DNA from: Glaciihabitans sp.
GTDB taxonomy: Bacteria > Actinomycetota > Actinomycetes > Actinomycetales > Microbacteriaceae
Assembly: GCA_025463785.1 (NCBI GenBank)
Contig: JAODBD010000013.1
Span: 62,001 to 126,000, forward strand
Length of the DNA stretch: 64,000 bases
Reading direction: 5' to 3'
In this document: positions 1-64,000 of the stretch, in pieces
Numbering within the stretch: the first letter of the stretch is position 1
Layout: the number at the start of each line of letters is the position of its first letter
Made by a program: the position numbers and the translations under genes
Notes under the pieces: generated by a model
What the model was told of the DNA's origin: nothing
Seen by the model: only the letters and a program-made list of their open reading frames with translations
Database searches by the model: none

Positions 1-247
1 TGGCGGTGTGAAACAGCCCTGCATCCCGCGGGCTCGCGTGCTTGAGCGCCGGAGCCGATTCGAGGATGATGACGGGCGTCGTGCCGCGCCCGAGTTTGAC
101 TGTGGCGCCGCTTTCGCTCAGGACCTGCAGCGTGACGGCATCGCGGTAGTACGCGGTCATCGCGTCGAGGTCGGCGACGAGCAGCGTCACTGCGCCCATG
201 GCCGTGTCTGCGGCGAGTTGATCGTTCACGACTTCATACAACCGCAT
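1..247 (-). CDS. VOC (glyoxalase-like) family protein, 3' end outside window
   Basis: The minus strand is open from an ATG at 247 to the window edge (82 codons, no stop). The translation contains MGAVTLLVADLDAMTAYYRD, the typical first beta-alpha unit of a vicinal-oxygen-chelate domain, followed by LGRGTTPVIILE and HASPRDAGLFHTA, as in glyoxalase/bleomycin-resistance/ring-cleaving dioxygenase relatives. VOC proteins bind a metal and a small molecule; the substrate cannot be told from this fragment. No clear ribosome binding site precedes the ATG, and the in-frame ATG at 199 is a possible alternative start. It lies downstream of purC on the same strand, 236 bp away, so it is probably a separate unit. 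Confidence 0.75.
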   Translation of the reverse strand, partial: MRLYEVVNDQLAADTAMGAVTLLVADLDAMTAYYRDAVTLQVLSESGATVKLGRGTTPVIILESAPALKHASPRDAGLFHTA

Positions 248-310
248 GGACCGGGCGCGCATTCCTTCGTTCGCGGGCGCCGCTGCGCGTCAGGGAGGTG
301 CAATACGGGT

Positions 311-346
311 ATGTCAGTTCGCGCAGATGTGTTCGTGAACTGACAT
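311..346. repeat. Inverted repeat with perfect 10-bp arms
   Basis: ATGTCAGTTC (311-320) is followed after 16 bases by its exact reverse complement GAACTGACAT (337-346). It sits between the 3' end of purC and the next minus-strand gene, so it may act as a weak terminator or as an operator for the VOC gene. No T-run follows on the minus strand. Confidence 0.5.
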
Positions 347-362
347 AGCTGAAACGGATAGG

Positions 363-401
363 CCGGGAGCCGGGAGCCGGGAGCCGGGAGCCGGGAGCCG
401 G
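363..401. repeat. Tandem 7-bp repeat (GGGAGCC), five copies
   Basis: Five consecutive perfect copies of a 7-base unit (GGGAGCC on the plus strand) lie in the purC-VOC intergenic region. Simple repeats of this kind are rare in actinobacterial chromosomes and are prone to slippage. No gene reading through them looks real. Confidence 0.85.
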
Positions 402-430
402 TTCGAGTGAGGCCCGCGCTCGCGGCCGCG

Positions 431-496
431 CGACAGACGGACAGACAGCCCGCAGTCAGCCAGCCAGCCAACCAGCAAGTCAGTCAGGCAGTCAGG
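431..496. repeat. Degenerate tetranucleotide repeat (CAGN/AGTC type) reaching the purC stop
   Basis: A run of CAGA, CAGC and CAGT tetramers occupies this stretch and touches the last four codons of purC. It follows the 7-bp repeat after about 30 bases. The change of repeat type suggests successive slippage events. Confidence 0.7.
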
Positions 497-1338
497 CGCC
501 CGAGCAATTCGCGGTAGCGCTCGACGGTGGTGGCGACGACATCCGCAGGCAGTGGCGGCGGCTCGCCGGTCTGGTCCCAGTTGGCCTTCAGCCAATCGCG
601 TACCGGCTGCTTGTCGAAGCTAGCGGTGCGGTCGCCGCTCGCGTAGGTGGCGGCATCCCAATATCGGCTGCTGTCGGAAGTCAGAACCTCGTCACCGAGC
701 GTGATTGTGCCGTCGATGTCGGAGCCGAACTCGAACTTCGTGTCGGCGAGGATGATTCCGTGAGACTCCGCAATGACGGATGCACGGGTGAAGATCGTGA
801 GCGAAAGGTCGCGCAGCGCGGTCGCATTGGTGAGACCGACGAGCTCGGCGCTGCGCTCAAGCGTGATGTTCTCGTCGTGCTGGCCAACGGGAGCTTTCCA
901 CGCGGGCGTGTAGATCGGCTCGGGAAGTCGGTCGCCGTCCCTCAGGCCCGCCGGCAGCCTGATTCCGCACACGCTCCGCGATTCCTGGTACTCAGCCCAA
1001 CCACTGCCAGAGAGATAACCGCGAACCACGCACTCGATCGGAAACATAACGAGCTTCTTCACCAACATCGCCCGGTCGGCGACGGCGGGCGGGATGATCT
1101 TCCACTCGCTGTCGGGAGCCAGGTGATTCGGCATCCCATCGAGCTGGTCGAACCACCAATGGCTCAGCTCGGTGAGCATCGCCCCCTTACCCGGGATCGC
1201 GGGCGACAGCACGTGATCGAACGCGCTGACTCGATTGCTCGCCACCATGAGCACGCGGTCGGGGTGCGCATCCGTCGCATACAGGTCACGTACCTTGCCC
1301 GAATAGAGGTGCTCCCAGCCATCCAGTTCTTCGCTCAT
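484..1338 (-). CDS. purC: Phosphoribosylaminoimidazole-succinocarboxamide synthase (SAICAR synthase)
   Basis: This cytosolic enzyme joins CAIR and L-aspartate with ATP to give SAICAR in de novo purine synthesis. The 284-residue protein begins with the family hallmark LYSGKVRDLY (about residues 11-20), then VASNRVSAFDHVL, and later PIECVVRGYLSGSGW and ILADTKFEFG, all typical of SAICAR synthase. Its length matches the longer actinobacterial/eukaryotic type. The ATG overlaps the purD stop by one base (TGATG), so purD and purC are translationally coupled. The 3' end runs into a tetranucleotide repeat. Confidence 0.97.
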   Translation of the reverse strand: MSEELDGWEHLYSGKVRDLYATDAHPDRVLMVASNRVSAFDHVLSPAIPGKGAMLTELSHWWFDQLDGMPNHLAPDSEWKIIPPAVADRAMLVKKLVMFPIECVVRGYLSGSGWAEYQESRSVCGIRLPAGLRDGDRLPEPIYTPAWKAPVGQHDENITLERSAELVGLTNATALRDLSLTIFTRASVIAESHGIILADTKFEFGSDIDGTITLGDEVLTSDSSRYWDAATYASGDRTASFDKQPVRDWLKANWDQTGEPPPLPADVVATTVERYRELLGRLTA

Positions 1339-2576
1339 CAGGCAACCCTCTCGGCGATGTCGGTGCGGTACTGCCCGCCCTTCAGGTGAATCTGGTCGAG
1401 CGCCGCATACGCTTTCGCGCGCGCGGCGGCGAAGTTCTCGCCGAGCGCGACCACGCTGAGCACCCGCCCCCCTGTCGCGATGAAACCGGTCGGGGATGCC
1501 GCGGTCGCCGCGTGCAGAATCGTCACGTCAGTCGCCGCCTCCAGTCCGCTCAGGGGGCGGCCGATGATCGGATCCTCGGGATAACCCTCGCTCGCGAGGA
1601 CGACAGTTACGGCAACCTCATCCGAAAATTCGGGGCGAGGCAGCGAGCCGAGACCGCCGGTCGCCGCAGCGAATAGCAAACCACTCAAGGGGGTTACGAG
1701 CCTCGGCAAAACGACCTGAGTTTCGGGGTCGCCGAATCGCGCGTTGAACTCGATGACGCGCGTGCCCTTCGAGGTGAGGATCAACCCGCAATAAAGGAGT
1801 CCGATGAACGGCTTCTGCTCGGCGGCAAGCTGTCGGATCGTCGGCAGAGCGATGGTCTCGATGACCTCATCGACGAAGCCCTCGGGCAGCCACGGCAGCG
1901 GCGAATATGCGCCCATGCCACCGGTGTTGGGCCCCTCGTCGCGATCGAAGATGCGCTTGTAGTCTTGCGCTGGAGAGAGCGGCAGCACGGTGTGGCCATC
2001 GCTCAGCAGGAACAGCGAAACCTCCTGGCCCGCGAGAAACTCTTCGACCAGGACGCTGCCGTGCTGCAACCAGTACTCGGCATGGGCAATGGCAGCGTTG
2101 CGCTCGGGTGTCACCAGAACGCCCTTGCCCGCAGCGAGACCGTCGGCCTTCACGACGTAGGGCGCGCCGTATTCGTCGATCGCGACGATCGCCTCGTCCA
2201 GCGTGCCGGCACGAACGGCTCGACCGGTCGGAACGCCGGCCTCATCCATGATCCGCTTGGCGAACGTCTTGCTGCCCTCGAGGGCGGCGGCGGCTTTGCC
2301 CGGACCGAACACGGGGATGCCGCGTGCCCGCACCTTGTCTGCGACCCCCGCGACCAGCGGAGCCTCCGGCCCAATCACGACCAAATCGATTGCGTTGTCG
2401 AGCGCGTACTGCGTCACGACATCCCCGTTGGTCGGATCGAGCGCAACCACGGGAACGGATGCCGCAATGCCGGCATTGCCGGGCGCCGCGGTGATCTCGT
2501 GGCCGGCCTGCTCCGCGAGCAGCGACGTGATGATGGCATGCTCGCGCGCACCGGAGCCCAGAACAAGGATTCGCAC
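1338..2576 (-). CDS. purD: Phosphoribosylamine-glycine ligase (GAR synthetase)
   Basis: PurD ligates glycine to phosphoribosylamine using ATP, the second step of de novo purine synthesis. The 412-residue protein starts with the nucleotide-binding-like [10 protein letters not shown] (residues 6-15). It then shows the ATP-grasp segment with [34 protein letters not shown] and the metal/ATP motif [12 protein letters not shown] near residue 280. It is the first gene of the purD-purC pair. The divergent sterol-carrier-like gene starts 36 bp away, so the two promoters share a very short region. Confidence 0.97.
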
Positions 2577-2600
2577 GAGTCAAGGGTACCGGGGCATTGT

Positions 2601-2606
2601 TACCGT
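2601..2606 (+). promoter_or_regulatory. -10 element of a probable leaderless promoter
   Basis: TACCGT (TAnnnT) ends exactly six bases before the ATG at 2613, which places the expected transcription start on the start codon. No ribosome binding site precedes the ATG and no convincing -35 is seen. Confidence 0.4.
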
Positions 2607-2612
2607 TGGACC

Positions 2613-2975
2613 ATGGCGAGGGCGCGGATAGCAGACGAAATCGGCGAGGCGGCCGTCAGGGCTGCGCTCGCGGGCGACAGTCGCGACACCGTTGCGACCG
2701 CGGTTCGCTACCTCCTGCAACTACTCGCCGAGCAGGCGCCTGGTAACACCGTCGAGGTGCGTGTTCCCCCGTTCGGTGCCGTGCAAGCCATCGAGGGACC
2801 GCGCCACACCCGGGGCACGCCGCCGAACGTGATCGAGATGGATGCCGCAACCTGGCTCGCGATGGCGACCGGCGCGACAGCGTGGTCGGCCGCGGTCTCG
2901 CAGGGGGCCGTTTCGGCATCCGGTTCACGGGCTGACCTCTCCGATCATCTGCCCATCCTGCGGATGCGAGAATGA
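2613..2975 (+). CDS. Sterol-carrier-protein-like (bacterial SCP) family protein
   Basis: This 120-residue soluble protein resembles the small actinobacterial SCP family found near purD. It has an N-terminal helical segment (ADEIGEAAVRAALAGDSRDTVATAVRYLLQLLAEQAPGN, described here by its ends), then a beta region with VEVRVPPFGAVQAIEGP and the conserved RGTPPNVIEMDAATWLAMATG. SCP-2-like domains bind lipids, but the bacterial members have no proven ligand. The start was set at the ATG that opens this domain. It appears leaderless, with a TAnnnT element six bases upstream. A GTG start for the next gene lies 5 bp after its stop, which suggests an operon. Confidence 0.8.
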   Translation: MARARIADEIGEAAVRAALAGDSRDTVATAVRYLLQLLAEQAPGNTVEVRVPPFGAVQAIEGPRHTRGTPPNVIEMDAATWLAMATGATAWSAAVSQGAVSASGSRADLSDHLPILRMRE

Positions 2976-2979
2976 GCTA

Positions 2980-3312
2980 GTGAGCACGCCAGACGACAGC
3001 GAGACCCGGGTTCGCATCCGTCGGGCGCCGAAGTTTTCCGTGTTCCTGATTGTGGGCGGGGCGGTCGGCGTCATCGTTGCGTTCATCCTGACTGCCGTTT
3101 TCCCGGTCGACGACAAGGTCAGTTTCGGACAGGCGTTCGGCTACGTTGCCATTTATGGCGTGACGATCGGCGTTCTGATCGCGGCGGTGATCGCGGTCAT
3201 CCTCGACCGGGTATTGAGCCGACGCGCGAAGACCGTGAGTGCGACGGTCGACCGGCTGCGACCCGTCGACGACGACGGGCAGTTGCGACCCGAGGACGAC
3301 GAGCCTTCCTGA
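2980..3312 (+). CDS. Small two-helix membrane protein, unknown function
   Basis: The 110-residue protein starts at a GTG four bases after the preceding stop and reads VSTPDDSETRVRIRRAPKFS. It has two strongly hydrophobic segments (about residues 19-43 and 53-77, FLIVGGAVGVIVAFILTAVF and a second ending VIAVILDRVL). A charged cytoplasmic tail rich in Asp and Glu follows. Both termini are probably cytoplasmic. I do not recognise a characterised family; small proteins of this kind are common next to purine genes in related actinobacteria. Longer in-frame starts upstream would overlap the SCP-like gene and are unlikely. Confidence 0.75.
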   Translation: MSTPDDSETRVRIRRAPKFSVFLIVGGAVGVIVAFILTAVFPVDDKVSFGQAFGYVAIYGVTIGVLIAAVIAVILDRVLSRRAKTVSATVDRLRPVDDDGQLRPEDDEPS

Positions 3313-3338
3313 TCGTGCCTCCCAAGGCGCCAGCCGCG

Positions 3339-3344
3339 TAGCCT
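3339..3344 (+). promoter_or_regulatory. -10 element of a probable leaderless promoter
   Basis: TAGCCT ends six bases before the lipoprotein ATG at 3351, the same geometry seen at several other genes in this window. The -35 region is weak. Confidence 0.45.
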
Positions 3345-3350
3345 GAAAGC

Positions 3351-3821
3351 ATGCGACGGTTGCGCACACGGGCGCGAGTGAGACGAATGGCGACGGCCTC
3401 CGTGATTGCAGTGGTGACGGGCCTCGGGCTCGGTGGCTGCGAGTCGACCGATCCCATCCCGACGCCGTCCCCCTCGCAGGTCATTGGCACCTGGACGCAC
3501 GGCAACACGTCGCTCGAGTTCGATCAGGACGGCGCATTCCTGATCACGAACATCCCGACCGGGGTGATCGAGCAACGCGCCATCGCAGCAGGTGGTTCAC
3601 CTGTCGGGCCGAACGTGGATGTTTCGGGCAGCTGGCACATCGGCTCCGGCGGTAACGACGTGGGTGGTGCCCCAGGGGTGCAACTCGATTTCGTGCATCC
3701 GGCCAGGGTTGGCCCGAACACCGGGCTGACGCTCGTCGTCTCGGGCAACTATCCGCCCAAACTCTTCGTCTACCTCGGTAACCCAGACACGCGAGTGCAG
3801 TACGCATTCACGAAGCACTAG
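3351..3821 (+). CDS. Secreted lipoprotein of unknown function
   Basis: The 156-residue product begins with a basic n-region (MRRLRTRARVRRM), a hydrophobic stretch (TASVIAVVTGLGL) and a lipobox GLGGC ending at about residue 32, so it should be lipid-anchored outside the membrane. The mature part is a small beta-rich domain with IGTWTHGNTSLEFDQDGAFLITN, similar in style to lipocalin-like or META-like domains in which a quantity is reported against a blank; the fold is not certain. It appears leaderless (see the -10 element just upstream). No neighbour explains its role: purF converges on it from the other side. Confidence 0.8.
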   Translation: MRRLRTRARVRRMATASVIAVVTGLGLGGCESTDPIPTPSPSQVIGTWTHGNTSLEFDQDGAFLITNIPTGVIEQRAIAAGGSPVGPNVDVSGSWHIGSGGNDVGGAPGVQLDFVHPARVGPNTGLTLVVSGNYPPKLFVYLGNPDTRVQYAFTKH

Positions 3822-4002
3822 CGCACCGTCGCATCAGCGCACCGTTGCACTCGCGGCATCCCGTCGGAGAAACAGTTGCCACGCCGTTGCCACGCGGTCT
3901 GAGCTCGGCGGGTCGCCCGAAACTCCGACCGGAGGACCGTCGCGGTGACGACGGCTGAGGCGGGACGGCAGCCGCACCGGCGGCGACGAGGGCGCTGCGG
4001 TG

Positions 4003-5457
4003 TCAGCTCAGTTGGTTGACTTCGACCCAGGCCAGATATTCGGGCGTGACCGTGCCAGTGATGTAGTCGCCCGTGAAGCAGCTCATCTCGAGTGCTGAGA
4101 CGTTCGATCCCTCGAGGATGGCCGCCTGCATGTCGGCGACCTCCTGGTAGATGAGGTAATCGCTGCCCAACTCGGTGTTAATCTCGGGGATCTTGCGACC
4201 GTGCGCGACCAGCTCGTGTCGGCTCGGCATGTTGATGCCGTACACGTGCGGGTAACGAACCGGCGGCGCGGCAGACGTGAAGGTCACTTTGTTCGCGCCG
4301 GCCTCCCGTGCCATCTGCACGATCTCCTTCGAGGTCGTCCCCCGCACGATGGAGTCGTCGACGATCAGGATGTTCTTGCCCCTGAACTCGCTCGACATCG
4401 CGTTGAGCTTCTGCTTGACCGACTTCTTACGCTCCGCCTGGCCGGGCATGATGAAGGTGCGGCCCACGTAGCGGTTCTTGTAGAAGCCTTCGCGGTATTC
4501 GACGCCCAGCTTCTGTGCCACCTGCATCGCGGCGGGTCGCGAGGAGTCGGGGATGGGCATGACAACGTCGATGTCGCCGCGTGGCGTGTACTTCGCGATG
4601 GTGTCGGCGAGTCGATCGCCGAGGCGCAGGCGCGCCTCGTACACGGAGATGCCGTTCATGATCGAGTCGGGCCTCGCCAGGTAGACGTACTCGAAGGAGC
4701 ACGGGATGAGCCGCGGATTCCTGGCGCACTGTCGAGAGGTCATTTCGCCATCCATCGCAATGAAGACGGCTTCACCCGGCTCGAGGTCGCGCACGATTTC
4801 GTAACCGGCGCTTTCGAGGACGAGGGATTCGGATGCGACGATCCAGTCCTGCCCGACGAACCCGGTCGCACGACGACCGAGAACCAGCGGGCGGATGCCG
4901 TACGGGTCCCTGAAGGCGAGCAGGCCGTGACCGGCGATGAGTGCAATCGCGGCGTACGATCCTTCGACGCGCTCGTGCAGCCGGGAGATTGCGGTAAAGA
5001 TCTGGTCAGGATCGAGTTCGGAGCCACTGACCTGCTCCTGCAGCTCATTGGCAAGAACGTTCACGAGCAATTCGGTGTCACTTGAGGTGTTGAGGTGGCG
5101 ACGATCGACGTGGAACAGCTCCTGCGTCAACTCACGCGTGTTCGTCAGGTTGCCGTTGTGAACGAGGATGATGCCGTACGGCGCGTTCACATAGAACGGC
5201 TGCGCCTCTTCTTCGTTGGCGGCGCTGCCGTGTGTGGCGTAGCGGCAGTGGCCAAGCCCCATGGTGCCGGTGAGGGAACGCATGTCACGCGTTCGGTAGG
5301 CCTCGCGCACCTGGCCTCTGGCCTTGAACATGTGGAAGGTGTTATCGGCGGTCGCGATACCCGTCGAATCCTGTCCACGGTGCTGAAGAAGCAACAGGCT
5401 GTCGTAGACCTGTTGGTTGACGGGTTGTGCTGAGACGATGCCCACAATGCCGCACAT
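4003..5457 (-). CDS. purF: Amidophosphoribosyltransferase
   Basis: PurF transfers ammonia from glutamine to PRPP, the committed step of purine synthesis. The 484-residue protein starts MCGIVGIVS, so Cys2 becomes the N-terminal nucleophile after Met removal; there is no long propeptide. The glutaminase half contains LLLQHRGQDSTGIA, GHCRYATHG and NGNLTN. The transferase half contains the PRPP-binding loop ILIVDDSIVRGTT near residue 365. purF is transcribed away from purM here, with two unrelated genes between them, whereas in many relatives purF and purM are adjacent and co-oriented. Confidence 0.98.
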   Translation of the reverse strand: MCGIVGIVSAQPVNQQVYDSLLLLQHRGQDSTGIATADNTFHMFKARGQVREAYRTRDMRSLTGTMGLGHCRYATHGSAANEEEAQPFYVNAPYGIILVHNGNLTNTRELTQELFHVDRRHLNTSSDTELLVNVLANELQEQVSGSELDPDQIFTAISRLHERVEGSYAAIALIAGHGLLAFRDPYGIRPLVLGRRATGFVGQDWIVASESLVLESAGYEIVRDLEPGEAVFIAMDGEMTSRQCARNPRLIPCSFEYVYLARPDSIMNGISVYEARLRLGDRLADTIAKYTPRGDIDVVMPIPDSSRPAAMQVAQKLGVEYREGFYKNRYVGRTFIMPGQAERKKSVKQKLNAMSSEFRGKNILIVDDSIVRGTTSKEIVQMAREAGANKVTFTSAAPPVRYPHVYGINMPSRHELVAHGRKIPEINTELGSDYLIYQEVADMQAAILEGSNVSALEMSCFTGDYITGTVTPEYLAWVEVNQLS

Positions 5458-5577
5458 GCTGCCGGGGTGTTCCTGACGCTATAGGAATAAAGCCATTCCC
5501 AGTGTACGGTCTGCACAGAATCCGCGCGGCCGACGGCGTAGTCGCCTATGTAAGAATCAGTCAGTAAAGGGATCCCG

Positions 5578-6372
5578 ATGACCTTGAACCCCGAGCCCGG
5601 CAATGCGATAACCCACGCCGCCGATTCGCTGGCACGCGCCTACCAATCTGACCTGCGACAGCCCGCCCTCATCCGTGAGCGCATCCTTCGACAGGTAGTC
5701 GATCTTGGCCTGGCGAGCGGACGGGCCATCGATGTCGGCTGCGGCGACGGTTCCACCACTGCAAGTCTTGCTGCGGTTGTCCCGGAAAGGCCAGTGCTGG
5801 GCGTCGATATCTCAGCCGCCATGATCGACGCGGCGACCGCAAACTTTGGCGATCTGGCGGATTTTGAGGTCGGCACATTCGAACAGATGCCCGTGGAACC
5901 GTCGAGTGCGGCACTGATCACCGCGTTGAACATGTGGCATCTTGTCGTCGACCGAGAAGGCGCCTTGCGCGAAGCCAGCAGAGTGCTCAAATCAGGAGGG
6001 CTTCTCGCCATCGTCGGAGCCTTGCGGGAGGACCTCGCCATTCAGACCATTCATCGACTTTTCCCGGCTTTCCACCGCATTAGCTACGGCAGACATCAGT
6101 CCAGGGCCCAGCTCACGGCCATGGCCGAACTCAACGGGCTCAGGCCGATCCTCTTTGAGACGGTGGACTTCGAGGTTCCACTGGGACTTCCGTCTCAGGT
6201 CGTGGAACTCGTGGCTGAGAAGCCCTTCTTCGACATGAGGCTTATGACTGATGCCGATTTCGACGCGGGATTCGACGCCTTTCGTCACGACCTCTCTGAG
6301 CTGCCGGAGGACGAAGCGGTCACGACACCTTCGCGCTGTTCTGTTGTCGTCTTTAGCGTTGGCGAGGCATGA
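5578..6372 (+). CDS. Class I SAM-dependent methyltransferase
   Basis: The 264-residue protein has the SAM-binding motif I AIDVGCGDGSTTASLA (about residues 45-60), the motif II acidic residue in VLGVDISAAMIDAA, and a later ALNMWHLVVDREGALREASRVLKSGGLLAI region typical of small-molecule methyltransferases of the UbiE/MerR-associated type. The substrate is unknown. AAAGGG sits about seven bases before the ATG. It overlaps the next gene by 4 bp (ATGA), which makes a two-gene operon inserted between purF and purM. Confidence 0.88.
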   Translation: MTLNPEPGNAITHAADSLARAYQSDLRQPALIRERILRQVVDLGLASGRAIDVGCGDGSTTASLAAVVPERPVLGVDISAAMIDAATANFGDLADFEVGTFEQMPVEPSSAALITALNMWHLVVDREGALREASRVLKSGGLLAIVGALREDLAIQTIHRLFPAFHRISYGRHQSRAQLTAMAELNGLRPILFETVDFEVPLGLPSQVVELVAEKPFFDMRLMTDADFDAGFDAFRHDLSELPEDEAVTTPSRCSVVVFSVGEA

Positions 6373-7058
6373 AGCGCCGTGGCCAGGCCCGGGCGAACCT
6401 CGCTCGGCTGTGGGATCGCTACGACCGTGGGATCGCCTACATCTTCATCGTCGGATTCGCGGTCCTGGAGTTACTGGTGCTCATCTTCCCTCCCGCCGAG
6501 GGAGTCATTGCGCCCGAGGCTCGCTTGGTATTGCTCTGTCTGGGATTACTCGCCTTCTTTCGGTCTATCGACGCTAACTTGCGGAGCATGACTGCGCGCA
6601 TGCATTCGTCCACGCTTTCGGAGGCGCTGCGGAGAGTCGAGGCACAGCGGATGAAAGACAGCGAACTTTCCATCGCGGCCAACGACGGCGTGAAGTACTA
6701 CTCGTTTCTGTCGGACGGCGGAGCGCAGATCGCTACGCTGCGACTGCTGATCAGCGATCCCACTTTGCTTCAAAGCTGGCGCGGCCTGGCGGAACGAGGA
6801 ATCGTCCTCAATCTTGAGGTCCGTCTGAGGAGTGAGCCTCCTCCGTACCATCTCTTGATCGTGCGCGATCGGGTCGCGTTGTTCGGGGCTTTTCGACCCA
6901 GGCAGACAGGTTTTGCGGCAGGTACGACGATCACAGCTGATGACAGCAATCGCGAGCAGCGCGACCTGATCGCGGTCTACCAGGCGCTCTTCGATATCGC
7001 GTGGGACGAGGCGACGGTGCTGTATCCGTTGAATCCCTCGGGCAGTGCCGCTTCGTAG
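6369..7058 (+). CDS. Membrane protein with large C-terminal cytosolic domain, unknown function
   Basis: The 229-residue protein has a basic N-terminus (MKRRGQARANLARLWDRYDRG), two hydrophobic helices (about residues 22-41 and 49-65), then a soluble domain that I do not recognise. The latter part contains LLISDPTLLQSWRGLAERGIV, YHLLIVRDRVALFGAFRP and a late acidic segment. The layout 'reports an event at a membrane, then variable effector-like domain' is reminiscent of phospholipase-D-like regulatory folds, but no HKD motif is present. It is translationally coupled to the methyltransferase (ATGA overlap), which implies a joint function. The stop lies 26 bp before purM. Confidence 0.7.
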   Translation: MKRRGQARANLARLWDRYDRGIAYIFIVGFAVLELLVLIFPPAEGVIAPEARLVLLCLGLLAFFRSIDANLRSMTARMHSSTLSEALRRVEAQRMKDSELSIAANDGVKYYSFLSDGGAQIATLRLLISDPTLLQSWRGLAERGIVLNLEVRLRSEPPPYHLLIVRDRVALFGAFRPRQTGFAAGTTITADDSNREQRDLIAVYQALFDIAWDEATVLYPLNPSGSAAS

Positions 7059-7084
7059 TCGCTGCGTGGGGCAGACTTAACCCC

Positions 7085-8185
7085 ATGACCACCAGCTACC
7101 GCGAGGCGGGCGTCGACACAGCGGCGGGAGATCTCGCCGTCGAACTCATGAAGTCTGCGGTGCAGAAGACGCACGGCCCCGAGGTTCTCGGCGGCGTCGG
7201 CGGTTTCGCCGGTCTCTTCGATGTGTCGTTCCTGAAGGCCTATCGCCGACCGCTGCTCGCCACCTCGACGGATGGCGTCGGCACCAAGGTTGCGATCGCG
7301 CAGGCGCTGGACAAGCACGACACCATCGGCCAGGACCTCGTCGGAATGGTCGTCGATGACATCGTCGTTGTCGGCGCGAAGCCGCTGTTTATGACCGACT
7401 ACATCGCCTGCGGCCGCGTCGTGCCCGAGCGCATCGCCGACATCGTTGCTGGCATTGCTCGCGCTTGTGCCGAGACGCGAACGGCTCTCGTCGGCGGCGA
7501 GACGGCCGAACATCCCGGGCTCCTCGGGCCCGACGACTACGACGTCGCCGGCGCAGCAGTGGGCGCGGTCGAGGCTGATGCGCAGCTGGGCCCGCACCTC
7601 GTGAAGGAGGGCGATGTCGTCATCGCTATCGGGTCATCCGGGCTGCACTCGAACGGGTTCTCGCTGGTGCGCCACATCCTGAGCCAGAAGAAGATCGGCT
7701 ACCGGGACCGGTCGGATGACCTCGGCGGCATCGTGGGCGAGGTCCTCCTGGAGCCGACCCGCCTGTACACCTCGCCGCTGCTCAGGCTGCTGTCTGACCC
7801 GGTCGTCGGGACGGGCATCCACGCGCTCAGTCACGTCACCGGTGGCGGGATTGCCGCGAACCTTGCGCGTGTTCTCCCGGTCGGATCCTGGGCGGAGGTC
7901 GACCGCGCCAGCTGGTCGCCCGCGCCTGTCTTCCGCGTGCTGGCCGACCTCGGCGAAATCGACCTCGAGTCGACCGAAGGCACCTGGAACCTGGGGATCG
8001 GGATGATCGCGGTCGTCGCCCCCCACGCGGTCGACGGCGTGATCGAGAAGCTGGGCACCGACGGGATGGCCGCCTGGGTCGCCGGGGAGGTCCATACCTC
8101 GACCCGCGATTTCGCCGGATTCGAGCAGGGCGCCAAGGGCGTCAACGGTGGCGCGGTGCGACTCGTTGGTGGCTACGCCAGCTAA
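7085..8185 (+). CDS. purM: Phosphoribosylformylglycinamidine cyclo-ligase (AIR synthetase)
   Basis: PurM closes the imidazole ring of FGAM with ATP to form AIR. The 366-residue protein starts MTTSYREAGVDTAAGD and shows the family motifs STDGVGTKV (about 60-68), DLVGMVVDDIVVVGAKPLFMTDYI, GGETAEHPG, GSSGLHSNGFSLVR and HVTGGGIAANL. The start was chosen at the ATG that opens the family N-terminus; an upstream in-frame start would overlap the preceding gene. An AnnnT element ends about seven bases before the ATG, so the transcript may be leaderless. Its 3' end overlaps the convergent DUF3073 gene by four bases. Confidence 0.97.
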   Translation: MTTSYREAGVDTAAGDLAVELMKSAVQKTHGPEVLGGVGGFAGLFDVSFLKAYRRPLLATSTDGVGTKVAIAQALDKHDTIGQDLVGMVVDDIVVVGAKPLFMTDYIACGRVVPERIADIVAGIARACAETRTALVGGETAEHPGLLGPDDYDVAGAAVGAVEADAQLGPHLVKEGDVVIAIGSSGLHSNGFSLVRHILSQKKIGYRDRSDDLGGIVGEVLLEPTRLYTSPLLRLLSDPVVGTGIHALSHVTGGGIAANLARVLPVGSWAEVDRASWSPAPVFRVLADLGEIDLESTEGTWNLGIGMIAVVAPHAVDGVIEKLGTDGMAAWVAGEVHTSTRDFAGFEQGAKGVNGGAVRLVGGYAS

Positions 8186-8379
8186 GCCGTGGCCGACTCT
8201 TCGCCGACGTCTTCCGATTCTTCGTCGCCGAGGTACTCAGCCCACTTGTCCATCTCCGCGGAGACGGGGGTACTGCTATGCAATTCATTAGCAAGTGCAC
8301 CGTAGTTTGTGTCCGGGCTGTAGTACTTCAAATCCCGGGCAACCTTGGTGTGCTTTGCCTTCTGACGGCCGCGCCCCAT
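8182..8379 (-). CDS. DUF3073 family protein
   Basis: A 65-residue basic-then-acidic protein starting MGRGRQKAKHTKVARDLKYYSP, the signature of the actinobacterial DUF3073 family, which is typically encoded next to purM. Function is unknown. The start at 8379 is supported by GAGGGGGT six bases upstream and by the family N-terminus; an earlier in-frame ATG at 8394 adds five residues. The C-terminus is rich in Glu and Asp (LGDEESEDVGEESATA). It converges on purM with a 4-bp overlap. Confidence 0.92.
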   Translation of the reverse strand: MGRGRQKAKHTKVARDLKYYSPDTNYGALANELHSSTPVSAEMDKWAEYLGDEESEDVGEESATA

Positions 8380-8485
8380 GCGTGACCCCCTCATGTAGAT
8401 AAACGATCGACGATAGATTGAAAACCAACGGGCAGTTTATCACGCGCGACGGAGCATACCGCTCTGCACGCCTGCGCGCGGACTG

Positions 8486-8491
8486 TAACGT
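8486..8491 (+). promoter_or_regulatory. -10 element of a probable leaderless promoter
   Basis: TAACGT ends six bases before the GTG at 8498, which supports that GTG as both transcription and translation start. Confidence 0.45.
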
Positions 8492-8497
8492 TGATGA

Positions 8498-9592
8498 GTG
8501 ACCACCGCTGGAACCGACACCTCCGTCGTTGTGATCGGTGCTGGGCAGGCGGGCCTCTCGGTCGCCTTCTATCTGAAGCGTCTCGGCCTCGATCCCGGCA
8601 ACGAATTCGTACTGCTCGACCGAGGTCCGGGCACCGGCGGTGCGTGGCAAAGCCGCTGGGAAGGGCTGCGGCTCGGCTCGGCTCACCGCGTCAACGACCT
8701 GCCGGGCATGGACGAGCTGGGGGTCAGTTTCGACACCGCTGACAGAACGCTCCCTGCGAAGGAAGTCGTCGCCGACTATTACCGTCGCTACGAGGAGCAC
8801 TACGGCCTTCAGGTGGTTCGCCCGGCGATCGTCACCGCCGTTGTCAACAACGGAGCCAATCTCCGCGCGACCTTCTCCGACGGTGAAGGCGAACAGGATG
8901 TCACCACCGACATCATCGTGAACGCCACGGGCACCTGGGGCGCGCCGTTCATCCCCTGGTACTCGGGGCGCGACAGCTTCCGGGGCCGCCAGGTGCACAC
9001 CACGGACTACCTCGAAGCGAAAGAGTTTGCCGGGCAGAGTGTTGTCGTGGTTGGCGGCGGTACGTCGGCAATCGGGTTTCTGCTCGAACTCGAGGGATCG
9101 GCATCCGAGCTCACCTGGGTGGCGCGTCGCGATATTGAGTTCCTCGATGAGGGTGAGCTCAACATGGAGGCGGGCACTGCCGCCGTCGCCAAGCAGGACG
9201 AAGCGGCGCGCGCGGGTCGAGCACTCCCGAGCATCGTGAGCGGCACGGGCGTGCCGCGGACCCGTCGCATCCAGGCCGGCATCGACCGTGGCCTGCTCAT
9301 CGCCAGGCCCATGTTCAGCGCCATCGAGGCAGACGGCGTTCGCTGGGCCGACGGCACCTTCCAGCGGGCCGATGCCATTATCTGGGCTACCGGATTCCGG
9401 CCGGAGCTGCGCCACCTCGCGCCGCTCAAACTGCGTGAGAAGGCGGGCGGCATCACCGTCGCGCAGGGGTCATCGTGGAAGGATCCGCGCATCTTCTTCG
9501 CCGGCTACGGTCCGCAGGCGAGCACGATCGGCGCCAACCGGGCCGGACGTATGATCGCGCGGCAGGTAGTGGCGACCCTCTCGAAGTTCTAA
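8498..9592 (+). CDS. FAD-dependent NAD(P)-binding oxidoreductase / flavin monooxygenase-like protein
   Basis: The 364-residue protein has an N-terminal FAD-binding motif VVIGAGQAGLSVAFYLKRLG (about residues 11-30), a second dinucleotide motif VVVVGGGTSAIGFLLEL (about 180-196) and the late ATGFRPEL segment, the layout of CzcO/flavin-containing monooxygenase-type proteins. Such enzymes oxidise small organic molecules or reduce partner proteins; the substrate is unknown. The GTG start is supported by a TAnnnT box six bases upstream. It stands alone between DUF3073 (divergent) and the sugar operon (convergent), with a large inverted repeat after its stop. Confidence 0.88.
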   Translation: MTTAGTDTSVVVIGAGQAGLSVAFYLKRLGLDPGNEFVLLDRGPGTGGAWQSRWEGLRLGSAHRVNDLPGMDELGVSFDTADRTLPAKEVVADYYRRYEEHYGLQVVRPAIVTAVVNNGANLRATFSDGEGEQDVTTDIIVNATGTWGAPFIPWYSGRDSFRGRQVHTTDYLEAKEFAGQSVVVVGGGTSAIGFLLELEGSASELTWVARRDIEFLDEGELNMEAGTAAVAKQDEAARAGRALPSIVSGTGVPRTRRIQAGIDRGLLIARPMFSAIEADGVRWADGTFQRADAIIWATGFRPELRHLAPLKLREKAGGITVAQGSSWKDPRIFFAGYGPQASTIGANRAGRMIARQVVATLSKF

Positions 9593-9637
9593 ATCAGCGT
9601 GGCGGGAGGTCGCGGCGGGGTTTCGCGGCGACCGCAT

Positions 9638-9705
9638 CGAGGTGCTCGTGTTTTTCAGGATGGCACCCTTTTGCGGCAACGTTCCTGAAAAACACGAGCA
9701 CCTCG
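9638..9705. terminator. Perfect 23-bp inverted repeat between convergent genes, probable bidirectional terminator
   Basis: Bases 9638-9660 are exactly complementary to 9683-9705, with a 22-base loop. It lies 45 bp after the flavoprotein stop and 59 bp after the glucosidase stop of the opposite strand. Each arm has a run of five T or A near the loop rather than after the stem, so it is not a textbook intrinsic terminator. Confidence 0.6.
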
Positions 9706-9764
9706 CGACAGTGTCGCTCCCTCACACGAACGGCTGCTTCTCCTGGGCCGTCGACCCGGAGTGG

Positions 9765-11630
9765 CTACGGGTTGACGGCGGCCCAGACCGCAACCGCCGC
9801 CGCCGCCGCCCAGGCCTGCGGGCGACAGGCCGCCGGGTACGGGATGGCGCGGGAGTACGACGACGCCGGGTCGCCGCTGTGCAACTCCGGCATTCGGTAA
9901 TCGAAGGATGCGGCCGCAGCCAGGAGTCCCTCGCTGAGCTCGGCAGCGGCATCCGCAAATCCAGCGGCGGCGAGGCCGCGGATCGCGATTGCGGTGTCGT
10001 GCGTCCAGACGCTTCCGCCGTGGTAACTCAGCGGCCAGTAGCCGGCGGAGTCGGTCGACATTGTGCGGAGGCCGTAGCCGGATGCGAGCGCGGGCGACAG
10101 GAGTCGGCGCGCGACGAGTTCACTCTGCGCCGCGTCGAGAAGCCCGGTGCCGAGCAGGTGGCCGATGTTACTCGTGACTGTGTCGACGGGTCGTTTGTCT
10201 GCATCAAGCGCGATCGCGGGGTAGGCGCCCGCGGCATCCTCGATCCAAAAGCTCTCGTGGAATCGCGCCTTCACCGCCGAAGCCCATTCGCGCCACGCGA
10301 GGCCGTCCTGCCCGAAATGCTCCAGCAGATCGGCACCGTGCATCGCGGCCTCGTAGGCATACGCCTGCACTTCGCACAGAGCGATCGGCCCCTGAGCCAA
10401 CTGGCCGTCACGCCATTGCACCGAATCGCCCGAGTCTTTCCAGCCCTGATTCGCGAGACCGTGGCCGGTTGAGTCGACGTATTCGAGCAGGCCGTCGCCG
10501 TCGGCATCGCCGTAGTCCCGCATCCATTCGAGGGCGGCGGTGAGATTGGGCAGGAGTGCTTCGACCTCCGCCTCGGGCATTCCCGACCTCCAGGCGTCGT
10601 GCAGCAGGCAGGCCCACAGCGCGGTTGCGTCGACGGTGCCGTAGTAGAGCGGCGGCAACACGACACCCTCGTGCGGGATTTGCAGCGACTGCCGCCGAAG
10701 CTCGTGCATGATCTTGCCCGGCTGTTCGGCCGTTTCGGGCACAGACCGGGTGCCCTGCATGCCCGCGAGGACGCGGAGAGTATCGGCCGCCAACCGACCG
10801 CCGAGTGGCAGCAGCAGGCGCGCGGACCAGATCGAGTCGCGACCGAACAGCGTGAAGAACCAGGGCGCGCCAGCGGCGAGAAAGACGGATGTCGGCGCAG
10901 CCACCGTAGACATCCGCAACGCGTCGAGGTCAACGCTCGCTCTCGCGAGCCACCGGTCGAGCCTGTCGTCGCCGCTCGGGCCTGGCATTGTCCAGTCGGC
11001 GGGACTGGCGGCGCTGCGCACCACGGCGCTGGCGTCCTCCGCCGTGACGGTCCAGGTTGCCGATGCTGTACCCCCGGCCGGCACGCGGAGGGTCCACGAA
11101 AGCGTGAGTTCACCGTCGGCCGTGTCGAATGAGCCGTCTGCGATCAGGCTTGCGGTAACCGATTCGCGACCCCAGCGGGCCTCGCCGTCGTCCACCGCTA
11201 TGGGCACGAGCACGGTTTCGAGGCCGGACTTGACGGCATCCATTGCGGCAAGGTCGCTGGCGATGCGAACGACCAGTTCGACATCGATTGAATGATCGAG
11301 CTTCGAGGACACCGTTATCGACTCCGTGCTGCCGGACGCACTGACCGAGCGTCGATGAACTGACCGCACCCTGGGGTCGGCGCCTGCGTCATCCTGAGTT
11401 CGAAGCACTCCGACGAACTGGGCGATGTCTGCACCGTGCAGTTCGGTGGCGATGATGTCGGCGGGCACACCGTCGTAACTGACGACCTGCGATGACACGA
11501 TCCGAACGTCGGACACATAGATCCCGTGGATTGCTCGCGACCCGATCTCGCCGGATGCCGCCGACCATACCTGAGCAGGTGCGCGGAGCACGACGGTCTC
11601 CTCGCTGAGGAGGGGCTGAAGATGTTGCAC
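9765..11630 (-). CDS. Glycogen-debranching-type glucosidase (amylo-alpha-1,6-glucosidase-like, GH15-like clan)
   Basis: About 621 residues. The N-terminal half is the beta-rich glycogen-debranching N domain (ISSQ/VVSYDG, SITVSSKLDHSIDVEL), and the C-terminal half is an (alpha/alpha)6 barrel with WFFTLFGRDSIWSARLLLPLGG, DADGDGLLEYVDSTGHGLANQGWKDS and SYHGGSVWTHDTAIAI, where Asp/Glu residues should be catalytic. It has no signal peptide, so it acts in the cytosol on imported oligosaccharides. The GTG at 11630 has AAGGAG five bases upstream; a GTG at 11636 would overlap the permease stop as GTGA. It is the last gene of the ABC sugar operon. Confidence 0.9.
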   Translation of the reverse strand: MQHLQPLLSEETVVLRAPAQVWSAASGEIGSRAIHGIYVSDVRIVSSQVVSYDGVPADIIATELHGADIAQFVGVLRTQDDAGADPRVRSVHRRSVSASGSTESITVSSKLDHSIDVELVVRIASDLAAMDAVKSGLETVLVPIAVDDGEARWGRESVTASLIADGSFDTADGELTLSWTLRVPAGGTASATWTVTAEDASAVVRSAASPADWTMPGPSGDDRLDRWLARASVDLDALRMSTVAAPTSVFLAAGAPWFFTLFGRDSIWSARLLLPLGGRLAADTLRVLAGMQGTRSVPETAEQPGKIMHELRRQSLQIPHEGVVLPPLYYGTVDATALWACLLHDAWRSGMPEAEVEALLPNLTAALEWMRDYGDADGDGLLEYVDSTGHGLANQGWKDSGDSVQWRDGQLAQGPIALCEVQAYAYEAAMHGADLLEHFGQDGLAWREWASAVKARFHESFWIEDAAGAYPAIALDADKRPVDTVTSNIGHLLGTGLLDAAQSELVARRLLSPALASGYGLRTMSTDSAGYWPLSYHGGSVWTHDTAIAIRGLAAAGFADAAAELSEGLLAAAASFDYRMPELHSGDPASSYSRAIPYPAACRPQAWAAAAAVAVWAAVNP

Positions 11631-11632
11631 TG

Positions 11633-12535
11633 TCACTCCTTGACCGCCCCGTCGCTCGTGTTCAGGATCTTGCGTTGGAACACGAAGAACATCACCGCGA
11701 CCGGGATCGTCATGATCGCGGCTGCCGCAAGCTTCAGCGGATATCGATTGCCCTGGCCGAGCTGGCCGGCGGTGAGCTGCGCCACGCCCTTCGTCAGCGT
11801 TGTCAGATCGGGGTTCTGCGCCGAGATGATGAATTGCGACAACTCATTCCACGATCCCTGGAACGACAGGATGATGATCGTGACGAGTGCGGGTCTGGCC
11901 ATGGGGAGCACGACTGACCAGAACACCCTGAAGGTGCCCGCGCCGTCGATCCTCGCCTGCTCCTCGACGCTCGCCGGGATCGACTCGAAGAATCCCTTCA
12001 TGATGAAAACGCCAGCCGCATCGACCAGCAGCGGCAGGATCATGCCAGCGTAGGAGTCGAACAGGCCCAGCGTGTTGAGTACAAGGAATTTTGGAATCAG
12101 CAGAACCACGGACGGCACGCTCATGACGGCGATCAGCCCGGCGAAGATCACGGAGCGCCCGCGGAATCGCAGGCGGGCGAGGGCATACCCGGCGAGTGAG
12201 TCGAAGAACACCCGCCCCGCAGTGACGAACACAGTCACGATGATCGAGTTTTTGAACCAGACCGGGAAGTCGGAGTTGACGAACAACTGCTGCAGGGCCG
12301 CGGTCGTCCAGGTGGTCGGCAGCAGCGAAATCGGCGACGCCGTGGCATCCGGCGAGGTCTTGAACGCCGTTACCAGTTCGATCAGGAACGGGTAAATGTA
12401 GATGACCGCGATGATCGAGAGGATGACGTAGAACACGACGTTGCCAGCGTGGGCCCGAGGGCTCAGGCGTTCCCTGCGCTTCAGGATGCGCTCAGGTGCG
12501 GCCGTCGGGACGGGCTGCTTCACCGCGAGGCTCAT
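11633..12535 (-). CDS. Carbohydrate ABC transporter permease (MalG type)
   Basis: A 300-residue inner-membrane permease with six expected helices and a long cytosolic N-terminus. The EAA loop that contacts the ATPase reads EEQARIDGAGTFRVFWSVVLPMARP, typical of MalG-family proteins. It pairs with the upstream MalF-type permease; their stop and start overlap by one base (TAATG). No ATPase gene is present in the operon, so a shared MsiK-type ATPase encoded elsewhere is likely, as known for other actinobacterial sugar importers. Confidence 0.95.
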   Translation of the reverse strand: MSLAVKQPVPTAAPERILKRRERLSPRAHAGNVVFYVILSIIAVIYIYPFLIELVTAFKTSPDATASPISLLPTTWTTAALQQLFVNSDFPVWFKNSIIVTVFVTAGRVFFDSLAGYALARLRFRGRSVIFAGLIAVMSVPSVVLLIPKFLVLNTLGLFDSYAGMILPLLVDAAGVFIMKGFFESIPASVEEQARIDGAGTFRVFWSVVLPMARPALVTIIILSFQGSWNELSQFIISAQNPDLTTLTKGVAQLTAGQLGQGNRYPLKLAAAAIMTIPVAVMFFVFQRKILNTSDGAVKE

Positions 12536-13755
12536 TAGTTTCCCTGCCGATTGATGTTCTCGTACGCGATGCCGACAGCGACAGGATCGGGTCCGCCCTG
12601 GGGGCCGTCGTCCGGCCCGTGGCTCGGATCATCCTTGTCATCGGGGCCGCTCAGCCGCGTCGACGGATTCAGGTTGTAGAGCCGCATCCGCCGTTTCGAG
12701 ACGGGCCTGTCGCGCAGTATGGCCCGCTGGAGGAGCGTGAAGGCGACGATGATCACGAACAGGATGAATCCGATCGCGGCACCCTGGCCCCAGTTCTGAT
12801 CCTGGAATGCTGCCGTGTACGACAGGTACGCGGGCGAGACCGTCGTGCCAGCCGGGCCGCCCTGCGTGCCCGTGTAAATCTGGTCGAAGATCTGCCATCC
12901 GCCGATCAGGCCGAGGGTGAGCACCGTGAACAGGGTCGGCTTGAGCTGCGGGAGGGTGACGAGCCGGAACCTTTGCCAGGCGCTCGCGCCATCTACCATT
13001 GCGGCCTCCTGCACCTCACCGCTGAGGTTTTGCAGTGCCGCGATGAACAGCAACATGAACGTGCCGCTCGTTGTGAAAATCGCCATGAGGATAAAGGCGG
13101 TCATGGCAACCGAGGGCCCGCCGATCCAGTCCCACCAGGAGACACCGAGAAAGGAGTTGCCGGTCAGAAAGCCAGGGCCGTTCTTGACACCGATGCCGGC
13201 CAGGCCGTCCTGGATGATGCCCGAGGGATCCTGGAACCAGTTCGGCCCGTTGACGCCGATCCAGGACAGCAGCTTGTTGATCGCGCCGGACTGGCTGAAC
13301 AGGAAGAGCCAGAGCACGGTGATCGCGACCGAACTCGTGACTGACGGAAAGTAGAAGGCCGTGCGGAAGAAGCCGCGCCCGCGGAGCACCTGGCGGTTGA
13401 CCATCACGGCGAGGAACAGCGCGACGATGGTCTGAATCGGCACGACGAGGATGACGTACCAGGCGTTATTGCGCAGCGCCTCCCCAAAGTTCTGCTCGGA
13501 TAGCCCGCCGCCGCCGAGCACGGAGGAGAAGTTCGAGAGCCCGATGAAGTTGACGCCGGAGCGGAACGGGCTGCCGTTGCCATTCCAGTCCGACAGGCTC
13601 ACCCACAGCGCCATGAGCACCGGGACGACCAGAAACAAGCCGAGCAATACAAGCATCGGGGTGGTGAAGAGCCACCCCGCCCCGGACTCCCCGCGAAGCA
13701 CCCCGCCGTGGTGACGGATGCTGGTGCGAGGGGTCCGGGGCGTGGTCGTCGACAT
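12535..13755 (-). CDS. Carbohydrate ABC transporter permease (MalF type)
   Basis: The 406-residue membrane protein is the second pore subunit of the importer. Its EAA motif is VQEAAMVDGASAWQRFRLVTLPQLKP. A first helix (GWLFTTPMLVLLGLFLVVPV, about residues 28-47) follows a short basic N-terminus. An extracytosolic stretch with GVNGPNWFQDPSGIIQDGLAG inserts between helices. The C-terminal 60 residues after the last helix are charged and Pro/Gly/Asp-rich (DDKDDPSHGPDDGPQGG), longer than usual for the family. The start lies five bases after the binding-protein stop. Confidence 0.94.
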   Translation of the reverse strand: MSTTTPRTPRTSIRHHGGVLRGESGAGWLFTTPMLVLLGLFLVVPVLMALWVSLSDWNGNGSPFRSGVNFIGLSNFSSVLGGGGLSEQNFGEALRNNAWYVILVVPIQTIVALFLAVMVNRQVLRGRGFFRTAFYFPSVTSSVAITVLWLFLFSQSGAINKLLSWIGVNGPNWFQDPSGIIQDGLAGIGVKNGPGFLTGNSFLGVSWWDWIGGPSVAMTAFILMAIFTTSGTFMLLFIAALQNLSGEVQEAAMVDGASAWQRFRLVTLPQLKPTLFTVLTLGLIGGWQIFDQIYTGTQGGPAGTTVSPAYLSYTAAFQDQNWGQGAAIGFILFVIIVAFTLLQRAILRDRPVSKRRMRLYNLNPSTRLSGPDDKDDPSHGPDDGPQGGPDPVAVGIAYENINRQGN

Positions 13756-13760
13756 CGTCG

Positions 13761-15008
13761 TTACTTCGGCAATGCCTGGAGGTTCTTCTGCACGGCGTCG
13801 AGAATTGTCTTCGGATCACTCGTCGCGAGCGTCTCCAGCTTCGAGTTGAAGTTGGTGACGACATCCGCTGCACCCTTGGCGGTCGGCGGTGACTGTGCAT
13901 AGTTGGCGCCATCCAGGAATGGAATCAGCGTCGGGTTCTCCGACTTCCACTGGGCTGCGGCCGACTGAACGGATGGCAGAACACCGAAGGCCTGCGAGAA
14001 CGCAAGCTGGTCCTTCGTGGTGGTCAGCTGCTCGACCAGCTTGAGGGCTGCGGCCTGGTTGGGACTGCCCTTCGCGATCCCCCAGCAGTTGGAGAACGAC
14101 AGCGTGCCCTTACCCGCGGGGCCCGCCGGCAGCGGAACAGCCGTGTACTTGACGTTCGGGAAGTCGGCGGACAGTTCGCCCTTGACCCAGTTGCCCTCGA
14201 CGGTCATCGCGGCCTTGCCGGCACCGAGTGCCTGGCCGCCGTCACCCTCGCCGACGTTCTTGGCATACTTCAGGACGCCGTCGTTGAGGAGCTTCTTGAC
14301 GTAGGTGAGTGCTGCGACGTTCGCCGCGCTGTTCGCGGTCGGTTGACCGTCGGCGCTCGTCAGGTTGCTTCCCGCCTCCGTCATGAAGGCGCCGATTCGG
14401 GCGTACTCGCCGTTCATGCTGAGCCCGACGACCTTGCCCGTCGTCAGCTTCTTGGCGACGGTTTCGAGCTGGGCCCAGGTCGTCGGCACGTCGGCGCTGG
14501 TCAGCCCCGCCTTATCCCACATCGTCTGGTTGATGACGAGCTGCAGGGTCGAGAAGTCCTTGGGAGCGCAGTAGAACTTGCCGTTATAGGTGAACGACTT
14601 CACGAGGGCTGGGTAGAAGTCCGACTTGTTCTTCAGCATGTCGCCGTAGGCGAGGAGCGAACCGTTTGACGCGTATCCGGCGAGCGTATCCGTGCCGAGG
14701 TAGAAGACGTCAGCAGGCTTGCCGGAGGAGAATCCCTGGGCGAGCTGCTGGTTGAGGTTGGTCGCCGCGATGACCTTGGCGCTGGTGCCCGAAGACGAGG
14801 ACCAGGATGCCACCGCGCTGGTGACCGCCGTGGTCTCGGCCGGGCCACTCGATCCGATGAGGACGGTCAGTGCCTTCTTGGACGAGGTCAGCTTGCCGCT
14901 GCTCGATCCTCCGGAGGAACTGTTGAATCCGGAACCGCACGCGCTGAGTGCGAGCGCCCCGATCACGGCAAGAGCGCCGGCTCCGAGCCAGCGATTGCGT
15001 CTTTGCAT
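13761..15008 (-). CDS. Sugar ABC transporter substrate-binding lipoprotein
   Basis: The 415-residue protein has a lipoprotein signal MQRRNRWLGAGALAVIGALA followed by the lipobox LSAC with Cys24, then a Ser/Gly linker and a family-1 type solute-binding fold (QGFSSGKPADVFYLGTDTLAGYAS, FYCAPKDFSTLQLVINQTMWDKAGL, GNWVKGELSADFPNVKYTAVPLP cited in parts). The start at 15008 has AAGGAG six bases upstream and directly opens the signal peptide; the longer reading to 15074 would cross the operator region. It is the first gene of a four-gene importer/hydrolase operon. Confidence 0.95.
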   Translation of the reverse strand: MQRRNRWLGAGALAVIGALALSACGSGFNSSSGGSSSGKLTSSKKALTVLIGSSGPAETTAVTSAVASWSSSSGTSAKVIAATNLNQQLAQGFSSGKPADVFYLGTDTLAGYASNGSLLAYGDMLKNKSDFYPALVKSFTYNGKFYCAPKDFSTLQLVINQTMWDKAGLTSADVPTTWAQLETVAKKLTTGKVVGLSMNGEYARIGAFMTEAGSNLTSADGQPTANSAANVAALTYVKKLLNDGVLKYAKNVGEGDGGQALGAGKAAMTVEGNWVKGELSADFPNVKYTAVPLPAGPAGKGTLSFSNCWGIAKGSPNQAAALKLVEQLTTTKDQLAFSQAFGVLPSVQSAAAQWKSENPTLIPFLDGANYAQSPPTAKGAADVVTNFNSKLETLATSDPKTILDAVQKNLQALPK

Positions 15009-15063
15009 TTTGATCTCCTTGGTGATGTGCCTCGGGTCGCCAGACCCACAACAGGCAGGTTCT

Positions 15064-15110
15064 TGATCGTTCAAATTGAGGGATGAGATTGTGGATTTGA
15101 TCGATCAAAC
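15064..15110. promoter_or_regulatory. Pair of LacI-family operators between the sugar operon and its regulator
   Basis: TTTGATCGATCAAA (15097-15110) is a perfect 14-bp palindrome with the central CG typical of LacI-family sites, and TTGATCGTTCAA (15064-15075) is a near-perfect second copy. Their centres are 34 bp apart. They lie upstream of both the binding-protein gene and the divergent LacI gene. Confidence 0.75.
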
Positions 15111-15228
15111 TAATATGACCATAGGCACGGTTGAATCAGGCTGTCAACGGGGGATCTCCGAAAGCAGCCAGCAGGCACGTCCTGCGGTACCGTTCGGAAA
15201 CCGACGAAAGCAAAGCGAGGAGGCGCTG

Positions 15229-16263
15229 ATGGCCAAGCTCCCCACGGTGCTCGACGTCGGCCTTCTTGCTGGCGTTTCACGGCAAACCGTGTCCAATGTT
15301 CTCAACACGCCGGAGGTTGTGAAACCCGAGACGCGCATGAGGGTCGAGGCCGCAATCGCACAGCTGCGCTACCGTCCGCACGCGTCGGCGCGTCGGCTCC
15401 GCACTCGCAAAAGCGCGACACTTGGCATCCGGCTCGATCCGATGACGAACGGTATTTCGGGTTCGGTCCACGACCGGTTCCTGCACGCGCTGACCGAGCT
15501 TGCCGACGCCCGCGGTCTCCGTGTAATGCTGTTCACCGCGACCGGTCCCGAGGACGAGATTCGGCAGTTCAAGCGCATGCACGAGGGTGCTGATGTCGAC
15601 GCCTTCGTACTCACCTCCACCTTCTTCGATGACCCGCGAACGGAGTGGCTCATCGAGAACGACATTCCGTTCGTCACCTTCGGCCGCCCGTGGGGAATCG
15701 ACGACATGAACGATCCGAGGCACCTGTGGGTCGACGTCGACGGCTGGAGCGGGCTGTACCAGGCCACGACCGAACTCATCGCGCAGGGCGAGCGACGCAT
15801 CGCCTACCTGGGCTGGCCGAGTCCCTCTGGCACAGGGGATGACCGCAGGCGCGGGTGGCGGGACGCCATGACCGAGGGTACCGACCTGACGGTGCCCGAC
15901 CTCGACGCGCTGCAGCTTGCCGTGATCGACGGGGTCGCGCAGGGGCGCGAGGCGATTCGGGAACTGGGCGAAGCCGGCATCCCGTTCGATGCAATTGTCT
16001 GCGCCAGCGATTCCCTTGCCCTCGGTGCGCTGCTGATGGTGGGGCCGGATGTGCCCGTCATCGGTTACGACAACACGCCGGTTGCCGAGGCCGTTGGACT
16101 GTCCAGCATCGAGCAGCCGCTCGAGGAGGTCGCCGCCGGCGCGCTCGAACTGATCATGGGCGCCGCCGGGTCGGAACTGGTGGATTGGGATGTCGCCCCA
16201 GACTCCCCGAGGCATCGCCTCGTGACGCCGCGGCTCATTACGCGCAACCGCCGAATCACCTAG
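15229..16263 (+). CDS. LacI family transcriptional regulator of the adjacent sugar operon
   Basis: The 344-residue repressor starts MAKLPTVLDVGLLAGVSRQT with the N-terminal helix-turn-helix and hinge (SRQTVSNVLNTPEVVKPETR, then RYRPHASARRLRTRKS). A periplasmic-binding-protein-like effector domain follows (ATLGIRLDPM, DAIVCASDSLALGALL, VPVIGYDNTP). It diverges from the ABC operon and two palindromes with LacI geometry lie between them, so it very probably represses that operon until a sugar, perhaps a maltodextrin or other alpha-glucoside, binds. The start follows a GAGGAGG about six bases upstream; the longer frame to 15076 would cross an operator. Confidence 0.95.
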   Translation: MAKLPTVLDVGLLAGVSRQTVSNVLNTPEVVKPETRMRVEAAIAQLRYRPHASARRLRTRKSATLGIRLDPMTNGISGSVHDRFLHALTELADARGLRVMLFTATGPEDEIRQFKRMHEGADVDAFVLTSTFFDDPRTEWLIENDIPFVTFGRPWGIDDMNDPRHLWVDVDGWSGLYQATTELIAQGERRIAYLGWPSPSGTGDDRRRGWRDAMTEGTDLTVPDLDALQLAVIDGVAQGREAIRELGEAGIPFDAIVCASDSLALGALLMVGPDVPVIGYDNTPVAEAVGLSSIEQPLEEVAAGALELIMGAAGSELVDWDVAPDSPRHRLVTPRLITRNRRIT

Positions 16264-16270
16264 CGTGCAG

Positions 16271-16636
16271 CTAGCCGAGCATCGTGACCAGCACATAGCC
16301 GGCCGTGGCGGCCGCCAGCCCGACGACCAGGTTCAGCACTACATTCACTCCGGCCGTGCGCCACTTGCCTTCGAGGAACAGCTGCACCGATTCGACGCTC
16401 CAGGTGCTGAAAGTCGTCAGCCCACCCGCGATGCCACTGACGATGACCAGGCGAAGGTCTTGTGAAATAACGCCGGTTGTCGCGAGCCCGGCTGCCGTAC
16501 CGCCGACCGCGGAGCCCACCGCGTTCGCTATGAAGACGGCCCACGGCAGCACGCCGCGCCCGCGGAAGGCGAGGGTGACCAGATATCGGATCAGCGCGGC
16601 GATGCCGCCCGCCACCATCGCAACGATGAACGTCAT
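16271..16636 (-). CDS. crcB: Fluoride channel FluC/CrcB, subunit-type 1
   Basis: The 121-residue protein has four hydrophobic helices and the family signatures GGIAALIRYLV, FIANAVGSAVGG and SGIAGGLTTFSTWSVE, with the pore-lining Asn and the Phe/Thr-rich central stretch. Fluc channels export fluoride as dual-topology dimers. It overlaps the next crcB by 4 bp (ATGA). Two adjacent and different crcB genes usually mean a heterodimer whose two subunits have opposite topology. No fluoride riboswitch is visible, since the pair sits behind a permease gene. Confidence 0.94.
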   Translation of the reverse strand: MTFIVAMVAGGIAALIRYLVTLAFRGRGVLPWAVFIANAVGSAVGGTAAGLATTGVISQDLRLVIVSGIAGGLTTFSTWSVESVQLFLEGKWRTAGVNVVLNLVVGLAAATAGYVLVTMLG

Positions 16637-17028
16637 TCGTCGCCCTCAATCCCGGGGATGGTCCCGCGGCGCCGCCCGACGAAAATGCCCAGTACCGCGG
16701 CCGCGAGGCCGAGCACCAGAGTCACCATGATGTAGACGAGCGCGAGGAAGACCCTGCCGCTCGCGGCAAGCGTCACCATCGAAACCATCACAGCCGAGAA
16801 CGTCGTGAACCCTCCGAGGACGCCCGGGCCGAGCCCGGCTCGCGTCCACGCCGGCGCGGTCGGCCAGACCCGGGCAACCAGAAACCCCAGTGCGAGCGAG
16901 CCCACGACGTTGATGACGAGCGTCGACGCGGGAAACGTTCCATTCGGAACGACAAACAGGTCATCCAGCCCAAGCCGCAGGCCGGTGCCGATTGCACCAC
17001 CGATCAGGACAGCGACTAAGGCGAGCAT
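16633..17028 (-). CDS. crcB: Fluoride channel FluC/CrcB, subunit-type 2
   Basis: The 131-residue partner starts MLALVAVLIGGAIGTGLRLG and contains TLVINVVGSLALGF, GLGPGVLGGFTTFSAVM and a last helix followed by a basic tail GRRRGTIPGIEGDE. All motifs needed for a Fluc pore are present. It begins five bases after the permease stop, so the permease and both channels are likely one transcript. The extra C-terminal basic tail is absent from the other subunit. Confidence 0.94.
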   Translation of the reverse strand: MLALVAVLIGGAIGTGLRLGLDDLFVVPNGTFPASTLVINVVGSLALGFLVARVWPTAPAWTRAGLGPGVLGGFTTFSAVMVSMVTLAASGRVFLALVYIMVTLVLGLAAAVLGIFVGRRRGTIPGIEGDE

Positions 17029-17033
17029 CGCCG

Positions 17034-19244
17034 CTAGCGGGACTTGTCAGTCTTGGTAGCCCCGGTTGCGGGTTTCTCTGCAGTCTTCGTCGCGGTCGCC
17101 TGTTTGGATTCGGATGGCTTGCCAGCGGTCTGCTTCGCGGCCGCCTTTTTCTGGGCCGCGAGCTGTTCGGCGTCGCGTTTGGCGGTCGCAGACTGTTTCG
17201 CACCGGAGATTCGACCGGATGCGCTGCGTGCTCCCGGGCGGGCGGGTGGCATCGCGCGGCGCACGATGGGACGCAGCAGCTCACCACGACGGTCCTGGCC
17301 GGGCAGTGGACGCGATCGGCGTCCGTAGATCAGCTCGGACGAGTCGAGCAGCCAGGGCACGAGCGCTATCACGACGCCGTGAACGAGCATCAGCTTGTGA
17401 CGGAGGCGTCGCGACTTGTGGTTGTGCAGCAGGGACTCCCACCAGTGGCCGACGATGAACTGCGGCATGTAGAGCGTGATGACCTCGGAGCCGTGCTCCT
17501 CTCGCCTGCTCTTGATGTAGCGAATCAGCGGGAGTCCGATTTCGCGATAGGGCGACTCAATCACCCGTAGGGGGATCTTGATGTTCTGCTCGGCCCACTG
17601 CTCCTCGAGCCGCTTGGTCTCGTCGTCGTCGATGGATGCGTGGACGGCCTCAATGCTCTCGTGGCGGGCCGCGATGGCGTAGTCCAGTGCCTTGAGCACG
17701 GGCTTCTGGAGCTTGCCGACGAGAACGATCGCATGATCGCCGCGCGCACCGAAGGTCGTCGTGGGGTCCGCTTCGATCTCCTTGTCGACATCCCGGTAAT
17801 AGCGATTTACGCCGAACATCAGGAGGAACAGGATCGGCATCATGACGAAGACGAGCCAGGCGCCGTTTAGGAATTTCGAGATCGTGACGATGATCAGGAC
17901 GCTCGCGGTGAAGGTTGCACCGATCGAATTGATCGTGAGGCTGACCCGGATCGAACCGCGGTTCGGCGGGTTGGTGCGCAGCAGCCGGATCCAGTGACGG
18001 ATCATGCCCGACTGGCCGAGTGTGAAGGAGACGAAGACCCCGATGATGTAGAGCTGGATGAGCGAGGTGACGTTGGCTTCGTAGACCACGAGCAGCACAC
18101 CGGCTGCGAGGGCGAGAAGGATGACGCCGTTCGAGTAGATGAGGCGGTCGCCGCGGGTCGACAGCGACTTGGGTGCGTACCGGTCGCGGGCGAGTACCGA
18201 GCCCAGCAGGGGAAATCCGTTGAATGCGGTGTTCGCGGCCAGCAGCAGGACGAGCGCCGTTGCCGCCTGGACGACAAAGAACATCACCGAGTTATTGCCA
18301 AAAGTGGATGATGCCACCTGCGCGATAAGCGACCGCTGCGGCACCACCGTGCAGTTCTTGAATCCGATGAGATCGCACGCAGACTGCGCGTAGTGCACGT
18401 TGCTGATGAGGGCGACGGTGACCAGCCCGATGAACAGCACGATGGCGATCGAACCCATGAGGACGAGCGTCTTCTGTGCGTTCTGGATCTTTGGCCGACG
18501 GAATGCCTGCACGCCGTTCGAGACGGCTTCGACGCCGGTCAGTGCGCTACAACCGCTGGAGAATGCGCGCAGCAGCAGCAGCACGAAGGCCGCCTGCGCG
18601 ACGTTCTCCGGCCTGACCCCGAGGGATGCGGATTCGGCGACCGGCGCGTGGCCGCTCAGCGCCTCCACCAGCGCGGTGATGACCATGACGATAATGCTCG
18701 CGATGAACAGATAGGTCGGAAGCGCGAACGCCTTACTCGACTCGCGAACGCCGCGGAGGTTCACTGCGGCGAGTAGCGCAAGGAAGATGATGGCGATCCA
18801 AACCCGGAACGGATTCAGCAGCGGGAACGCGGAGATGATGTTGTCGACGCCCGACGCGACGGACACTGCGACGGTCAGCACATAGTCGACGAGCAGGGCA
18901 GCTGCGACGATGAGCCCGGCGACTTCGCCGATGTTCTTTCGCGCGACCTCGTAGTCGCCACCGCCGCTCGGGTATGCCTTGACCAGTTGCCGGTAGGAGA
19001 GCACGACGACGATGAGCAGCACGACGACGGCCGCTGCGACACCGGGCGCGAAGGCCAGGAAGGCGGTTCCGCCAAGGAGCAGGATGAGCAGCATCTCCTG
19101 CGGCGCGTACGCCACGGATGACAGCGCATCGCTGGCAAAGATCGGCAGCGCTAGATGCTTCGGGAGCAGTTGTCCTTCGAGCTTGTCGGAGGGGAGCGGC
19201 TCGCCAATCAGCCAGCGTTTAGGCGACCGGGCTTCATTTGTCAC
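17034..19244 (-). CDS. APC superfamily amino-acid permease with C-terminal cytosolic domain
   Basis: About 736 residues. It has twelve or so helices in the APC fold, opening with LALPIFASDALSSVAYAPQEM and the helix-1 break GGGDYEVARKNIGE further on. After the last helix (about residue 470) comes a soluble region like a universal-stress/KefC-type domain (HAIVLVGKLQKPVLKALDYA, TLYMPQFIVGHWWES). The last 70 residues are an unusual Lys/Ala/Thr-rich tail. The GTG at 19244 is preferred; a TTG at 19283 would add 13 residues that are not membrane-like. Substrate is unknown; the two FluC genes follow directly. Confidence 0.88.
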   Translation of the reverse strand: MTNEARSPKRWLIGEPLPSDKLEGQLLPKHLALPIFASDALSSVAYAPQEMLLILLLGGTAFLAFAPGVAAAVVVLLIVVVLSYRQLVKAYPSGGGDYEVARKNIGEVAGLIVAAALLVDYVLTVAVSVASGVDNIISAFPLLNPFRVWIAIIFLALLAAVNLRGVRESSKAFALPTYLFIASIIVMVITALVEALSGHAPVAESASLGVRPENVAQAAFVLLLLRAFSSGCSALTGVEAVSNGVQAFRRPKIQNAQKTLVLMGSIAIVLFIGLVTVALISNVHYAQSACDLIGFKNCTVVPQRSLIAQVASSTFGNNSVMFFVVQAATALVLLLAANTAFNGFPLLGSVLARDRYAPKSLSTRGDRLIYSNGVILLALAAGVLLVVYEANVTSLIQLYIIGVFVSFTLGQSGMIRHWIRLLRTNPPNRGSIRVSLTINSIGATFTASVLIIVTISKFLNGAWLVFVMMPILFLLMFGVNRYYRDVDKEIEADPTTTFGARGDHAIVLVGKLQKPVLKALDYAIAARHESIEAVHASIDDDETKRLEEQWAEQNIKIPLRVIESPYREIGLPLIRYIKSRREEHGSEVITLYMPQFIVGHWWESLLHNHKSRRLRHKLMLVHGVVIALVPWLLDSSELIYGRRSRPLPGQDRRGELLRPIVRRAMPPARPGARSASGRISGAKQSATAKRDAEQLAAQKKAAAKQTAGKPSESKQATATKTAEKPATGATKTDKSR

Positions 19245-19312
19245 GAGGGGCGAGCTTACTCCCTGCTGGGGCAAAGCCCCCAACCCATCGCGCGAAGCTC
19301 AACAACATGTTA

Positions 19313-19939
19313 TTAATCCGTATTCCCTAGCGTCTGCAACACCGTGCGTCGCACCTCGTCGAGCCCGGACTTCAGCGCGGCAATTGTCTCGGCCGCGAGG
19401 TCTCCGTGGGAGATTCGCGAGCGCAGATCCGCTCGCATCTGGTGCCGGAAACTGGTGAGCAGCACCTCGGCCTCCTGAAGGCTCCCGCGCACATCCGTTC
19501 TCGTCCAGGTGGTGTCGTGGCGCGTGCTTCGCCCGCTCTGCCTGGCATCCTGCCTGGCGTCCTGGGCCGCCGCGGCCAGATCTGCCCGCAGGCTCTTCAT
19601 GGCCTGGTTGACGGATGACCGCACTTCGTCTGCGAGGCGACGAACCGAATCTGACACCTCGTCTTCAATCCCGCCGAGCTCCCCGGACCGGTCGGCAAGC
19701 TCGGCCCGCCCGGCGTCGGTGATGGAATAGACGGTCTTGCGACCATCCGCCGCCTTGCTGACGAGCCCCTCTTCTTCGAGCTTGGCGAGGCGCGGGTAGA
19801 TCGTGCCGGCGCTCGGCACATAGGTGCCGCCGAAGCGTTCGCCGAGCGCCTGGATGAGCTCGTACCCGTGCCTGGGCGACTCGTCGAGGAGGCTGAGCAG
19901 GTAGAGCCGAAGGTGACCGTGACCGAAGACCGGGGTCAT
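19313..19939 (-). CDS. PadR family transcriptional regulator
   Basis: The 208-residue protein begins with a winged helix typical of PadR (LRLYLLSLLDESPRHGYELI, about residues 11-30, then SAGTIYPRLAKLEEEGLVS and GRKTVYSITDAGRAEL). An extended C-terminal part with many Arg/Gln/Ala and the segment MKSLRADLAAAAQDARQ is probably a coiled coil for dimerisation. It is translationally coupled to the upstream DUF4097 gene (ATGA), so the pair is a unit like other envelope-stress PadR systems. Two palindromes before the DUF4097 gene are likely autoregulatory sites. Confidence 0.92.
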   Translation of the reverse strand: MTPVFGHGHLRLYLLSLLDESPRHGYELIQALGERFGGTYVPSAGTIYPRLAKLEEEGLVSKAADGRKTVYSITDAGRAELADRSGELGGIEDEVSDSVRRLADEVRSSVNQAMKSLRADLAAAAQDARQDARQSGRSTRHDTTWTRTDVRGSLQEAEVLLTSFRHQMRADLRSRISHGDLAAETIAALKSGLDEVRRTVLQTLGNTD

Positions 19940-20751
19940 GAGGCGGGCGCTTCGGCGGGAGCAGCGTGAAGCACCGCAACATTGCCGCTGACCGTGTTCG
20001 CACGGAAGTCGAGCCAGGTGCCATCGAGCGAGCCGTACTGTCCGCTGTAGCTGCCGCGGACCCCCCTGATCTCGGAGTCATCGAGCTGCAGGTGACCGGT
20101 GAGCGTATTGATCGCATATTGGGCACCGAAGCCGGCTGCGAGCCGAGTGGTCACGCTGCCGCTCACGGTGTTGACCCGCACCTGGTCTGGCGCGCCGGTG
20201 ATGTCGAGGAACACATCGCCGCTCACGCCGTCCGCCGTGAAAGCGACGACGTCACCCGTCGCCGTGACATCACCGCTGACGGTATGCGCGACGATCCTGC
20301 CGTGGTGGTTGCGAATCGCGAGCTCGCCGCTGACCGAGTTGAGCGTCACATCCCCAACGACACCGTCGACGACCAGGTCGCCGCTCACGGTACTGATGGT
20401 CGCATCCTCGTGAAGGCCGCTGATCAGGCCGGACGCGCTGACGACCCCAAACTTGAGTGCGACTTCGCGCGGAACCAGGATGCTGATGTCGGCGCTGGCC
20501 GACCCACGGAAATTTCTGAAGACCTCGATGAAATTGTCCCAGCGCAGTTGCGGGTGGTCGATCTCGAGGGTGTCGCCGTCGTAGCTGACGCGCAGATCTT
20601 TGCCGAAGACGGAGTGCACCTCGACCCGGGTCGTCGGCTCGTCGTGGCCCACGATATCGACCTGCCCACGGATGAGCGCAACTTTTAGCTGGCGGACGGG
20701 GCCGAGATCGAGTGTCCTCGGACCGTCGAGCAGCCACTTTTCCGGTGCCAT
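19936..20751 (-). CDS. DUF4097-type beta-strand repeat protein
   Basis: The 271-residue protein starts MAPEKWLLDGPRTLDLGPVR and consists of repeated short beta strands, each turn carrying VSG or similar (DATISTVSGDLVVDGV, VTLNSVSGELAIR, VAHTVSGDVTATGD, VNTVSGSVTTRLA). This is the right-handed beta-solenoid style of DUF4097/adhesin-like proteins, without signal peptide or membrane helix. AGAGGG lies six bases before the ATG, which was chosen over a start at 20838 inside the operator region. Function is unknown; DUF4097 proteins commonly pair with PadR or envelope-stress regulators. Confidence 0.85.
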   Translation of the reverse strand: MAPEKWLLDGPRTLDLGPVRQLKVALIRGQVDIVGHDEPTTRVEVHSVFGKDLRVSYDGDTLEIDHPQLRWDNFIEVFRNFRGSASADISILVPREVALKFGVVSASGLISGLHEDATISTVSGDLVVDGVVGDVTLNSVSGELAIRNHHGRIVAHTVSGDVTATGDVVAFTADGVSGDVFLDITGAPDQVRVNTVSGSVTTRLAAGFGAQYAINTLTGHLQLDDSEIRGVRGSYSGQYGSLDGTWLDFRANTVSGNVAVLHAAPAEAPAS

Positions 20752-20809
20752 TTTTATCCCTCTGCATTTGGGCCGTCGTCCCGATGAGGCGGGTTCCGCC
20801 GAGCGGTAT

Positions 20810-20849
20810 CGCGATATATCGCGTTTGGTAGTAGTCACGATATATCGCG
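20810..20849. promoter_or_regulatory. Two palindromic operators upstream of the DUF4097-PadR operon
   Basis: CGCGATATATCGCG (20810-20823) is a perfect 14-bp palindrome. A second copy with core CGATATATCG lies at 20838-20847, 26 bp away centre to centre. They sit 59-98 bp upstream of the DUF4097 ATG and are AT-rich islands in GC-rich DNA, so PadR is the natural candidate to bind them. Confidence 0.65.
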
Positions 20850-20874
20850 TCTTTCAACTCCGCAAGTTTTTCTC

Positions 20875-20905
20875 TTGACCTTGACGCAACGTCAACCTCT
20901 AGCGT
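20875..20905 (+). promoter_or_regulatory. MerR-type promoter/operator with 19-bp spacer
   Basis: TTGACC (20875-20880) and TAGCGT (20900-20905) are separated by 19 bp, the over-long spacer typical of MerR-activated promoters. The palindrome TTGACGCAACGTCAA (20881-20895) fills the spacer, as expected for an operator of the downstream MerR protein. Confidence 0.75.
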
Positions 20906-20929
20906 GAGTCTCGGAAAGGAGGGTGAACC

Positions 20930-21679
20930 GTGGAATGGTCCATTCAGGACATCGCCCGGCTGGCCGGCACCACATCCCGAACTCTTCGTCACTACGGCGA
21001 AGTTGGGCTGCTGCCTCCGAGTCGCATCGGCTCGAACGGGTACCGCTACTACGACGCGGATGCCCTCACCCGCCTGCAGCGAATCCTGCTGCTTCGAGAG
21101 CTGGGGCTCGGCATCCCCGCGATCATCGAGGTTATGGAGGGTCAGCGCGACAACGTGCAGGCGCTCAGCGGTCACCTGCAGTGGCTCGAGCAGGAGAAGT
21201 CAAGGCTCGACCGGCAAATCGCCAGCGTCGAGCTCACCATTCACAAACTGGAGGGAGGTGAACAACTCATGGCAGACCAAATGTTTGACGGCTTCGATCA
21301 CACCCAGTACAAGGGCGAGGTCGAGGAGCGCTGGGGCAGGGACGCGTATCGCGAGAGCGACGCGTGGTGGCGCGCGAAGAGCAAGGAGGAGCGGAAGGCC
21401 TACCAGGACCAGCACAAGCAGATCGCAGCCGATTATGCGGCCGCGGCTGCAGCGGGCGAGGTTCCGGGCAGTGACAGCGTGCAGGCGATCGTCGCCAGGC
21501 ACGTCGACTGGCTGAACCTGTCCGCCACGGTAACCGGCGGGCCGATCACGGCCGTGCGGCTGCGCTACTACGGTGACATGTATGTCGGCGATGCTCGTTT
21601 CGCTGCGAACTACGGCGGCCTCGAGGGTGCCGAGTTCGTGCGTGACGCGCTCGCGGTCTACGCCGCGCAATCCCTCTAG
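20930..21679 (+). CDS. MerR family regulator with TipAS ligand-binding domain
   Basis: The 249-residue protein opens with a MerR winged helix (WSIQDIARLAGTTSRTLRHY, then GLLPPSRIGSNGYRYYDADAL), a long dimerisation helix, and a C-terminal TipAS domain (QMFDGFDHTQYKGEVEERWG, about residues 117-136, then DAYRESDAWWRAKSKEE). In Streptomyces TipA the domain traps thiopeptide antibiotics and activates its own promoter; the ligand here is not known. The GTG start follows AAGGAGG with good spacing. The promoter upstream has the 19-bp MerR spacer, so autoregulation is likely. The convergent YczE gene overlaps its end by 4 bp. Confidence 0.93.
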   Translation: MEWSIQDIARLAGTTSRTLRHYGEVGLLPPSRIGSNGYRYYDADALTRLQRILLLRELGLGIPAIIEVMEGQRDNVQALSGHLQWLEQEKSRLDRQIASVELTIHKLEGGEQLMADQMFDGFDHTQYKGEVEERWGRDAYRESDAWWRAKSKEERKAYQDQHKQIAADYAAAAAAGEVPGSDSVQAIVARHVDWLNLSATVTGGPITAVRLRYYGDMYVGDARFAANYGGLEGAEFVRDALAVYAAQSL

Positions 21680-22314
21680 CGAGCCAGCCGCTCATCCTCA
21701 CGGGTTTTGGCCGGTGTGAGGGCGGGCGGCACAAGAAGTCGGGGCATCGTGAAGTGTACGAGGGGTCCGATGAGCAGCGCGAACGCGATCGTACCGACGC
21801 CGAAGTTGCCTCCGAGCGCCCATCCGATGAGCAGCACGATCACCTCGATTGCGGTGCGTACGATCCAGATGCGCCAGCCGGTTCGCCGATGGATGCCCGT
21901 CATGAGCCCATCGCGCGGCCCAGGCCCCATCCGCGCGCCAATGTAGAGGCCGGTCGCGACGGACAGCAGAAGCAGGCCGAAGACGAACAACGCGATCTGA
22001 ACCCACAGGATGTGCTGCACGGGAATGAGGGTCAGCCCCAGCTGGGCGCTCGGCCCGATGAGCAGCACGTTGAGCACCGTGCCGATTCCCGGCTTCTGCC
22101 GGATCGGGATCCAGAACAGCAGCACCACAAGTCCAATGAGGTTGGTCGTGAAGCCAAACGGGATGTGGGTCTGTTTGGAAACTCCCTGGGAGAGAACGTC
22201 CCACGGCGCAATGCCAATTGATGCCTGAACCATCATCGAGATCGCGATTCCGTACAGGAACAGGCCCACGAGGAGCTGCGCGATACGACGAGTCATGGTG
22301 GCACTGGGAGACAT
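21676..22314 (-). CDS. YczE/YitT-like integral membrane protein
   Basis: About 212 residues with five or so helices. Motifs LLVGLFLYGIAISMMVQASI, GIAPWDVLSQGVSKQT and GARMGPGPRDGLMTGIHRRTG are those of YczE-type membrane proteins, whose biochemical role is not known. It diverges from a MocR regulator; such pairs are common, and MocR proteins are known or proposed to control yczE-like genes. ATG 22314 lies just after a plausible -10; ATG 22296 and TTG 22326 are other possible starts. Confidence 0.85.
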   Translation of the reverse strand: MSPSATMTRRIAQLLVGLFLYGIAISMMVQASIGIAPWDVLSQGVSKQTHIPFGFTTNLIGLVVLLFWIPIRQKPGIGTVLNVLLIGPSAQLGLTLIPVQHILWVQIALFVFGLLLLSVATGLYIGARMGPGPRDGLMTGIHRRTGWRIWIVRTAIEVIVLLIGWALGGNFGVGTIAFALLIGPLVHFTMPRLLVPPALTPAKTREDERLAR

Positions 22315-22333
22315 GAGTAAAGCCAATTACGCA

Positions 22334-22369
22334 ATTGGCCTTGGCGCAAGAGGCCAATCTGCCTAAAGT
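22334..22369 (+). promoter_or_regulatory. mocR promoter with overlapping inverted repeat
   Basis: TTGGCG (22341-22346), a 17-bp spacer and TAAAGT (22364-22369) form a good promoter whose start point would be the GTG at 22376. An inverted repeat ATTGGCCT...AGGCCAAT (22334-22341 and 22351-22358, 9-bp gap) covers the -35 and part of the spacer, so it is a likely MocR binding site. Confidence 0.7.
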
Positions 22370-22375
22370 GGCTTT

Positions 22376-23806
22376 GTGACGATCCTCTCCGCGCGGTCAT
22401 TGGGCCTGCTTTTGGACGCCTGGCGCGACGACTCCGCGCGAGCGGCCTACCTGGCGCTCGCCGACCGCATCCGGCTCCTGGTGCTGGATGGCCGCATTCC
22501 GCTCGACACTCGGCTGCCGGCAGAGCGGGAACTCGCGAACCAACTCGCCGTCAGCCGCACCACGGTGACCGCGGCCTATTCGGAGCTTCGGGATGCCGGA
22601 TACCTCAACAGCCTGCGCGGCTCCGGGAGCGTGGCGCGCCTGCCGCACGCGACATCCCGAAATCTGCAGGATGGTGCGCCCGGCATGCTCGACCTGACCA
22701 AGGCCACCCTGCCGGCGATACCCGCGGTCGCCGAAGCCGCAGTGCACGCAGCGCAGGAATTGCCGAGCTACCTCGGCCTCAGCGGCTTCGACCCGGTGGG
22801 CCTCTCCGTGCTGCGCGAAGCCATCGCTGACCGCTACACAGCACGTGGGCTGCCGACCGATGCCGACGAGATCATGGTCACGGTCGGCGCGCAGCATGCC
22901 ATCGCGCTCGTCTCACGGGTGCTGCTCTCCCGCGGAGACAGGGCGTTGGTTGAGTCGCCGAGCTATCCGCACGCGATGGAAGCGCTGCGGGATGCCGGTG
23001 CCCGCCTGGTCGGGGTGAACGTATCTTCCGACCATGGCTGGGACGAGAACGGTCTCGAACAGGTCATGCAGCGAACCAGCCCGACGCTCGCCTACCTGAT
23101 GCCTGATCACCACAATCCGACCGGGCTCGCCATGTCGGAAGAGCTGCGCGAGAAGACGGTCGCCCTCGCGGCGACGGCCGGAACGACGCTCGTGATCGAC
23201 GAAACCATGGCCGAACTCACGATTGACCCGGGCACACCGCACTCGCCATTCGCGGTGCACGGTGTCGATGGGTCGCGACCCATCCTGATCGGGTCGCTCG
23301 GCAAGTCGGTGTGGGGAGGGCTCCGCATCGGCTGGATCCGCGCCGAACGCCCGCTCCTGCAGCGGCTGGTGCGCGGCCGCAATTCTGGCGACCTGGGGAC
23401 GCCCATCCTCGAGCAGTTGATCGCGGCCGACCTGTTCTCCGATTTCGACGCCATCCTCGCTGTCCGCAGGCGGCAGCTGCGGATCGGGCGCGACCACCTG
23501 CTGGCCGTGCTGGGCGAGCGGATGCCGGAGTGGCGCATCCCGAGTCCTCCCGGCGGGCTGACGGCCTGGGTCAATCTCGGCAGCCCGGTGAGCTCGCAGC
23601 TGACGCTGGCTGCGCGCAACGAGGGTGTTCTGCTTGCGGCAGGTCCGCGATTTGGAATCGACGGCGCATTCGAGCGGTTTCTGCGCATCCCATTCGCCTA
23701 TCCGCTGGAAGATCTCGACCGTGCAGCGGATGCTCTCGCGCGTGCCTGGGCGAGCGTCGGACGGTACACCGTGCCGGAACAGACCTATCTCGCGGCGGTC
23801 GTCTAA
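22376..23806 (+). CDS. MocR-type regulator: GntR helix-turn-helix fused to class I aminotransferase domain
   Basis: The 476-residue protein has a GntR winged helix (RIPLDTRLPAERELANQLAV, then SRTTVTAAYSELRDAGYL, about residues 38-80) and a fold-type-I aminotransferase-like domain with DHHNPTGLAMSEELR, VIDETMAELTIDPG and the PLP lysine region GSLGKSVWGGLRIGW. MocR proteins bind PLP as effector and act as transcription factors. The GTG start coincides with the predicted transcription start. It diverges from the yczE-like gene and probably controls it and itself. Confidence 0.95.
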   Translation: MTILSARSLGLLLDAWRDDSARAAYLALADRIRLLVLDGRIPLDTRLPAERELANQLAVSRTTVTAAYSELRDAGYLNSLRGSGSVARLPHATSRNLQDGAPGMLDLTKATLPAIPAVAEAAVHAAQELPSYLGLSGFDPVGLSVLREAIADRYTARGLPTDADEIMVTVGAQHAIALVSRVLLSRGDRALVESPSYPHAMEALRDAGARLVGVNVSSDHGWDENGLEQVMQRTSPTLAYLMPDHHNPTGLAMSEELREKTVALAATAGTTLVIDETMAELTIDPGTPHSPFAVHGVDGSRPILIGSLGKSVWGGLRIGWIRAERPLLQRLVRGRNSGDLGTPILEQLIAADLFSDFDAILAVRRRQLRIGRDHLLAVLGERMPEWRIPSPPGGLTAWVNLGSPVSSQLTLAARNEGVLLAAGPRFGIDGAFERFLRIPFAYPLEDLDRAADALARAWASVGRYTVPEQTYLAAVV

Positions 23807-23868
23807 AGTTCGGCTGTTTAACAGAAACCTGCTCCCACGGGAGTACATGGGGGCCTGTAGCGCGCTGG

Positions 23869-23874
23869 GATACT
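23869..23874 (+). promoter_or_regulatory. -10 element of a probable leaderless promoter
   Basis: GATACT ends six bases before the RND-pump ATG at 23881 and no ribosome binding site is present. A -35 is not obvious. Confidence 0.4.
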
Positions 23875-23880
23875 CGACTA

Positions 23881-26800
23881 ATGCACCTTTTGTCTGTCTT
23901 CAGCCTGCGCAACCGTGCCCTCATCGCGCTCGTCACCATCGTCATCGGTGTGTTCGGCGCGATCGCGCTGACGACACTCAAGCAGGAACTGTTCCCCTCG
24001 ATCACGTCACCCCAACTCGCGATAGTGAGCACATACACCGGTGCATCCCCCGCCGTCGTGGATCACGATGTCAGCAGCCCGATCGAGCTGGCGATCCAGT
24101 CGGTCAACGGGATCGACACGACAACGGCGACCTCGAAGGCAGGATCGTCCACCGTTTCCGCCACCTTCAAGGACGGTACGGATGTCACCACGGCCGAACA
24201 GAAGGTGCAACTGGCGATCGACCGGTTGTCTCTCCCATCCGGCGTCTCGCCCCAGATCGTGACTCAGAGTCTCGACGACATTCCCGTCCTCGCGCTCGCC
24301 GTGACCAGCACGTTGAGCCCGCACGCCCTCAGCAATGCGCTGAACAAGTCGACCATCAATGACATCCAGGCCATCGACGGGGTGAGCCAGGCGAGCCTCC
24401 TCGGAGACGTTGGCCAGCGCGTGACGATCACGCCGAACAACACGAAGCTCAGCGACCAGGGCTTCACTGTCCAGAACATCAGGGATGCGCTGACTCAGAA
24501 CGGCAACCTGTTGGCCTCGGGCGACATCACCGAAAACGGTAAGACGCTCGTCGTGCAGTCGGGCCAGCAGCTGACCTCGGTCGCGCAGCTTCAGGACCTG
24601 CCGCTCATCGGCACGAAAACCTCGGTCACGACGACGCCGTTCGGTGTCACGCAGTCGACCAAGCAGATTCACACGACGTTGTCGACGGTTGCCAAGGTCG
24701 TTCTGACCGATAACCCGACCACGAGCATCTCGCGCGTCAACGGCAGACCGGCACTCACGATCTCGGTGACGAAGACGTCTAGTGGCAATACGGTCGCCGT
24801 CTCGAAGGCAGTTCGGGCGGACATCCCGAAGCTACAGACGGCGCTCGGCAGCGACACCCGGTTCACCATCGTGTTCGACCAGGCGCCCTACATCGAGCAG
24901 TCGATCAGCGACCTGACGGTTGAGGGGCTGCTGGGGCTGGCCGCCGCCGTTGTCATCATCCTGTTGTTCCTGCTTTCGGTGCGCACGACGCTCGTGACAG
25001 CGATCTCGATTCCGGCGTCGATCCTTGTCGCATTCATCGGGATGCTTGCGGCCGGCTACACCCTCAACATCATCACCCTCGGAGCGATCACGATCGCGAT
25101 CGGCCGCGTGGTCGACGACTCCATCGTCGTGATTGAGAACATCAAGAGACACATCTCGCGAGGAGAAGACAAACTCGCGGCCATCACGACCGGCGTGCGG
25201 GAGGTTGCATCCGCTGTCACTGCCTCGACCGTGACCACGGTTGCCGTGTTCCTGCCGCTGGCGATCTTCGTCACTGGCACGACCGGCGAGATCTTCACCC
25301 CGTTTGCGGTGACGGTCACGATCGCGCTCGTCGCCTCACTGCTGGTGTCGCTGACAATCGTGCCGGTGCTCGCGTACTGGTTCCTGAAGGTGCCGAAGGG
25401 TGTTGCGGCAGACCACGCGGTTGCCGACACCGGCATCCCGGCTCCCGGCAGCAGCGACGACGAACTGCGCAAACCGACCTGGCTGCAACGCGGATACCTG
25501 CCGATCATCCGCTGGACCATTTCGCGCACCTGGCACGCGGCAATCATCATTGTCGTTGCTGTGCTGGTACTCGGCGGAACGGGAGTGCTGGCCGCGACCG
25601 GCCTGAAGACCGACTTCCTTGGCAGCAGCGGTCAGAACACTCTTACCGTCAGCCAGACGCTTCCGCTCGGCACCAGTCTCGACGCCGAGAACGTCGCGGC
25701 AACCAAGGTCGAGACCGCGTTGCGCAACGTCGTCGGCGTCGAGACGGTCCAGACCTCCATCGGCTCGAGCGGTGGTTCGCTTCGCTCGACCTTCGGCGGT
25801 AGCGGCAGCATCAGCTTCTCGCTGACAACCAAGGCGAAGGCCAATCAGGGTGTCATCCAGGCCCGTGTACGCACGGCAGTTAAGGCGCTCACGGGCGTCG
25901 GTTCCGTCGTGCTCCAGGGTGCCTCGGCCGGGTTCTCGTCTACCGACATCACGATCACGGTCAAGGCGCGAAACAACGCCGACCTGCGCACCGCTGCCGG
26001 CGACGTGGAAAGTGCGGTCAAAGCGCTGCCCGTCACGGCCCAGGCGACCAACGATCTTGCGACCGATGAGCCGTACATCGCGATCACGGTCAATCGCAAC
26101 GCTGCGGCGAAGAAGGGTCTCAGCGAGCTTGCCGTCGGCAGCGCGGTCGCCCAGGCCATGAACCCGAGCGCGTCGGGAACGGTGACAATCAACGACACCA
26201 GCCTGTCCGTGTACCTCGATGATTCGAAGGCGCCGTTGACGGTGACGCAACTGAAGAACTTCGACATCCAGACGCCCTCGGGCACGGTCAAGTTGTCAAA
26301 GCTGGCCGATGTCTCGGTGAAACAGGCACCCGCCGCCATCACGACCATCAAGGGCGTGCAGAGCGCGACCATCACAGTGACCCCGAAGACAGATGACACC
26401 GGTACCGCCTCTGCATCGGTCGCCAAGGCCGTGAAGGATCTGCGCCTTCCGGGTGGCTCCAGCGCGACGCTCGGCGGTGTCACGACCCAGCAGAACGATG
26501 CGTTCTCGCAGCTTGAGATCGCGTTGCTCGCCGCAATCCTCATGGTCTATGTGGTCATGGTGGCGGCATTCAAGAGCCTGCGCCAACCGCTGCTGTTGCT
26601 GGTGTCGATCCCGTTCGCGGCGACCGGCGCGATCATCCTGCAGAAGGTATCGAACATCCCACTGGGTGTTGCCTCGCTCATCGGCGTGCTCATGTTGATC
26701 GGTATCGTCGTGACGAACGCGATCGTGCTGGTCGACCTCGTCAACCAGTACCGCAGACGCGGCTACCGGGTGGGCGAGTCGATCGTGCACGGATCGAGTC

Positions 26801-27129
26801 GTCGTCTGCGGCCCATCCTGATGACCGCTCTCGCCACCGTCTTCGCGCTTCTGCCCATGGGGGTCGGCCTCACCGGCGGCGGTGGGTTCATCTCGCAGCC
26901 TCTTGCCATAGTCGTGATTGGCGGCCTGGTGTCGTCAACCCTATTGACGCTCATCGTACTGCCGGCGCTTTACTACCTGGTCGAGGGCGCGAAGGAGCGG
27001 CGGGATGACCGTCGCCAGGGCAAGCTGGCGAAGAGGGATGCTCGCACCGCCGAGAAGCAAGCACGCCAGGACGAGCGGCACGCACCTAAAGTGCCCGTAC
27101 AGCACGGCACCGCACAGCACCTGGGTTAG
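23881..27129 (+). CDS. RND-family efflux transporter, HAE-1-like permease
   Basis: The 1082-residue inner-membrane protein has the RND layout: N-terminal helix (FSLRNRALIALVTIVIGVFG), large extracytosolic domain, six helices, second large domain and six more helices. The conserved acidic pair for proton coupling is present in IAIGRVVDDSIVVIENIKRH. The C-terminal tail is charged (ERRDDRRQGKLAKRDARTAE). In Gram-positive bacteria this type resembles Bacillus SwrC/YerP. No membrane-fusion or outer-membrane partner is encoded nearby. The start was taken at the ATG that opens the first helix; longer frames run into mocR. Confidence 0.95.
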   Translation: MHLLSVFSLRNRALIALVTIVIGVFGAIALTTLKQELFPSITSPQLAIVSTYTGASPAVVDHDVSSPIELAIQSVNGIDTTTATSKAGSSTVSATFKDGTDVTTAEQKVQLAIDRLSLPSGVSPQIVTQSLDDIPVLALAVTSTLSPHALSNALNKSTINDIQAIDGVSQASLLGDVGQRVTITPNNTKLSDQGFTVQNIRDALTQNGNLLASGDITENGKTLVVQSGQQLTSVAQLQDLPLIGTKTSVTTTPFGVTQSTKQIHTTLSTVAKVVLTDNPTTSISRVNGRPALTISVTKTSSGNTVAVSKAVRADIPKLQTALGSDTRFTIVFDQAPYIEQSISDLTVEGLLGLAAAVVIILLFLLSVRTTLVTAISIPASILVAFIGMLAAGYTLNIITLGAITIAIGRVVDDSIVVIENIKRHISRGEDKLAAITTGVREVASAVTASTVTTVAVFLPLAIFVTGTTGEIFTPFAVTVTIALVASLLVSLTIVPVLAYWFLKVPKGVAADHAVADTGIPAPGSSDDELRKPTWLQRGYLPIIRWTISRTWHAAIIIVVAVLVLGGTGVLAATGLKTDFLGSSGQNTLTVSQTLPLGTSLDAENVAATKVETALRNVVGVETVQTSIGSSGGSLRSTFGGSGSISFSLTTKAKANQGVIQARVRTAVKALTGVGSVVLQGASAGFSSTDITITVKARNNADLRTAAGDVESAVKALPVTAQATNDLATDEPYIAITVNRNAAAKKGLSELAVGSAVAQAMNPSASGTVTINDTSLSVYLDDSKAPLTVTQLKNFDIQTPSGTVKLSKLADVSVKQAPAAITTIKGVQSATITVTPKTDDTGTASASVAKAVKDLRLPGGSSATLGGVTTQQNDAFSQLEIALLAAILMVYVVMVAAFKSLRQPLLLLVSIPFAATGAIILQKVSNIPLGVASLIGVLMLIGIVVTNAIVLVDLVNQYRRRGYRVGESIVHGSSRRLRPILMTALATVFALLPMGVGLTGGGGFISQPLAIVVIGGLVSSTLLTLIVLPALYYLVEGAKERRDDRRQGKLAKRDARTAEKQARQDERHAPKVPVQHGTAQHLG

Positions 27130-27581
27130 ATCGATTTCTCCATACAGATGCTGAACTCGTCGTCGATGTATGGAGGGAAGTTCGGGATGCGCTCGAATCC
27201 GTGACGCGCATACACCGCGAGTGCGGTCGTCTGCAGCGGACCGGTTTCGAGCTGGATTGTGCGGACGCCGAGCGAAGCCGCGTGCCGCTCGAGGGAGCGA
27301 AGCAGGCCGCCCGCGATGCCGAGGCCGCGCGCTGTCGATGAGACGAACATCCGCTTGATCTCGGCCGTCCCGTCGCCACGGTCAACCAGCGCCGCCATGC
27401 CCAGTGCCGAGCCCTCGTCGCGCGCGACGAAGACCGTGATCCCGGGATGCTCGAGCTCGGAGACATCGAGCAGGTAACAGAACTCGACCGGGTACAGCTC
27501 CCAGTGAAACTCATCGCTCTGCCGCAGGAGGTCGATGACCTCGGGCTGGCGGGCGGGCTCGATTGCAATCACGGCAGGCAT
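27126..27581 (-). CDS. GNAT family N-acetyltransferase
   Basis: The 151-residue enzyme has the acetyl-CoA loop VSSTARGLGIAGGLLRSLE (motif A, about residues 77-95) and a C-terminal YARHGFERI typical of GNAT. GNAT proteins acetylate amines of small molecules or proteins; the substrate is unknown. It lies four bases after the esterase gene on the same strand, so they are probably co-transcribed, and it converges with the RND pump by a 4-bp overlap. Confidence 0.9.
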   Translation of the reverse strand: MPAVIAIEPARQPEVIDLLRQSDEFHWELYPVEFCYLLDVSELEHPGITVFVARDEGSALGMAALVDRGDGTAEIKRMFVSSTARGLGIAGGLLRSLERHAASLGVRTIQLETGPLQTTALAVYARHGFERIPNFPPYIDDEFSICMEKSI

Positions 27582-27585
27582 AGAC

Positions 27586-28554
27586 CTATTTCACCGTATC
27601 GATGAGGGTGTGCACGAGCGTTGCGTGAAGGAAGGCGGCAATTCGCGTGCGCATGGCCTCATCCAGCATGTCGATCGAGTGGAGTTCACCCTCGACTGTC
27701 ACGAATGTGACCGCGATCCCGTTCGCGCGAAGTTTGGCGACGAAAGAGGATGACTGAGACAGCGGGATGCGCTCGGAGAGCGAGTGACCAATGAAGAACG
27801 GCGGGTCGCTCGGGTCAACGTGAAAGAGCGGAGAGGCCGCCCTGGCCGCAGGGCAGTTGGCCAGTGTTCTGCAGTGCAGGTATGACAGTTGGTACGGGAT
27901 CAGGTCGGCGTGCTCTGGCCCCGTCGCCGTCAGATTGATGGGACCACTCAGATCGACGACCGCGGCAACGCGGTGGCCGGTGTCGAGCGGGCCGGTGCCG
28001 ATGGTGCCCACCAGCGCGGCAAGGTTGCCGCCCGCTGAGCCTCCGAATACGCCGATGAGCGTCGGGTCGATCGAATATCGCTTCACCTGCGTCGGTGAAC
28101 GCAGCCACTCCACCGCGTGCTCGATCTCGTCAATCGCCGTCGGATAGACGTACTTGGGGGCCAGTCCATAGTCGACGGATGCCGCGACATATCCGGATTT
28201 CGCCAGCCACTGGCAGATGCTGCGCCACTGGACACCCGACTTGTCGCCGAGCGCCCAACTGCCTCCGTGGATGGCGAGGACCGCTGGCCTGGGCGTAATC
28301 GCTGCTCCCTTCGTTACCGGGGGCAGACAGATATCGAGCCGCACCGCCTTACCTTCAACCGTGTCGTACTGCACGTTCGGGACCACGGGTACATTCGGGT
28401 AGGTCTGGAACTGGCGGTAGGTCGCGCCACGCTGCGGCACGACGATGATCGACTGCGTGCCCACCTGTGAACATCCCGCAAGAACCAATGCAGCCGTCAC
28501 GGCTGCCAGTGCGAGCGCGCTGAGATTGACGGCAAGACGTGACGACACGAGCAT
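27586..28554 (-). CDS. Alpha/beta-hydrolase lipoprotein (esterase of the HSL/BD-FAE type)
   Basis: The 322-residue protein begins with a signal sequence and lipobox (LAAVTAALVLAGC, Cys about residue 28). The fold contains the oxyanion-hole HGG in VLAIHGGSWALGD, the nucleophile elbow GVFGGSAGGNLAAL (about residues 166-179) and the general base His in EGELHSIDML near residue 294. It is therefore a surface-anchored carboxylesterase. A GGGA lies near the ATG. The gene leads an operon with the GNAT gene and diverges from the DEAD-box helicase across a 282-bp region. Confidence 0.9.
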   Translation of the reverse strand: MLVSSRLAVNLSALALAAVTAALVLAGCSQVGTQSIIVVPQRGATYRQFQTYPNVPVVPNVQYDTVEGKAVRLDICLPPVTKGAAITPRPAVLAIHGGSWALGDKSGVQWRSICQWLAKSGYVAASVDYGLAPKYVYPTAIDEIEHAVEWLRSPTQVKRYSIDPTLIGVFGGSAGGNLAALVGTIGTGPLDTGHRVAAVVDLSGPINLTATGPEHADLIPYQLSYLHCRTLANCPAARAASPLFHVDPSDPPFFIGHSLSERIPLSQSSSFVAKLRANGIAVTFVTVEGELHSIDMLDEAMRTRIAAFLHATLVHTLIDTVK

Positions 28555-28836
28555 TATTCCCGCAAGGTTAGTGCGGTCGGCTGCGTAATCGGGTAATGTA
28601 GCCCAGTCGGCTCAAGACAGCGAGGTTCGCCTCGTATGGGTTTGTAAGTCTTGCGGGCCGGTTTGCCAGCGCATCCGTTGGCGAAAATCACACGATTGTA
28701 TGTGACGGCCTCGGTCATCGTTGTATTCCAGAAATGGGATCGCCCGGGTTCTAGTAGTGCGCAGGTTTTACTTCTGCTCATGCACTGCATCGCATAAGTA
28801 ATGCGCCATGCACTTTAGACAACCCGGGAAAGAACC
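28555..28836 (+). promoter_or_regulatory. Structured leader region upstream of the DEAD-box helicase
   Basis: No gene is seen in these 282 bases. They contain a UUCG-tetraloop hairpin CGAGG-TTCG-CCTCG (28621-28634), a hairpin CGCAT-AAGTA-ATGCG (28791-28805), and a long-range complement CCCGGGTT (28743-28750) with AACCCGGG (28821-28828). The latter arm overlaps the presumed ribosome binding GGGAAAG before the helicase ATG. Long structured leaders are known for cold-shock RNA helicases. Confidence 0.5.
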
Positions 28837-30975
28837 ATGCCTAACTTCAAGAAACCAGCTCCTAAGCGAGCAGGCGCCCCGTCGGGCGCACCACACGGCG
28901 CCGGCAGCAGGGCTGCCAGCCACCGTGGCCACCGCCCGGAGGAGAACTCCGGCGCACCGAAGCAGCGTTGGACTGCGGATGACCGCGCCCGTCGCGGAGC
29001 CGCTCCGGCATCCTCAACGGGTGAGCGCAAGCCGTTCCGCGGGCGTGCAGCAGACGGCGGTCGCCCGGAATCGACCGATCGTCGCCCCAACTGGACCCCG
29101 CGCGAAAAGCCCGGCTACCAGCCCCGCGGTGAGCGGCCCGCGTACGGTGACCGCACCGAGCGTCCGGCCCGCCCCGCTTACGGCGACCGCGCACCGCGCA
29201 CCGACCGTCCCGCATACAACAACGATCGCCCGGCGCGGCCCGCGTATGGCGACCGCACGGAGCGTCCGGCGCGGCCCGCGTACGGTGACCGCACCGAGCG
29301 TCCGTCGTACAACGATCGCCCGGCTCGCACGGAGCGTCCGTCTTACGGCGACCGTCCGGCTCGCCCCGCGTACGGCGACCGCGCTCCGCGCGCTGACCGT
29401 CCGGCCTACGACAACGAGCGCCCGGCTCGCACCGAGCGTCCCTCGTACAACGATCGTGCTCCTCGCACGGAGCGTCCGTCGAACAACGAGCGTCCGGCTC
29501 GCACCGAGCGTCCCGCCTATAACGATCGCACTGAGCGTCCGTCGTACAACGATCGTCCCGCCCGCACCGAGCGCCCCGCGTACAACAGCGATCGTCTGGC
29601 TCGTACGGAGCGTCCGTCGTATGACCGCGCCGAGCGTCCGGCCCGTCGCGACTTCAGCTCCGACCGCGCACCGCGTCGCGACCACGACGAGCGTCCCGAG
29701 CGTCGCGACAGCAGCTTTTACCCGACCCGCGAACACAAGTCATTCACGGCTCAGGACGACGTCGTGCTGGAACGCCTCGAGGCCGACGCCATCCAGGCCA
29801 AGGATGTCGAAGGCGTGACCTTCGGAGACCTCGGCCTCGGCGGCAACATCGTTCGTCAGCTGGCCGAGCTCGGTGCTGAGGCGCCGTTCCCGATCCAGGC
29901 TGCGACCATCCCCGATGTCCTGGCCGGCCGCGATGTTCTCGGCCGCGGCAAGACCGGCTCAGGCAAGACCATCGCTTTCGGCGCACCGCTCGTCGAGCGC
30001 CTGATGGAGAACAACGGTGGCAAGAACCGTCAGATGGGGCGCAAGCCTCGCGCCCTCATCCTCGCTCCGACTCGCGAACTTGCGTTGCAGATCGACCGCA
30101 CGGTTCAGCCCATCGCTCGCAGCGTCGGCCTGTTCACCACGCAGATCTACGGCGGAGTTCCGCAGTATCGCCAGGTGAGCGCGCTCCAGCGCGGAGTCGA
30201 CATCATCGTCGGAACGCCTGGCCGCATCGAAGACCTCATCGAGCAGGGCAAGCTCGACCTCTCCGAGGTCACCATCACCGTGCTGGATGAGGCCGACCAC
30301 ATGTGCGACCTGGGGTTCCTCGAGCCGGTGCAGCGCATCCTGAACGAGACGAAGGCCGGCGGACAGCGACTGCTGTTCTCAGCGACTCTCGACAAGGGCG
30401 TTGCGACTCTCGTCAACGAGTACCTCACGAACCCGAGCGTTCACGAGGTTGCGGGCGAAGACCAGGCATCCTCGACCATCGACCACCGCGTGCTTCTCAT
30501 CGAGCAGCGCGACAAGCGTCGCATCATCGAGGAGCTTGCCAGCGGCGAGGGCAAGACGCTCGTCTTCACGCGCACTCGTGCGTTTGCCGAAGAGTTGTCT
30601 GACCTGCTTGAGGATGCCGGCATCCCGTCGACCAGCCTCCACGGCGACCTGAACCAGTCACGTCGCACCCGCAACCTGCAGCTGCTCACCAGCGGTCGGG
30701 TCAAGGTGCTGGTCGCGACCGATGTTGCGGCCCGCGGCATCCACGTCGACGACATCACGCTGGTCATCCAGGCCGACGCGCCCGAAGAGTACAAGACCTA
30801 CCTGCACCGCTCCGGCCGCACCGGTCGCGCCGGTAAGAAGGGCACCGTCGTCACGCTCATCCCGAAGGCGCGTCGTCGTCGCATGGATGAGCTGCTCGAC
30901 CGGGCGGAGATCAAGGCCTCCGTCGACTTCGCCGCTCCCGGTGATGCGGTTCTCGAGGAACTTGCGGCCCTGTAG
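28837..30975 (+). CDS. DEAD-box ATP-dependent RNA helicase with long disordered N-terminus
   Basis: The 712-residue protein has about 300 N-terminal residues of low complexity, rich in Arg, Pro, Tyr, Asp and Glu, built of repeats like ERPARPAYGDR and ERPSYNDRPA. The helicase core follows: Q-motif (PFPIQAATIP), Walker A GRGKTGSGKT (about 370-380), LILAPTRELALQ, the DEAD box in VLDEADHMCDLGF, LLFSATLD and HRSGRTGRAG. Such enzymes unwind structured RNA in ribosome assembly, mRNA decay or cold. The usual position of such tails is C-terminal; here it is N-terminal. Terminator-like hairpin follows. Confidence 0.95.
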   Translation: MPNFKKPAPKRAGAPSGAPHGAGSRAASHRGHRPEENSGAPKQRWTADDRARRGAAPASSTGERKPFRGRAADGGRPESTDRRPNWTPREKPGYQPRGERPAYGDRTERPARPAYGDRAPRTDRPAYNNDRPARPAYGDRTERPARPAYGDRTERPSYNDRPARTERPSYGDRPARPAYGDRAPRADRPAYDNERPARTERPSYNDRAPRTERPSNNERPARTERPAYNDRTERPSYNDRPARTERPAYNSDRLARTERPSYDRAERPARRDFSSDRAPRRDHDERPERRDSSFYPTREHKSFTAQDDVVLERLEADAIQAKDVEGVTFGDLGLGGNIVRQLAELGAEAPFPIQAATIPDVLAGRDVLGRGKTGSGKTIAFGAPLVERLMENNGGKNRQMGRKPRALILAPTRELALQIDRTVQPIARSVGLFTTQIYGGVPQYRQVSALQRGVDIIVGTPGRIEDLIEQGKLDLSEVTITVLDEADHMCDLGFLEPVQRILNETKAGGQRLLFSATLDKGVATLVNEYLTNPSVHEVAGEDQASSTIDHRVLLIEQRDKRRIIEELASGEGKTLVFTRTRAFAEELSDLLEDAGIPSTSLHGDLNQSRRTRNLQLLTSGRVKVLVATDVAARGIHVDDITLVIQADAPEEYKTYLHRSGRTGRAGKKGTVVTLIPKARRRRMDELLDRAEIKASVDFAAPGDAVLEELAAL
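29107..29720 (+). repeat. Degenerate in-frame repeat coding the helicase's Arg/Pro/Tyr-rich segment
   Basis: Units of 24-36 bases encode variants of ERPAYGDR, ERPSYNDR and ARTERP about twenty times. All unit lengths are multiples of three, so the reading frame is kept. The repetition creates long artefactual open frames on the other strand. Confidence 0.85.
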
Positions 30976-31011
30976 CCACGAGCCATCGCGGTAGCCACCA
31001 GCCATCGCGCA

Positions 31012-31047
31012 GAAACGGCGCTCGTCCCTCGGGGCGGGCGCCGTTTC
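31012..31047 (+). terminator. Hairpin terminator of the helicase gene
   Basis: GAAACGGCGC (31012-31021) and GCGCCGTTTC (31038-31047) form a perfect 10-bp stem with a 16-base GC-rich loop 37 bp after the helicase stop; GCATTCC follows, a weak T-rich end. Confidence 0.65.
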
Positions 31048-31117
31048 GCATTCCTCCCGCGCCCGCTGGCAGGATGGTGGGATGCCCACCGCCCTCGCCC
31101 ACCCCCACCAACACTCA

Positions 31118-31178
31118 CGTGAGGGGCGTCATATGGACGTTCCGGAGGGCTGGGAACGTCCATATGGCGCCCCTCACG
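31118..31178. repeat. 26-bp inverted repeat with one G:U position, 9-base loop
   Basis: Bases 31118-31143 pair with 31153-31178; the only departure from perfect complementarity would be a G:U pair in RNA. Each arm contains CATATG-like AT sequence flanked by GAGGGGCG. It lies between the helicase terminator and the acetyltransferase start on the same strand, so it is a second hairpin or a protein-binding site. Confidence 0.7.
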
Positions 31179-31212
31179 GGTGTGCACGTGGGTGCGGGTG
31201 GAGGCTGGGCGC

Positions 31213-31629
31213 ATGAACATTCGCACGTTTGAAGACGCCGACACCGAGGCGGTCGTTGCGCTGTGGCACGAGTGCGGGCTCACCCGACCCTGGAACGACC
31301 CGCACCGCGACATCGAGCGCAAACTAACGACGCAGCCCGAGCTCTTTCTCGTCGGCATTCGGGATGATCGGCTCATCGCGACCGCAATGATCGGATTCGA
31401 CGGCCACCGTGGCTGGGTCTACTACCTCGCGGTCGCGCCCGAGCACCGCGGCGCGGGACACGCGCGGGCGCTCATGATCGAGGCCGAACGGCTGCTGACC
31501 GACCTGGGCTGTCCGAAGATCATGCTGATGGTGCGGGCCGAGAACACCGTGGTCATCGATCTCTATGAGCACCTCGGCTACGAACTCGAGGACACCCGTG
31601 TCATGGGCAAGCGGTTGATTGCCGACTAG
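31213..31629 (+). CDS. GNAT family acetyltransferase, YpeA-like
   Basis: A 138-residue protein starting MNIRTFEDADTEAVVALWHECGLTRPWNDP, close to the E. coli YpeA type in length and opening. The acetyl-CoA motif is YYLAVAPEHRGAGHARALM, and IDLYEHLGYE closes the domain. The substrate is not known. The start was chosen at the ATG that opens the family domain; an earlier in-frame start lies inside the inverted repeat region. Confidence 0.9.
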   Translation: MNIRTFEDADTEAVVALWHECGLTRPWNDPHRDIERKLTTQPELFLVGIRDDRLIATAMIGFDGHRGWVYYLAVAPEHRGAGHARALMIEAERLLTDLGCPKIMLMVRAENTVVIDLYEHLGYELEDTRVMGKRLIAD

Positions 31630-31644
31630 GGCGCGGGTTGGCGC

Positions 31645-32070
31645 CTAAATCTGCTCCAGGACGCGCTCGAGCGCGGGAAGGGCTGCCGCGATCGTCGCCA
31701 CCTCCGCGGGGCTCAGGTCGGCGAGCAGGTCGGCGACCACGCGGCTGCGGGCTGCGCGCGCTCGGAGCACGGCATCCATCCCGGCCTGCGTCACTTCGAT
31801 GCGGAATGCTCGGCGGTCGTCCTCGTCGATGCTGCGGGTGATGAGTCCCCGGGATTCGAGTTCCGCCACAACTCTCGTGATGCTCGGTGCCGAAACCATC
31901 TCGGTTTGGGCCAGATCGGCAAGCCGAACCGGGCCGCGCTTGGCGACTGTCGCGAGGGCGGACAGCAGCCCGTGGCTGAGTCCGCCCGTCGCAGACGCGA
32001 GACGCCGGTTGAATCGACCGACAACGAAAGCCAGCCGTGCAGGCACGGAGTCGGGGGCAATCTCGTTCAT
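31645..32070 (-). CDS. MarR family transcriptional regulator
   Basis: The 141-residue repressor has the MarR winged helix: LSHGLLSALATVAKRGPVRL, LAQTEMVSAPSITRVVAELE, then RGLITRSIDEDDRRAFRIEV with the conserved DxRR wing. GAGGAG lies upstream of the ATG. It follows the MFS exporter on the same strand after 55 bp, so it probably controls that exporter; an AGTT/AACT dyad upstream of the exporter is a candidate operator. Confidence 0.92.
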   Translation of the reverse strand: MNEIAPDSVPARLAFVVGRFNRRLASATGGLSHGLLSALATVAKRGPVRLADLAQTEMVSAPSITRVVAELESRGLITRSIDEDDRRAFRIEVTQAGMDAVLRARAARSRVVADLLADLSPAEVATIAAALPALERVLEQI

Positions 32071-32125
32071 GGCGGGCTCCTCGAGGCTGGTGATCGGTGC
32101 GGGCTAACCGTGCGGAATCGACAGT

Positions 32126-33883
32126 CTAGACGTCGCTCATTGCGGCATCCGCTGGTGCGTCATTCTGCGCGGTCCTGATGGGAACCGTATCGACATGCAT
32201 GTACTTACCGCCAGCGGCAATTGATGCAGCGGCGCCGATGACCGACAGAACTGCCGCCGTCACGAACACAATAATGAGCCCGGAGTGGAACGGGTCCGAG
32301 ATCAACTGGGGGAAGAATGCCTTGCCGGTAAGGACCTGGGCGTTCGCCGACGGGATGTCCGCGAGGATCTTCGAACCGAGCAGGCTCTGGATGGGGTTAT
32401 ACCCGAGGAACGCAGCAAAGAGGCTGCCGACGGGCGGCAATCCCGCCACGGCGTTGGTCGCAGCTGCCGGGACATGATTCGCGAGTAGCCCGGTCGTGAG
32501 CGCCTTCGGCAGCGTGTTTGCGAGGCCGGCGATCATGAGCGAGAAGAAGATTCCGATGGAGAGCGAGTTGCCCGCGTTCTGGAAGGTGCCGGTCATCCCG
32601 GATGCCGCCCCTCGGGCACTCGCCGGCACCGCATTCATGATCGAGGTTCGGTTCGGTGCCGCGAACATGCCCGAGCCGATCCCGTTCAGGAAGGTGATGA
32701 TCGCGAAAACGAGGTAGCTGAAATTGACGGGGATGAGCAGCAGCGCGATGAAGGTGACCGCAACCAGGAGCAGTCCCCCGGTCGCAAATGCGCGCTGGCC
32801 GAAGCGATCGGAGAGGGTTCCCGAGAGCGGCCCCGAAACCAGGAAGCCGACCGTCAGCGGGAGCAGGTAGATCCCGGCCCAGAATGGCGTCGACTCGTAG
32901 CTGAAGCCGTGCAGCGGCAGCCAGATTCCCTGCAGCCAGATGATGAGCATGAACTGCAGCCCGCCACGGCCGATGGACGCGACCAGTCCCGCGATGTTGC
33001 CCCAGGCGAACGCTCGGATCCGGAAGAGGCGCATGTTGAACATCGGCTGCTCCACGCGCAGTTCCAGGAGAACGAAGAAGACGAGCAGCACGACTCCGCC
33101 GATTATTCCGGCGAGAACCCAGGGGTTGCCCCAGCCCTGACTGCTGCCGCCGTAGGGCTGGATGCCATAGGTGATGCCCGCGAGAAGCGCCGTCAGACCA
33201 ACGCCGAAGACGATGTTGCCCGGCCAGTCGACCTTGCCACCCGGGTCCCGCGATCCGGTCTCGTGCAGCGAGACGTATGCCCAGATCGTGCCGAGAATGC
33301 CGAACGGCACGCTCACGACGAAAACCAGGTGCCAGTCGACGGATGCCAGGATGCCGCCGATGATGAGCCCGAGGAACGTTCCGGCGATGGCGGCGACCTG
33401 GTTGAGGCCGAGGGCGAAGCCGCGTCGGTTGGCCGGGAAGGCATCCGTCAATATGGCCGTCGAGTTTGCGAACAGCATCGATCCGCCAACGGCCTGAACG
33501 ACGCGCCAGACGATCAGCCACATGGCGCCCGCCCCGCCGGTGAGCGGGTCGAGCGAGAGTGCGACGGCGGCAAGCGTGAAGATCACGAAGCCGAGGTTGT
33601 AGATCTTGACTCGACCATAAATGTCACCGAGGCGCCCGAAACTGACGACGAGAACCGCGGTCACCAGGATGTAGCCCATGAGCATCCAGAGCAGGTAGCT
33701 GGTGTTGCCCGGGTCGAGCGGGTTGATCTTGATGCCCTTGAAGATCGACGGCAGGGAAATCAGGACGATGGATCCGTTGATTGTTGCCATCAGGATGCCG
33801 AGCGTCGTATTGCTCAGCGCCACCCACTTGTAGCGGGGGTGGTCTTTGTGAAACGCGCCAGAGCGCGCAGCTTTTTCAGCCAC
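32126..33883 (-). CDS. MFS drug exporter, DHA2 (14-helix) type
   Basis: About 585 residues with fourteen expected helices. Motif A is seen as [17 protein letters not shown] and motif C-like features follow; opening [21 protein letters not shown] is typical of EmrB/QacA-type multidrug exporters. The GTG at 33883 is supported by CCTGGAGG eight bases upstream, and the protein begins [18 protein letters not shown]; a GTG at 33913 has no ribosome binding site. It heads a unit with the MarR gene. Substrates cannot be predicted. Confidence 0.92.
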
Positions 33884-33930
33884 GAGAAGGCCTCCAGGTT
33901 GATGAGGCGTCACCGTTGAGCGCCGATAAT

Positions 33931-33950
33931 TAGTTGATGTGAGTTAACTA
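33931..33950. promoter_or_regulatory. Candidate MarR operator upstream of the MFS exporter
   Basis: A 20-bp imperfect dyad with TAGTT at its left end and AACTA at its right end; 6 of 10 positions match per half. It lies 48 bp upstream of the exporter start and is AT-rich. It is the only dyad in this short region. Confidence 0.4.
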
Positions 33951-33955
33951 TACCG

Positions 33956-34843
33956 TCAGTTGATGGCGAGCATTGCTCCGGCAGCTATCGCCAGCGCGAG
34001 GCCCAGGTACTGAACGGTCGCGATGCGCTCCTTCAGAACGATGGCGGCGAGGATGATCGTCCCGGCCGGATACAGCGCAGTCAGGACTGCCATGACGCTC
34101 AGGTCGCCGATTCTCACGCCGACCAGCAGGCCGGTGTTGGCGACGGAGTCGACCAGCCCGCAGGCGATTGCGAGGATCAGGCCGGGCCGCCATCCCGAGG
34201 TCTGCACGACCGTGCCCTGAGCGGTCGCCCTTCGTCGCGCCAGAAGGGCAACGACCCCGATGCTCGCAAACATGATGATCGCGTTGAGACCGCGGTTGGC
34301 GATCAGCGGGATGAGGCCGGAATCCTTCGGGGTCAGGTCGATGATCACAATGAACAGCCCGATGCACACGCCCGAGCCGACGGCCATGAGCAATCCGCGA
34401 GCCGATGGCCGAACCGCGCGGCTGTCCCGCACGAAGCCGACCAGCACTACAGCGACCAGCGCGATTCCGATGGCGAGGTATCCGAGGGCACGAAGCTTTT
34501 CGCCCCTCGCGAAGCCAATAGCGACGGGAACGATCGCCGAGACGACCGCAGTAGTCGGCGACAGGATGCTCATGGGCCCGATCGCGAGGCAGGCGTACAG
34601 CAAGGAGATGGCCAGCGCTCCGGCCACGCCGGAGAGCGCACCGAGCAGAACGGCGTTCCAGGACCAGGTTCCGCCGACCAGTGCAGATGCCGCAGTCAGG
34701 AGGACGAGACCCGCGACCGCTGCGATTGCCGTGACCCTGAGCGAGCTGATGCGCTGGGAGGCAAGTCCGCCGAGAAAGTCGGCGGATCCGAAGACGAATG
34801 CGCTCGACATCCCGACGACGACAACGGCAAGAAGAGCAGGCAC
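33956..34843 (-). CDS. EamA/DMT superfamily transporter
   Basis: About 295 residues with ten hydrophobic helices arranged as two EamA repeats (SSAFVFGSADFLGGLASQRI in the first, IALVAVVLVGFVRDS between, and the second ending in LTALYPAGTIILAAIVLKERI). EamA proteins export amino acids or other metabolites. The GTG at 34843 follows a TAGCGT -10 by eight bases and has no ribosome binding site; a TTG at 34852 is the alternative start. Confidence 0.9.
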   Translation of the reverse strand: MPALLAVVVVGMSSAFVFGSADFLGGLASQRISSLRVTAIAAVAGLVLLTAASALVGGTWSWNAVLLGALSGVAGALAISLLYACLAIGPMSILSPTTAVVSAIVPVAIGFARGEKLRALGYLAIGIALVAVVLVGFVRDSRAVRPSARGLLMAVGSGVCIGLFIVIIDLTPKDSGLIPLIANRGLNAIIMFASIGVVALLARRRATAQGTVVQTSGWRPGLILAIACGLVDSVANTGLLVGVRIGDLSVMAVLTALYPAGTIILAAIVLKERIATVQYLGLALAIAAGAMLAIN

Positions 34844-34993
34844 GAGATCCAACGCTAGTGGCTCGGGTGGTTGCCGATAGTCACAGCGGCTCGCGGGGGC
34901 GGATCTGTTCCCTTTGTGGCATCCCCACTGAGTATTGCCGATCTCTAGTGAGGATGCCTACCGTTGAAACGCACGAAAGCCGAGGGAGCATGC

Positions 34994-37093
34994 ATGGTTG
35001 ACACCGCACCACGCACGAAAGAGCATCGAGTACCGAACGTGGACGCCGAGGTGGATGCGCAACTCGCGAAGTCGAGCGGCGACGCATCGGTCGATGTAGA
35101 GAGTCTCGGGCGGCAGCTGCTTGGCACCTGGGCGGATGTACGGCTGGCGGCGCGCGAGCTGTACAAGGATCCGGCGTTCCATAACATCCCGGGCCTCAGC
35201 CTCGACGAGCAGCGAGCGCGCACTCTGGGTCAGCTGCACCTGCTGGTTGACCGCAATGCCGTGCACCGCGCGTTTCCCAAATCGCTCGGCGGCGGGGAGG
35301 ATAACGGCGGCAACATCACGGGCTTCGAGGAGCTCGTGACTGCGGATCCGTCGCTGCAGATCAAGTCGGGCGTGCAGTGGGGCCTCTTTGCTTCCGCGGT
35401 GCTTCAGCTCGGTACCGAGTATCACCACAACAAGTTTCTGCCCGACATCATGAACCTCAAAGTTCCCGGCGCCTTCGCAATGACCGAGACCGGGCACGGA
35501 TCGGATGTCGCCTCGGTCGCAACGACGGCCACCTACGATCCAGAAACGGAGGAGTTCGTCATCAATACCCCGTTCCGCGGGGCGTGGAAGGAATACCTCG
35601 GCAACGCCGGTCTCCACGGCAAGGCGGCGACAGTCTTCGCACAACTCATCACGGGCGGCGTGAACCACGGCGTGCACTGCTTTTACACGCCCATTCGCGA
35701 CGACAACGGCGTCTTCCTGCCCGGTGTCGGAGGCGAAGACGACGGCCTGAAGGGCGGCCTCAACGGCATCGACAATGGCCGACTGCACTTCAGCAACGTG
35801 CGCGTTCCCCGCACGAATCTCCTGAATAAATATGGGGATGTCGCCGAAGACGGCACCTACACCTCACCCATCGACAGCCCCGGTCGTCGCTTCTTCACGA
35901 TGCTCGGCACGCTCGTGCAGGGTCGCGTTTCGCTCGACGGATCGGCTGCGGCCGTATCGGCCATGGCCCTCTCGATTGCGATCACCTACGGCAATCAGCG
36001 TCGCCAGTTCACGGCCGCAAGCGAGACGGATGAAGAGGTCATCCTCGACTACCAGCGCCATCAGCGTCGACTTCTTCCCCGGCTCGCGACGACGTACGCG
36101 ATGAACTTTGCGCACGACGAGTTCCTCGTGAAATTCGACTCGGTGTTCAGCGGCGCAGCCGACACCGACGAAGACCGCCAGGATCTCGAGACGCTCGCGG
36201 CATCCCTGAAGCCCCTGTCCACCTGGGCTGCACTCGACATCCTGCAGGAAGCGCGGGAGGCCTGCGGCGGCGCCGGTTTCATCGCCGAGAACCGTCTGGT
36301 CGGCCTGCGCGCCGACCTCGATATCTACGTGACCTTCGAGGGTGACAACAACGTGCTGCTCCAGCTCGTCGCGAAGCGCCTGCTCACCGACTACAGCGCA
36401 CGGTTCAAGGATGCCGACTCGGGCGCGCTCGCTCGCTATGTGGTCGTCTCGACCGCCGCGAAGGCGTACCACGGCTTCGGTCTTCGTCGTCTCGGGCAGT
36501 CGGTCGCTGACTTCGGCTCGACCGGTCGCAGCGTCCAGACACTGCGAGAAACGAACGCGCAGCGCGAGCTGCTGACCGACCGGGTCGAGACCATGGTGGC
36601 GGAGATTGCGCAGCGGCTGCGTCCGGCATCCCGACTCTCCAGGGCGGATGCCGCAGCCCTGTTCAATTCGCAGCAGAACGAACTCATCGAGGCGGCTCGC
36701 GCCCACGCGGAGCTCCTGCAGTGGGAGGCGTTCACACGCGCACTGGATAAGGTCGAGGATGCCGGCACGAAGCAGGTGATCACCTGGCTGCGTGACGTGT
36801 TTGGCCTTGGTCTCCTCGAGAAACACCTCGCCTGGTACCTGATCCACGGCCGGCTGTCGCCGCAGCGTGCGCAGGCCGTTTCGCTCTATGTTGATCGGCT
36901 GCTGACGCGGCTGCGCCCGCACGCCCAGGACCTCGTGGATGCGTTTGGCTACGCCCCCGAGCACCTGCGCGCGACCATCGCTACCGGGGTTGAAGCCGAG
37001 CGACAGAATGAAGCGCGGGAGTACTACCGGGCCCAGCGGGCATCCGGAACCGCGCCGACTATGGAGAAGTCGCAAAAGAAGTCAAAGCGCTAG
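34994..37093 (+). CDS. Acyl-CoA dehydrogenase / acyl-CoA oxidase-like flavoenzyme
   Basis: The 699-residue protein is nearly twice the size of a standard acyl-CoA dehydrogenase and matches the acyl-CoA-oxidase-like architecture: N-terminal alpha domain, beta domain with FAMTETGHGSDVASVATTAT (about residues 160-180) and GVHCFYTPIRDDNG, central helices and a long C-terminal extension with EARE/ACGGAGFIAENRL. The last residues are basic (EKSQKKSKR). The start at 34994 follows GAGGGAG; a start at 34964 would have none. The gene appears to be monocistronic; whether electrons go to ETF or oxygen is not visible. Confidence 0.92.
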   Translation: MVDTAPRTKEHRVPNVDAEVDAQLAKSSGDASVDVESLGRQLLGTWADVRLAARELYKDPAFHNIPGLSLDEQRARTLGQLHLLVDRNAVHRAFPKSLGGGEDNGGNITGFEELVTADPSLQIKSGVQWGLFASAVLQLGTEYHHNKFLPDIMNLKVPGAFAMTETGHGSDVASVATTATYDPETEEFVINTPFRGAWKEYLGNAGLHGKAATVFAQLITGGVNHGVHCFYTPIRDDNGVFLPGVGGEDDGLKGGLNGIDNGRLHFSNVRVPRTNLLNKYGDVAEDGTYTSPIDSPGRRFFTMLGTLVQGRVSLDGSAAAVSAMALSIAITYGNQRRQFTAASETDEEVILDYQRHQRRLLPRLATTYAMNFAHDEFLVKFDSVFSGAADTDEDRQDLETLAASLKPLSTWAALDILQEAREACGGAGFIAENRLVGLRADLDIYVTFEGDNNVLLQLVAKRLLTDYSARFKDADSGALARYVVVSTAAKAYHGFGLRRLGQSVADFGSTGRSVQTLRETNAQRELLTDRVETMVAEIAQRLRPASRLSRADAAALFNSQQNELIEAARAHAELLQWEAFTRALDKVEDAGTKQVITWLRDVFGLGLLEKHLAWYLIHGRLSPQRAQAVSLYVDRLLTRLRPHAQDLVDAFGYAPEHLRATIATGVEAERQNEAREYYRAQRASGTAPTMEKSQKKSKR

Positions 37094-37104
37094 CCACGAC
37101 GTAG

Positions 37105-37133
37105 TCGACCCTGGCGGCTGTCGTCGGTAGCCT
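37105..37133 (+). promoter_or_regulatory. Leaderless promoter of the DUF4287 gene
   Basis: TCGACC (37105-37110), a 17-bp spacer and TAGCCT (37128-37133) form a promoter whose start site falls on the ATG at 37140 (six bases downstream). Confidence 0.55.
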
Positions 37134-37139
37134 CAGTGC

Positions 37140-37700
37140 ATGACGTTCCAGGCGTACCTCGACACGATCAAAGCGAAGACCGGGCTCGGCCCCGCGGAGT
37201 TTATTGAACTCGCGCGCGCGAAGGGCTTTCTCGTCGAAGGGCAGAAGGCGACTCCGGTCCAGGCATGGTTAAAGGAGGAGTACGGGCTCGGCCCTGGGCA
37301 CTCGATGGCCCTTGTCAGCATCTTCCGCGAGCAGGTGGCGCCGTCGGCGTCAAACGAGGAGCGCATCGACCGGCAGTTCGCTGGCGCGAAGAGCGTTTGG
37401 CTGCTCGCCTACGACGAACTCATGGCGACAGTCATGAAGTTCGGTTCGGATGTCAGCGTCGCGGCCACCGACACCTACATCAGCATCCTCCGGGGCAAGG
37501 GCAAGTTTGCGATCGTGGCGACGAGCCCAAAGCGAATGGATGTCGGACTCAAGCTCAAGGGAGTGGAACCGACCGACCGCCTCGCCGCGGCCGGCAACTG
37601 GAACACGATGGTCACCCACCGCGTACAACTCTTCGACGGCGCCGAGATCGACGATCAGCTGACGGACTGGCTGCGAGAGGCCTACGACCGCGCCGGATAG
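37140..37700 (+). CDS. DUF4287 / DUF5655 domain protein
   Basis: The 186-residue protein has an N-terminal DUF4287 helical domain (FQAYLDTIKAKTGLGPAEFI, then WLKEEYGLGPGHSMALVSIF) and a C-terminal DUF5655-like domain (FGSDVSVAATDTYISILRGK, KFAIVATSPKRMDVGLKLKG). Domains of this type often occur together or as fusions in actinobacteria; the function is not known, although the second resembles a transport-associated predicted nucleic-acid or protein binder. The gene starts leaderless and ends 49 bp before the antitoxin. Confidence 0.85.
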   Translation: MTFQAYLDTIKAKTGLGPAEFIELARAKGFLVEGQKATPVQAWLKEEYGLGPGHSMALVSIFREQVAPSASNEERIDRQFAGAKSVWLLAYDELMATVMKFGSDVSVAATDTYISILRGKGKFAIVATSPKRMDVGLKLKGVEPTDRLAAAGNWNTMVTHRVQLFDGAEIDDQLTDWLREAYDRAG

Positions 37701-37749
37701 CTGTGGATAACTTTTGGTCGAATTGACCAGAAGCTGCGAGACTGGGTGC

Positions 37750-38028
37750 ATGAGCACTGCGACTACGCCAGCAACATCCGTGCCCCTCTACGACGCCAAG
37801 ACGCACCTCTCCGAGCTGGGTGAGCGCGCGGCCGCTGGCGAGGAGATCATTGTGACGAAGCACGGCAAGCCGCGCTTCAAACTCGTCGCGGTCGACCCGC
37901 CGAAGCGCCGTCCGCTGCCGGGATCGATCGACCTGGGTGCAGCGAAGGAGCAGTGGACCGCGCTCGCCGAGTACGACTGGTTCGCGCCGGATGAAGAGAT
38001 CGAGCGACTGTTTGGCACGCGGGAATGA
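37750..38028 (+). CDS. Phd/YefM-type antitoxin
   Basis: The 92-residue protein contains the Phd/YefM fold VPLYDAKTHLSELGERAAAG, EEIIVTKHGKPRFKLVAVD, and then an acidic C-terminal tail (WFAPDEEIERLFGTRE) that would wrap the toxin. The start ATG at 37750 is favoured by domain limits. It overlaps the PIN toxin gene by 4 bp (ATGA), the standard arrangement. The complex should bind its own promoter. Confidence 0.93.
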   Translation: MSTATTPATSVPLYDAKTHLSELGERAAAGEEIIVTKHGKPRFKLVAVDPPKRRPLPGSIDLGAAKEQWTALAEYDWFAPDEEIERLFGTRE

Positions 38029-38402
38029 GCCGACTGCTTCTCGACACTCACGTCTTCATCTGGTGGGCCAGAGCGGACTCCAAGATTCTCGCTTCGTGGG
38101 TGGAGGAGATCCTCGACGAAGGCAACAGTGTGCACGTCAGCGCAGTCACGGCATTCGAGATCGAAACGAAGAAGCGCATCAAGAATATCGATTTTGATGA
38201 CGACGTCGCCAAGGTCGTCTCCGAATTCGGCTTCGAGCAGCTGTCGATGACGATGGTCCATGCCTCGGCCGCCGGGGCGCTCGACTGGGGCCATCGCGAT
38301 CCGTTCGATCGGCTGCTGGTCGCCCAGGCGATCGCAAATGACATGGTTCTGGTAACGGCCGACGACTCCATTAAGTCGGCCCCCGGCGTTAGGGTGCTGT
38401 GA
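38025..38402 (+). CDS. PIN-domain ribonuclease toxin (VapC-like)
   Basis: The 125-residue toxin has the PIN-domain active-site acids: Asp7 in LLLDTHVFIWW, Glu45 in VTAFEIETKK, Asp92/Asp95 in RDPFDRLLVAQA and Asp113 in VTADDS. All are intact, so it should be a magnesium-dependent RNase that is held inactive by the upstream antitoxin. The pair lies between a DUF4287 gene and recQ, and recQ starts four bases after its stop. Confidence 0.93.
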   Translation: MSRLLLDTHVFIWWARADSKILASWVEEILDEGNSVHVSAVTAFEIETKKRIKNIDFDDDVAKVVSEFGFEQLSMTMVHASAAGALDWGHRDPFDRLLVAQAIANDMVLVTADDSIKSAPGVRVL

Positions 38403-38406
38403 CGCC

Positions 38407-40239
<1,833 letters not shown>

Positions 40240-40311
40240 AGTCGGCCGCTAGTCTTGCGCCTGCCAGCTCACCGCACGCACTGCGATCTGCACCACGATC
40301 GTGATCAGGCG

Positions 40312-40683
40312 TTACTCGCCAGCTGCGCGCTGCGTCTCGATATCTTTGCGCACGGTGTCCATGTCGAGGTCGCGCACGGCGCCAATAACCTTGCCGAGCA
40401 TGGGCGCAGGCAGTGCGCCCGGCTGCGCGAACACGAGCACGCCTTCGCGAAAGGCCATGAGGGTCGGGATCGACGTGATGCCCGCCGCGCTGGCCAGCGC
40501 CTGCTCGGCTTCGGTGTCGATCTTGCCGAACGTGATGTCAGGGTTCGCCGCGCTGGCCTCCTCGAAGACGGGGCCGAACTGCTTGCACGGTCCGCACCAC
40601 TCCGCCCAGAAATCGACGAGGACGATGTCGGACTCGAGCACTGTCTTCTCGAAGTCATCTGCTGTCAGGTTGATCGTTGCCAT
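40312..40683 (-). CDS. trxA: Thioredoxin
   Basis: The 123-residue protein has the redox motif WCGPCK (Cys30/Cys33), the preceding VLVDFWAEWC strand and the cis-Pro loop in ITSIPTLMAF. It reduces disulfides in cytosolic proteins. The C-terminus (LDMDTVRKDIETQRAAGE) is slightly longer than in E. coli. It converges with recQ and diverges from the nitrilase gene. Confidence 0.95.
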   Translation of the reverse strand: MATINLTADDFEKTVLESDIVLVDFWAEWCGPCKQFGPVFEEASAANPDITFGKIDTEAEQALASAAGITSIPTLMAFREGVLVFAQPGALPAPMLGKVIGAVRDLDMDTVRKDIETQRAAGE

Positions 40684-40784
40684 CGTTCCAGCCTAAACGC
40701 GGAGAGCTCGGGCGACACGGGAGCGCGTGCCGCAGCTTCTCGCATTTGTTCTCGACTTGCGTCGCGAATCTGGGACACTGAAGG

Positions 40785-41609
40785 ATGACCCGCATCGCTT
40801 GTCGTCAGCTGGCTCCCGAGCTCGGAGCAGTGGACGCGAATGTGCGGATGACGACGGCTGCGATTCGCGAGTCAGTGGCCGCGGGCGCCCAACTGGTCGT
40901 CCTGCCTGAGCTGATCGTTTCCGGCTACATGTTTACTTCGGCCGACGAGGCTCGCACCGCGGCCATCACGCCCGAACACCCCGTTTTCGCTGCGTGGTCG
41001 GATGCGGTTCGCGGGGTCGGCGGGGTCGTCGTCGGCGGTTTCGCCGAGCTCGGCGATGACGGTCTCGTGTATAACAGCGCGGCGGTCGTTGACGGCAGCG
41101 GCGTGCTCGCGGTGTACCGGAAGGTCCATCTCTGGGATAAAGAGAAGCTGAGTTTCACGCCAGGCTTTGTGCCTCCACCTGTGGTCGAGACACCGGTTGG
41201 TCGACTTGGCATCCTGGTCTGTTTTGATCTCGAATTTCCCGAGATGACACGCAGCCTCGCTCTGCGCGGCGCCGAACTCCTGGTTGTGCCGACGAACTGG
41301 CCGCTCGAGACTGTGCCCGAAGGCGAACGTGTGCCCGAAGTCACTGTCGGGATGGCGGCCGCGTATTCCAACCGCGTCGGCATCGCCTGTTGCGACCGCA
41401 CGGGAATCGAGCGCGGCCAGGACTGGAACGGTGCGAGCTGCATCATCAACGAACAGGGCTGGGTGATCGCAAACGTCGATGCAGACGGAGTGGCGACAGC
41501 CGATCTGGACCTGCAGCTCTCTCGCGACAAGAGCCTGAGCGCGATGGTCGATTTCTTCGGCGATCGCCGTCCCGAACTGTATGGAGCCGTGACTGCTCCG
41601 AAAGCCTGA
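40785..41609 (+). CDS. Nitrilase/carbon-nitrogen hydrolase family enzyme
   Basis: The 274-residue cytosolic hydrolase has the catalytic triad Glu42 (VLPELIVSGYMF), Lys113 (YRKVHLWDKEK) and Cys146 (GILVCFDLEFPE). Such enzymes hydrolyse amides, nitriles or carbamoyl groups. A nucleobase permease gene of the NCS1 family follows after 35 bp, so it may act on an imported N-carbamoyl or ring-opened nucleobase product; this is inference. A GACACT box five bases before the ATG hints at a leaderless transcript. Confidence 0.92.
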   Translation: MTRIACRQLAPELGAVDANVRMTTAAIRESVAAGAQLVVLPELIVSGYMFTSADEARTAAITPEHPVFAAWSDAVRGVGGVVVGGFAELGDDGLVYNSAAVVDGSGVLAVYRKVHLWDKEKLSFTPGFVPPPVVETPVGRLGILVCFDLEFPEMTRSLALRGAELLVVPTNWPLETVPEGERVPEVTVGMAAAYSNRVGIACCDRTGIERGQDWNGASCIINEQGWVIANVDADGVATADLDLQLSRDKSLSAMVDFFGDRRPELYGAVTAPKA

Positions 41610-41644
41610 ATGCCCTGCCCAGGAATTGTGTGAAGGAGAAACGC

Positions 41645-43135
41645 ATGAGTGAAGTGAAAACTGCGGTCAAGCCACGCGGCCTCGAGGTTCGTTCGATCGA
41701 CTACGTTCCTCACACCGAGCGTCATGGCAAGGTGTGGCACATCGGCCCGCTGTGGTTCATGAGCAACGCGCAGATCGCGACCCTTGCCGTCGGAGTGACG
41801 AGCTTCGCACTGGGCGGCAACCTGATCTGGTCGATCATCGCCATCCTTATCGGGCTGATCATCGGAACAATATTCATGGCCGCACATTCCTCGCAGGGGC
41901 CGAAGCTCGGCATCCCGCAGATGGTGCAGTCGCGTCCCCAGTTCGGATACATCGGTGCACTGCTCGTCTGGTTGTTTGCGTTCCTGCAGTACGCGGGGTT
42001 CAACGTGTTCAATACGGTGCTGGCCGGCTCGGCGGTGTCTCAGGCCGTAAAGACGCCGATCGGCTTCAATCCGTTCTGGGCGATCCTGATCACGCTCGTC
42101 GGTGCAGTCATTGCCCTGTTCGGCTACGACCTCATTCACCGGATGGAGCGCTATCTCGTTTATCTGACAGTGCTCATCATGGCGCTTCTCAGTATTTCGG
42201 CGCTCGTGCACCTGCAGTTGCCGGTCGGCGCGTTCGACCTCGGCCATTTCTCGCCGCTCGCGTTCTTCGCCCAGTTGGGCGTCGTTGCGGGATACCAGAT
42301 CTCGTGGGCGATCTATGTTTCGGACTACTCTCGCTACCTGCCGGCTACTACACCGACCAGCCGTACCTTCCGCTGGACGTTCTGGGGCAGTGCGATCGGA
42401 GGCGCCTGGATCATGTTCCTCGGCGCCTATCTCGCGGCAGCGGTCAAAGGTTTCAACGCGAGTGACCCGGTCGCGGCCATCGAAACAGTGTCGAATGACC
42501 TGTTCCCCGGGTTTGGTACGATCGCGCTCCTGGTGTTCGCGCTTGGACTCATCGCGGTCATCGTGCTGAACATGTACGGCGGCTCGTTGACACTGATTTC
42601 CTCGATCGACAGTTTCAGGAAAGTGCGACCGACGCTGGGCATCCGCATCCTCACCGTCGCGATCACGGCAGCGATCTCAGGTGTCCTCGCGATTTTCATT
42701 GCGGGCAGCTTCGAGTCGTTCTTCGCGGGCTTCCTGTTCCTGGTCTTGTACTTCTTCATCCCCTGGACGGCCGTTAACCTGACGGACTACTTCATCGTCC
42801 GCAAGGGACACTACGCGATCGCGGAGATCTTCAAGCCCCGCGGAATCTACCGTCGTTGGGGTTGGCAGGGAATCACGGCCTACCTGGTCGGCTTCCTTTG
42901 CATGGCGCCGTTCTTCAATGTCGCCGGGTTCTACGAGGGTTTCATTTCGAAGGCGATGGGCGGCGTCGACATCTCCCTCTTCATTGGCCTGCCGGTTTCG
43001 GGGGTGCTGTACTACGTGTTTACCCGCGGCCTCGACGTGAAGTCGGAGCAGGCGCTCGCCGAATCTCAGGCCGCAGACCTTGAGCGAGGGGCACCCGAGG
43101 CGGACGACCTCGCGGGAGCGGTCATCGATCAATAG
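41645..43135 (+). CDS. NCS1-family nucleobase:cation symporter
   Basis: The 496-residue permease has twelve expected helices and NCS1 features (FMSNAQIATLAVGVTSFALG, RPQFGYIGALLVWLFAFLQY, VAGYQISWAIYVSDYSRYLP). The start ATG at 41645 follows GAAGGAG. NCS1 proteins import cytosine, purines, hydantoin, allantoin or thiamine precursors with a cation; this one is not assigned. It pairs with the upstream nitrilase gene. The C-terminal tail is acidic. Confidence 0.94.
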   Translation: MSEVKTAVKPRGLEVRSIDYVPHTERHGKVWHIGPLWFMSNAQIATLAVGVTSFALGGNLIWSIIAILIGLIIGTIFMAAHSSQGPKLGIPQMVQSRPQFGYIGALLVWLFAFLQYAGFNVFNTVLAGSAVSQAVKTPIGFNPFWAILITLVGAVIALFGYDLIHRMERYLVYLTVLIMALLSISALVHLQLPVGAFDLGHFSPLAFFAQLGVVAGYQISWAIYVSDYSRYLPATTPTSRTFRWTFWGSAIGGAWIMFLGAYLAAAVKGFNASDPVAAIETVSNDLFPGFGTIALLVFALGLIAVIVLNMYGGSLTLISSIDSFRKVRPTLGIRILTVAITAAISGVLAIFIAGSFESFFAGFLFLVLYFFIPWTAVNLTDYFIVRKGHYAIAEIFKPRGIYRRWGWQGITAYLVGFLCMAPFFNVAGFYEGFISKAMGGVDISLFIGLPVSGVLYYVFTRGLDVKSEQALAESQAADLERGAPEADDLAGAVIDQ

Positions 43136-43140
43136 ACGAG

Positions 43141-44031
43141 TTAGCGCCGCAACGGCAGCAGATCGCCAATCCCGAATCCGCCGCGGGGTGGCAGCGCGGC
43201 TTCTATCTGCTCGTCTGAGAATGGAAGCCGGGGACGGAGTTCTTCTGGCAGGTCGGCTGTGGGCGGCGCTGCCTCGGAGACACCTTCGGCCAGCATCCTG
43301 GCTTGCGCCTTCGCGATGAGCGGCACCTTCATCGTCCACTCGGTGACCTGCGCCAGCGCTCGAATCGCCCAAACCGGTGCTGGGATGACGGCGACGCGAC
43401 GTTCCACCAGTCGGGCGATGCGATGAACGGCTTCGCTCAGCAGGAGTTCCTCGCCACCGGTGACGGCGACCGTCGACTTCGGGAGCCGGCCGTCGATGGC
43501 GGCGATGAGCACATCGACCATTTCACTGACGGGGATCGGCCTAATTGACCTTTCGTGAAATCCCACGGTCGCAAAGAGTGGGATCGTCTGCACCGAATGG
43601 CTGATGTGATCCACGAGGTGGTCGCCGTGCCCATAGATCATTCCGGCTTTGAGGATCGTGTAGTCGAGCCCTGAGCCGCGCACCAGTTCCTCGGCTGCCC
43701 ATTTTGACTCGTGATAGGGCGAACCGCAGTCCGGCCGAGCGCGCAGGAAGCTCAACATGACGATTCGTCTGACTCCGGCTCGTTCGGCCGCTTCGACGAC
43801 TGCCCGAGTGCCGTCGATGTGCACTTTTTGGTAGGTCTGTTCCCCGAGTTCTCGATTGATGCCTGCACAGTGAGCGACGACATCGCAGCCCTCGAACGCT
43901 TTGGTGAGAGCGTCAACATCATCGATGTCGACTCCCGTGCGGCGAGAGAGCGTGGCGACATCCGCCGGATCGAAGCGGTCGGCCAGATGGCGACCGACGA
44001 AGCCAGCCCCACCGGTGATCGCGATCTTCAT
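43141..44031 (-). CDS. NAD(P)-binding atypical short-chain dehydrogenase (epimerase/NmrA-like)
   Basis: The 296-residue protein starts MKIAITGGAGFVGRHLADRF with the GxxGxxG dinucleotide motif, then CDVVAHCAGINRELGE and SKWAAEELVRGSGLDYTILK. Proteins of this type are atypical SDRs with epimerase, isoflavone-reductase or redox-sensor roles. GAGAGG sits before the ATG. It diverges from an ArsR-type regulator, and a dyad lies between them, so it is probably part of that regulon. Confidence 0.88.
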   Translation of the reverse strand: MKIAITGGAGFVGRHLADRFDPADVATLSRRTGVDIDDVDALTKAFEGCDVVAHCAGINRELGEQTYQKVHIDGTRAVVEAAERAGVRRIVMLSFLRARPDCGSPYHESKWAAEELVRGSGLDYTILKAGMIYGHGDHLVDHISHSVQTIPLFATVGFHERSIRPIPVSEMVDVLIAAIDGRLPKSTVAVTGGEELLLSEAVHRIARLVERRVAVIPAPVWAIRALAQVTEWTMKVPLIAKAQARMLAEGVSEAAPPTADLPEELRPRLPFSDEQIEAALPPRGGFGIGDLLPLRR

Positions 44032-44077
44032 CTGCCTGTTCCTCTCAAGAGCGAGTACATATCGCGAAGTTGGTCTC

Positions 44078-44107
44078 TTGTTAGCTATTTAGCAATCATG
44101 CTACAGT
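44078..44107 (+). promoter_or_regulatory. arsR-type promoter with overlapping dyad
   Basis: TTGTTA (44078-44083), an 18-bp spacer and TACAGT (44102-44107) form a promoter whose start site lies at the ATG 44114. The dyad TAGCA-ATCA-TGCTA (44090-44103) covers the start of the -10 box, a likely binding site of the ArsR protein. Confidence 0.65.
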
Positions 44108-44113
44108 GCGATT

Positions 44114-44458
44114 ATGCAAGACAACGTCAGCGACATTTTTGAGGCCCTCGCGCACCCTACCCGCCGTCAGATCCTTCAGGATCTCAAAGACGGCGAGATG
44201 GCGGCCGGCGAGATCGCGGCGCGCTTCAGCGCATCCGGTCCGACCATCTCCCGGCACCTCGGCGTGTTGCGAAGCGCAGGCCTTGTTACTGAACGCAGGG
44301 ATGCCAACCGCATCCTCTATTCGCTGGTTGGCGACCGACTGGCACTGTCGGTCGGCAATTTTCTGTCCACCGTCTGCCCTGAGCAGATTGTGCTGCGTGA
44401 GGTTCGTAAGCGCTCGGCGACGTCGGGTCGTCGTCAGGCAAAGGAGGTCACGGCATGA
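44114..44458 (+). CDS. ArsR family transcriptional regulator
   Basis: The 114-residue winged-helix protein has LAHPTRRQILQDLKDGEMAA, GEIAARFSASGPTISRHLGV and LVTERRDANRILYSLVGDRL, typical of ArsR/SmtB. No Cys-rich metal site is seen (the only Cys is near residue 91), so it may sense an organic ligand, redox state or partner protein rather than a metal. It is leaderless and overlaps the DUF2071 gene by 4 bp (ATGA). Confidence 0.92.
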   Translation: MQDNVSDIFEALAHPTRRQILQDLKDGEMAAGEIAARFSASGPTISRHLGVLRSAGLVTERRDANRILYSLVGDRLALSVGNFLSTVCPEQIVLREVRKRSATSGRRQAKEVTA

Positions 44459-45201
44459 GCGGGTTCAAGACACTCCGGGCCCAGGTTCGCCGACGCCTCC
44501 TGATCAGCTATCGAGTGGACCCTGCCGTCGCGCAAAGCCTCATTCCCGAGCAGTTTCGGCCGCAGATCGTTGATGGCAGCGCGGTCGCCGGCGTGTGCAT
44601 GATTGGGCTGCAATCGGTTCGACCGGGCTGGCTCCGCCCACGGGTGGGGTTCCGTACTGAGAATGTCGCGCACCGCATCGCGGTCGAATGGGATGAGAAC
44701 GGCAAGACCCGATCCGGTGTCTACATCGTCGAGCGCCACAGCTCAGCGCTCCTGCCGGTTCTTGCTGGCGGACGTCTGTTTCCGGGCGTTCAGAAACGAG
44801 CCCGGTTTGAGCTCGACGAGACCGAGTCTCGATTCCGTGTGAGCATGTCAGCTCCTGGAACTCGGGTTTCGGTCGATGTGCAACTCGGCGGCGAATGGAC
44901 GAGTTCGTTGTTCCCTTCGGTTGAGGCCGCATCCGCTTTCCACGAGCAGGGAGCAGTTGGCTGGTCGCCACGCAGGAATGGGCTCGGCGTCGAGCCGCTC
45001 GAGCTCACGTCGAAAGAGTGGGTGGTCGAGCCGGGTCAGGTGGTCAGTCTTCGGTCCTCATACTTCGATGCCCTCCCCGACGGAGCCGCCGTTCTGGACA
45101 GTGTGCTGATCATGCGTGACCTGCCGTTTTTCTGGGATACCCCAGACATTGAGCCTGATCCTGCGGCACGGATGCCGGTCGCTACATCGTCGCTCGCCTA
45201 G
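44455..45201 (+). CDS. DUF2071 family protein (YqjF-like)
   Basis: The 248-residue protein matches the DUF2071 layout: LISYRVDPAVAQSLIPEQFR near the start, VGFRTENVAHRIAVEW, GVYIVERHSSALLPVLAGGR, and SLRSSYFDALPDGAAVLDSV. The fold is related to acetoacetate decarboxylase. The reaction is not known. It is translationally coupled to the ArsR regulator and lies beside the SDR gene, so the three form a divergent regulated unit. It converges with the VOC gene. Confidence 0.85.
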   Translation: MSGFKTLRAQVRRRLLISYRVDPAVAQSLIPEQFRPQIVDGSAVAGVCMIGLQSVRPGWLRPRVGFRTENVAHRIAVEWDENGKTRSGVYIVERHSSALLPVLAGGRLFPGVQKRARFELDETESRFRVSMSAPGTRVSVDVQLGGEWTSSLFPSVEAASAFHEQGAVGWSPRRNGLGVEPLELTSKEWVVEPGQVVSLRSSYFDALPDGAAVLDSVLIMRDLPFFWDTPDIEPDPAARMPVATSSLA

Positions 45202-45239
45202 AGTCGAGCGCTAGCGTCGGGCGTCCCGGCGGGCTGGCG

Positions 45240-45629
45240 CTACGCGGCAGGCCCCTGCTGCAACAGCACGAATCCGTTGCCGTCAGGGTCGGAGAACTGG
45301 GACTGGGTTCCCCACCCGACTGGCTCGGGCTCAGTGACCTCGATGCCGGCATCCCGAAGAGCACCGACAACACCCTCGATGTCATCGGTGTGCAAAACGA
45401 TGCCCTGCTGCCACCCGGGGCCTGCCTGCCCGGGGAACGGGGGATGCAGCGTGAAGTCGACGGCGCTCCCCGCCGGCGCGACTGACAGCCACCGCTCATC
45501 ACCGAAGGCGGTGTCGGCGCGAACCTCGAAGCCGAGCACATCGTGGTAGAAGGCAAGCGCACGATCCTGATCGGCGACCGGTATGGTGACGGTCTGGATG
45601 CGCATGGCGGGCGTCGAGGGAGGAGTCAT
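45240..45629 (-). CDS. VOC (glyoxalase-like) family protein
   Basis: The 129-residue protein has two beta-alpha-beta-beta-beta modules: MRIQTVTIPVADQDRALAFYH, then LHPPFPGQAGPGWQQGIVLH and DIEGVVGALRDAGIEVTEPE. The last module ends FSDPDGNGFVLLQQG, with the metal-ligand Glu replaced by Gln/Leu. The family includes glyoxalase I and antibiotic-binding proteins. The ATG is leaderless: TTGACG, 18 bp and TAGTGT lead to it. Confidence 0.88.
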   Translation of the reverse strand: MTPPSTPAMRIQTVTIPVADQDRALAFYHDVLGFEVRADTAFGDERWLSVAPAGSAVDFTLHPPFPGQAGPGWQQGIVLHTDDIEGVVGALRDAGIEVTEPEPVGWGTQSQFSDPDGNGFVLLQQGPAA

Positions 45630-45635
45630 GCTTCG

Positions 45636-45665
45636 ACACTAGGTAGAAAAAAACTTAGCCGTCAA
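45636..45665 (-). promoter_or_regulatory. Leaderless promoter of the VOC gene
   Basis: On the minus strand TTGACG (45665-45660), an 18-bp spacer and TAGTGT (45641-45636) precede the ATG at 45629 by six bases. This is the best-conserved leaderless promoter in the window. Confidence 0.65.
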
Positions 45666-45674
45666 CCTTGATGG

Positions 45675-46133
45675 TCATGCCCGTGGTGCATCGAATCGTG
45701 CGCCTTTCGGATTTGATGGGAGGAGGGTGAGCACAAGCATGATGAGCCCCCCGAGGCTGGGGATGAACGACAGCAGCCAGAACAGGCCGCTGAGGTTTGC
45801 GTCGTGGAGCCGTCGCCAGGTAAGCGCGATACCCGGCACGATGTTGACAAGTCCCCAGATGCCGCCAACCACGATGACGACGATGATTCCCGCGTCGATC
45901 CGAATGCCGTTTCCGCCGGTTCTCCCTGCGAGGAGGGAGGGGATGTAGATGGCCAGCAGGATGGCGACGATGATGAACTGGACCAGTGCCCACCACCAGA
46001 ACTCGCTTCTACTGGCCCGCCCGCTGAAGGTTGCGTATTTGCGCCAGTACCGTCCGACCGCGACTGGAAGGCTCGCCCCGTAAAACGGCGCTGACAGCGG
46101 CACGGTGGTACTCGGCGCTAATTGTTCGGTCAT
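45675..46133 (-). CDS. DUF805 family membrane protein
   Basis: The 152-residue protein contains the DUF805 signature YWRKYATFSGRASRSEFWWW, followed by four hydrophobic helices and ALTWRRLHDANLSGLFWLLS. Function is unknown. AAGGAGGAG lies seven bases before the ATG; a longer reading to 46202 has no support. It sits 81 bp after the sulfatase-like gene on the same strand and probably has its own promoter. Confidence 0.9.
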   Translation of the reverse strand: MTEQLAPSTTVPLSAPFYGASLPVAVGRYWRKYATFSGRASRSEFWWWALVQFIIVAILLAIYIPSLLAGRTGGNGIRIDAGIIVVIVVGGIWGLVNIVPGIALTWRRLHDANLSGLFWLLSFIPSLGGLIMLVLTLLPSNPKGARFDAPRA

Positions 46134-46214
46134 GATGCTCCTCCTTGTGGTTGCAGAACTCAGCAACTCCACTGGACGCGATGGTACCCGGCCGACACCC
46201 ACTGCGAACTGTGG

Positions 46215-47888
46215 CTACCGACCGTATGCCGCGAGGAATCGGTTACGGAACGCATCCATCCGCCACACCGGCGCGCTCGGTGAGGGGAGCATCCCCGGTT
46301 GCCAGTGCCAGGACGAGACGCGGTTAATAACCTTTGGGTCCTTGGAGATGATGCTGATGGGCACATTGTGGGTTGCGCCTGCCCCGCTGACCTCGGTCGC
46401 GGGTTGATGGTCGCCGACAACGACCAGCACAAGGTTCGGGTCGTTGTACGTGGTGAGGAAGGAAAACAGAGTGCTCATTGTGTACTGAACCGACTGGCCG
46501 TAGAGCTGTTGCACATGGTGGGGGTTCTGCCAAACGATGCTCGGCGAGAGTCCCTGGGCTGGCTGGGGGTCATAGATTGAGCCGTTCCCGACAGATGCCC
46601 ACGGCACCTCGTGGGGTAGCGGGGTCCACGGCGTGTGCGAGGACACGAGGTCGATCTCGGCCATTAGCGGTTTGTGCGGTTTTGCCAGTTCGTGTTTCTG
46701 GAAGTACGCCCACGTGTATTGATCGGGGATGCGGGCGTAGCTGAATGCCGGCCCCTGATATCCGACATTCTGTGAGTTGAGTTCGGTACCGAAGTGGTAA
46801 AAGGAGGTACCGATGGACCATGGCTTGGTGTCCGATGGCACATCGCTGACCGTTTGCCATCCTGCCTTCTTGAAGGCGTCGCTGAGGGTGAACCGGCTCC
46901 CAGCGGTGACCTGGTCGTACTTCTGTTGCGAGTCGATCCATAGTCCGGTTTGCAAGGTGGAGTGGGCGAGCCAGCTGATTCCACCGAACGTCGAGGACGT
47001 GAGAAATGCGCTGCGTTCGGAGTAGCCGTCTGCCGCGAGTTCCGCGTTTCCTTTGCGGAGGACGTTGTCGACCCCTTTGGAGAAGAAGGTGTTCTGCACG
47101 GCGACCTGGCCATAGCTCTCTACGAACGCGACGATGACGTCTTTGCCCTTCAAGCCGGTGAGCAGGTCGGATGACGGCAGGTTGGCATAGGGGTCGGTTG
47201 CGCCAGCATTTTTGAACGTCGCCTGCTCGGCGGCGGTCGCGGTCACTTGATTGGCCTTCGCAACTGCCGTGCCGATCGTGTCCGCTGCCGCTATCGGTTT
47301 GCCGGGGACGATCTGGGCGCCGAGGAGTCCGAGCACGATCCAGCCCGCCGTGATCGCAGAAGCTCCGATCAGACCTCCGCGGTAGTGCCGACGGATCACA
47401 TTTGCGAGGTGAAAGTAGGCCACGGCGACTACGAGAACGACGACCGCTGCGGCGAGGACGAGCAGCACGAGGATAGCGACAGCTGCGACCGAGCCGGTGG
47501 AGTCGCGCAGTACACCGTAGGCATCCACCAGTTCCGGCCAGCCGGTCACGATGTTGAAGGGCTCACCGACGGCCAGTGTGAAGCCACGATCGAGAGCTGC
47601 ACTGGTGATCGTCGTGACGAAGACTATTGCGATGAGGGTCGCGACGATTCGACGGGCGACCGGCCATGGGAGTAGCGCCAGAAGGGCGAGGGCGAGTACC
47701 GATTCCAACGGGACACGTACCAGGGCGAGCGCTGTCCCCGAGCTGATGAGTCCTGGCGCAAGGACGGCGAGGAAGACCACGACCACGGAGAGGACCAAAC
47801 GCACATTTCTTCGAATTGCGTTCGAACGGCGGGGCCGGGCATCCCGGTCAGATGGCTCGCCCGAGTTCACGGGGTTAGTCGTACTCAC
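46215..47888 (-). CDS. LtaS-like membrane phosphotransferase / sulfatase-superfamily protein
   Basis: The 557-residue protein has a cytosolic basic N-terminus, five hydrophobic helices (up to about residue 195) and an extracytosolic alkaline-phosphatase-superfamily domain. Features match lipoteichoic-acid-synthase-type enzymes: metal-ligand Glu in VAFVESYGQ (near residue 261), a Ser/Thr-rich nucleophile region SSTFGGISWLAHSTLQTG, and GDHQP near residue 492. It would therefore transfer phospho-alcohols or cleave phosphate/sulfate esters outside the membrane. The GTG overlaps the reductase stop by 4 bp; this is the last gene of a seven-gene operon. Confidence 0.85.
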   Translation of the reverse strand: MSTTNPVNSGEPSDRDARPRRSNAIRRNVRLVLSVVVVFLAVLAPGLISSGTALALVRVPLESVLALALLALLPWPVARRIVATLIAIVFVTTITSAALDRGFTLAVGEPFNIVTGWPELVDAYGVLRDSTGSVAAVAILVLLVLAAAVVVLVVAVAYFHLANVIRRHYRGGLIGASAITAGWIVLGLLGAQIVPGKPIAAADTIGTAVAKANQVTATAAEQATFKNAGATDPYANLPSSDLLTGLKGKDVIVAFVESYGQVAVQNTFFSKGVDNVLRKGNAELAADGYSERSAFLTSSTFGGISWLAHSTLQTGLWIDSQQKYDQVTAGSRFTLSDAFKKAGWQTVSDVPSDTKPWSIGTSFYHFGTELNSQNVGYQGPAFSYARIPDQYTWAYFQKHELAKPHKPLMAEIDLVSSHTPWTPLPHEVPWASVGNGSIYDPQPAQGLSPSIVWQNPHHVQQLYGQSVQYTMSTLFSFLTTYNDPNLVLVVVGDHQPATEVSGAGATHNVPISIISKDPKVINRVSSWHWQPGMLPSPSAPVWRMDAFRNRFLAAYGR

Positions 47889-48631
47889 GACATCCCCATA
47901 GCGAGGGACTTCGTCGCCAGCCGATAGTGATCTTCGGCATCATGCCGCGCAAACCGATCCGAGAGTGCGTAGCGCAGCAGCACCATGTCGCCAATCTGTC
48001 GGACATCCGCGAGAGTCGCGCGTCGGTCACTCGTCCAGGGAAAGCGCGCATCGCCGACGAAGCGGGGAGCGCGCTGGTCGCCGACGAAGAACGGTGCCAC
48101 GGCCAGGTGGAGTTCGTCGACAAGATTCGCGGCCAGAAACTGAGTGTGAACTGTTCCGCCTCCCTCGACCAGGAGCTGGCGAATTCCACGATCAGCCAGG
48201 TCCGCGACGAGGTCGGTCATCGCCACGTCTTTGCCCAGCTCGACGACAACGGCAGTGTGCCCGACCCGTCGACGGATCCGGGCGGCCTCCGATGTGGGGC
48301 AGTAAACCAGCTTCGGTGTGTCACCAGCGGTGAAGAATGCCGAGTTCGGATTGAGTTCACCCGACGCAGTCACAGTTACCTTCCACGGTGAACTCGTCAT
48401 ACCCGCGACCTGTCGTCGAGCTCGGCGAGCAAAGCTGCGGACCAGCAGACGGGGGTTATCCCGCCGCACAGTGCGCGCACCGACCAGGATGGCGTCGTTT
48501 CTTGCCCGCACCTCATCGACGCGGTCGAAGTCTTCGTCGTTGGAGAGGGTGAGCCGCGGGGGATCCGCCCTGTCGAGGTATCCGTCGAGCGAGGTGGCGC
48601 TGCTCAGAGTTACGTACGGGTTGTCTGTCAC
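47885..48631 (-). CDS. RibD C-terminal-type (pyrimidine/dihydrofolate) reductase
   Basis: The 248-residue enzyme has the RibD_C fold: VTLSSATSLDGYLDRADPPR at the start, RNDAILVGARTVRRDNPRLL, and ADRGIRQLLVEGGGTVHTQF near residue 160-180, the NADPH-binding GGG. In riboflavin synthesis this domain reduces the ribosyl group of a diaminopyrimidine; other relatives reduce dihydropterins. There is no deaminase half and no rib operon here. The GTG start follows CAGGAG and overlaps the upstream gene by 4 bp (GTGA). Confidence 0.88.
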   Translation of the reverse strand: MTDNPYVTLSSATSLDGYLDRADPPRLTLSNDEDFDRVDEVRARNDAILVGARTVRRDNPRLLVRSFARRARRQVAGMTSSPWKVTVTASGELNPNSAFFTAGDTPKLVYCPTSEAARIRRRVGHTAVVVELGKDVAMTDLVADLADRGIRQLLVEGGGTVHTQFLAANLVDELHLAVAPFFVGDQRAPRFVGDARFPWTSDRRATLADVRQIGDMVLLRYALSDRFARHDAEDHYRLATKSLAMGMS

Positions 48632-49626
48632 GGTGTCTTCTCCTGACTGCTGTCTGCTATTACGAGAACTGGCGCGGCGAAATTCGTTTTGCCCTGGCGG
48701 ACACTGGATACCACCGTCACAATTGCGCCCGGCGCGACCGAGATGATGACGAGGGCGCCGAACAGAGTTGACGCCGCGACTCCCGCGGCGGCGCCGAATC
48801 CAGCCAGTGCGAATGCCCCGCCCGCGATGCCCTCGCGGGGTCCCCATCCGCCGATGTTCAGCGGGATCGAGGCGCCGAGCAGGACGACGAAAGCGAGGGT
48901 GAGCATCCGACCTGGGGGCACGCTCTCGCCCACTGCAGCCGTGGCGATCGTGAAGGTTGCGACGTGGCACGCGATGACAATCACCGAAGCGATCGCGACC
49001 TGCACGGAAACCCGAGCCGATCCGAGGCCGGCACGGAGTTGCCGCGCCTCGTGAAGCAGCGCCCTGCGCCCACGCAGGCTCACCACGGCCGTCACAAGTA
49101 GCGCAACGACGATCACGCCAAGTCCGATCGCAAGCGCCCCGACGAGGTAGCCCTCGAACTCTGCTCCGAGCCATGCGAGAACCGCGAGCGCCAGGGCGAG
49201 TTGTACAACCTGCCCTGCGGAGCGTTCGATTGCGACCGATCGTGCCGTTTGTTTGATGCTTTCGGCGCTCTGACCGCGGGCGACTGCGCGCCGAAAATCC
49301 CCGACGATTCCGCCGGGAAGCACCGTGTTCAGGAATTGGGACTGGTAGTACATCCCGAATGCGGTCGACCACCGAAGTTCGACTCCGAGGCGGGTTGCGA
49401 TGAGTCTCCAACGCCATGCGGCGGCGGCCGTTGCGACCGCTGCGAGAATGAGGGCCGAACCGATCGTCTGCCCGTCCAGGCTGAGGAGGCCGTGGAGCAG
49501 AGGGCCGGTACCCACCTGAGCGATGACCGCGATGAGCACACCGACCCCGACGACCAGACGGGTCGTCACGCGGAGCCGGGTCGATCGCCTGGCCTGGCGC
49601 AGCAGGGTACGGATGTTTGTTGTCAT
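48628..49626 (-). CDS. Flippase-like / LPG-synthase-type integral membrane protein
   Basis: The 332-residue protein has eight or so helices and the signature of the lysylphosphatidylglycerol-synthase transmembrane (UPF0104) family: MYYQSQFLNTVLPGGIVGDF (about residues 85-104) and IPLNIGGWGPREGIAGGAFA (about 255-275). It lacks the soluble aminoacyl-transferase domain of MprF, leaving only the flippase-like part, so it may move a lipid intermediate across the membrane. The ATG overlaps the methyltransferase stop (ATGA), and its own stop overlaps the reductase GTG. Confidence 0.88.
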   Translation of the reverse strand: MTTNIRTLLRQARRSTRLRVTTRLVVGVGVLIAVIAQVGTGPLLHGLLSLDGQTIGSALILAAVATAAAAWRWRLIATRLGVELRWSTAFGMYYQSQFLNTVLPGGIVGDFRRAVARGQSAESIKQTARSVAIERSAGQVVQLALALAVLAWLGAEFEGYLVGALAIGLGVIVVALLVTAVVSLRGRRALLHEARQLRAGLGSARVSVQVAIASVIVIACHVATFTIATAAVGESVPPGRMLTLAFVVLLGASIPLNIGGWGPREGIAGGAFALAGFGAAAGVAASTLFGALVIISVAPGAIVTVVSSVRQGKTNFAAPVLVIADSSQEKTP

Positions 49627-50444
49627 CCGCGAGGCCATGCCAGCAGATCCACGTGACGCACGTGCGCAGTCAGCTCGCCGCGATCGATTTGGGACTCTCG
49701 AAGTTGCCGGTAACCCGTGGCTGCGGCGCGCAGCCCGGGATCCTGCTCGACGGCGGCGTCGACCCATCCGCGGAACCATTCCCTGAGGAGGCGAGGCCGG
49801 CGGTGGTCGAGCCGCCACACCGTGGTGCTCTGGCGTACCTTCCAACCGGCCTGGGTGAACAGTCCCTGCACGATTGGCGCGCCGTACCGACCGAGCTGTT
49901 GGCGACCGTCCGTGTTGCGTTGTTGATGGGCATTGAACGCATGCTCGAAGGCGGAGTCGAGTTCGTCTCGCGGGCCCAACCTCACCTCTCCGGTCACGCT
50001 GAGCGTGAAGAGCGCCGGGCTCCGGGCTTCGACACAGGCGTTGACGACGGCGTGAGTGTCGCGTGAGGTCAGCACGTCAAGTAGCGCGGATGCGGTCACG
50101 AGGGATGCCCCAGCCAGGTCGGCTGCGCGCAGGTCGGCGAGGTTCCCGGTTTCGGAGCGCGCAGAGATGGCGGCGTTGTCCCGATCCGTTGGGCGTGTGG
50201 CATCGATGGCTCGTTCGATCAGGCCCGCGTTCCAGTCATGCAGAATCCAGGTCTGCGGTCCGGGAAGAAGGGGAGCGAGCCAGCGCATCATTGAGCCGGT
50301 CCCGCTGCCCAGATCGTGAACGACAATCGGCCCGTCGGGGAGCATCGCTGCGACGGTCCGTGCGAGGTCGAGTGAGCGTGCATCTGCGTCCTCCGGCTCG
50401 CGGAGCGCAAGCCAATCGCTGCTGACCTTGAGAATCCCGCTCAT
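49623..50444 (-). CDS. Class I SAM-dependent methyltransferase
   Basis: The 273-residue protein has motif I in IVVHDLGSGTGSMMRWLAPL (about residues 40-59), an acidic residue at the end of strand 2 (WILHDWNAGLIERA), and LVTASALLDVLTSRDTHAVV in the motif IV position. The C-terminal part (WRLDHRRPRLLREWFRGWVD) is not like well-known families. The substrate is unknown, but the position between a glycosyltransferase and a flippase suggests a pathway intermediate. Both junctions are ATGA overlaps. Confidence 0.85.
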   Translation of the reverse strand: MSGILKVSSDWLALREPEDADARSLDLARTVAAMLPDGPIVVHDLGSGTGSMMRWLAPLLPGPQTWILHDWNAGLIERAIDATRPTDRDNAAISARSETGNLADLRAADLAGASLVTASALLDVLTSRDTHAVVNACVEARSPALFTLSVTGEVRLGPRDELDSAFEHAFNAHQQRNTDGRQQLGRYGAPIVQGLFTQAGWKVRQSTTVWRLDHRRPRLLREWFRGWVDAAVEQDPGLRAAATGYRQLRESQIDRGELTAHVRHVDLLAWPRG

Positions 50445-51526
50445 GCGGACACCGCCGTTCCGCTGAGTGCCACCTCATGGAGCGTTGACTCGATGATGGC
50501 GATTGGTTCACTCCATGGTCGGGGTGTGGCCCGAGCCTCCATGGCCGCCATCCTGAGTTCCGTTCGACGTCCCGGACTTGCCCACCACTGGCGTAGAACG
50601 ACCTCCAGCGCCCACGGATCCTCCGGGGGAACAAGGATTCCGGCAGCCGTGACCGACATCGCCTCGGGGGTTCCGCCAACATGGGCGGCAACGACGGGGA
50701 TGCCGCGCGCCAACGCCTCGGCGACCACCATCCCGAAGCTCTCGTTCCTGGATGGCACAACGACAAGGTCTGCCCGGCTGTAGGCGGTGTCGAGCGATCG
50801 TCCGGCGAGAACGCCGGCGAACGTTGCTCTGCCGGTGAGGTTGGTTCGCTGAATGGTTTGCGTCAGTTCGTCGACAAACCCTGGCGCCGCGTCGAGTGAG
50901 CCGACGAATGTGCAACTCCAATCGTCGATGTCGGTGAGGTGCCCCAACGCGCTGACGAGAAGGTCCTGCCCCTTGTGCGGCGCAATCACCCCTACGCACA
51001 GCAACCGGCCGCCGGATTGCGACGCGGCCGCGGCCGCAGCCGGATCCGTTCCCGGATGGGCGACAACCACCTGGTGAAGTTCCGCGAAGCCACGCGAGAT
51101 CAGCTCGGAGCGCGTCCAGTCGCTGGTCGCAATGATGCGCTTCGCTGCCCCTAACGCTGCACGTTCGCGACCGACTGACACGGCGACCTCGGTAGCTTCG
51201 GCGATCGTTCCGGAGGTGAGGCTTGCGACCATGTGCGCCAGCACTACAATCCGAAGCCTGCTCGAGTGTGCCGTCATCACCTCCGATTCGAGCACAGCGA
51301 TCAGCCCATCGATCAATACGAGGGCGCCGTCCGGCAGCTGAGATAGTGACCGCGCTGTCATTGATCCGCTCCGCGCTGGGATCAGGATCATCCGCACTTC
51401 CCATCCGCTGCGTCGGAGACCCTCGCGAACGTGCTGGTCGTATACGTTGCCACCGCTCACCCTGTCGGGGTCATCGATCGTGTCAGGGACCAGGAAATAA
51501 ACCGACATTCCCGCGAATGCACTCAC
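50441..51526 (-). CDS. Glycosyltransferase, GT4 family (GT-B fold)
   Basis: The 361-residue protein starts near [20 protein letters not shown], with the N-terminal GT-B subdomain, and contains [20 protein letters not shown] and the donor-binding E-x7-E motif in [20 protein letters not shown] (about residues 270-290). It should transfer a sugar from a nucleotide donor; acceptor is unknown. The GTG at 51526 overlaps the upstream stop by 4 bp (GTGA); an ATG at 51508 is the alternative start. No signal or membrane segment is seen, so it acts at the cytosolic face. Confidence 0.88.
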
Positions 51527-51921
51527 AGTGACCTCGAATAGCTCGCCCACGCGATGTGCGACTCGTGAAGCGAGACGGTGATGGATTGCAGCTGTTGGTT
51601 GCTGCCGAGAGATCCATCAAATACCCGTTCTGCAAGGCGGTCCGCGATCACTCTGCAGAGCACCTCGGTAGTTGTGTTCGCGCCGCCGAATTGAGGATCT
51701 TCGTCGAGGTTGCGATACGTGAGCGAACCCCTGATCTCGGCGAGCAAGGCCGACGCACGTCCGATGTCGACGACAACGCCGGTCGGGTCGAGGTCCGCTG
51801 CCTCGAAGCTGGCGTCGACGATGAATGTCGCGCCATGGAGTCGCTGCGCAGGCCCGAATGATTCGCCCGTGAAGCTGTGGGCGACCATCATATGGTCCCG
51901 GACCGTTACCGTGAAAGTCAT
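51523..51921 (-). CDS. 6-pyruvoyl-tetrahydropterin synthase-fold protein with altered active site
   Basis: The 132-residue protein has the T-fold length and layout of PTPS/QueD: VAHSF with His15, [15 protein letters not shown] with His29, [16 protein letters not shown] with the conserved Asp, and [20 protein letters not shown] with the substrate-binding Glu. Compared with the family, the HGH motif is HGA (third zinc ligand lost), the Cys a few residues before it is missing, and the LDH catalytic His position reads TYR. It is therefore not a standard synthase. The ATG overlaps the dehydrogenase stop (ATGA). Confidence 0.82.
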
Positions 51922-52898
51922 CCTGGTTCTCCCCAATTGATCGTGTGACAAAGGTCGGTGCGCGAGCCGCCGGCGATGCTGGCCATCACTTCGGGAAGAT
52001 CTCGCCACGAGGATTCGCCCGTAAGCAAGGCGTCGAACGCCGGATCGTGGAGGAGCTCAAGAGCCAGCGCGAGGCGTTCGCGGGTCGTCCGGTCCCCACG
52101 CCGTCTCGCGGCCACTGCGCCGACCTGGCTCGACCGGATCGTCAGTCGTCGAGAGTGGAAATCGGCGCCGAGCATGAGGGTCGCTGGGCGATCCGCGTAC
52201 CAGCTGGCCTCGATCACCACGCCCTCAGTGACGACCGTTTCGAGCGCAAGTTGCAACCCAGCATCCGAACCGCTCGTGTTGATCACGATGTCTCGGTCCC
52301 GCGGCGGGTTTGCGATGTCAGCGAAGCCCACGCCGAGTTGGTCGGCTACCGTTCTTCGCGCCGGGTTGATGTCGATCAGCGCGACATCGACACCCGGGAT
52401 GCCCCGCAGGAGGCGTGCGACGCAGCAACCGATCATGCCGGCACCGACTACGGAGACGCGATCACCGACGACAGGCGCGGCATCCCAGAGCACATTGATG
52501 GCGGTTTCGACCGCGCCCGCGAGCACGGCGCGGCGTGCTGGGACTCCGTTGGGAACCGGGATGACGGCGTCAGCGGGGACGACAAATTCGGATTGGTGAG
52601 GGAAAAGAGTGAAAACGACGTGCCCCGTTAGAGACTCCGGCCCGCGTTCCACGACGCCGACGTTGAGGTATCCGTATTTGACAGGACCAGGGAAGTCGCC
52701 CTGCTGGAAGGGCGCTCGCATCCGTTCACGCTCGCTTTCGGGCACGTGTCCGCCGAAGACGGAGGCTTCGGTTCCGCGACTGACGCCGGTGTGCAGGGTC
52801 TTCACGAGTACGTCTCCATCGCCAACTTGCGGGAGCGGTTCGTGGCGGAGAGCGCCGACACCGGGCCTCTCGACCCAGAACGCGGTGGCCTCGAGCAC
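51918..52898 (-). CDS. MDR-superfamily dehydrogenase, zinc-less BchC-like type
   Basis: The 326-residue enzyme has the MDR N-terminal GroES-like domain with [15 protein letters not shown] where zinc enzymes have Cys-Gly, and the Rossmann segment [20 protein letters not shown] (about residues 146-165). The SRGTE loop resembles BchC-type dehydrogenases that lack catalytic zinc. It should reduce or oxidise a hydroxyl/carbonyl of the pathway intermediate. A GTG start follows GCGAGG with six-base spacing. It is the first gene of the operon. Confidence 0.85.
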
Positions 52899-52974
52899 AT
52901 TTGCCTCGCTTTCGTGAACACTGGTTATGCGACTGATGTGTGAATAGTTGTGTTAACAGGGAAACGAGACAGGC

Positions 52975-53721
52975 ATGACCAGAGTTCAATTGGCACCGAT
53001 CTCATCTGCCGTCGCAGGCGCCGTGGTCGTCACGCTTCTCGGTGTGGTGGCTCTGCACTGGCACCAGTTATGGGTCCCCGCGGTGGGTTGGCTTGCCGCG
53101 CTCGGTTACCTGATGATTTCGAATGCGCTGCTTCTCCGCGGTGTGCAGCAAAGACAAATAACACGGTTCGGAGCGGCGAACGTCGTGACGGCGGTGCGGT
53201 CAACGCTGGTCGGTGTGATTAGCGGGGTCGTCGTTTCATCCTCCGTTGCGCCGATGCCGGTGGGTCTTCTGGTTGCCCTGGTAGTGCCGGCCCTTCTCCT
53301 GGATGCTGTGGACGGGTGGGTCGCCCGACGCACGAATTCCGCCAGCGAGCTCGGGGCGCGATTCGACATGGAAGTCGACGCGTTCCTGTTGCTCGTACTG
53401 AGTGCGTACGTTGCGCAAACCTTAGGGATCTGGGTGCTGGCGATCGGCGTGATGCGGTATGCCTTCGTCGCTGCCGGATGGATCTTTCCCTGGCTTCGTC
53501 GGCAACTCCCATTCCGTTATTGGCGCAAGGTGGTGACCGCTGCGCAAGGCATCGCGTTGACGATCGCCGCGACAGGGTTCCTTCCCGTGCTTGACGTTCT
53601 GGTCGTCGCGATTGCGTTGGCGCTGCTCATCGAATCATTTGGCCGTGACGTTGTCTGGCTGGCCGCGAGGCGGCGAGAGCCTAGCTCGCCCGCGTTGCCC
53701 GGAGTGCAAAAATCGACGTGA
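52975..53721 (+). CDS. CDP-alcohol phosphatidyltransferase
   Basis: The 248-residue membrane enzyme shows the exact family motif D-x2-D-G-x2-A-R-x8-G-x3-D-x3-D in LDAVDGWVARRTNSASELGA and following residues (about residues 103-127). It transfers a phosphatidyl or related phospho group from a CDP-activated donor to an alcohol. Six to eight helices are expected. It diverges from the seven-gene operon (76 bp apart) and so probably supplies or uses its lipid intermediate. It overlaps the convergent membrane-protein gene by about 40 bp. Confidence 0.92.
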   Translation: MTRVQLAPISSAVAGAVVVTLLGVVALHWHQLWVPAVGWLAALGYLMISNALLLRGVQQRQITRFGAANVVTAVRSTLVGVISGVVVSSSVAPMPVGLLVALVVPALLLDAVDGWVARRTNSASELGARFDMEVDAFLLLVLSAYVAQTLGIWVLAIGVMRYAFVAAGWIFPWLRRQLPFRYWRKVVTAAQGIALTIAATGFLPVLDVLVVAIALALLIESFGRDVVWLAARRREPSSPALPGVQKST

Positions 53722-54076
53722 CCGCGAGCACCACGATGCCAATCGCGTCGATCACGATCGTCTCCGGAACGAGAGTGAAGCCCCACGTCTCGGTGATGCC
53801 GAATAGTCCGACTGTCAGCGCGAGCACGAGCGCGAGGAGACTTGCGATCACGAACAGCAGGCTAAGGACCGTATCGAGCTTCAGGAGCCGACCGTGCAGC
53901 GCGAGCATTCCGATCGCCAGAACGATTCCAGCGATGGCATTGAGGATGAACATCACACCAAGCACGCCCCCAACGCCGTCGAAGACAAGGAATAAGTGAA
54001 TCCCGCTGATCGCGAAAAGGACGATCGCACTGAGGATTCGCATGACCCTGGGTAGACCGTAGCTGCTTTCAGTCAT
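53681..54076 (-). CDS. Four-helix membrane protein, unknown function
   Basis: A 131-residue protein with four hydrophobic helices and few charges, starting MTESSYGLPRVMRILSAIVL. The layout resembles small DoxX-like or YeaQ-like membrane proteins, but I cannot name a family. An ATG two codons earlier (54082) is equally possible. Its 3' end runs about 40 bp into the convergent CDP-alcohol phosphatidyltransferase gene, an unusually long convergent overlap. Confidence 0.75.
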   Translation of the reverse strand: MTESSYGLPRVMRILSAIVLFAISGIHLFLVFDGVGGVLGVMFILNAIAGIVLAIGMLALHGRLLKLDTVLSLLFVIASLLALVLALTVGLFGITETWGFTLVPETIVIDAIGIVVLAVTSIFALRATRAS

Positions 54077-54294
54077 CTGCATGCCTGCTTTCGATTCGAG
54101 CCTCCATCGGTAGAGACCTCGTTAATGAAAACGAGCGAGCCGCGGAAAAGGTTCAACCGGTCCAACGACGAGAGATGTGTACGGGTCGGCCGTTGGTACA
54201 AACCCCTTGTGGCGGCTTGGTCCCAGACGTAGCGTCGGATTAGTTGCGCTGGTCCTCTGTGGCCGTGTTCTGCCAACTCGCTTAGGAGCATCCC

Positions 54295-55116
54295 ATGACC
54301 GGGCTCATTGTGGTTCTCGTTGTCGCCGGCATCCTTGTGCTGGTCGCGCTTGGGCTTGCCATCCATGTCGTGACTCAGTACGAGATGGGAGTTCAGTTCC
54401 GGTTTGGTCGAGTGGTCGGCACGAAGAAGCCAGGGCTCGTCATAATCATTCCCATCGTGGATCGGCTCACCAAGGTGACCCTGCGCATTATCACGATGCC
54501 GATCCAGTCGCAGGGGATCATTACCAAAGACAACGTCAGCGTCGATATTTCCGCCGTTGCATACTTTCGGGTCATCGACGCCGTGAAGTCGGTTGTGGCG
54601 ATCGAAAATGTCTATTCCGCCATCGATCAGATCGCGCAGACCACACTGCGCAAGGTAGTAGGCAAGCACACGCTCGACGAGATGCTTGCCGAGACCGATG
54701 TCATCAATGCCGACATCCGGAAGATTCTCGACGTCACCACGCTCGACTGGGGCGTGGAGGTCACCCTCGTCGAGCTGAAAGACATCCAGCTGCCCGAATC
54801 GATGAAACGGGCCATGGCCAAGCAGGCGGAAGCCGAACGGGAGAAGCGAGCCAAGATCATCGCCGCCGAAGGCGAATCCCTCGCCGCCGCGGCACTCGGT
54901 GACGCCTCCGACACCATGATGGCCCATCCGCTCGCGCTACAGCTCCGGAACCTGCAGACCCTCATCGAACTCGGCGTGGACAAGAACACGACCGTCGTCT
55001 TCCCCGCCCCGCTCATGAGCACCATCAGCGAACTCGGCGCATTCCTGGCCCGCGAGACCGCGACTGCTGCGGCGCCAACGGGCGGTGCGTCAACTGCGGT
55101 CATCCCGGATCCCTGA
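54295..55116 (+). CDS. SPFH/band-7 family protein (stomatin/slipin type)
   Basis: The 273-residue protein has an N-terminal membrane helix (LIVVLVVAGILVLVALGLAI, about residues 3-22) followed by the band-7 domain: YEMGVQFRFGRVVGTKKPGL, RIITMPIQSQGIITKDNVSV, DAVKSVVAIENVYSAIDQIA and later AMAKQAEAEREKRAKIIAAE. SPFH proteins form membrane microdomain oligomers; the partner NfeD protease is not found nearby. TAGGAG lies before the ATG. Confidence 0.94.
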   Translation: MTGLIVVLVVAGILVLVALGLAIHVVTQYEMGVQFRFGRVVGTKKPGLVIIIPIVDRLTKVTLRIITMPIQSQGIITKDNVSVDISAVAYFRVIDAVKSVVAIENVYSAIDQIAQTTLRKVVGKHTLDEMLAETDVINADIRKILDVTTLDWGVEVTLVELKDIQLPESMKRAMAKQAEAEREKRAKIIAAEGESLAAAALGDASDTMMAHPLALQLRNLQTLIELGVDKNTTVVFPAPLMSTISELGAFLARETATAAAPTGGASTAVIPDP

Positions 55117-55517
55117 GCGGCCGTGTTAAAGCTCCCGTCCCGGGAGGCTTGTCGGAGGACGGCAACGTTTGGGCCCCAACGACGGATCAGAGCGTTGGCC
55201 GAAAGCCACCGGAGACCTGCTCCAGTTTCGCTGCTTCGATTCCAGAGCGGTTTCTAGAGGATGACCAGCAACTCACGCGCTATCTCTCGAATAATCGCTC
55301 ACCCGTCGCTTGTTCCGTCATCATCGGATGACTTGACTTGTAGGTCAAGGATGTCGTCTCGCGGTTTGCGTTTGACCCCCATGGCTGAGGACGTGCCAAG
55401 GTTCTAAGCTCGTTTTCCGCCGACGATGTTGGCCGAGCCGCGGTGGATGCTCCGGATGTATCGATTGCGCAACTCCAGGCGGTTCTCAGCGGTTGTTGAG
55501 AAGTTTCCTGTTTTGTA
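55117..55517. other. 401-bp intergenic region without clear gene
   Basis: No open frame here looks real. A minus-strand frame (55404 to about 55530) would encode TAENRLELRNRYIRSIHRGS and ends GGKRA-stop, which could be the remnant of a gene end, but no start or recognisable domain is present. The last part may hold the promoter of the LCP gene. Confidence 0.5.
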
Positions 55518-56954
55518 GTGGATGTGATCACTCGCCCCACGCCCCCTGCACCAAGGCGTCCTGCCACGCCTGACGCCTCGGCTGACGCCTCGCGTCGACC
55601 GACGAGGGGCCGAATCATCGTGCGCCGTGTGGTTGCCGGGCTGGTGGTGGTTCTGCTGGTTGTCGCCGGCTACGTCGCGTTCAACTACCAGTCGCTGGTG
55701 TCAGGCATCACCCACATAAATGCGCTTGTGCCTGGCGGCACGAGCGCCAACAAGGACGAAAACATTCTGCTTGTGGGGGACGACCATCGTCCTGCTGGTG
55801 CATCGGCCGCAGAACTCGCACAACTCGGCACGACCCAGGATGGCGGCGGGCTGCAAACCGACACCATAATGTTGCTTCACATTCCTGCCGACGGCCGCAA
55901 TCCGACTCTGATCTCGTTCCCTCGCGATTCCTGGGTGAATGTTCCCGGCGTCGGCATGCGAAAGATCAATGCGGCTTTCGAGATCGGTGCGACTACGGGC
56001 GGCGATAGCGGTGGCGCTCGGATGCTGGTTCGGATTATCCAGAACATGACCGGACTGACGGTCACACATTACGTTCGAATCTCGATGCTCGGGTTCTATA
56101 ACGTCGTCAATGCGCTGGGCCCGGTAACCGTGTGCCTCAAGGGACCCGTCAGCGATCGATATTCCGGCATAAATCTGCCTGCAGGCAACTCGACGCTCAC
56201 GGCAAAGCAGGCGCTCGCCTTCGTGCGGCAACGGCATGGGCTGGCCGGCGGAGACCTCACGCGCGAGGCGCGCCAGCAGTATTTCCTGTCAATCGAGGCG
56301 AAAAACATAGTTACCGCCGGAACGCTGCTCAACCCCGTCAAACTGCACAATGTCATCAGCGCAGTAAGTTCATCCATACAGACTGATCCGGGCCTGAACC
56401 TGCTCAACCTCGCCGCCCAGCTGAAGGGTTTCAGCGGTCACATCGGATCGGCAACGATCCCAATCCTTGGCACGCCGACAATTCAAGTGGGCGGAACCTA
56501 TGTGTCTATTGTGCAGGTGAATTTTGCCGCGATGCCTGCCTTCATCGCTGGGGTCGTTAGCCCAACCTCAAGCTCACCCGCGACTCCAGCACCGGTGCCG
56601 TCGACCATCTCGCTTACGGTGCTGAACGGCGGCCAGGTCACAGGCGCGGCGGCCGCAGCGACCAAGTCGTTGACCAAAGTCGGGTTTGTCACGGGAAAAC
56701 CCTCGACCACGATCAGCCAGCCCAAAACTACGGTGAACTACCCAAGTGGCGGTGCGGCGAAGGCGGCCGTGATCGCCCGCTATCTACCGGGTGCCGTGAC
56801 CAAATCAGTTCCCGGCTTGACCCAGATCCAGGTGGTGCTCGGAGCCGATGGAGTGGCCGTGAAGATTGCGGCCGGCGGGACCGCGCCAAGCGGCAGCTCC
56901 ACCGCCAAACCGCCACCGACCACGACCTACGGCTCCGCGTCCTGCGTCTCCTGA
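55518..56954 (+). CDS. LCP-family (LytR-CpsA-Psr) cell-wall polymer ligase with LytR_C domain
   Basis: The 478-residue protein has a Pro-rich cytosolic start, one membrane helix (VVAGLVVVLLVVAGYVAFNY, about residues 38-57), an LCP domain with DTIMLLHIPADGRNPTLISF, PRDSWVNVPGVGMRKINAAF and ARQQYFLSIEAKNIV, and a C-terminal LytR_C segment (TISLTVLNGGQVTGAAAAAT). LCP enzymes attach teichoic acids, arabinogalactan or capsule to peptidoglycan. The GTG start is tentative; another GTG lies two codons later. Confidence 0.93.
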   Translation: MDVITRPTPPAPRRPATPDASADASRRPTRGRIIVRRVVAGLVVVLLVVAGYVAFNYQSLVSGITHINALVPGGTSANKDENILLVGDDHRPAGASAAELAQLGTTQDGGGLQTDTIMLLHIPADGRNPTLISFPRDSWVNVPGVGMRKINAAFEIGATTGGDSGGARMLVRIIQNMTGLTVTHYVRISMLGFYNVVNALGPVTVCLKGPVSDRYSGINLPAGNSTLTAKQALAFVRQRHGLAGGDLTREARQQYFLSIEAKNIVTAGTLLNPVKLHNVISAVSSSIQTDPGLNLLNLAAQLKGFSGHIGSATIPILGTPTIQVGGTYVSIVQVNFAAMPAFIAGVVSPTSSSPATPAPVPSTISLTVLNGGQVTGAAAAATKSLTKVGFVTGKPSTTISQPKTTVNYPSGGAAKAAVIARYLPGAVTKSVPGLTQIQVVLGADGVAVKIAAGGTAPSGSSTAKPPPTTTYGSASCVS

Positions 56955-57120
56955 GGCGGAGCATCAATTCCCTGGGAGTAGCTCCCGGTGTGAGGTCATC
57001 GAGTCGAACGAGCGGCGGAGTGCTTCGCTCGTGCGACTCGGTGAGCGCGCGGATCCTCGCCCGTTCCTGGCCTGCCGTGCCTAAGTGAGTCGAACAGGTC
57101 AGGGCCAGCGGCGCCGGCGG

Positions 57121-57153
57121 GATCCCTCGCATCTGGTTGGCTTGCGAGGGATC
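57121..57153. terminator. Hairpin between convergent LCP and hydrolase genes
   Basis: GATCCCTCGCA (57121-57131) and TGCGAGGGATC (57143-57153) form a perfect 11-bp stem with an 11-base loop. It lies 167 bp after the LCP stop and 13 bp beyond the end of the opposite hydrolase gene, so it could end either transcript; T-runs are absent. Confidence 0.6.
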
Positions 57154-57165
57154 TTCATGGAGCGG

Positions 57166-58059
57166 CTAGTTCGTCATGTCGACCGATTTGGTGAATTCGA
57201 GCAGCGCTGAGGACAACCGCTCTGGCGACTCAAGCGCCGCGTAGTGCCCGACACCGTCAAGGAGCACAGACAGCACAGGGCCGGCCGCTGCCTGCGACAT
57301 AGTTGCATTGGTGAACTGGCCCCCACCGGCGCCGACAGCAAGCACTGGCACGGTCAAGGGGGACGTATCAGCGAGCGCTTCGATTTCCGCGCCCTCGGCG
57401 AGCATTGATTGATATAGGCCGATCGCGCCCCGGAAGCCATGAGGGCGCGAATACGCGCGAACGAACTCATCGATGTCGCCGTTGGTGATTGATCCCTGCA
57501 CGGCGGTCATGGCAGGAAATGCGAATCCGCCGATGAATTCGCGCTCGCGTCCGGTCAGCAGCATCTCCGCGATGCCCGGGGCGGCAAGTACCCCGATGTG
57601 CCAGGTTCCGCCGTGGGTGACATCGGCGAGCATCTCCAGTCCGAAGCCTGGCAGTCCCATCTCGATCGCAGTGAAGCTGAGGATGGCGTCTGGGTGGGTC
57701 GATGCCAGGCGGAAAACCGTCGCACCGGAGAAGTCCTGTCCAGTGAGGTGCACGGGGCCGACATTCAGCTGAGAAATGAGAGCGTGAAGCATCTCTGCCG
57801 CCGTCTTGCTGTCGTAAGCACCGTCAGCGTTGCTCGAGTCTCCGAGCCCGGGAAGATCAACTGCGAAGACTCGGTGTGTTTTCGCAAGTAGCGGGATCAC
57901 CCTGTGGAACGTCCACCATGTTTCGGGAAAACCGTGCACGAGAAGGATGGGCGACCCGCTGGTTCCTGCTGACACATAGTGCAGTTCGCTTCCGTTGACT
58001 TGGGCGGTGTGATGGGTCACGCCGGGGATGGTCGCGCCGGCAGGTGTGGTGGTGGTCAT
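57166..58059 (-). CDS. Alpha/beta-hydrolase, epoxide hydrolase-like
   Basis: The 297-residue enzyme has the oxyanion motif LLVHGFPETWWTFHRVIPLL (about residues 40-59), the nucleophile elbow TGQDFSGATVFRLA with Asp (near 113), as in epoxide hydrolases and haloalkane dehalogenases rather than the usual Ser, and the general base in LDGVGHYAALESPERL. It should act on an epoxide, halide or other small lipophilic compound. It is divergent from a MarR regulator across a large palindrome, so it is probably induced by a compound it then degrades. Confidence 0.9.
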   Translation of the reverse strand: MTTTTPAGATIPGVTHHTAQVNGSELHYVSAGTSGSPILLVHGFPETWWTFHRVIPLLAKTHRVFAVDLPGLGDSSNADGAYDSKTAAEMLHALISQLNVGPVHLTGQDFSGATVFRLASTHPDAILSFTAIEMGLPGFGLEMLADVTHGGTWHIGVLAAPGIAEMLLTGREREFIGGFAFPAMTAVQGSITNGDIDEFVRAYSRPHGFRGAIGLYQSMLAEGAEIEALADTSPLTVPVLAVGAGGGQFTNATMSQAAAGPVLSVLLDGVGHYAALESPERLSSALLEFTKSVDMTN

Positions 58060-58074
58060 TGTTGGCTCCTTATA

Positions 58075-58118
58075 TCGACAACCTTGTTGTCTATCAATAT
58101 AGACAACAAGGTTGTCGA
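58075..58118. promoter_or_regulatory. Perfect palindrome with 20-bp arms: MarR operator between divergent genes
   Basis: Bases 58075-58094 are exactly complementary to 58099-58118 with a 4-base spacer. Each arm holds a smaller palindrome: GACAAC-CTT-GTTGTC (58077-58091) and GACAAC-AAG-GTTGTC (58102-58116), so two regulator dimers could bind. The right end overlaps the -35 (TTGTCG, 58112-58117) of the marR promoter. Confidence 0.85.
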
Positions 58119-58140
58119 ATGCAACTCGCCATCGTAGGCT
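58112..58140 (+). promoter_or_regulatory. Leaderless promoter of the marR gene
   Basis: TTGTCG (58112-58117), a 17-bp spacer and TAGGCT (58135-58140) end six bases before the ATG at 58147. Confidence 0.6.
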
Positions 58141-58146
58141 TGACCC

Positions 58147-58620
58147 ATGTCCCGATCCGGCGCCGATCTTGCACTCCTCCTACTCGGCGGCTACCGCTCG
58201 CTCGTTGACGCCGCGACGTCTGAATTGGCCGCAGGCGGATACGAGGACTTCAAGCCCGTCCATGAATTCGCGCTGCGCGCCATCGTCGCCGGTGCGGACA
58301 GTGCTTCCGATCTTGGGCGACGCACCTCCGTGTCCAAGCAGGCGGCGGCCAAGACGATCGCGATTCTGATTGAGCGGGGGTATGTGGTCAGCAAGCCCGA
58401 TCCGGACGACGCGCGACGGAAGCGGCTTGAGGTCACAAGCCTTGGCGCCCAGGTCATGGCCCGAGGAGAAGCCATCCTCGAGAAGTCCCGTAACAAATGG
58501 GAGCAGCAGATTGGGCCAACGGAGCTGGCGAATCTCGAAGCGCGTTTGGCTGAACTGGTAGGTGACGCGGCGATTCGGGTTGACGCTCCAGGCTGGGTCG
58601 CCCAAGACCCGCGCTACTGA
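58147..58620 (+). CDS. MarR family transcriptional regulator of the adjacent hydrolase
   Basis: The 157-residue protein has the MarR winged helix: LRAIVAGADSASDLGRRTSV, SKQAAAKTIAILIERGYVVS and KPDPDDARRKRLEVTSLG with the conserved D-x-R wing. It is leaderless. A perfect palindrome separates it from the hydrolase gene and overlaps its own promoter, so it should repress both and be released by a ligand that may be the hydrolase substrate. Confidence 0.93.
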   Translation: MSRSGADLALLLLGGYRSLVDAATSELAAGGYEDFKPVHEFALRAIVAGADSASDLGRRTSVSKQAAAKTIAILIERGYVVSKPDPDDARRKRLEVTSLGAQVMARGEAILEKSRNKWEQQIGPTELANLEARLAELVGDAAIRVDAPGWVAQDPRY

Positions 58621-59144
58621 CCTGCAAATCACGCCGACAGCGGCCGAAAGCGCGCGATAACGGCTTCGAGGACACGTAGCAACGCGCGTTTCTGGCGCGG
58701 CCGATTGCGTACGCGGGGCAGGTTCCGCCATCGCTGCCACGTTGATATGTCGATATGCGGTCGAGACGTCACGCGGATTGGAGTTCACTGCAACTCAAGA
58801 ACAATCGAGCAACCCGCCGCGCCGCTGCCTGGCGCTGAGTGCAATTGTGGTCAAGCAGCGGGCATCGCGACGGCGTCGACGCATCCGTTGATATAGAAAA
58901 AAGCAGATCAGAGGGCATAACAATGGTGGCGCCGACAGGCGTCGATCCCATGACTTCTCGATTTTCGAGTCGATCCTGGAGGATCCGGGATGATCACGAG
59001 TACAGTGCTCCCTCTGTATGCAACAGAGTTGGATCTCACGTGATCATGCTCGATTGACGGCTACTCAGCGGAACGTAGTCAAGATGTCGTCACGATGGCT
59101 CCAAACTCGACGGCGAACGGCAGGACGAGTGACACTCCGGTAAA
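58621..59144. other. Intergenic region with structured repeats and a tRNA-3'-end-like sequence
   Basis: No supported gene. On the minus strand, bases 58951-58924 read like the last part of a tRNA: a T-arm-like ATGGG-ATCGACG-CCTGT, then acceptor-like CGGCGCC, A and CCA. No matching 5' half follows. An inverted repeat TGATCACG...CGTGATCA (58991-58998, 59039-59046) encloses a hairpin CTCTGT-ATGCA-ACAGAG (59012-59028). A 47-codon minus frame (58772-58629) is open but unrecognised. Confidence 0.45.
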
Positions 59145-59389
59145 GCGATCCCATATAACGCCACCGAACCCACCACGGTTACCGAACTGCGCGGCAGCGC
59201 CGAGTACCTCGACCCGGCCAGGCTGGTGGTCGAAGCGAACATGAGGTTGCGCTCGAGTCGGACGAGCACGACGAGGAACTGGTCGGAGTCCTCGAACCTG
59301 TCGTCGCTCGTCGCGCGAGAACGGCACCGTGCTCGTGCGGACGGGACAGCGCCCCACCATCGCGCCGCTCAGGAGACGGTTGCAGTCAT
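59145..59389 (+). pseudogene. Decayed ParB/RepB-type partition or nuclease N-terminal domain
   Basis: Three adjacent frames together spell the first part of the ParB-like domain found on actinobacterial plasmids. The first frame gives TELRGSAEYLDPARLVVEAN and MRL (about 59178-59250), the second DEELVGVLEPVVARR (about 59268-59313), the third ENGTVLVRTGQRPTIA (59317-59364). At least two frameshifts separate them, and the bridge between LV and GVL lacks several residues normally present. The rest of the protein is missing: the sequence meets the 3' end of the convergent aspartate ammonia-lyase gene. This looks like a mobile-element or plasmid remnant. Confidence 0.65.
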
Positions 59390-60790
59390 CTAAGAAAGGC
59401 CGGAGAGTCTACGAGGTGAGAGCGCTTCCGCTACTTGTTCCGCAGACATGAGATCCGCTGCAATGACCAGCTCGGCTATGGACTTTCCGGTTGCCAACGC
59501 CGAGTGAGCGAGGCTGGAGGCCGCCGCGTAGCCAATGTGAGGTGAAAGAGCTGTAACGACGCCAACGTTTCGGGCAACCGACTCTGCAAGATGTGACTCA
59601 TTGGCGGTAATTCCGTCGACGCAGTTGACCCGAAGGGTCCTCATTCCCCGGGTCATCCAGTCGATTGACTGGAGGATGCTGTGGGCGATGACAGGCTCGA
59701 AAGCGTTCAGTTGCAGCTGGCCGGCCTCGGCAGCCATCGACACGGTCAGGTCCGCTCCCATGACGGTGAACGCTATTTGGTTGAAAACTTCAGGAATGAC
59801 AGGGTTCACCTTTCCGGGCATGATGCTGGAGCCGGCTTGTCGAGGGGGAAGGTTGATTTCGCCAAAACCTGCCTGGGGACCGCTTGACAACAACCGCAGG
59901 TCGTTGCATATTTTTGACAACTTCACAGCAGTGCGTTTCAGCAACCCGCTGAGAGTCATGAACACCCCGGTGTCCGATGTAGCCTCGACGAGATCTGGTG
60001 CAGTCGCGATCGGCAAGCCCGAAATATCGGCCAACTGTCTGCGAACTGCGTCGGCGTAGCGTGGATCCGCCGTAATTCCGGTTCCGATTGCGGTCGCGCC
60101 GAGGTTCACTTCACAGAGCCAGGGGATCGTCTCTTCGAGGCGATCGCGATCCTCCTGAAGAGTTGTCGAGAAGCCGCCGAACTCCTGTCCGAGCGTCATG
60201 GGAACCGCGTCCTGAAGCTGTGTGCGACCGACCTTCACAACGTTTGCGAACTCCGCAGATTTTGTTCTGAACGCTTCTCCGAGCATGCGGTGCTCGTCGA
60301 GCATGTGCTTTAGTGCATGAATCATCGCGATCTTCACCGCTGTTGGATATACATCGTTAGTGGATTGGCTCCGATTGACGTGGTCGATCGGACTCACCGT
60401 TGCATAGTCGCCACGCGGCATGCCCAGGAGTTCGAGTGCACGGTTCGCGATGACCTCGTTCGCGTTCATGTTGGTTGACGTGCCCGCACCGCCCTGGATA
60501 ACGCCGACCACGAACTGGTCGTGCCACATTCCTTCGATGAGCTCAGCGCACGCTCGGTCGATAGCGCGACCGATCCCGGGATCCAGCACTCCGAGATCCA
60601 CGTTTGCGCGTGCCGCAGCGCGCTTGACTTGTCCGAGTGCGATTACGAGGTCAGGATAGTCGCCCACCTTCCGGACGCTGATCGGGAAGTTCTCCTGCGC
60701 GCGAAGGGTGTGAATGCCCCAATACGCTCCAGCGGGAACGTCGAGAGTTCCGAGCGAATCGGTCTCGCTTCGGGTCAACAATTCGGTCAT
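59390..60790 (-). CDS. aspA: Aspartate ammonia-lyase
   Basis: The 466-residue enzyme deaminates L-aspartate to fumarate. The fumarase/aspartase superfamily signature is complete: GAGTSTNMNANEVIANRALE (about residues 100-119), SQSTNDVYPTAVKIA, and the mobile SS loop in GSSIMPGKVNPVIPE (about 318-332). AspA-like details such as the N-terminal TRSETDSLGTLDVPAGAYWG favour aspartase over fumarase. Its ATG overlaps the M20 stop by 4 bp, so it is the last gene of the catabolic operon and may deaminate aspartate released by the hydrolase. Confidence 0.93.
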   Translation of the reverse strand: MTELLTRSETDSLGTLDVPAGAYWGIHTLRAQENFPISVRKVGDYPDLVIALGQVKRAAARANVDLGVLDPGIGRAIDRACAELIEGMWHDQFVVGVIQGGAGTSTNMNANEVIANRALELLGMPRGDYATVSPIDHVNRSQSTNDVYPTAVKIAMIHALKHMLDEHRMLGEAFRTKSAEFANVVKVGRTQLQDAVPMTLGQEFGGFSTTLQEDRDRLEETIPWLCEVNLGATAIGTGITADPRYADAVRRQLADISGLPIATAPDLVEATSDTGVFMTLSGLLKRTAVKLSKICNDLRLLSSGPQAGFGEINLPPRQAGSSIMPGKVNPVIPEVFNQIAFTVMGADLTVSMAAEAGQLQLNAFEPVIAHSILQSIDWMTRGMRTLRVNCVDGITANESHLAESVARNVGVVTALSPHIGYAAASSLAHSALATGKSIAELVIAADLMSAEQVAEALSPRRLSGLS

Positions 60791-61938
60791 AGAGAGGAGC
60801 CATTCAATTTACTGCTGGCCTGGTCGATTGCGGTCCACGCCAACGCGACGGCGCCGTCAATGATCGCCACCTCAGCCGCAGGCCGAATACAAGCGGCCGC
60901 GAACTCCGGCTGATGGTTTGTCGCCGGGGCAGAGTCGATCCCTATGTAAGGGTGGATGGCCGGTATGAGCTGCGAGACATTACCCATGTCCGTGGACGCG
61001 CGGTTCATCTGGCTGAACGTGGTCCCTACATCGAATATCCGCCCTAGCGCGATTGCGTTCGCGCGGTAGGACTCGAGTGCTGATTCGTCATTTCGGAATT
61101 CCGAATATGGCTTACTCTCTGGTTTGATTTCCAGCGAGCAGCCGCTCGCCAGAGCTCCTGCTTCGAAACAGTGCTCGATCCGAGGCAACAGGTCTTCCAG
61201 CTCTGACGATGTCTCCGCTCGCACGTACCAACGACCCTCCGTTCGGTCCGGGATGGCGTTGGGGGCGTCTCCGCCGTGAGTCATGACCCCGTGCACTCTC
61301 ACGCTGGGCGGGAGTTGCTGACGCAGAAGACCTAGCGCTACCTGTGCAATGACGAACGCATCATTCGCGTTCACCCCATTCGCCGGGTAGGCGCCGGCGT
61401 GTGCGCTCTTGCCGTGATAGATGACGTGATTGTGAGCGACCGCGAAGGGCTGTGCCAGGGCAACATCTACCGGTCCAGGATGAGCCATCATCGCCAGGTC
61501 CAAGCCCTCAAAAGCGCCGCGATCGATCATCTCGATCTTGCCGCCGCCTCCCTCTTCAGCAGGAGTTCCGTACACCTCCACCGTTAATCCGAGTTCGTCA
61601 GCTACCTTCTGGAGGCCAAGAGCTGCCCCGACAGCTGTGGCAGCGATGATGTTGTGTCCGCATGCGTGTCCAAGTCCAGGCAGAGCATCGTACTCAGCCA
61701 TGAGTCCTACTCGGAATGGACCTGAACCGTAGCTAGCGCGGAATGATGTCTCGAGGCCGAGATAGGACGGGATGACGGAGAAACCTTGCTCAGCTAGGGC
61801 GTTCGACACCCAGCCACAGGCACGGTATTCTTCCCAGGCCGTTTCGGGGTGGGCGTGAATTTCTGACGAGAGCTGGATCAGCCCACCATGATGGCTACTT
61901 ACCGCGCTTGCCGCGGCGTGTTTAGCGTCGATCGTCAC
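60787..61938 (-). CDS. M20-family amidohydrolase (PM20D2/AbgB-like)
   Basis: The 383-residue metal hydrolase contains LSSEIHAHPETAWEEYRACG, the metal-site segment LMAEYDALPGLGHACGHN (about residues 80-97), TPAEEGGGGKIEMIDRGAF with the general-base Glu, and RASTDMGNVSQLIPAIHPYI. Relatives cleave p-aminobenzoyl-glutamate, N-acyl or indole-acetyl amino acids and dipeptides. The GTG start follows GGAG by six bases and overlaps the DUF1028 gene by 17 bp. With aspA downstream, an N-acyl-aspartate-type substrate is plausible. Confidence 0.9.
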   Translation of the reverse strand: MTIDAKHAAASAVSSHHGGLIQLSSEIHAHPETAWEEYRACGWVSNALAEQGFSVIPSYLGLETSFRASYGSGPFRVGLMAEYDALPGLGHACGHNIIAATAVGAALGLQKVADELGLTVEVYGTPAEEGGGGKIEMIDRGAFEGLDLAMMAHPGPVDVALAQPFAVAHNHVIYHGKSAHAGAYPANGVNANDAFVIAQVALGLLRQQLPPSVRVHGVMTHGGDAPNAIPDRTEGRWYVRAETSSELEDLLPRIEHCFEAGALASGCSLEIKPESKPYSEFRNDESALESYRANAIALGRIFDVGTTFSQMNRASTDMGNVSQLIPAIHPYIGIDSAPATNHQPEFAAACIRPAAEVAIIDGAVALAWTAIDQASSKLNGSSL

Positions 61939-62593
61939 CAGCTACTCCAAATCCGGGCGACCGAGCCGGGTCGAGGGCTCGAGTGACGTAGTCGTCTCGT
62001 TGCGGCAACCACACTGCGAGGATGTCAGCCAGCTCTTGAACCGGCTTGTCGTTCCAGTCGACGCGAAGATCTGTGATGCGCCATCCCGTCCCGGACACCA
62101 CCGCCAGACCTGCCGAGTGGATGGGTCCTGCTTCACCGCCGGCGTTCAATCCCGCTCGAAGGGCGATGAGTAGCCGCTCTTCGAAGCAACCTTTGGCGAA
62201 TTTGAATGAGGCAACCATGGCGAGTGGTACGTGCGAGTTTGCAAGGAGGTTGCCCGCGGCAGCGACGCCGCCGTCTACGGCTGATGAAACCGTGCCAAGG
62301 CTTCTGGCACCCGAGTGAACGGCAGCACGTCCTTCCTTGCCGACGATGAGCACCTGCCGGAATGCAGCGTTTGCTTGACCGGCAAGGCTGGCTGCCGCAG
62401 CTTCTGCATCGGAGCCCTCAGCAAGGAGGTCGAGGCCTTTCTGCCCCAAGCGAGGATCGGTGACATTTTGGGTTGCCACTGCCCCCACGTTGTCGCGTAG
62501 CCAAAGGCAGCGTGCGCTGACGGCCGGAGAGGATGACGCGATGACGGCTCCGAACGAACCGTCATCGTCTCGAGCGATAAGTGAGAAGGTCAT
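61922..62593 (-). CDS. DUF1028 family protein
   Basis: The 223-residue protein begins MTFSLIARDDDGSFGAVIAS, the DUF1028 hallmark, followed by GAVATQNVTDPRLGQKGLDL and SGARSLGTVSSAVDGGVAAA GNLL (read as two parts). The family is predicted to be an Ntn-hydrolase-like fold and is often next to RidA and amidohydrolase genes; its reaction is not settled. The ATG overlaps the RidA stop (ATGA), and a longer reading has no support. Confidence 0.88.
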   Translation of the reverse strand: MTFSLIARDDDGSFGAVIASSSPAVSARCLWLRDNVGAVATQNVTDPRLGQKGLDLLAEGSDAEAAAASLAGQANAAFRQVLIVGKEGRAAVHSGARSLGTVSSAVDGGVAAAGNLLANSHVPLAMVASFKFAKGCFEERLLIALRAGLNAGGEAGPIHSAGLAVVSGTGWRITDLRVDWNDKPVQELADILAVWLPQRDDYVTRALDPARSPGFGVAGDDRR

Positions 62594-63006
62594 TGGTCCG
62601 AAATGACGGCGGTAGCGTCGATCTCGACAAGCCACTCGGGCCGAGCGAGCGCGGTGACCACGATTCCCGTCGAAACGGGAAATACGCCCTTCAGCCACCT
62701 GCCAACGACTCGGTAAACCGGCTCTCGGTAGCGCGGATCAATGATGTAGATCGTGACCTTAACTATGTCGTCGAGTGAACTGCCCGCTTCGCCGAGGAGG
62801 ATCGAGATGTTCGCCATTGCTCTTTCGGTTTGTGCCTCAACGTCGCCGATCCCGACGGACTCACGAGACTCGAGGTCCTGTCCTATCTGCCCACGCAGGT
62901 AGACGACTCCGTTTGCGACGACCGCCTGGCAGAGGTCGTTGTCGAGGTTTTGTTCTGGATAGGTCTCTTTGGTATTGAAGGGCCGGATGCGGGTGTGAGT
63001 AGTCAT
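62590..63006 (-). CDS. RidA family protein (enamine/imine deaminase type)
   Basis: The 138-residue protein has the RidA fold: QAVVANGVVYLRGQIGQDLE, ETERAMANISILLGEAGSSL with the conserved helical segment, DIVKVTIYIIDPRYREPVYR and STGIVVTALARPEWLVEIDA, where the Arg/Glu pair of the active site is recognisable in part. RidA proteins hydrolyse reactive imines or enamines produced by other enzymes. The ATG overlaps the flavin monooxygenase stop by 4 bp. Confidence 0.9.
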   Translation of the reverse strand: MTTHTRIRPFNTKETYPEQNLDNDLCQAVVANGVVYLRGQIGQDLESRESVGIGDVEAQTERAMANISILLGEAGSSLDDIVKVTIYIIDPRYREPVYRVVGRWLKGVFPVSTGIVVTALARPEWLVEIDATAVISDQ

Positions 63007-64000
63007 CGGGTTGCTCCAATCACAATTGCGGTCTCCCTGGCGGTTCCCGCCGATTCGTCGCGGATCGTGTTCGTCGGGTATAAGTCCGGGATGTAGTCCA
63101 GGTAGCCACGTTGGATCTGAATTTGATCGGCGAGGTACTGTGCATCGTGCCAGACACCCCAGATAAAACTCGATCCGCGACGAGACTGCCACGGTAGCCC
63201 GAGGAAGTAGATTCCGGGTTCTCCCGATACCCCGCGCTGGTGGACAGGGCGCCCTCGCTCGTCGAAAGTGTCGACTTCCAGCCAGCTGTAGTCCTGGGCA
63301 AAACCGGTGGCCCACACTATCGACGTGACCCCGGACTCAGCGAGGTCGAGCTCGCGAATTGGGTTGATCATGTCTTCGGCGTCACTGTGCAGAATGTGAG
63401 CCTCAGGTTCCGTGGGTAGGTCCAAACCGTTGCGGCTCACGTATTCGTCGGCGGCTTTGAGAAGTGAGAGGTAGTTCTCATCACCGTGCCGGATGTTGTC
63501 GACAAGGTCGTCCGCGAAAGTCACTAATCCGTCGCCGTACCGGGCGGTCAAGCCGGCCAAACGGATGCCGTTCTCTGCGAGGACCCGAAAGTCGACAGTG
63601 TTTCCGCCATTCGCACCACTCACCGCGATAGTTACGTGCTCTGCTCCTGCGGGCGGAGCGGACATTTCCCAAAGGCCGAGGACCCCCAGCCACCAGCAAA
63701 AGTCTCGCTGTCGGTAGCGACGCGGCGGTCGCTCGTGCGGCCCAACCGACAGGTACACCTGTCGACCAGCCTTCTGGAGCTCATCAGCGATTTGAACGCC
63801 TGACGAGCCTGCTCCGACAACAAGGACATTGCCTGCTGGCAACTGCTCCGGATTGAAGTACGAGCTCGAGTGAATCTGGTGAAGCCCTGATCCGGCCGGG
63901 ACAACGGGAGGGATCACAGGACGCTGGAATGGACCGGTTGCCGCAACGACATAACGTGCGTCGTAGGCCCCGTCGGTGGTCTCGACACGGAACCCTGGCC
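63003..64000 (-). CDS. Flavin-containing monooxygenase (CzcO-like), 5' end outside window
   Basis: The open frame continues without a start to the window edge. It contains AATGPFQRPVIPPVVPAGSG, HSSSYFNPEQLPAGNVLVVG and the NAD(P)H-binding GAGSSGVQIADEL, then VTSIVWATGFAQDY near the end, as in group-B flavin monooxygenases. Residues before the visible part, including the first FAD motif, must lie to the right. It is probably the first or second gene of an operon with RidA, DUF1028, M20 amidohydrolase and aspA, and may start breakdown of an organic nitrogen compound. Confidence 0.88.
   Translation of the reverse strand, partial: PGFRVETTDGAYDARYVVAATGPFQRPVIPPVVPAGSGLHQIHSSSYFNPEQLPAGNVLVVGAGSSGVQIADELQKAGRQVYLSVGPHERPPRRYRQRDFCWWLGVLGLWEMSAPPAGAEHVTIAVSGANGGNTVDFRVLAENGIRLAGLTARYGDGLVTFADDLVDNIRHGDENYLSLLKAADEYVSRNGLDLPTEPEAHILHSDAEDMINPIRELDLAESGVTSIVWATGFAQDYSWLEVDTFDERGRPVHQRGVSGEPGIYFLGLPWQSRRGSSFIWGVWHDAQYLADQIQIQRGYLDYIPDLYPTNTIRDESAGTARETAIVIGATR

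Follow-up and report, generated by a model that had tools for sequence, protein, structure and literature searches.

A conserved actinobacterial gene cluster around a PTPS-IV protein combines pyrimidine-type and lipid-glycan genes and may lead to a GTP-derived, glycosylated and membrane-associated product

The locus occupies positions 46215-53721 of the window, the whole 64,000 nt stretch of Glaciihabitans sp. DNA that was analysed. Seven genes on the minus strand (52898-46215) follow each other in the order adh, ptps, gt4, mt, flp, ribD_C and ltaS-like. They encode a medium-chain dehydrogenase (51918..52898, 326 aa, GTG start), a PTPS-IV T-fold protein (51523..51921, 132 aa), a GT4 glycosyltransferase (50441..51526, 361 aa, GTG start), a SAM-dependent methyltransferase (49623..50444, 273 aa), a flippase-like UPF0104 / LPG_synthase_TM membrane protein (48628..49626, 332 aa), a stand-alone pyrimidine reductase lacking the deaminase domain (47885..48631, 248 aa) and a membrane-anchored phosphotransferase of the alkaline-phosphatase superfamily (46215..47888, 557 aa). 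The cdp gene for a CDP-alcohol phosphatidyltransferase (52975..53721, 248 aa) diverges from the head of this block on the plus strand, and both divergent promoters are presumed to lie in the 76 bp between the adh and cdp starts (52899..52974). No RNA family reached the gathering score in an Rfam scan of the window.

All seven frames are open. With start codons inferred, neighbouring genes share 4 bp at each of the six junctions, the minus-strand sequence of the overlap being ATGA for adh/ptps (51921-51918), gt4/mt (50444-50441) and mt/flp (49626-49623), and GTGA for ptps/gt4 (51526-51523), flp/ribD (48631-48628) and ribD/ltaS (47888-47885). Re-reading of the coordinates thus bore out the arrangement described in an earlier, sequence-only reading, including the divergent cdp. 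Since the same overlaps recur in relatives, we judge them to be more than chance: they were found in 72/81 testable loci for gt4/mt, 71/93 for ptps/gt4, 19/25 for ribD/ltaS, 50/80 for mt/flp, 42/95 for adh/ptps and 23/61 for flp/ribD (raw counts in 96 loci from the best 80 of 579 stretches and the family loci, one genome being in twice, as L029 and L046).

The ptps product matches PF01242 (E 1.5e-24) and is orthologous to SCO6650 of Streptomyces (9.7e-50), for which a structure has been solved (PDB 3d7j). It carries FGPAQ at residues 22-26, the signature of the PTPS-IV subfamily according to the available part of PMC5445326. In an alignment of 23 PTPS-IV sequences F22, G23 and A25 are invariant, while P24 and Q26 are present in at least 90%. 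HGAT (29-32) replaces the HGH motif, with A31 invariant in 23/23 sequences, and the upstream Cys of catalytic PTPS/QueD was not found before HGAT in the window protein. With neither the HGH zinc motif nor this Cys, the protein does not have the hallmarks of a catalytic PTPS or QueD. A PTPS-IV neighbourhood with PF00925 and PF01872, shared by our cluster, was already reported in 2017 (PMC5445326). That account, as far as the available part goes, names only the cyclohydrolase and RibD_C as partners, whereas the cluster adds the dehydrogenase, the GT4 enzyme, the methyltransferase, the phosphatidyltransferase, the UPF0104 protein and the LtaS-like protein.

For the other genes, the family assignments of the sequence-only reading hold in Pfam, firmly for GT4 (1.7e-26), LPG_synthase_TM (1.2e-29) and CDP-OH_P_transf (2.1e-13) and only with matches below Pfam's cut-off for the methyltransferase (E 0.001) and the dehydrogenase (zinc-ADH, E 0.00047). 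The top NCBIfam model for the dehydrogenase is BchC with 44 bits, far under its cut-off, and a PDB sequence search at E 1e-6 gave no match. What we take to be the usual position of the catalytic-zinc Cys appears to be a Ser (S40).

The LtaS-like protein of the window had no match in the Pfam scan or in a PDB sequence search at E 1, but two of five scanned relatives (L080, L071) pass the Sulfatase cut-off. Its AlphaFold model (mean pLDDT 83) has LtaP/LtaS as best PDB fold match (E 4e-9), with a TM score of only 0.35/0.46 and 14% identity. LtaS-type enzymes use a Thr nucleophile and a set of metal-ligand residues. Corresponding residues are conserved in the alignment, E257, T300 and H418 in 20/20 sequences and D493 and H494 in 19/20 (L048 ends before them), so that by predicted fold and alignment the protein would be of the LtaS type. 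It shares N-terminal helices, the alkaline-phosphatase-fold domain and the Glu/Thr/His/Asp/His set with LtaS, LtaP and EptA, but differs by its low identity and TM scores and by not being universal in the cluster.

CDP-alcohol phosphatidyltransferases are defined by the motif DxxDGxxAR...GxxxDxxxD. It is intact in the cdp product (D110xxD113G..AR..G..D131xxxD135) and in 28/28 aligned sequences. Among enzymes of this family (PGP synthase 7drk, AF2299, PIPS) the fold of PGP synthase is closest to the AlphaFold model (TM 0.74 by target), although this match is weak with a Foldseek E of only 0.015, and model and fold search did not reveal the acceptor alcohol.

In order to follow the cluster in other genomes, we took the best 80 of 579 confirmed stretches as relatives, so that frequencies lean to closer relatives; two patterns were used, and a gene may count twice. 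Genes were called in 96 loci (L025-L044 and L046-L124 without L049, L104 and L109). L045, L046 and L049 come from genomes already represented by L027, L029 and L033; L045 and L049 were left out, as were the short L104 and L109, while L029 and L046 were both counted. Long-locus counts refer to 54 loci of at least 20 kb among L046-L124, 8 from Microbacteriaceae and 46 from outside the family. Genes were sought up to about 10 kb from PTPS (ORFs of at least 90 aa, phmmer 1e-4), and a missing gene is one not in view.

The sequence-only reading had proposed a search for the same gene order, with lack of co-occurrence counting against it. By sequence, the seven genes and cdp are a conserved cluster common to several actinobacterial families. 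Within Microbacteriaceae the full eight-gene order was seen in 15 of the 22 loci examined. PTPS-IV occurs in 23/249 family genomes and mt in 21/249 (both E<=1e-3), all 21 among the 23 with PTPS-IV. cdp and flp are each present in 24/249 genomes (E<=1e-8), the identical 24, of which 22 carry PTPS-IV; the other two (G014, G189) have the cdp-flp pair and neither PTPS nor MT anywhere in the genome. On the grounds of the eight-gene order and the co-occurrence of mt, cdp and flp with PTPS-IV we reject mere hitchhiking. Distance matrices of seven genes from 47 loci and the window correlate at 0.69-0.94, values that shared species history alone would also make high.

Among the 46 long loci outside the family (best 80 of 579), adh, ptps and gt4 were found in all 46, flp in 45, cdp and gch2, the gene for GTP cyclohydrolase II (GCHII), in 42 each, mt in 41, ribD in 32, ltaS in 22 (not in view in 24) and a creatininase-type gene in 19. 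The ORF groups that recur in more than 10 of the 96 loci are those of the eight cluster genes, of GCHII and of the creatininase-type gene, plus one assigned by eye to ABC-ATPase-like proteins. Most of the gene set is also found on a short contig of a Thermoleophilaceae MAG (L104). In three genomes of 1.1-1.8 Mb (two only 78-84% complete) cdp-flp-gt4 adjoins adh-ptps-mt-ribD. Reduced loci from two lineages (L103 and L049/L033) consist of adh-ptps-gt4-ribD and lack mt, flp and ltaS; the genome of L033 (G054, 90% complete) has no match to mt, cdp or flp anywhere.

RibD_C is the sole domain of the 248 aa reductase (Pfam E 6.9e-42). The top NCBIfam model is TIGR01508 (2,5-diamino-6-ribosylamino-pyrimidinone-phosphate reductase) with 127.6 bits, below cut-off, and the general ribD_Cterm model follows closely with 123.8 bits. 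No GTP cyclohydrolase gene was found inside the cluster in the window or its family, and the window genome has one RibBA-type copy elsewhere. Outside the family, 42 of the 46 long loci do have GCHII in the cluster. The sequence-only reading had brought a GTP cyclohydrolase gene into its proposed search, and its proposal of a pteridine- or aminopyrimidine-derived group is thereby well supported.

A Met at the switch site of GCHII gives a formyl product, as Spoonamore reportedly described in 2006, and the type of such a FAPy-forming enzyme is, we assume, SCO6655 of streptomycetes, a cyclohydrolase that would stop at the formyl intermediate. Among the relatives (best 80 of 579) the switch residue is Tyr in 34/34 loci where no creatininase-type gene is in view, and in 22/22 loci that have such a gene it is a different residue (Met 11, His 9, Gln 2), so that by this residue the cyclohydrolases of all creatininase-type loci would be FAPy-forming. 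SCO6655 is listed as a GTP cyclohydrolase II of riboflavin metabolism in the accessible part of PMC2853524, and deformylation of the formyl product by a creatininase-superfamily enzyme is described in that of PMC9478397. From the switch residue we infer that the creatininase-type protein may be a deformylase. Three such proteins score 30-40 bits with ArfB against a cut-off of 180 and are nearer to MftE (133-147 versus 172), also below cut-off. In a tree of 28/56 cluster sequences and the window genome's own RibBA, two GCHII lineages share the gene context and the switch pattern coincides with clades, which points to a small number of evolutionary changes instead of 56 separate ones. Of the 34 negative loci only 24 reach at least 20 kb, one having just 807 bp beyond gch2, and in 10/22 positive loci the creatininase-type gene is at a distance of over 3 kb; some of the negative loci may thus simply end before it. 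RibD_C likewise falls into two distant groups (long branches) in one gene context; two lineages for each enzyme would fit selection for these two reactions. In 14/54 long loci (best 80 of 579) no RibD_C came into view; 12 of these are creatininase-type loci, and the reduction step is unsupported in all 14.

The archaeal/fungal-type early riboflavin route places cyclohydrolase, ArfB and reductase ahead of the deaminase. The cluster resembles it in having a cyclohydrolase, in the non-Tyr variant with a creatininase-family protein, and a deaminase-less RibD_C. Unlike that route, it has no deaminase domain and, where locatable, no lumazine synthase, and carries tailoring and lipid genes instead. 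The formamidase BrbF of alpha-proteobacteria (PMC9478397, likened by description in the part available) is a creatininase-superfamily enzyme acting on a formylated GTP-derived pyrimidine, but it serves riboflavin, whereas the cluster protein is nearest to MftE among NCBIfam models.

Gene content, order, co-inheritance, motifs and predicted folds are what we observe, and the reactions, their order and the product are read from them. On balance we lean towards a cluster that diverts GTP via a diaminopyrimidinone to a glycosylated, usually methylated aminopyrimidine or pterin, which in most carriers would be linked to a phospholipid, or use one as carrier, and be flipped across the membrane. GCHII would convert GTP to 2,5-diamino-6-ribosylamino-4(3H)-pyrimidinone 5'-phosphate; the housekeeping RibBA-type enzyme may do so in the window organism, and elsewhere cluster GCHII, alone if the switch residue is Tyr or with the creatininase-type deformylase if not. 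RibD_C would then reduce the ribosyl to a ribityl chain with no prior deamination. PTPS-IV, which lacks the HGH zinc motif, may bind the pyrimidine or pterin through a conserved Glu and, together with the dehydrogenase, remodel or cyclise it. Glycosylation by GT4 and a methyltransferase cap would follow, cdp and the UPF0104 protein would make and flip a lipid-borne form, and the LtaS-like enzyme, where present, would move a phospho-group outside.

That the product is attached to a membrane glycolipid or polymer, as the sequence-only reading had it, is plausible given the near-strict co-inheritance of cdp and the UPF0104 gene; two lineages keep only adh-ptps-gt4-ribD. Because of these lineages and the 14 long loci with RibD_C out of view, lipid attachment is something we infer from the genes. 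Alternatively, the cluster may make a soluble pterin or aminopyrimidine glycoside, with the lipid genes serving only to assemble or export a lipid partner or carrier. Pterin glycosides occur in cyanobacteria, no genes other than adh, ptps and gt4 are in all of the long loci (54/54; best 80 of 579, ptps being the search anchor), the reduced loci make do with adh-ptps-gt4-ribD, and G014 and G189 keep cdp-flp on its own. We nevertheless hold this to be the less probable outcome, as, apart from G014 and G189, cdp and flp occur in the 249 family genomes only together with PTPS-IV (22/24) and flp is in 45 of those 46 long non-family loci.

It is quite unlikely that the pterin is a redox cofactor of an enzyme modifying lipid or envelope glycan, sharing the operon without entering the product. 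Tetrahydropterin-dependent lipid enzymes exist, and this would explain why the two halves adjoin yet are separable, but no oxygenase is among the recurrent ORF groups of the 96 loci (best 80 of 579 and family loci), and in loci that have lost the lipid genes GT4 remains beside the pterin genes. A role in coenzyme F420 synthesis, to which PTPS-IV is tied by an unpublished remark in a review (PMC5041015, seen in part), is very improbable: CofD is over cut-off in 15/23 PTPS-IV genomes, where all carriers should have it, the other eight including G030, G055, G087, G125 and G178 (99-100% complete), and also in 96/226 genomes without PTPS-IV. Equally improbable is a second or spare riboflavin pathway, since despite the riboflavin-type GCHII and RibD_C neither a deaminase domain with RibD_C nor lumazine synthase lies alongside, the riboflavin locus of the window genome being on another contig (lumazine synthase at C9:533237, RibBA-type at C9:533821, a RibD_C-bearing 404-aa frame at C9:535727) and lumazine synthase being single-copy in 12/12 carriers searched and away from the cluster in the four with comparable coordinates (G000, G030, G055, G103).

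The locus had been called undescribed, which is too strong: SCO6650 has a solved structure, and the neighbourhood of PTPS-IV with cyclohydrolase and RibD_C is in print (PMC5445326, part available). In the open-access literature we came across no description of the lipid half or of its product, no pterin lipids, and for the whole gene combination only one review of PTPS paralogues, which is weak evidence of absence.

If GTP is indeed diverted in this way, an orphan enzyme subfamily of solved structure would gain a role, and it would become clear why a cyclohydrolase that presumably stops at the formyl intermediate persists in some streptomycetes. A GTP-derived pyrimidine branch leading to the cell envelope would also come to light, probably in hundreds of actinobacterial species, among them streamlined genomes of 1.1-1.8 Mb with few accessory genes. 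More tentatively, and with less confidence than in the diversion itself, we suggest a new kind of membrane lipid: its headgroup would be a ribityl-pyrimidine or ribityl-pterin that is made from GTP, glycosylated and methylated, and PTPS-IV would be a T-fold enzyme that forms or remodels the ring without zinc. If this is true, the GTP-derived lipid could be a membrane-bound redox carrier, a chromophore or an envelope decoration.

The seven overlapping minus-strand genes (adh, ptps, gt4, mt, flp, ribD and ltaS, 52898-46215) and the divergent phosphatidyltransferase gene cdp (52975-53721, plus strand) were confirmed as described in the sequence-only reading, with 4-bp overlaps at 6/6 junctions. 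Pfam and NCBIfam searches named their families. Directly downstream of ltaS lies a gene for a DUF805 membrane protein (45675-46202, minus), an SPFH/Band 7 gene (54295-55116, plus) and a LytR-CpsA-Psr envelope ligase-type gene (55518-56954, plus) are found nearby, and a cytosine/purine-type permease gene (41390-43135, plus) is located about 3 kb past the cluster end.

The expected conservation of gene order was also observed: 15 of 22 Microbacteriaceae loci have the complete eight-gene order, and the cluster occurs in other actinobacterial families. The remaining seven comprise a contig end at the cluster (L026), a reduced locus (L033), two loci with ltaS on the opposite side (L038 and L043, the latter also lacking mt), and three small genomes with differing order (L044, L023, L024). 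In one draw of 249 Microbacteriaceae genomes, PTPS-IV was present in 23 and the methyltransferase in 21, all among these 23; cdp and flp occurred in an identical set of 24, including 22 PTPS-IV carriers. Scanning the GTDB species collection gave at least 579 confirmed stretches, the best 80 of which are from Actinomycetota (Micromonosporaceae, Streptomycetaceae, Actinomadura, Nocardiopsis, Pseudonocardiaceae, Nocardioidaceae, Geodermatophilus, Microbacteriaceae and three Thermoleophilia MAGs). A PTPS profile had some match in 73 of 396 genomes drawn from the phylum but reached E 1e-40 in only nine, indicating a patchy subfamily. In all 54 loci spanning at least 20 kb (long loci), ptps was accompanied by adh and gt4. 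Start/stop overlaps recur among the relatives, most notably at the ptps/gt4 junction (71/93 loci, counted without a matched control), so that many lineages seem to couple the pterin and glycan/lipid chemistries at translation. In Nocardiopsis alba (L059, 11548-14245, plus), genes for an MFS transporter and a Methyltransf_19 protein lie between gt4 and mt.

The PTPS protein, the only PTPS-family match in the window genome, is an orthologue of S. coelicolor SCO6650 (PDB 3d7j; 9.7e-50), which has reportedly lost zinc and PTPS activity. It has HGAT in place of the HGH of catalytic relatives, whereas E120, a Glu near its C-terminus, does not vary among 23 sequences. It also carries FGPAQ, given as the PTPS-IV signature in PMC5445326. 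The same source already places PTPS-IV (a cluster of 561 sequences) beside PF00925 and PF01872, labelling PF00925 as FolE2, whereas Pfam names it GTP_cyclohydro2. To call the locus undescribed is therefore too strong, but searches of the open-access literature found nothing on its lipid/glycan partners or on its product. A review (PMC5041015) mentions, as unpublished, a function for PTPS-IV in F420, which the distribution of CofD disfavours for these bacteria: CofD is over cut-off in 15/23 carriers versus 96/226 non-carriers, and none was found in five carriers that are each 99-100% complete.

GTP cyclohydrolase II is encoded within the cluster in 42/46 long loci outside Microbacteriaceae. The residue compared in these enzymes is reported to decide the product: with Tyr the diamino compound is released, with Met (SCO6655) the reaction stops at the formyl compound. 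Tyr was found in 34/34 cluster cyclohydrolases without a creatininase-type gene within about 10 kb of ptps (10 of these loci are shorter than 20 kb), and 22/22 with such a gene were non-Tyr (Met 11, His 9, Gln 2); in one further creatininase-type locus (L064) the cyclohydrolase was not found within that distance. In alpha-proteobacteria, exactly this formyl compound is deformylated by a member of the creatininase superfamily (PMC9478397). In the tree, the Tyr enzymes fall into a single clade (100/100); the non-Tyr enzymes group with the window genome's RibBA, and their own unity is weakly supported (91/58). Since switch types follow clades, a small number of evolutionary events is indicated. 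RibD_C proteins likewise fall into two distantly related groups, separated by long branches. That two cyclohydrolase solutions and two RibD_C groups share one gene context still argues that the cluster requires diaminopyrimidinone and its reduction. Against this, RibD_C was not in view in 14/54 long loci, 12 of them creatininase-type, and the creatininase-type protein scores under both the ArfB and MftE cut-offs. The window RibD_C protein is a stand-alone reductase scoring highest, below cut-off, with the archaeal-type diaminopyrimidinone-phosphate reductase model TIGR01508 (127.6 bits), followed by general ribD_Cterm (123.8) and, far lower, bacterial RibD (83.6), both also below cut-off; its best PDB match (1e-33) is titled merely 'Conserved protein'.

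The window cluster lacks a cyclohydrolase. The only GCHII match of the genome, a 451-aa RibBA-type frame with Tyr at the switch residue, sits on a different contig, flanked by a lumazine synthase match and a RibD_C-bearing frame. We infer that the riboflavin trunk supplies the organism with its precursor.

The catalytic motif of the phosphatidyltransferase is intact in 28/28 sequences, and the predicted model of the protein fits PGP synthase best, at a weak E of 0.015. The LtaS-like protein has conserved site residues and, as a predicted model, the fold of LtaP/LtaS/EptA with modest TM scores. Three genomes of 1.1-1.8 Mb (L155, L156, L044), streamlined Microbacteriaceae that retain a rearranged cluster, have the block in two parts, cdp-flp-gt4 and adh-ptps-mt-ribD, with some 1-2 kb between them and a weak RibD_C match. 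Between the halves, L155 (genome G030) has an inositol-monophosphatase-family gene and, on the opposite strand, an FkbM methyltransferase gene. Two further genomes carry a cdp-flp pair (G014, L164 8803-10288; G189, L165 5714-7302). Other cluster genes were not recognised in the surrounding stretches apart from one weak dehydrogenase match antisense to cdp, and PTPS and the methyltransferase were not found genome-wide, suggesting a predicted stand-alone phospholipid synthase/flippase module. Conversely, adh-ptps-gt4-ribD alone constitute reduced clusters in L103 (8937-12179) and L049 (563-3829), and mt, cdp and flp matches were absent genome-wide from G054, the genome of L049 and L033. A second RibD_C gene lies directly downstream in L049 (3786-4349, minus). 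Together, the reduced loci and stand-alone pairs place GT4 with the pterin core and mark cdp-flp as a lipid module that almost always, though not invariably, accompanies it. Mainly because of this separability, we consider it less likely than not that the product is a lipid headgroup.

From the proposed combination of pterin and lipid-glycan chemistry, the early steps are strongly suggested and glycosylation is likely, while lipid attachment is plausible. The cluster is a real, widespread and uncharacterised pathway off a known trunk.
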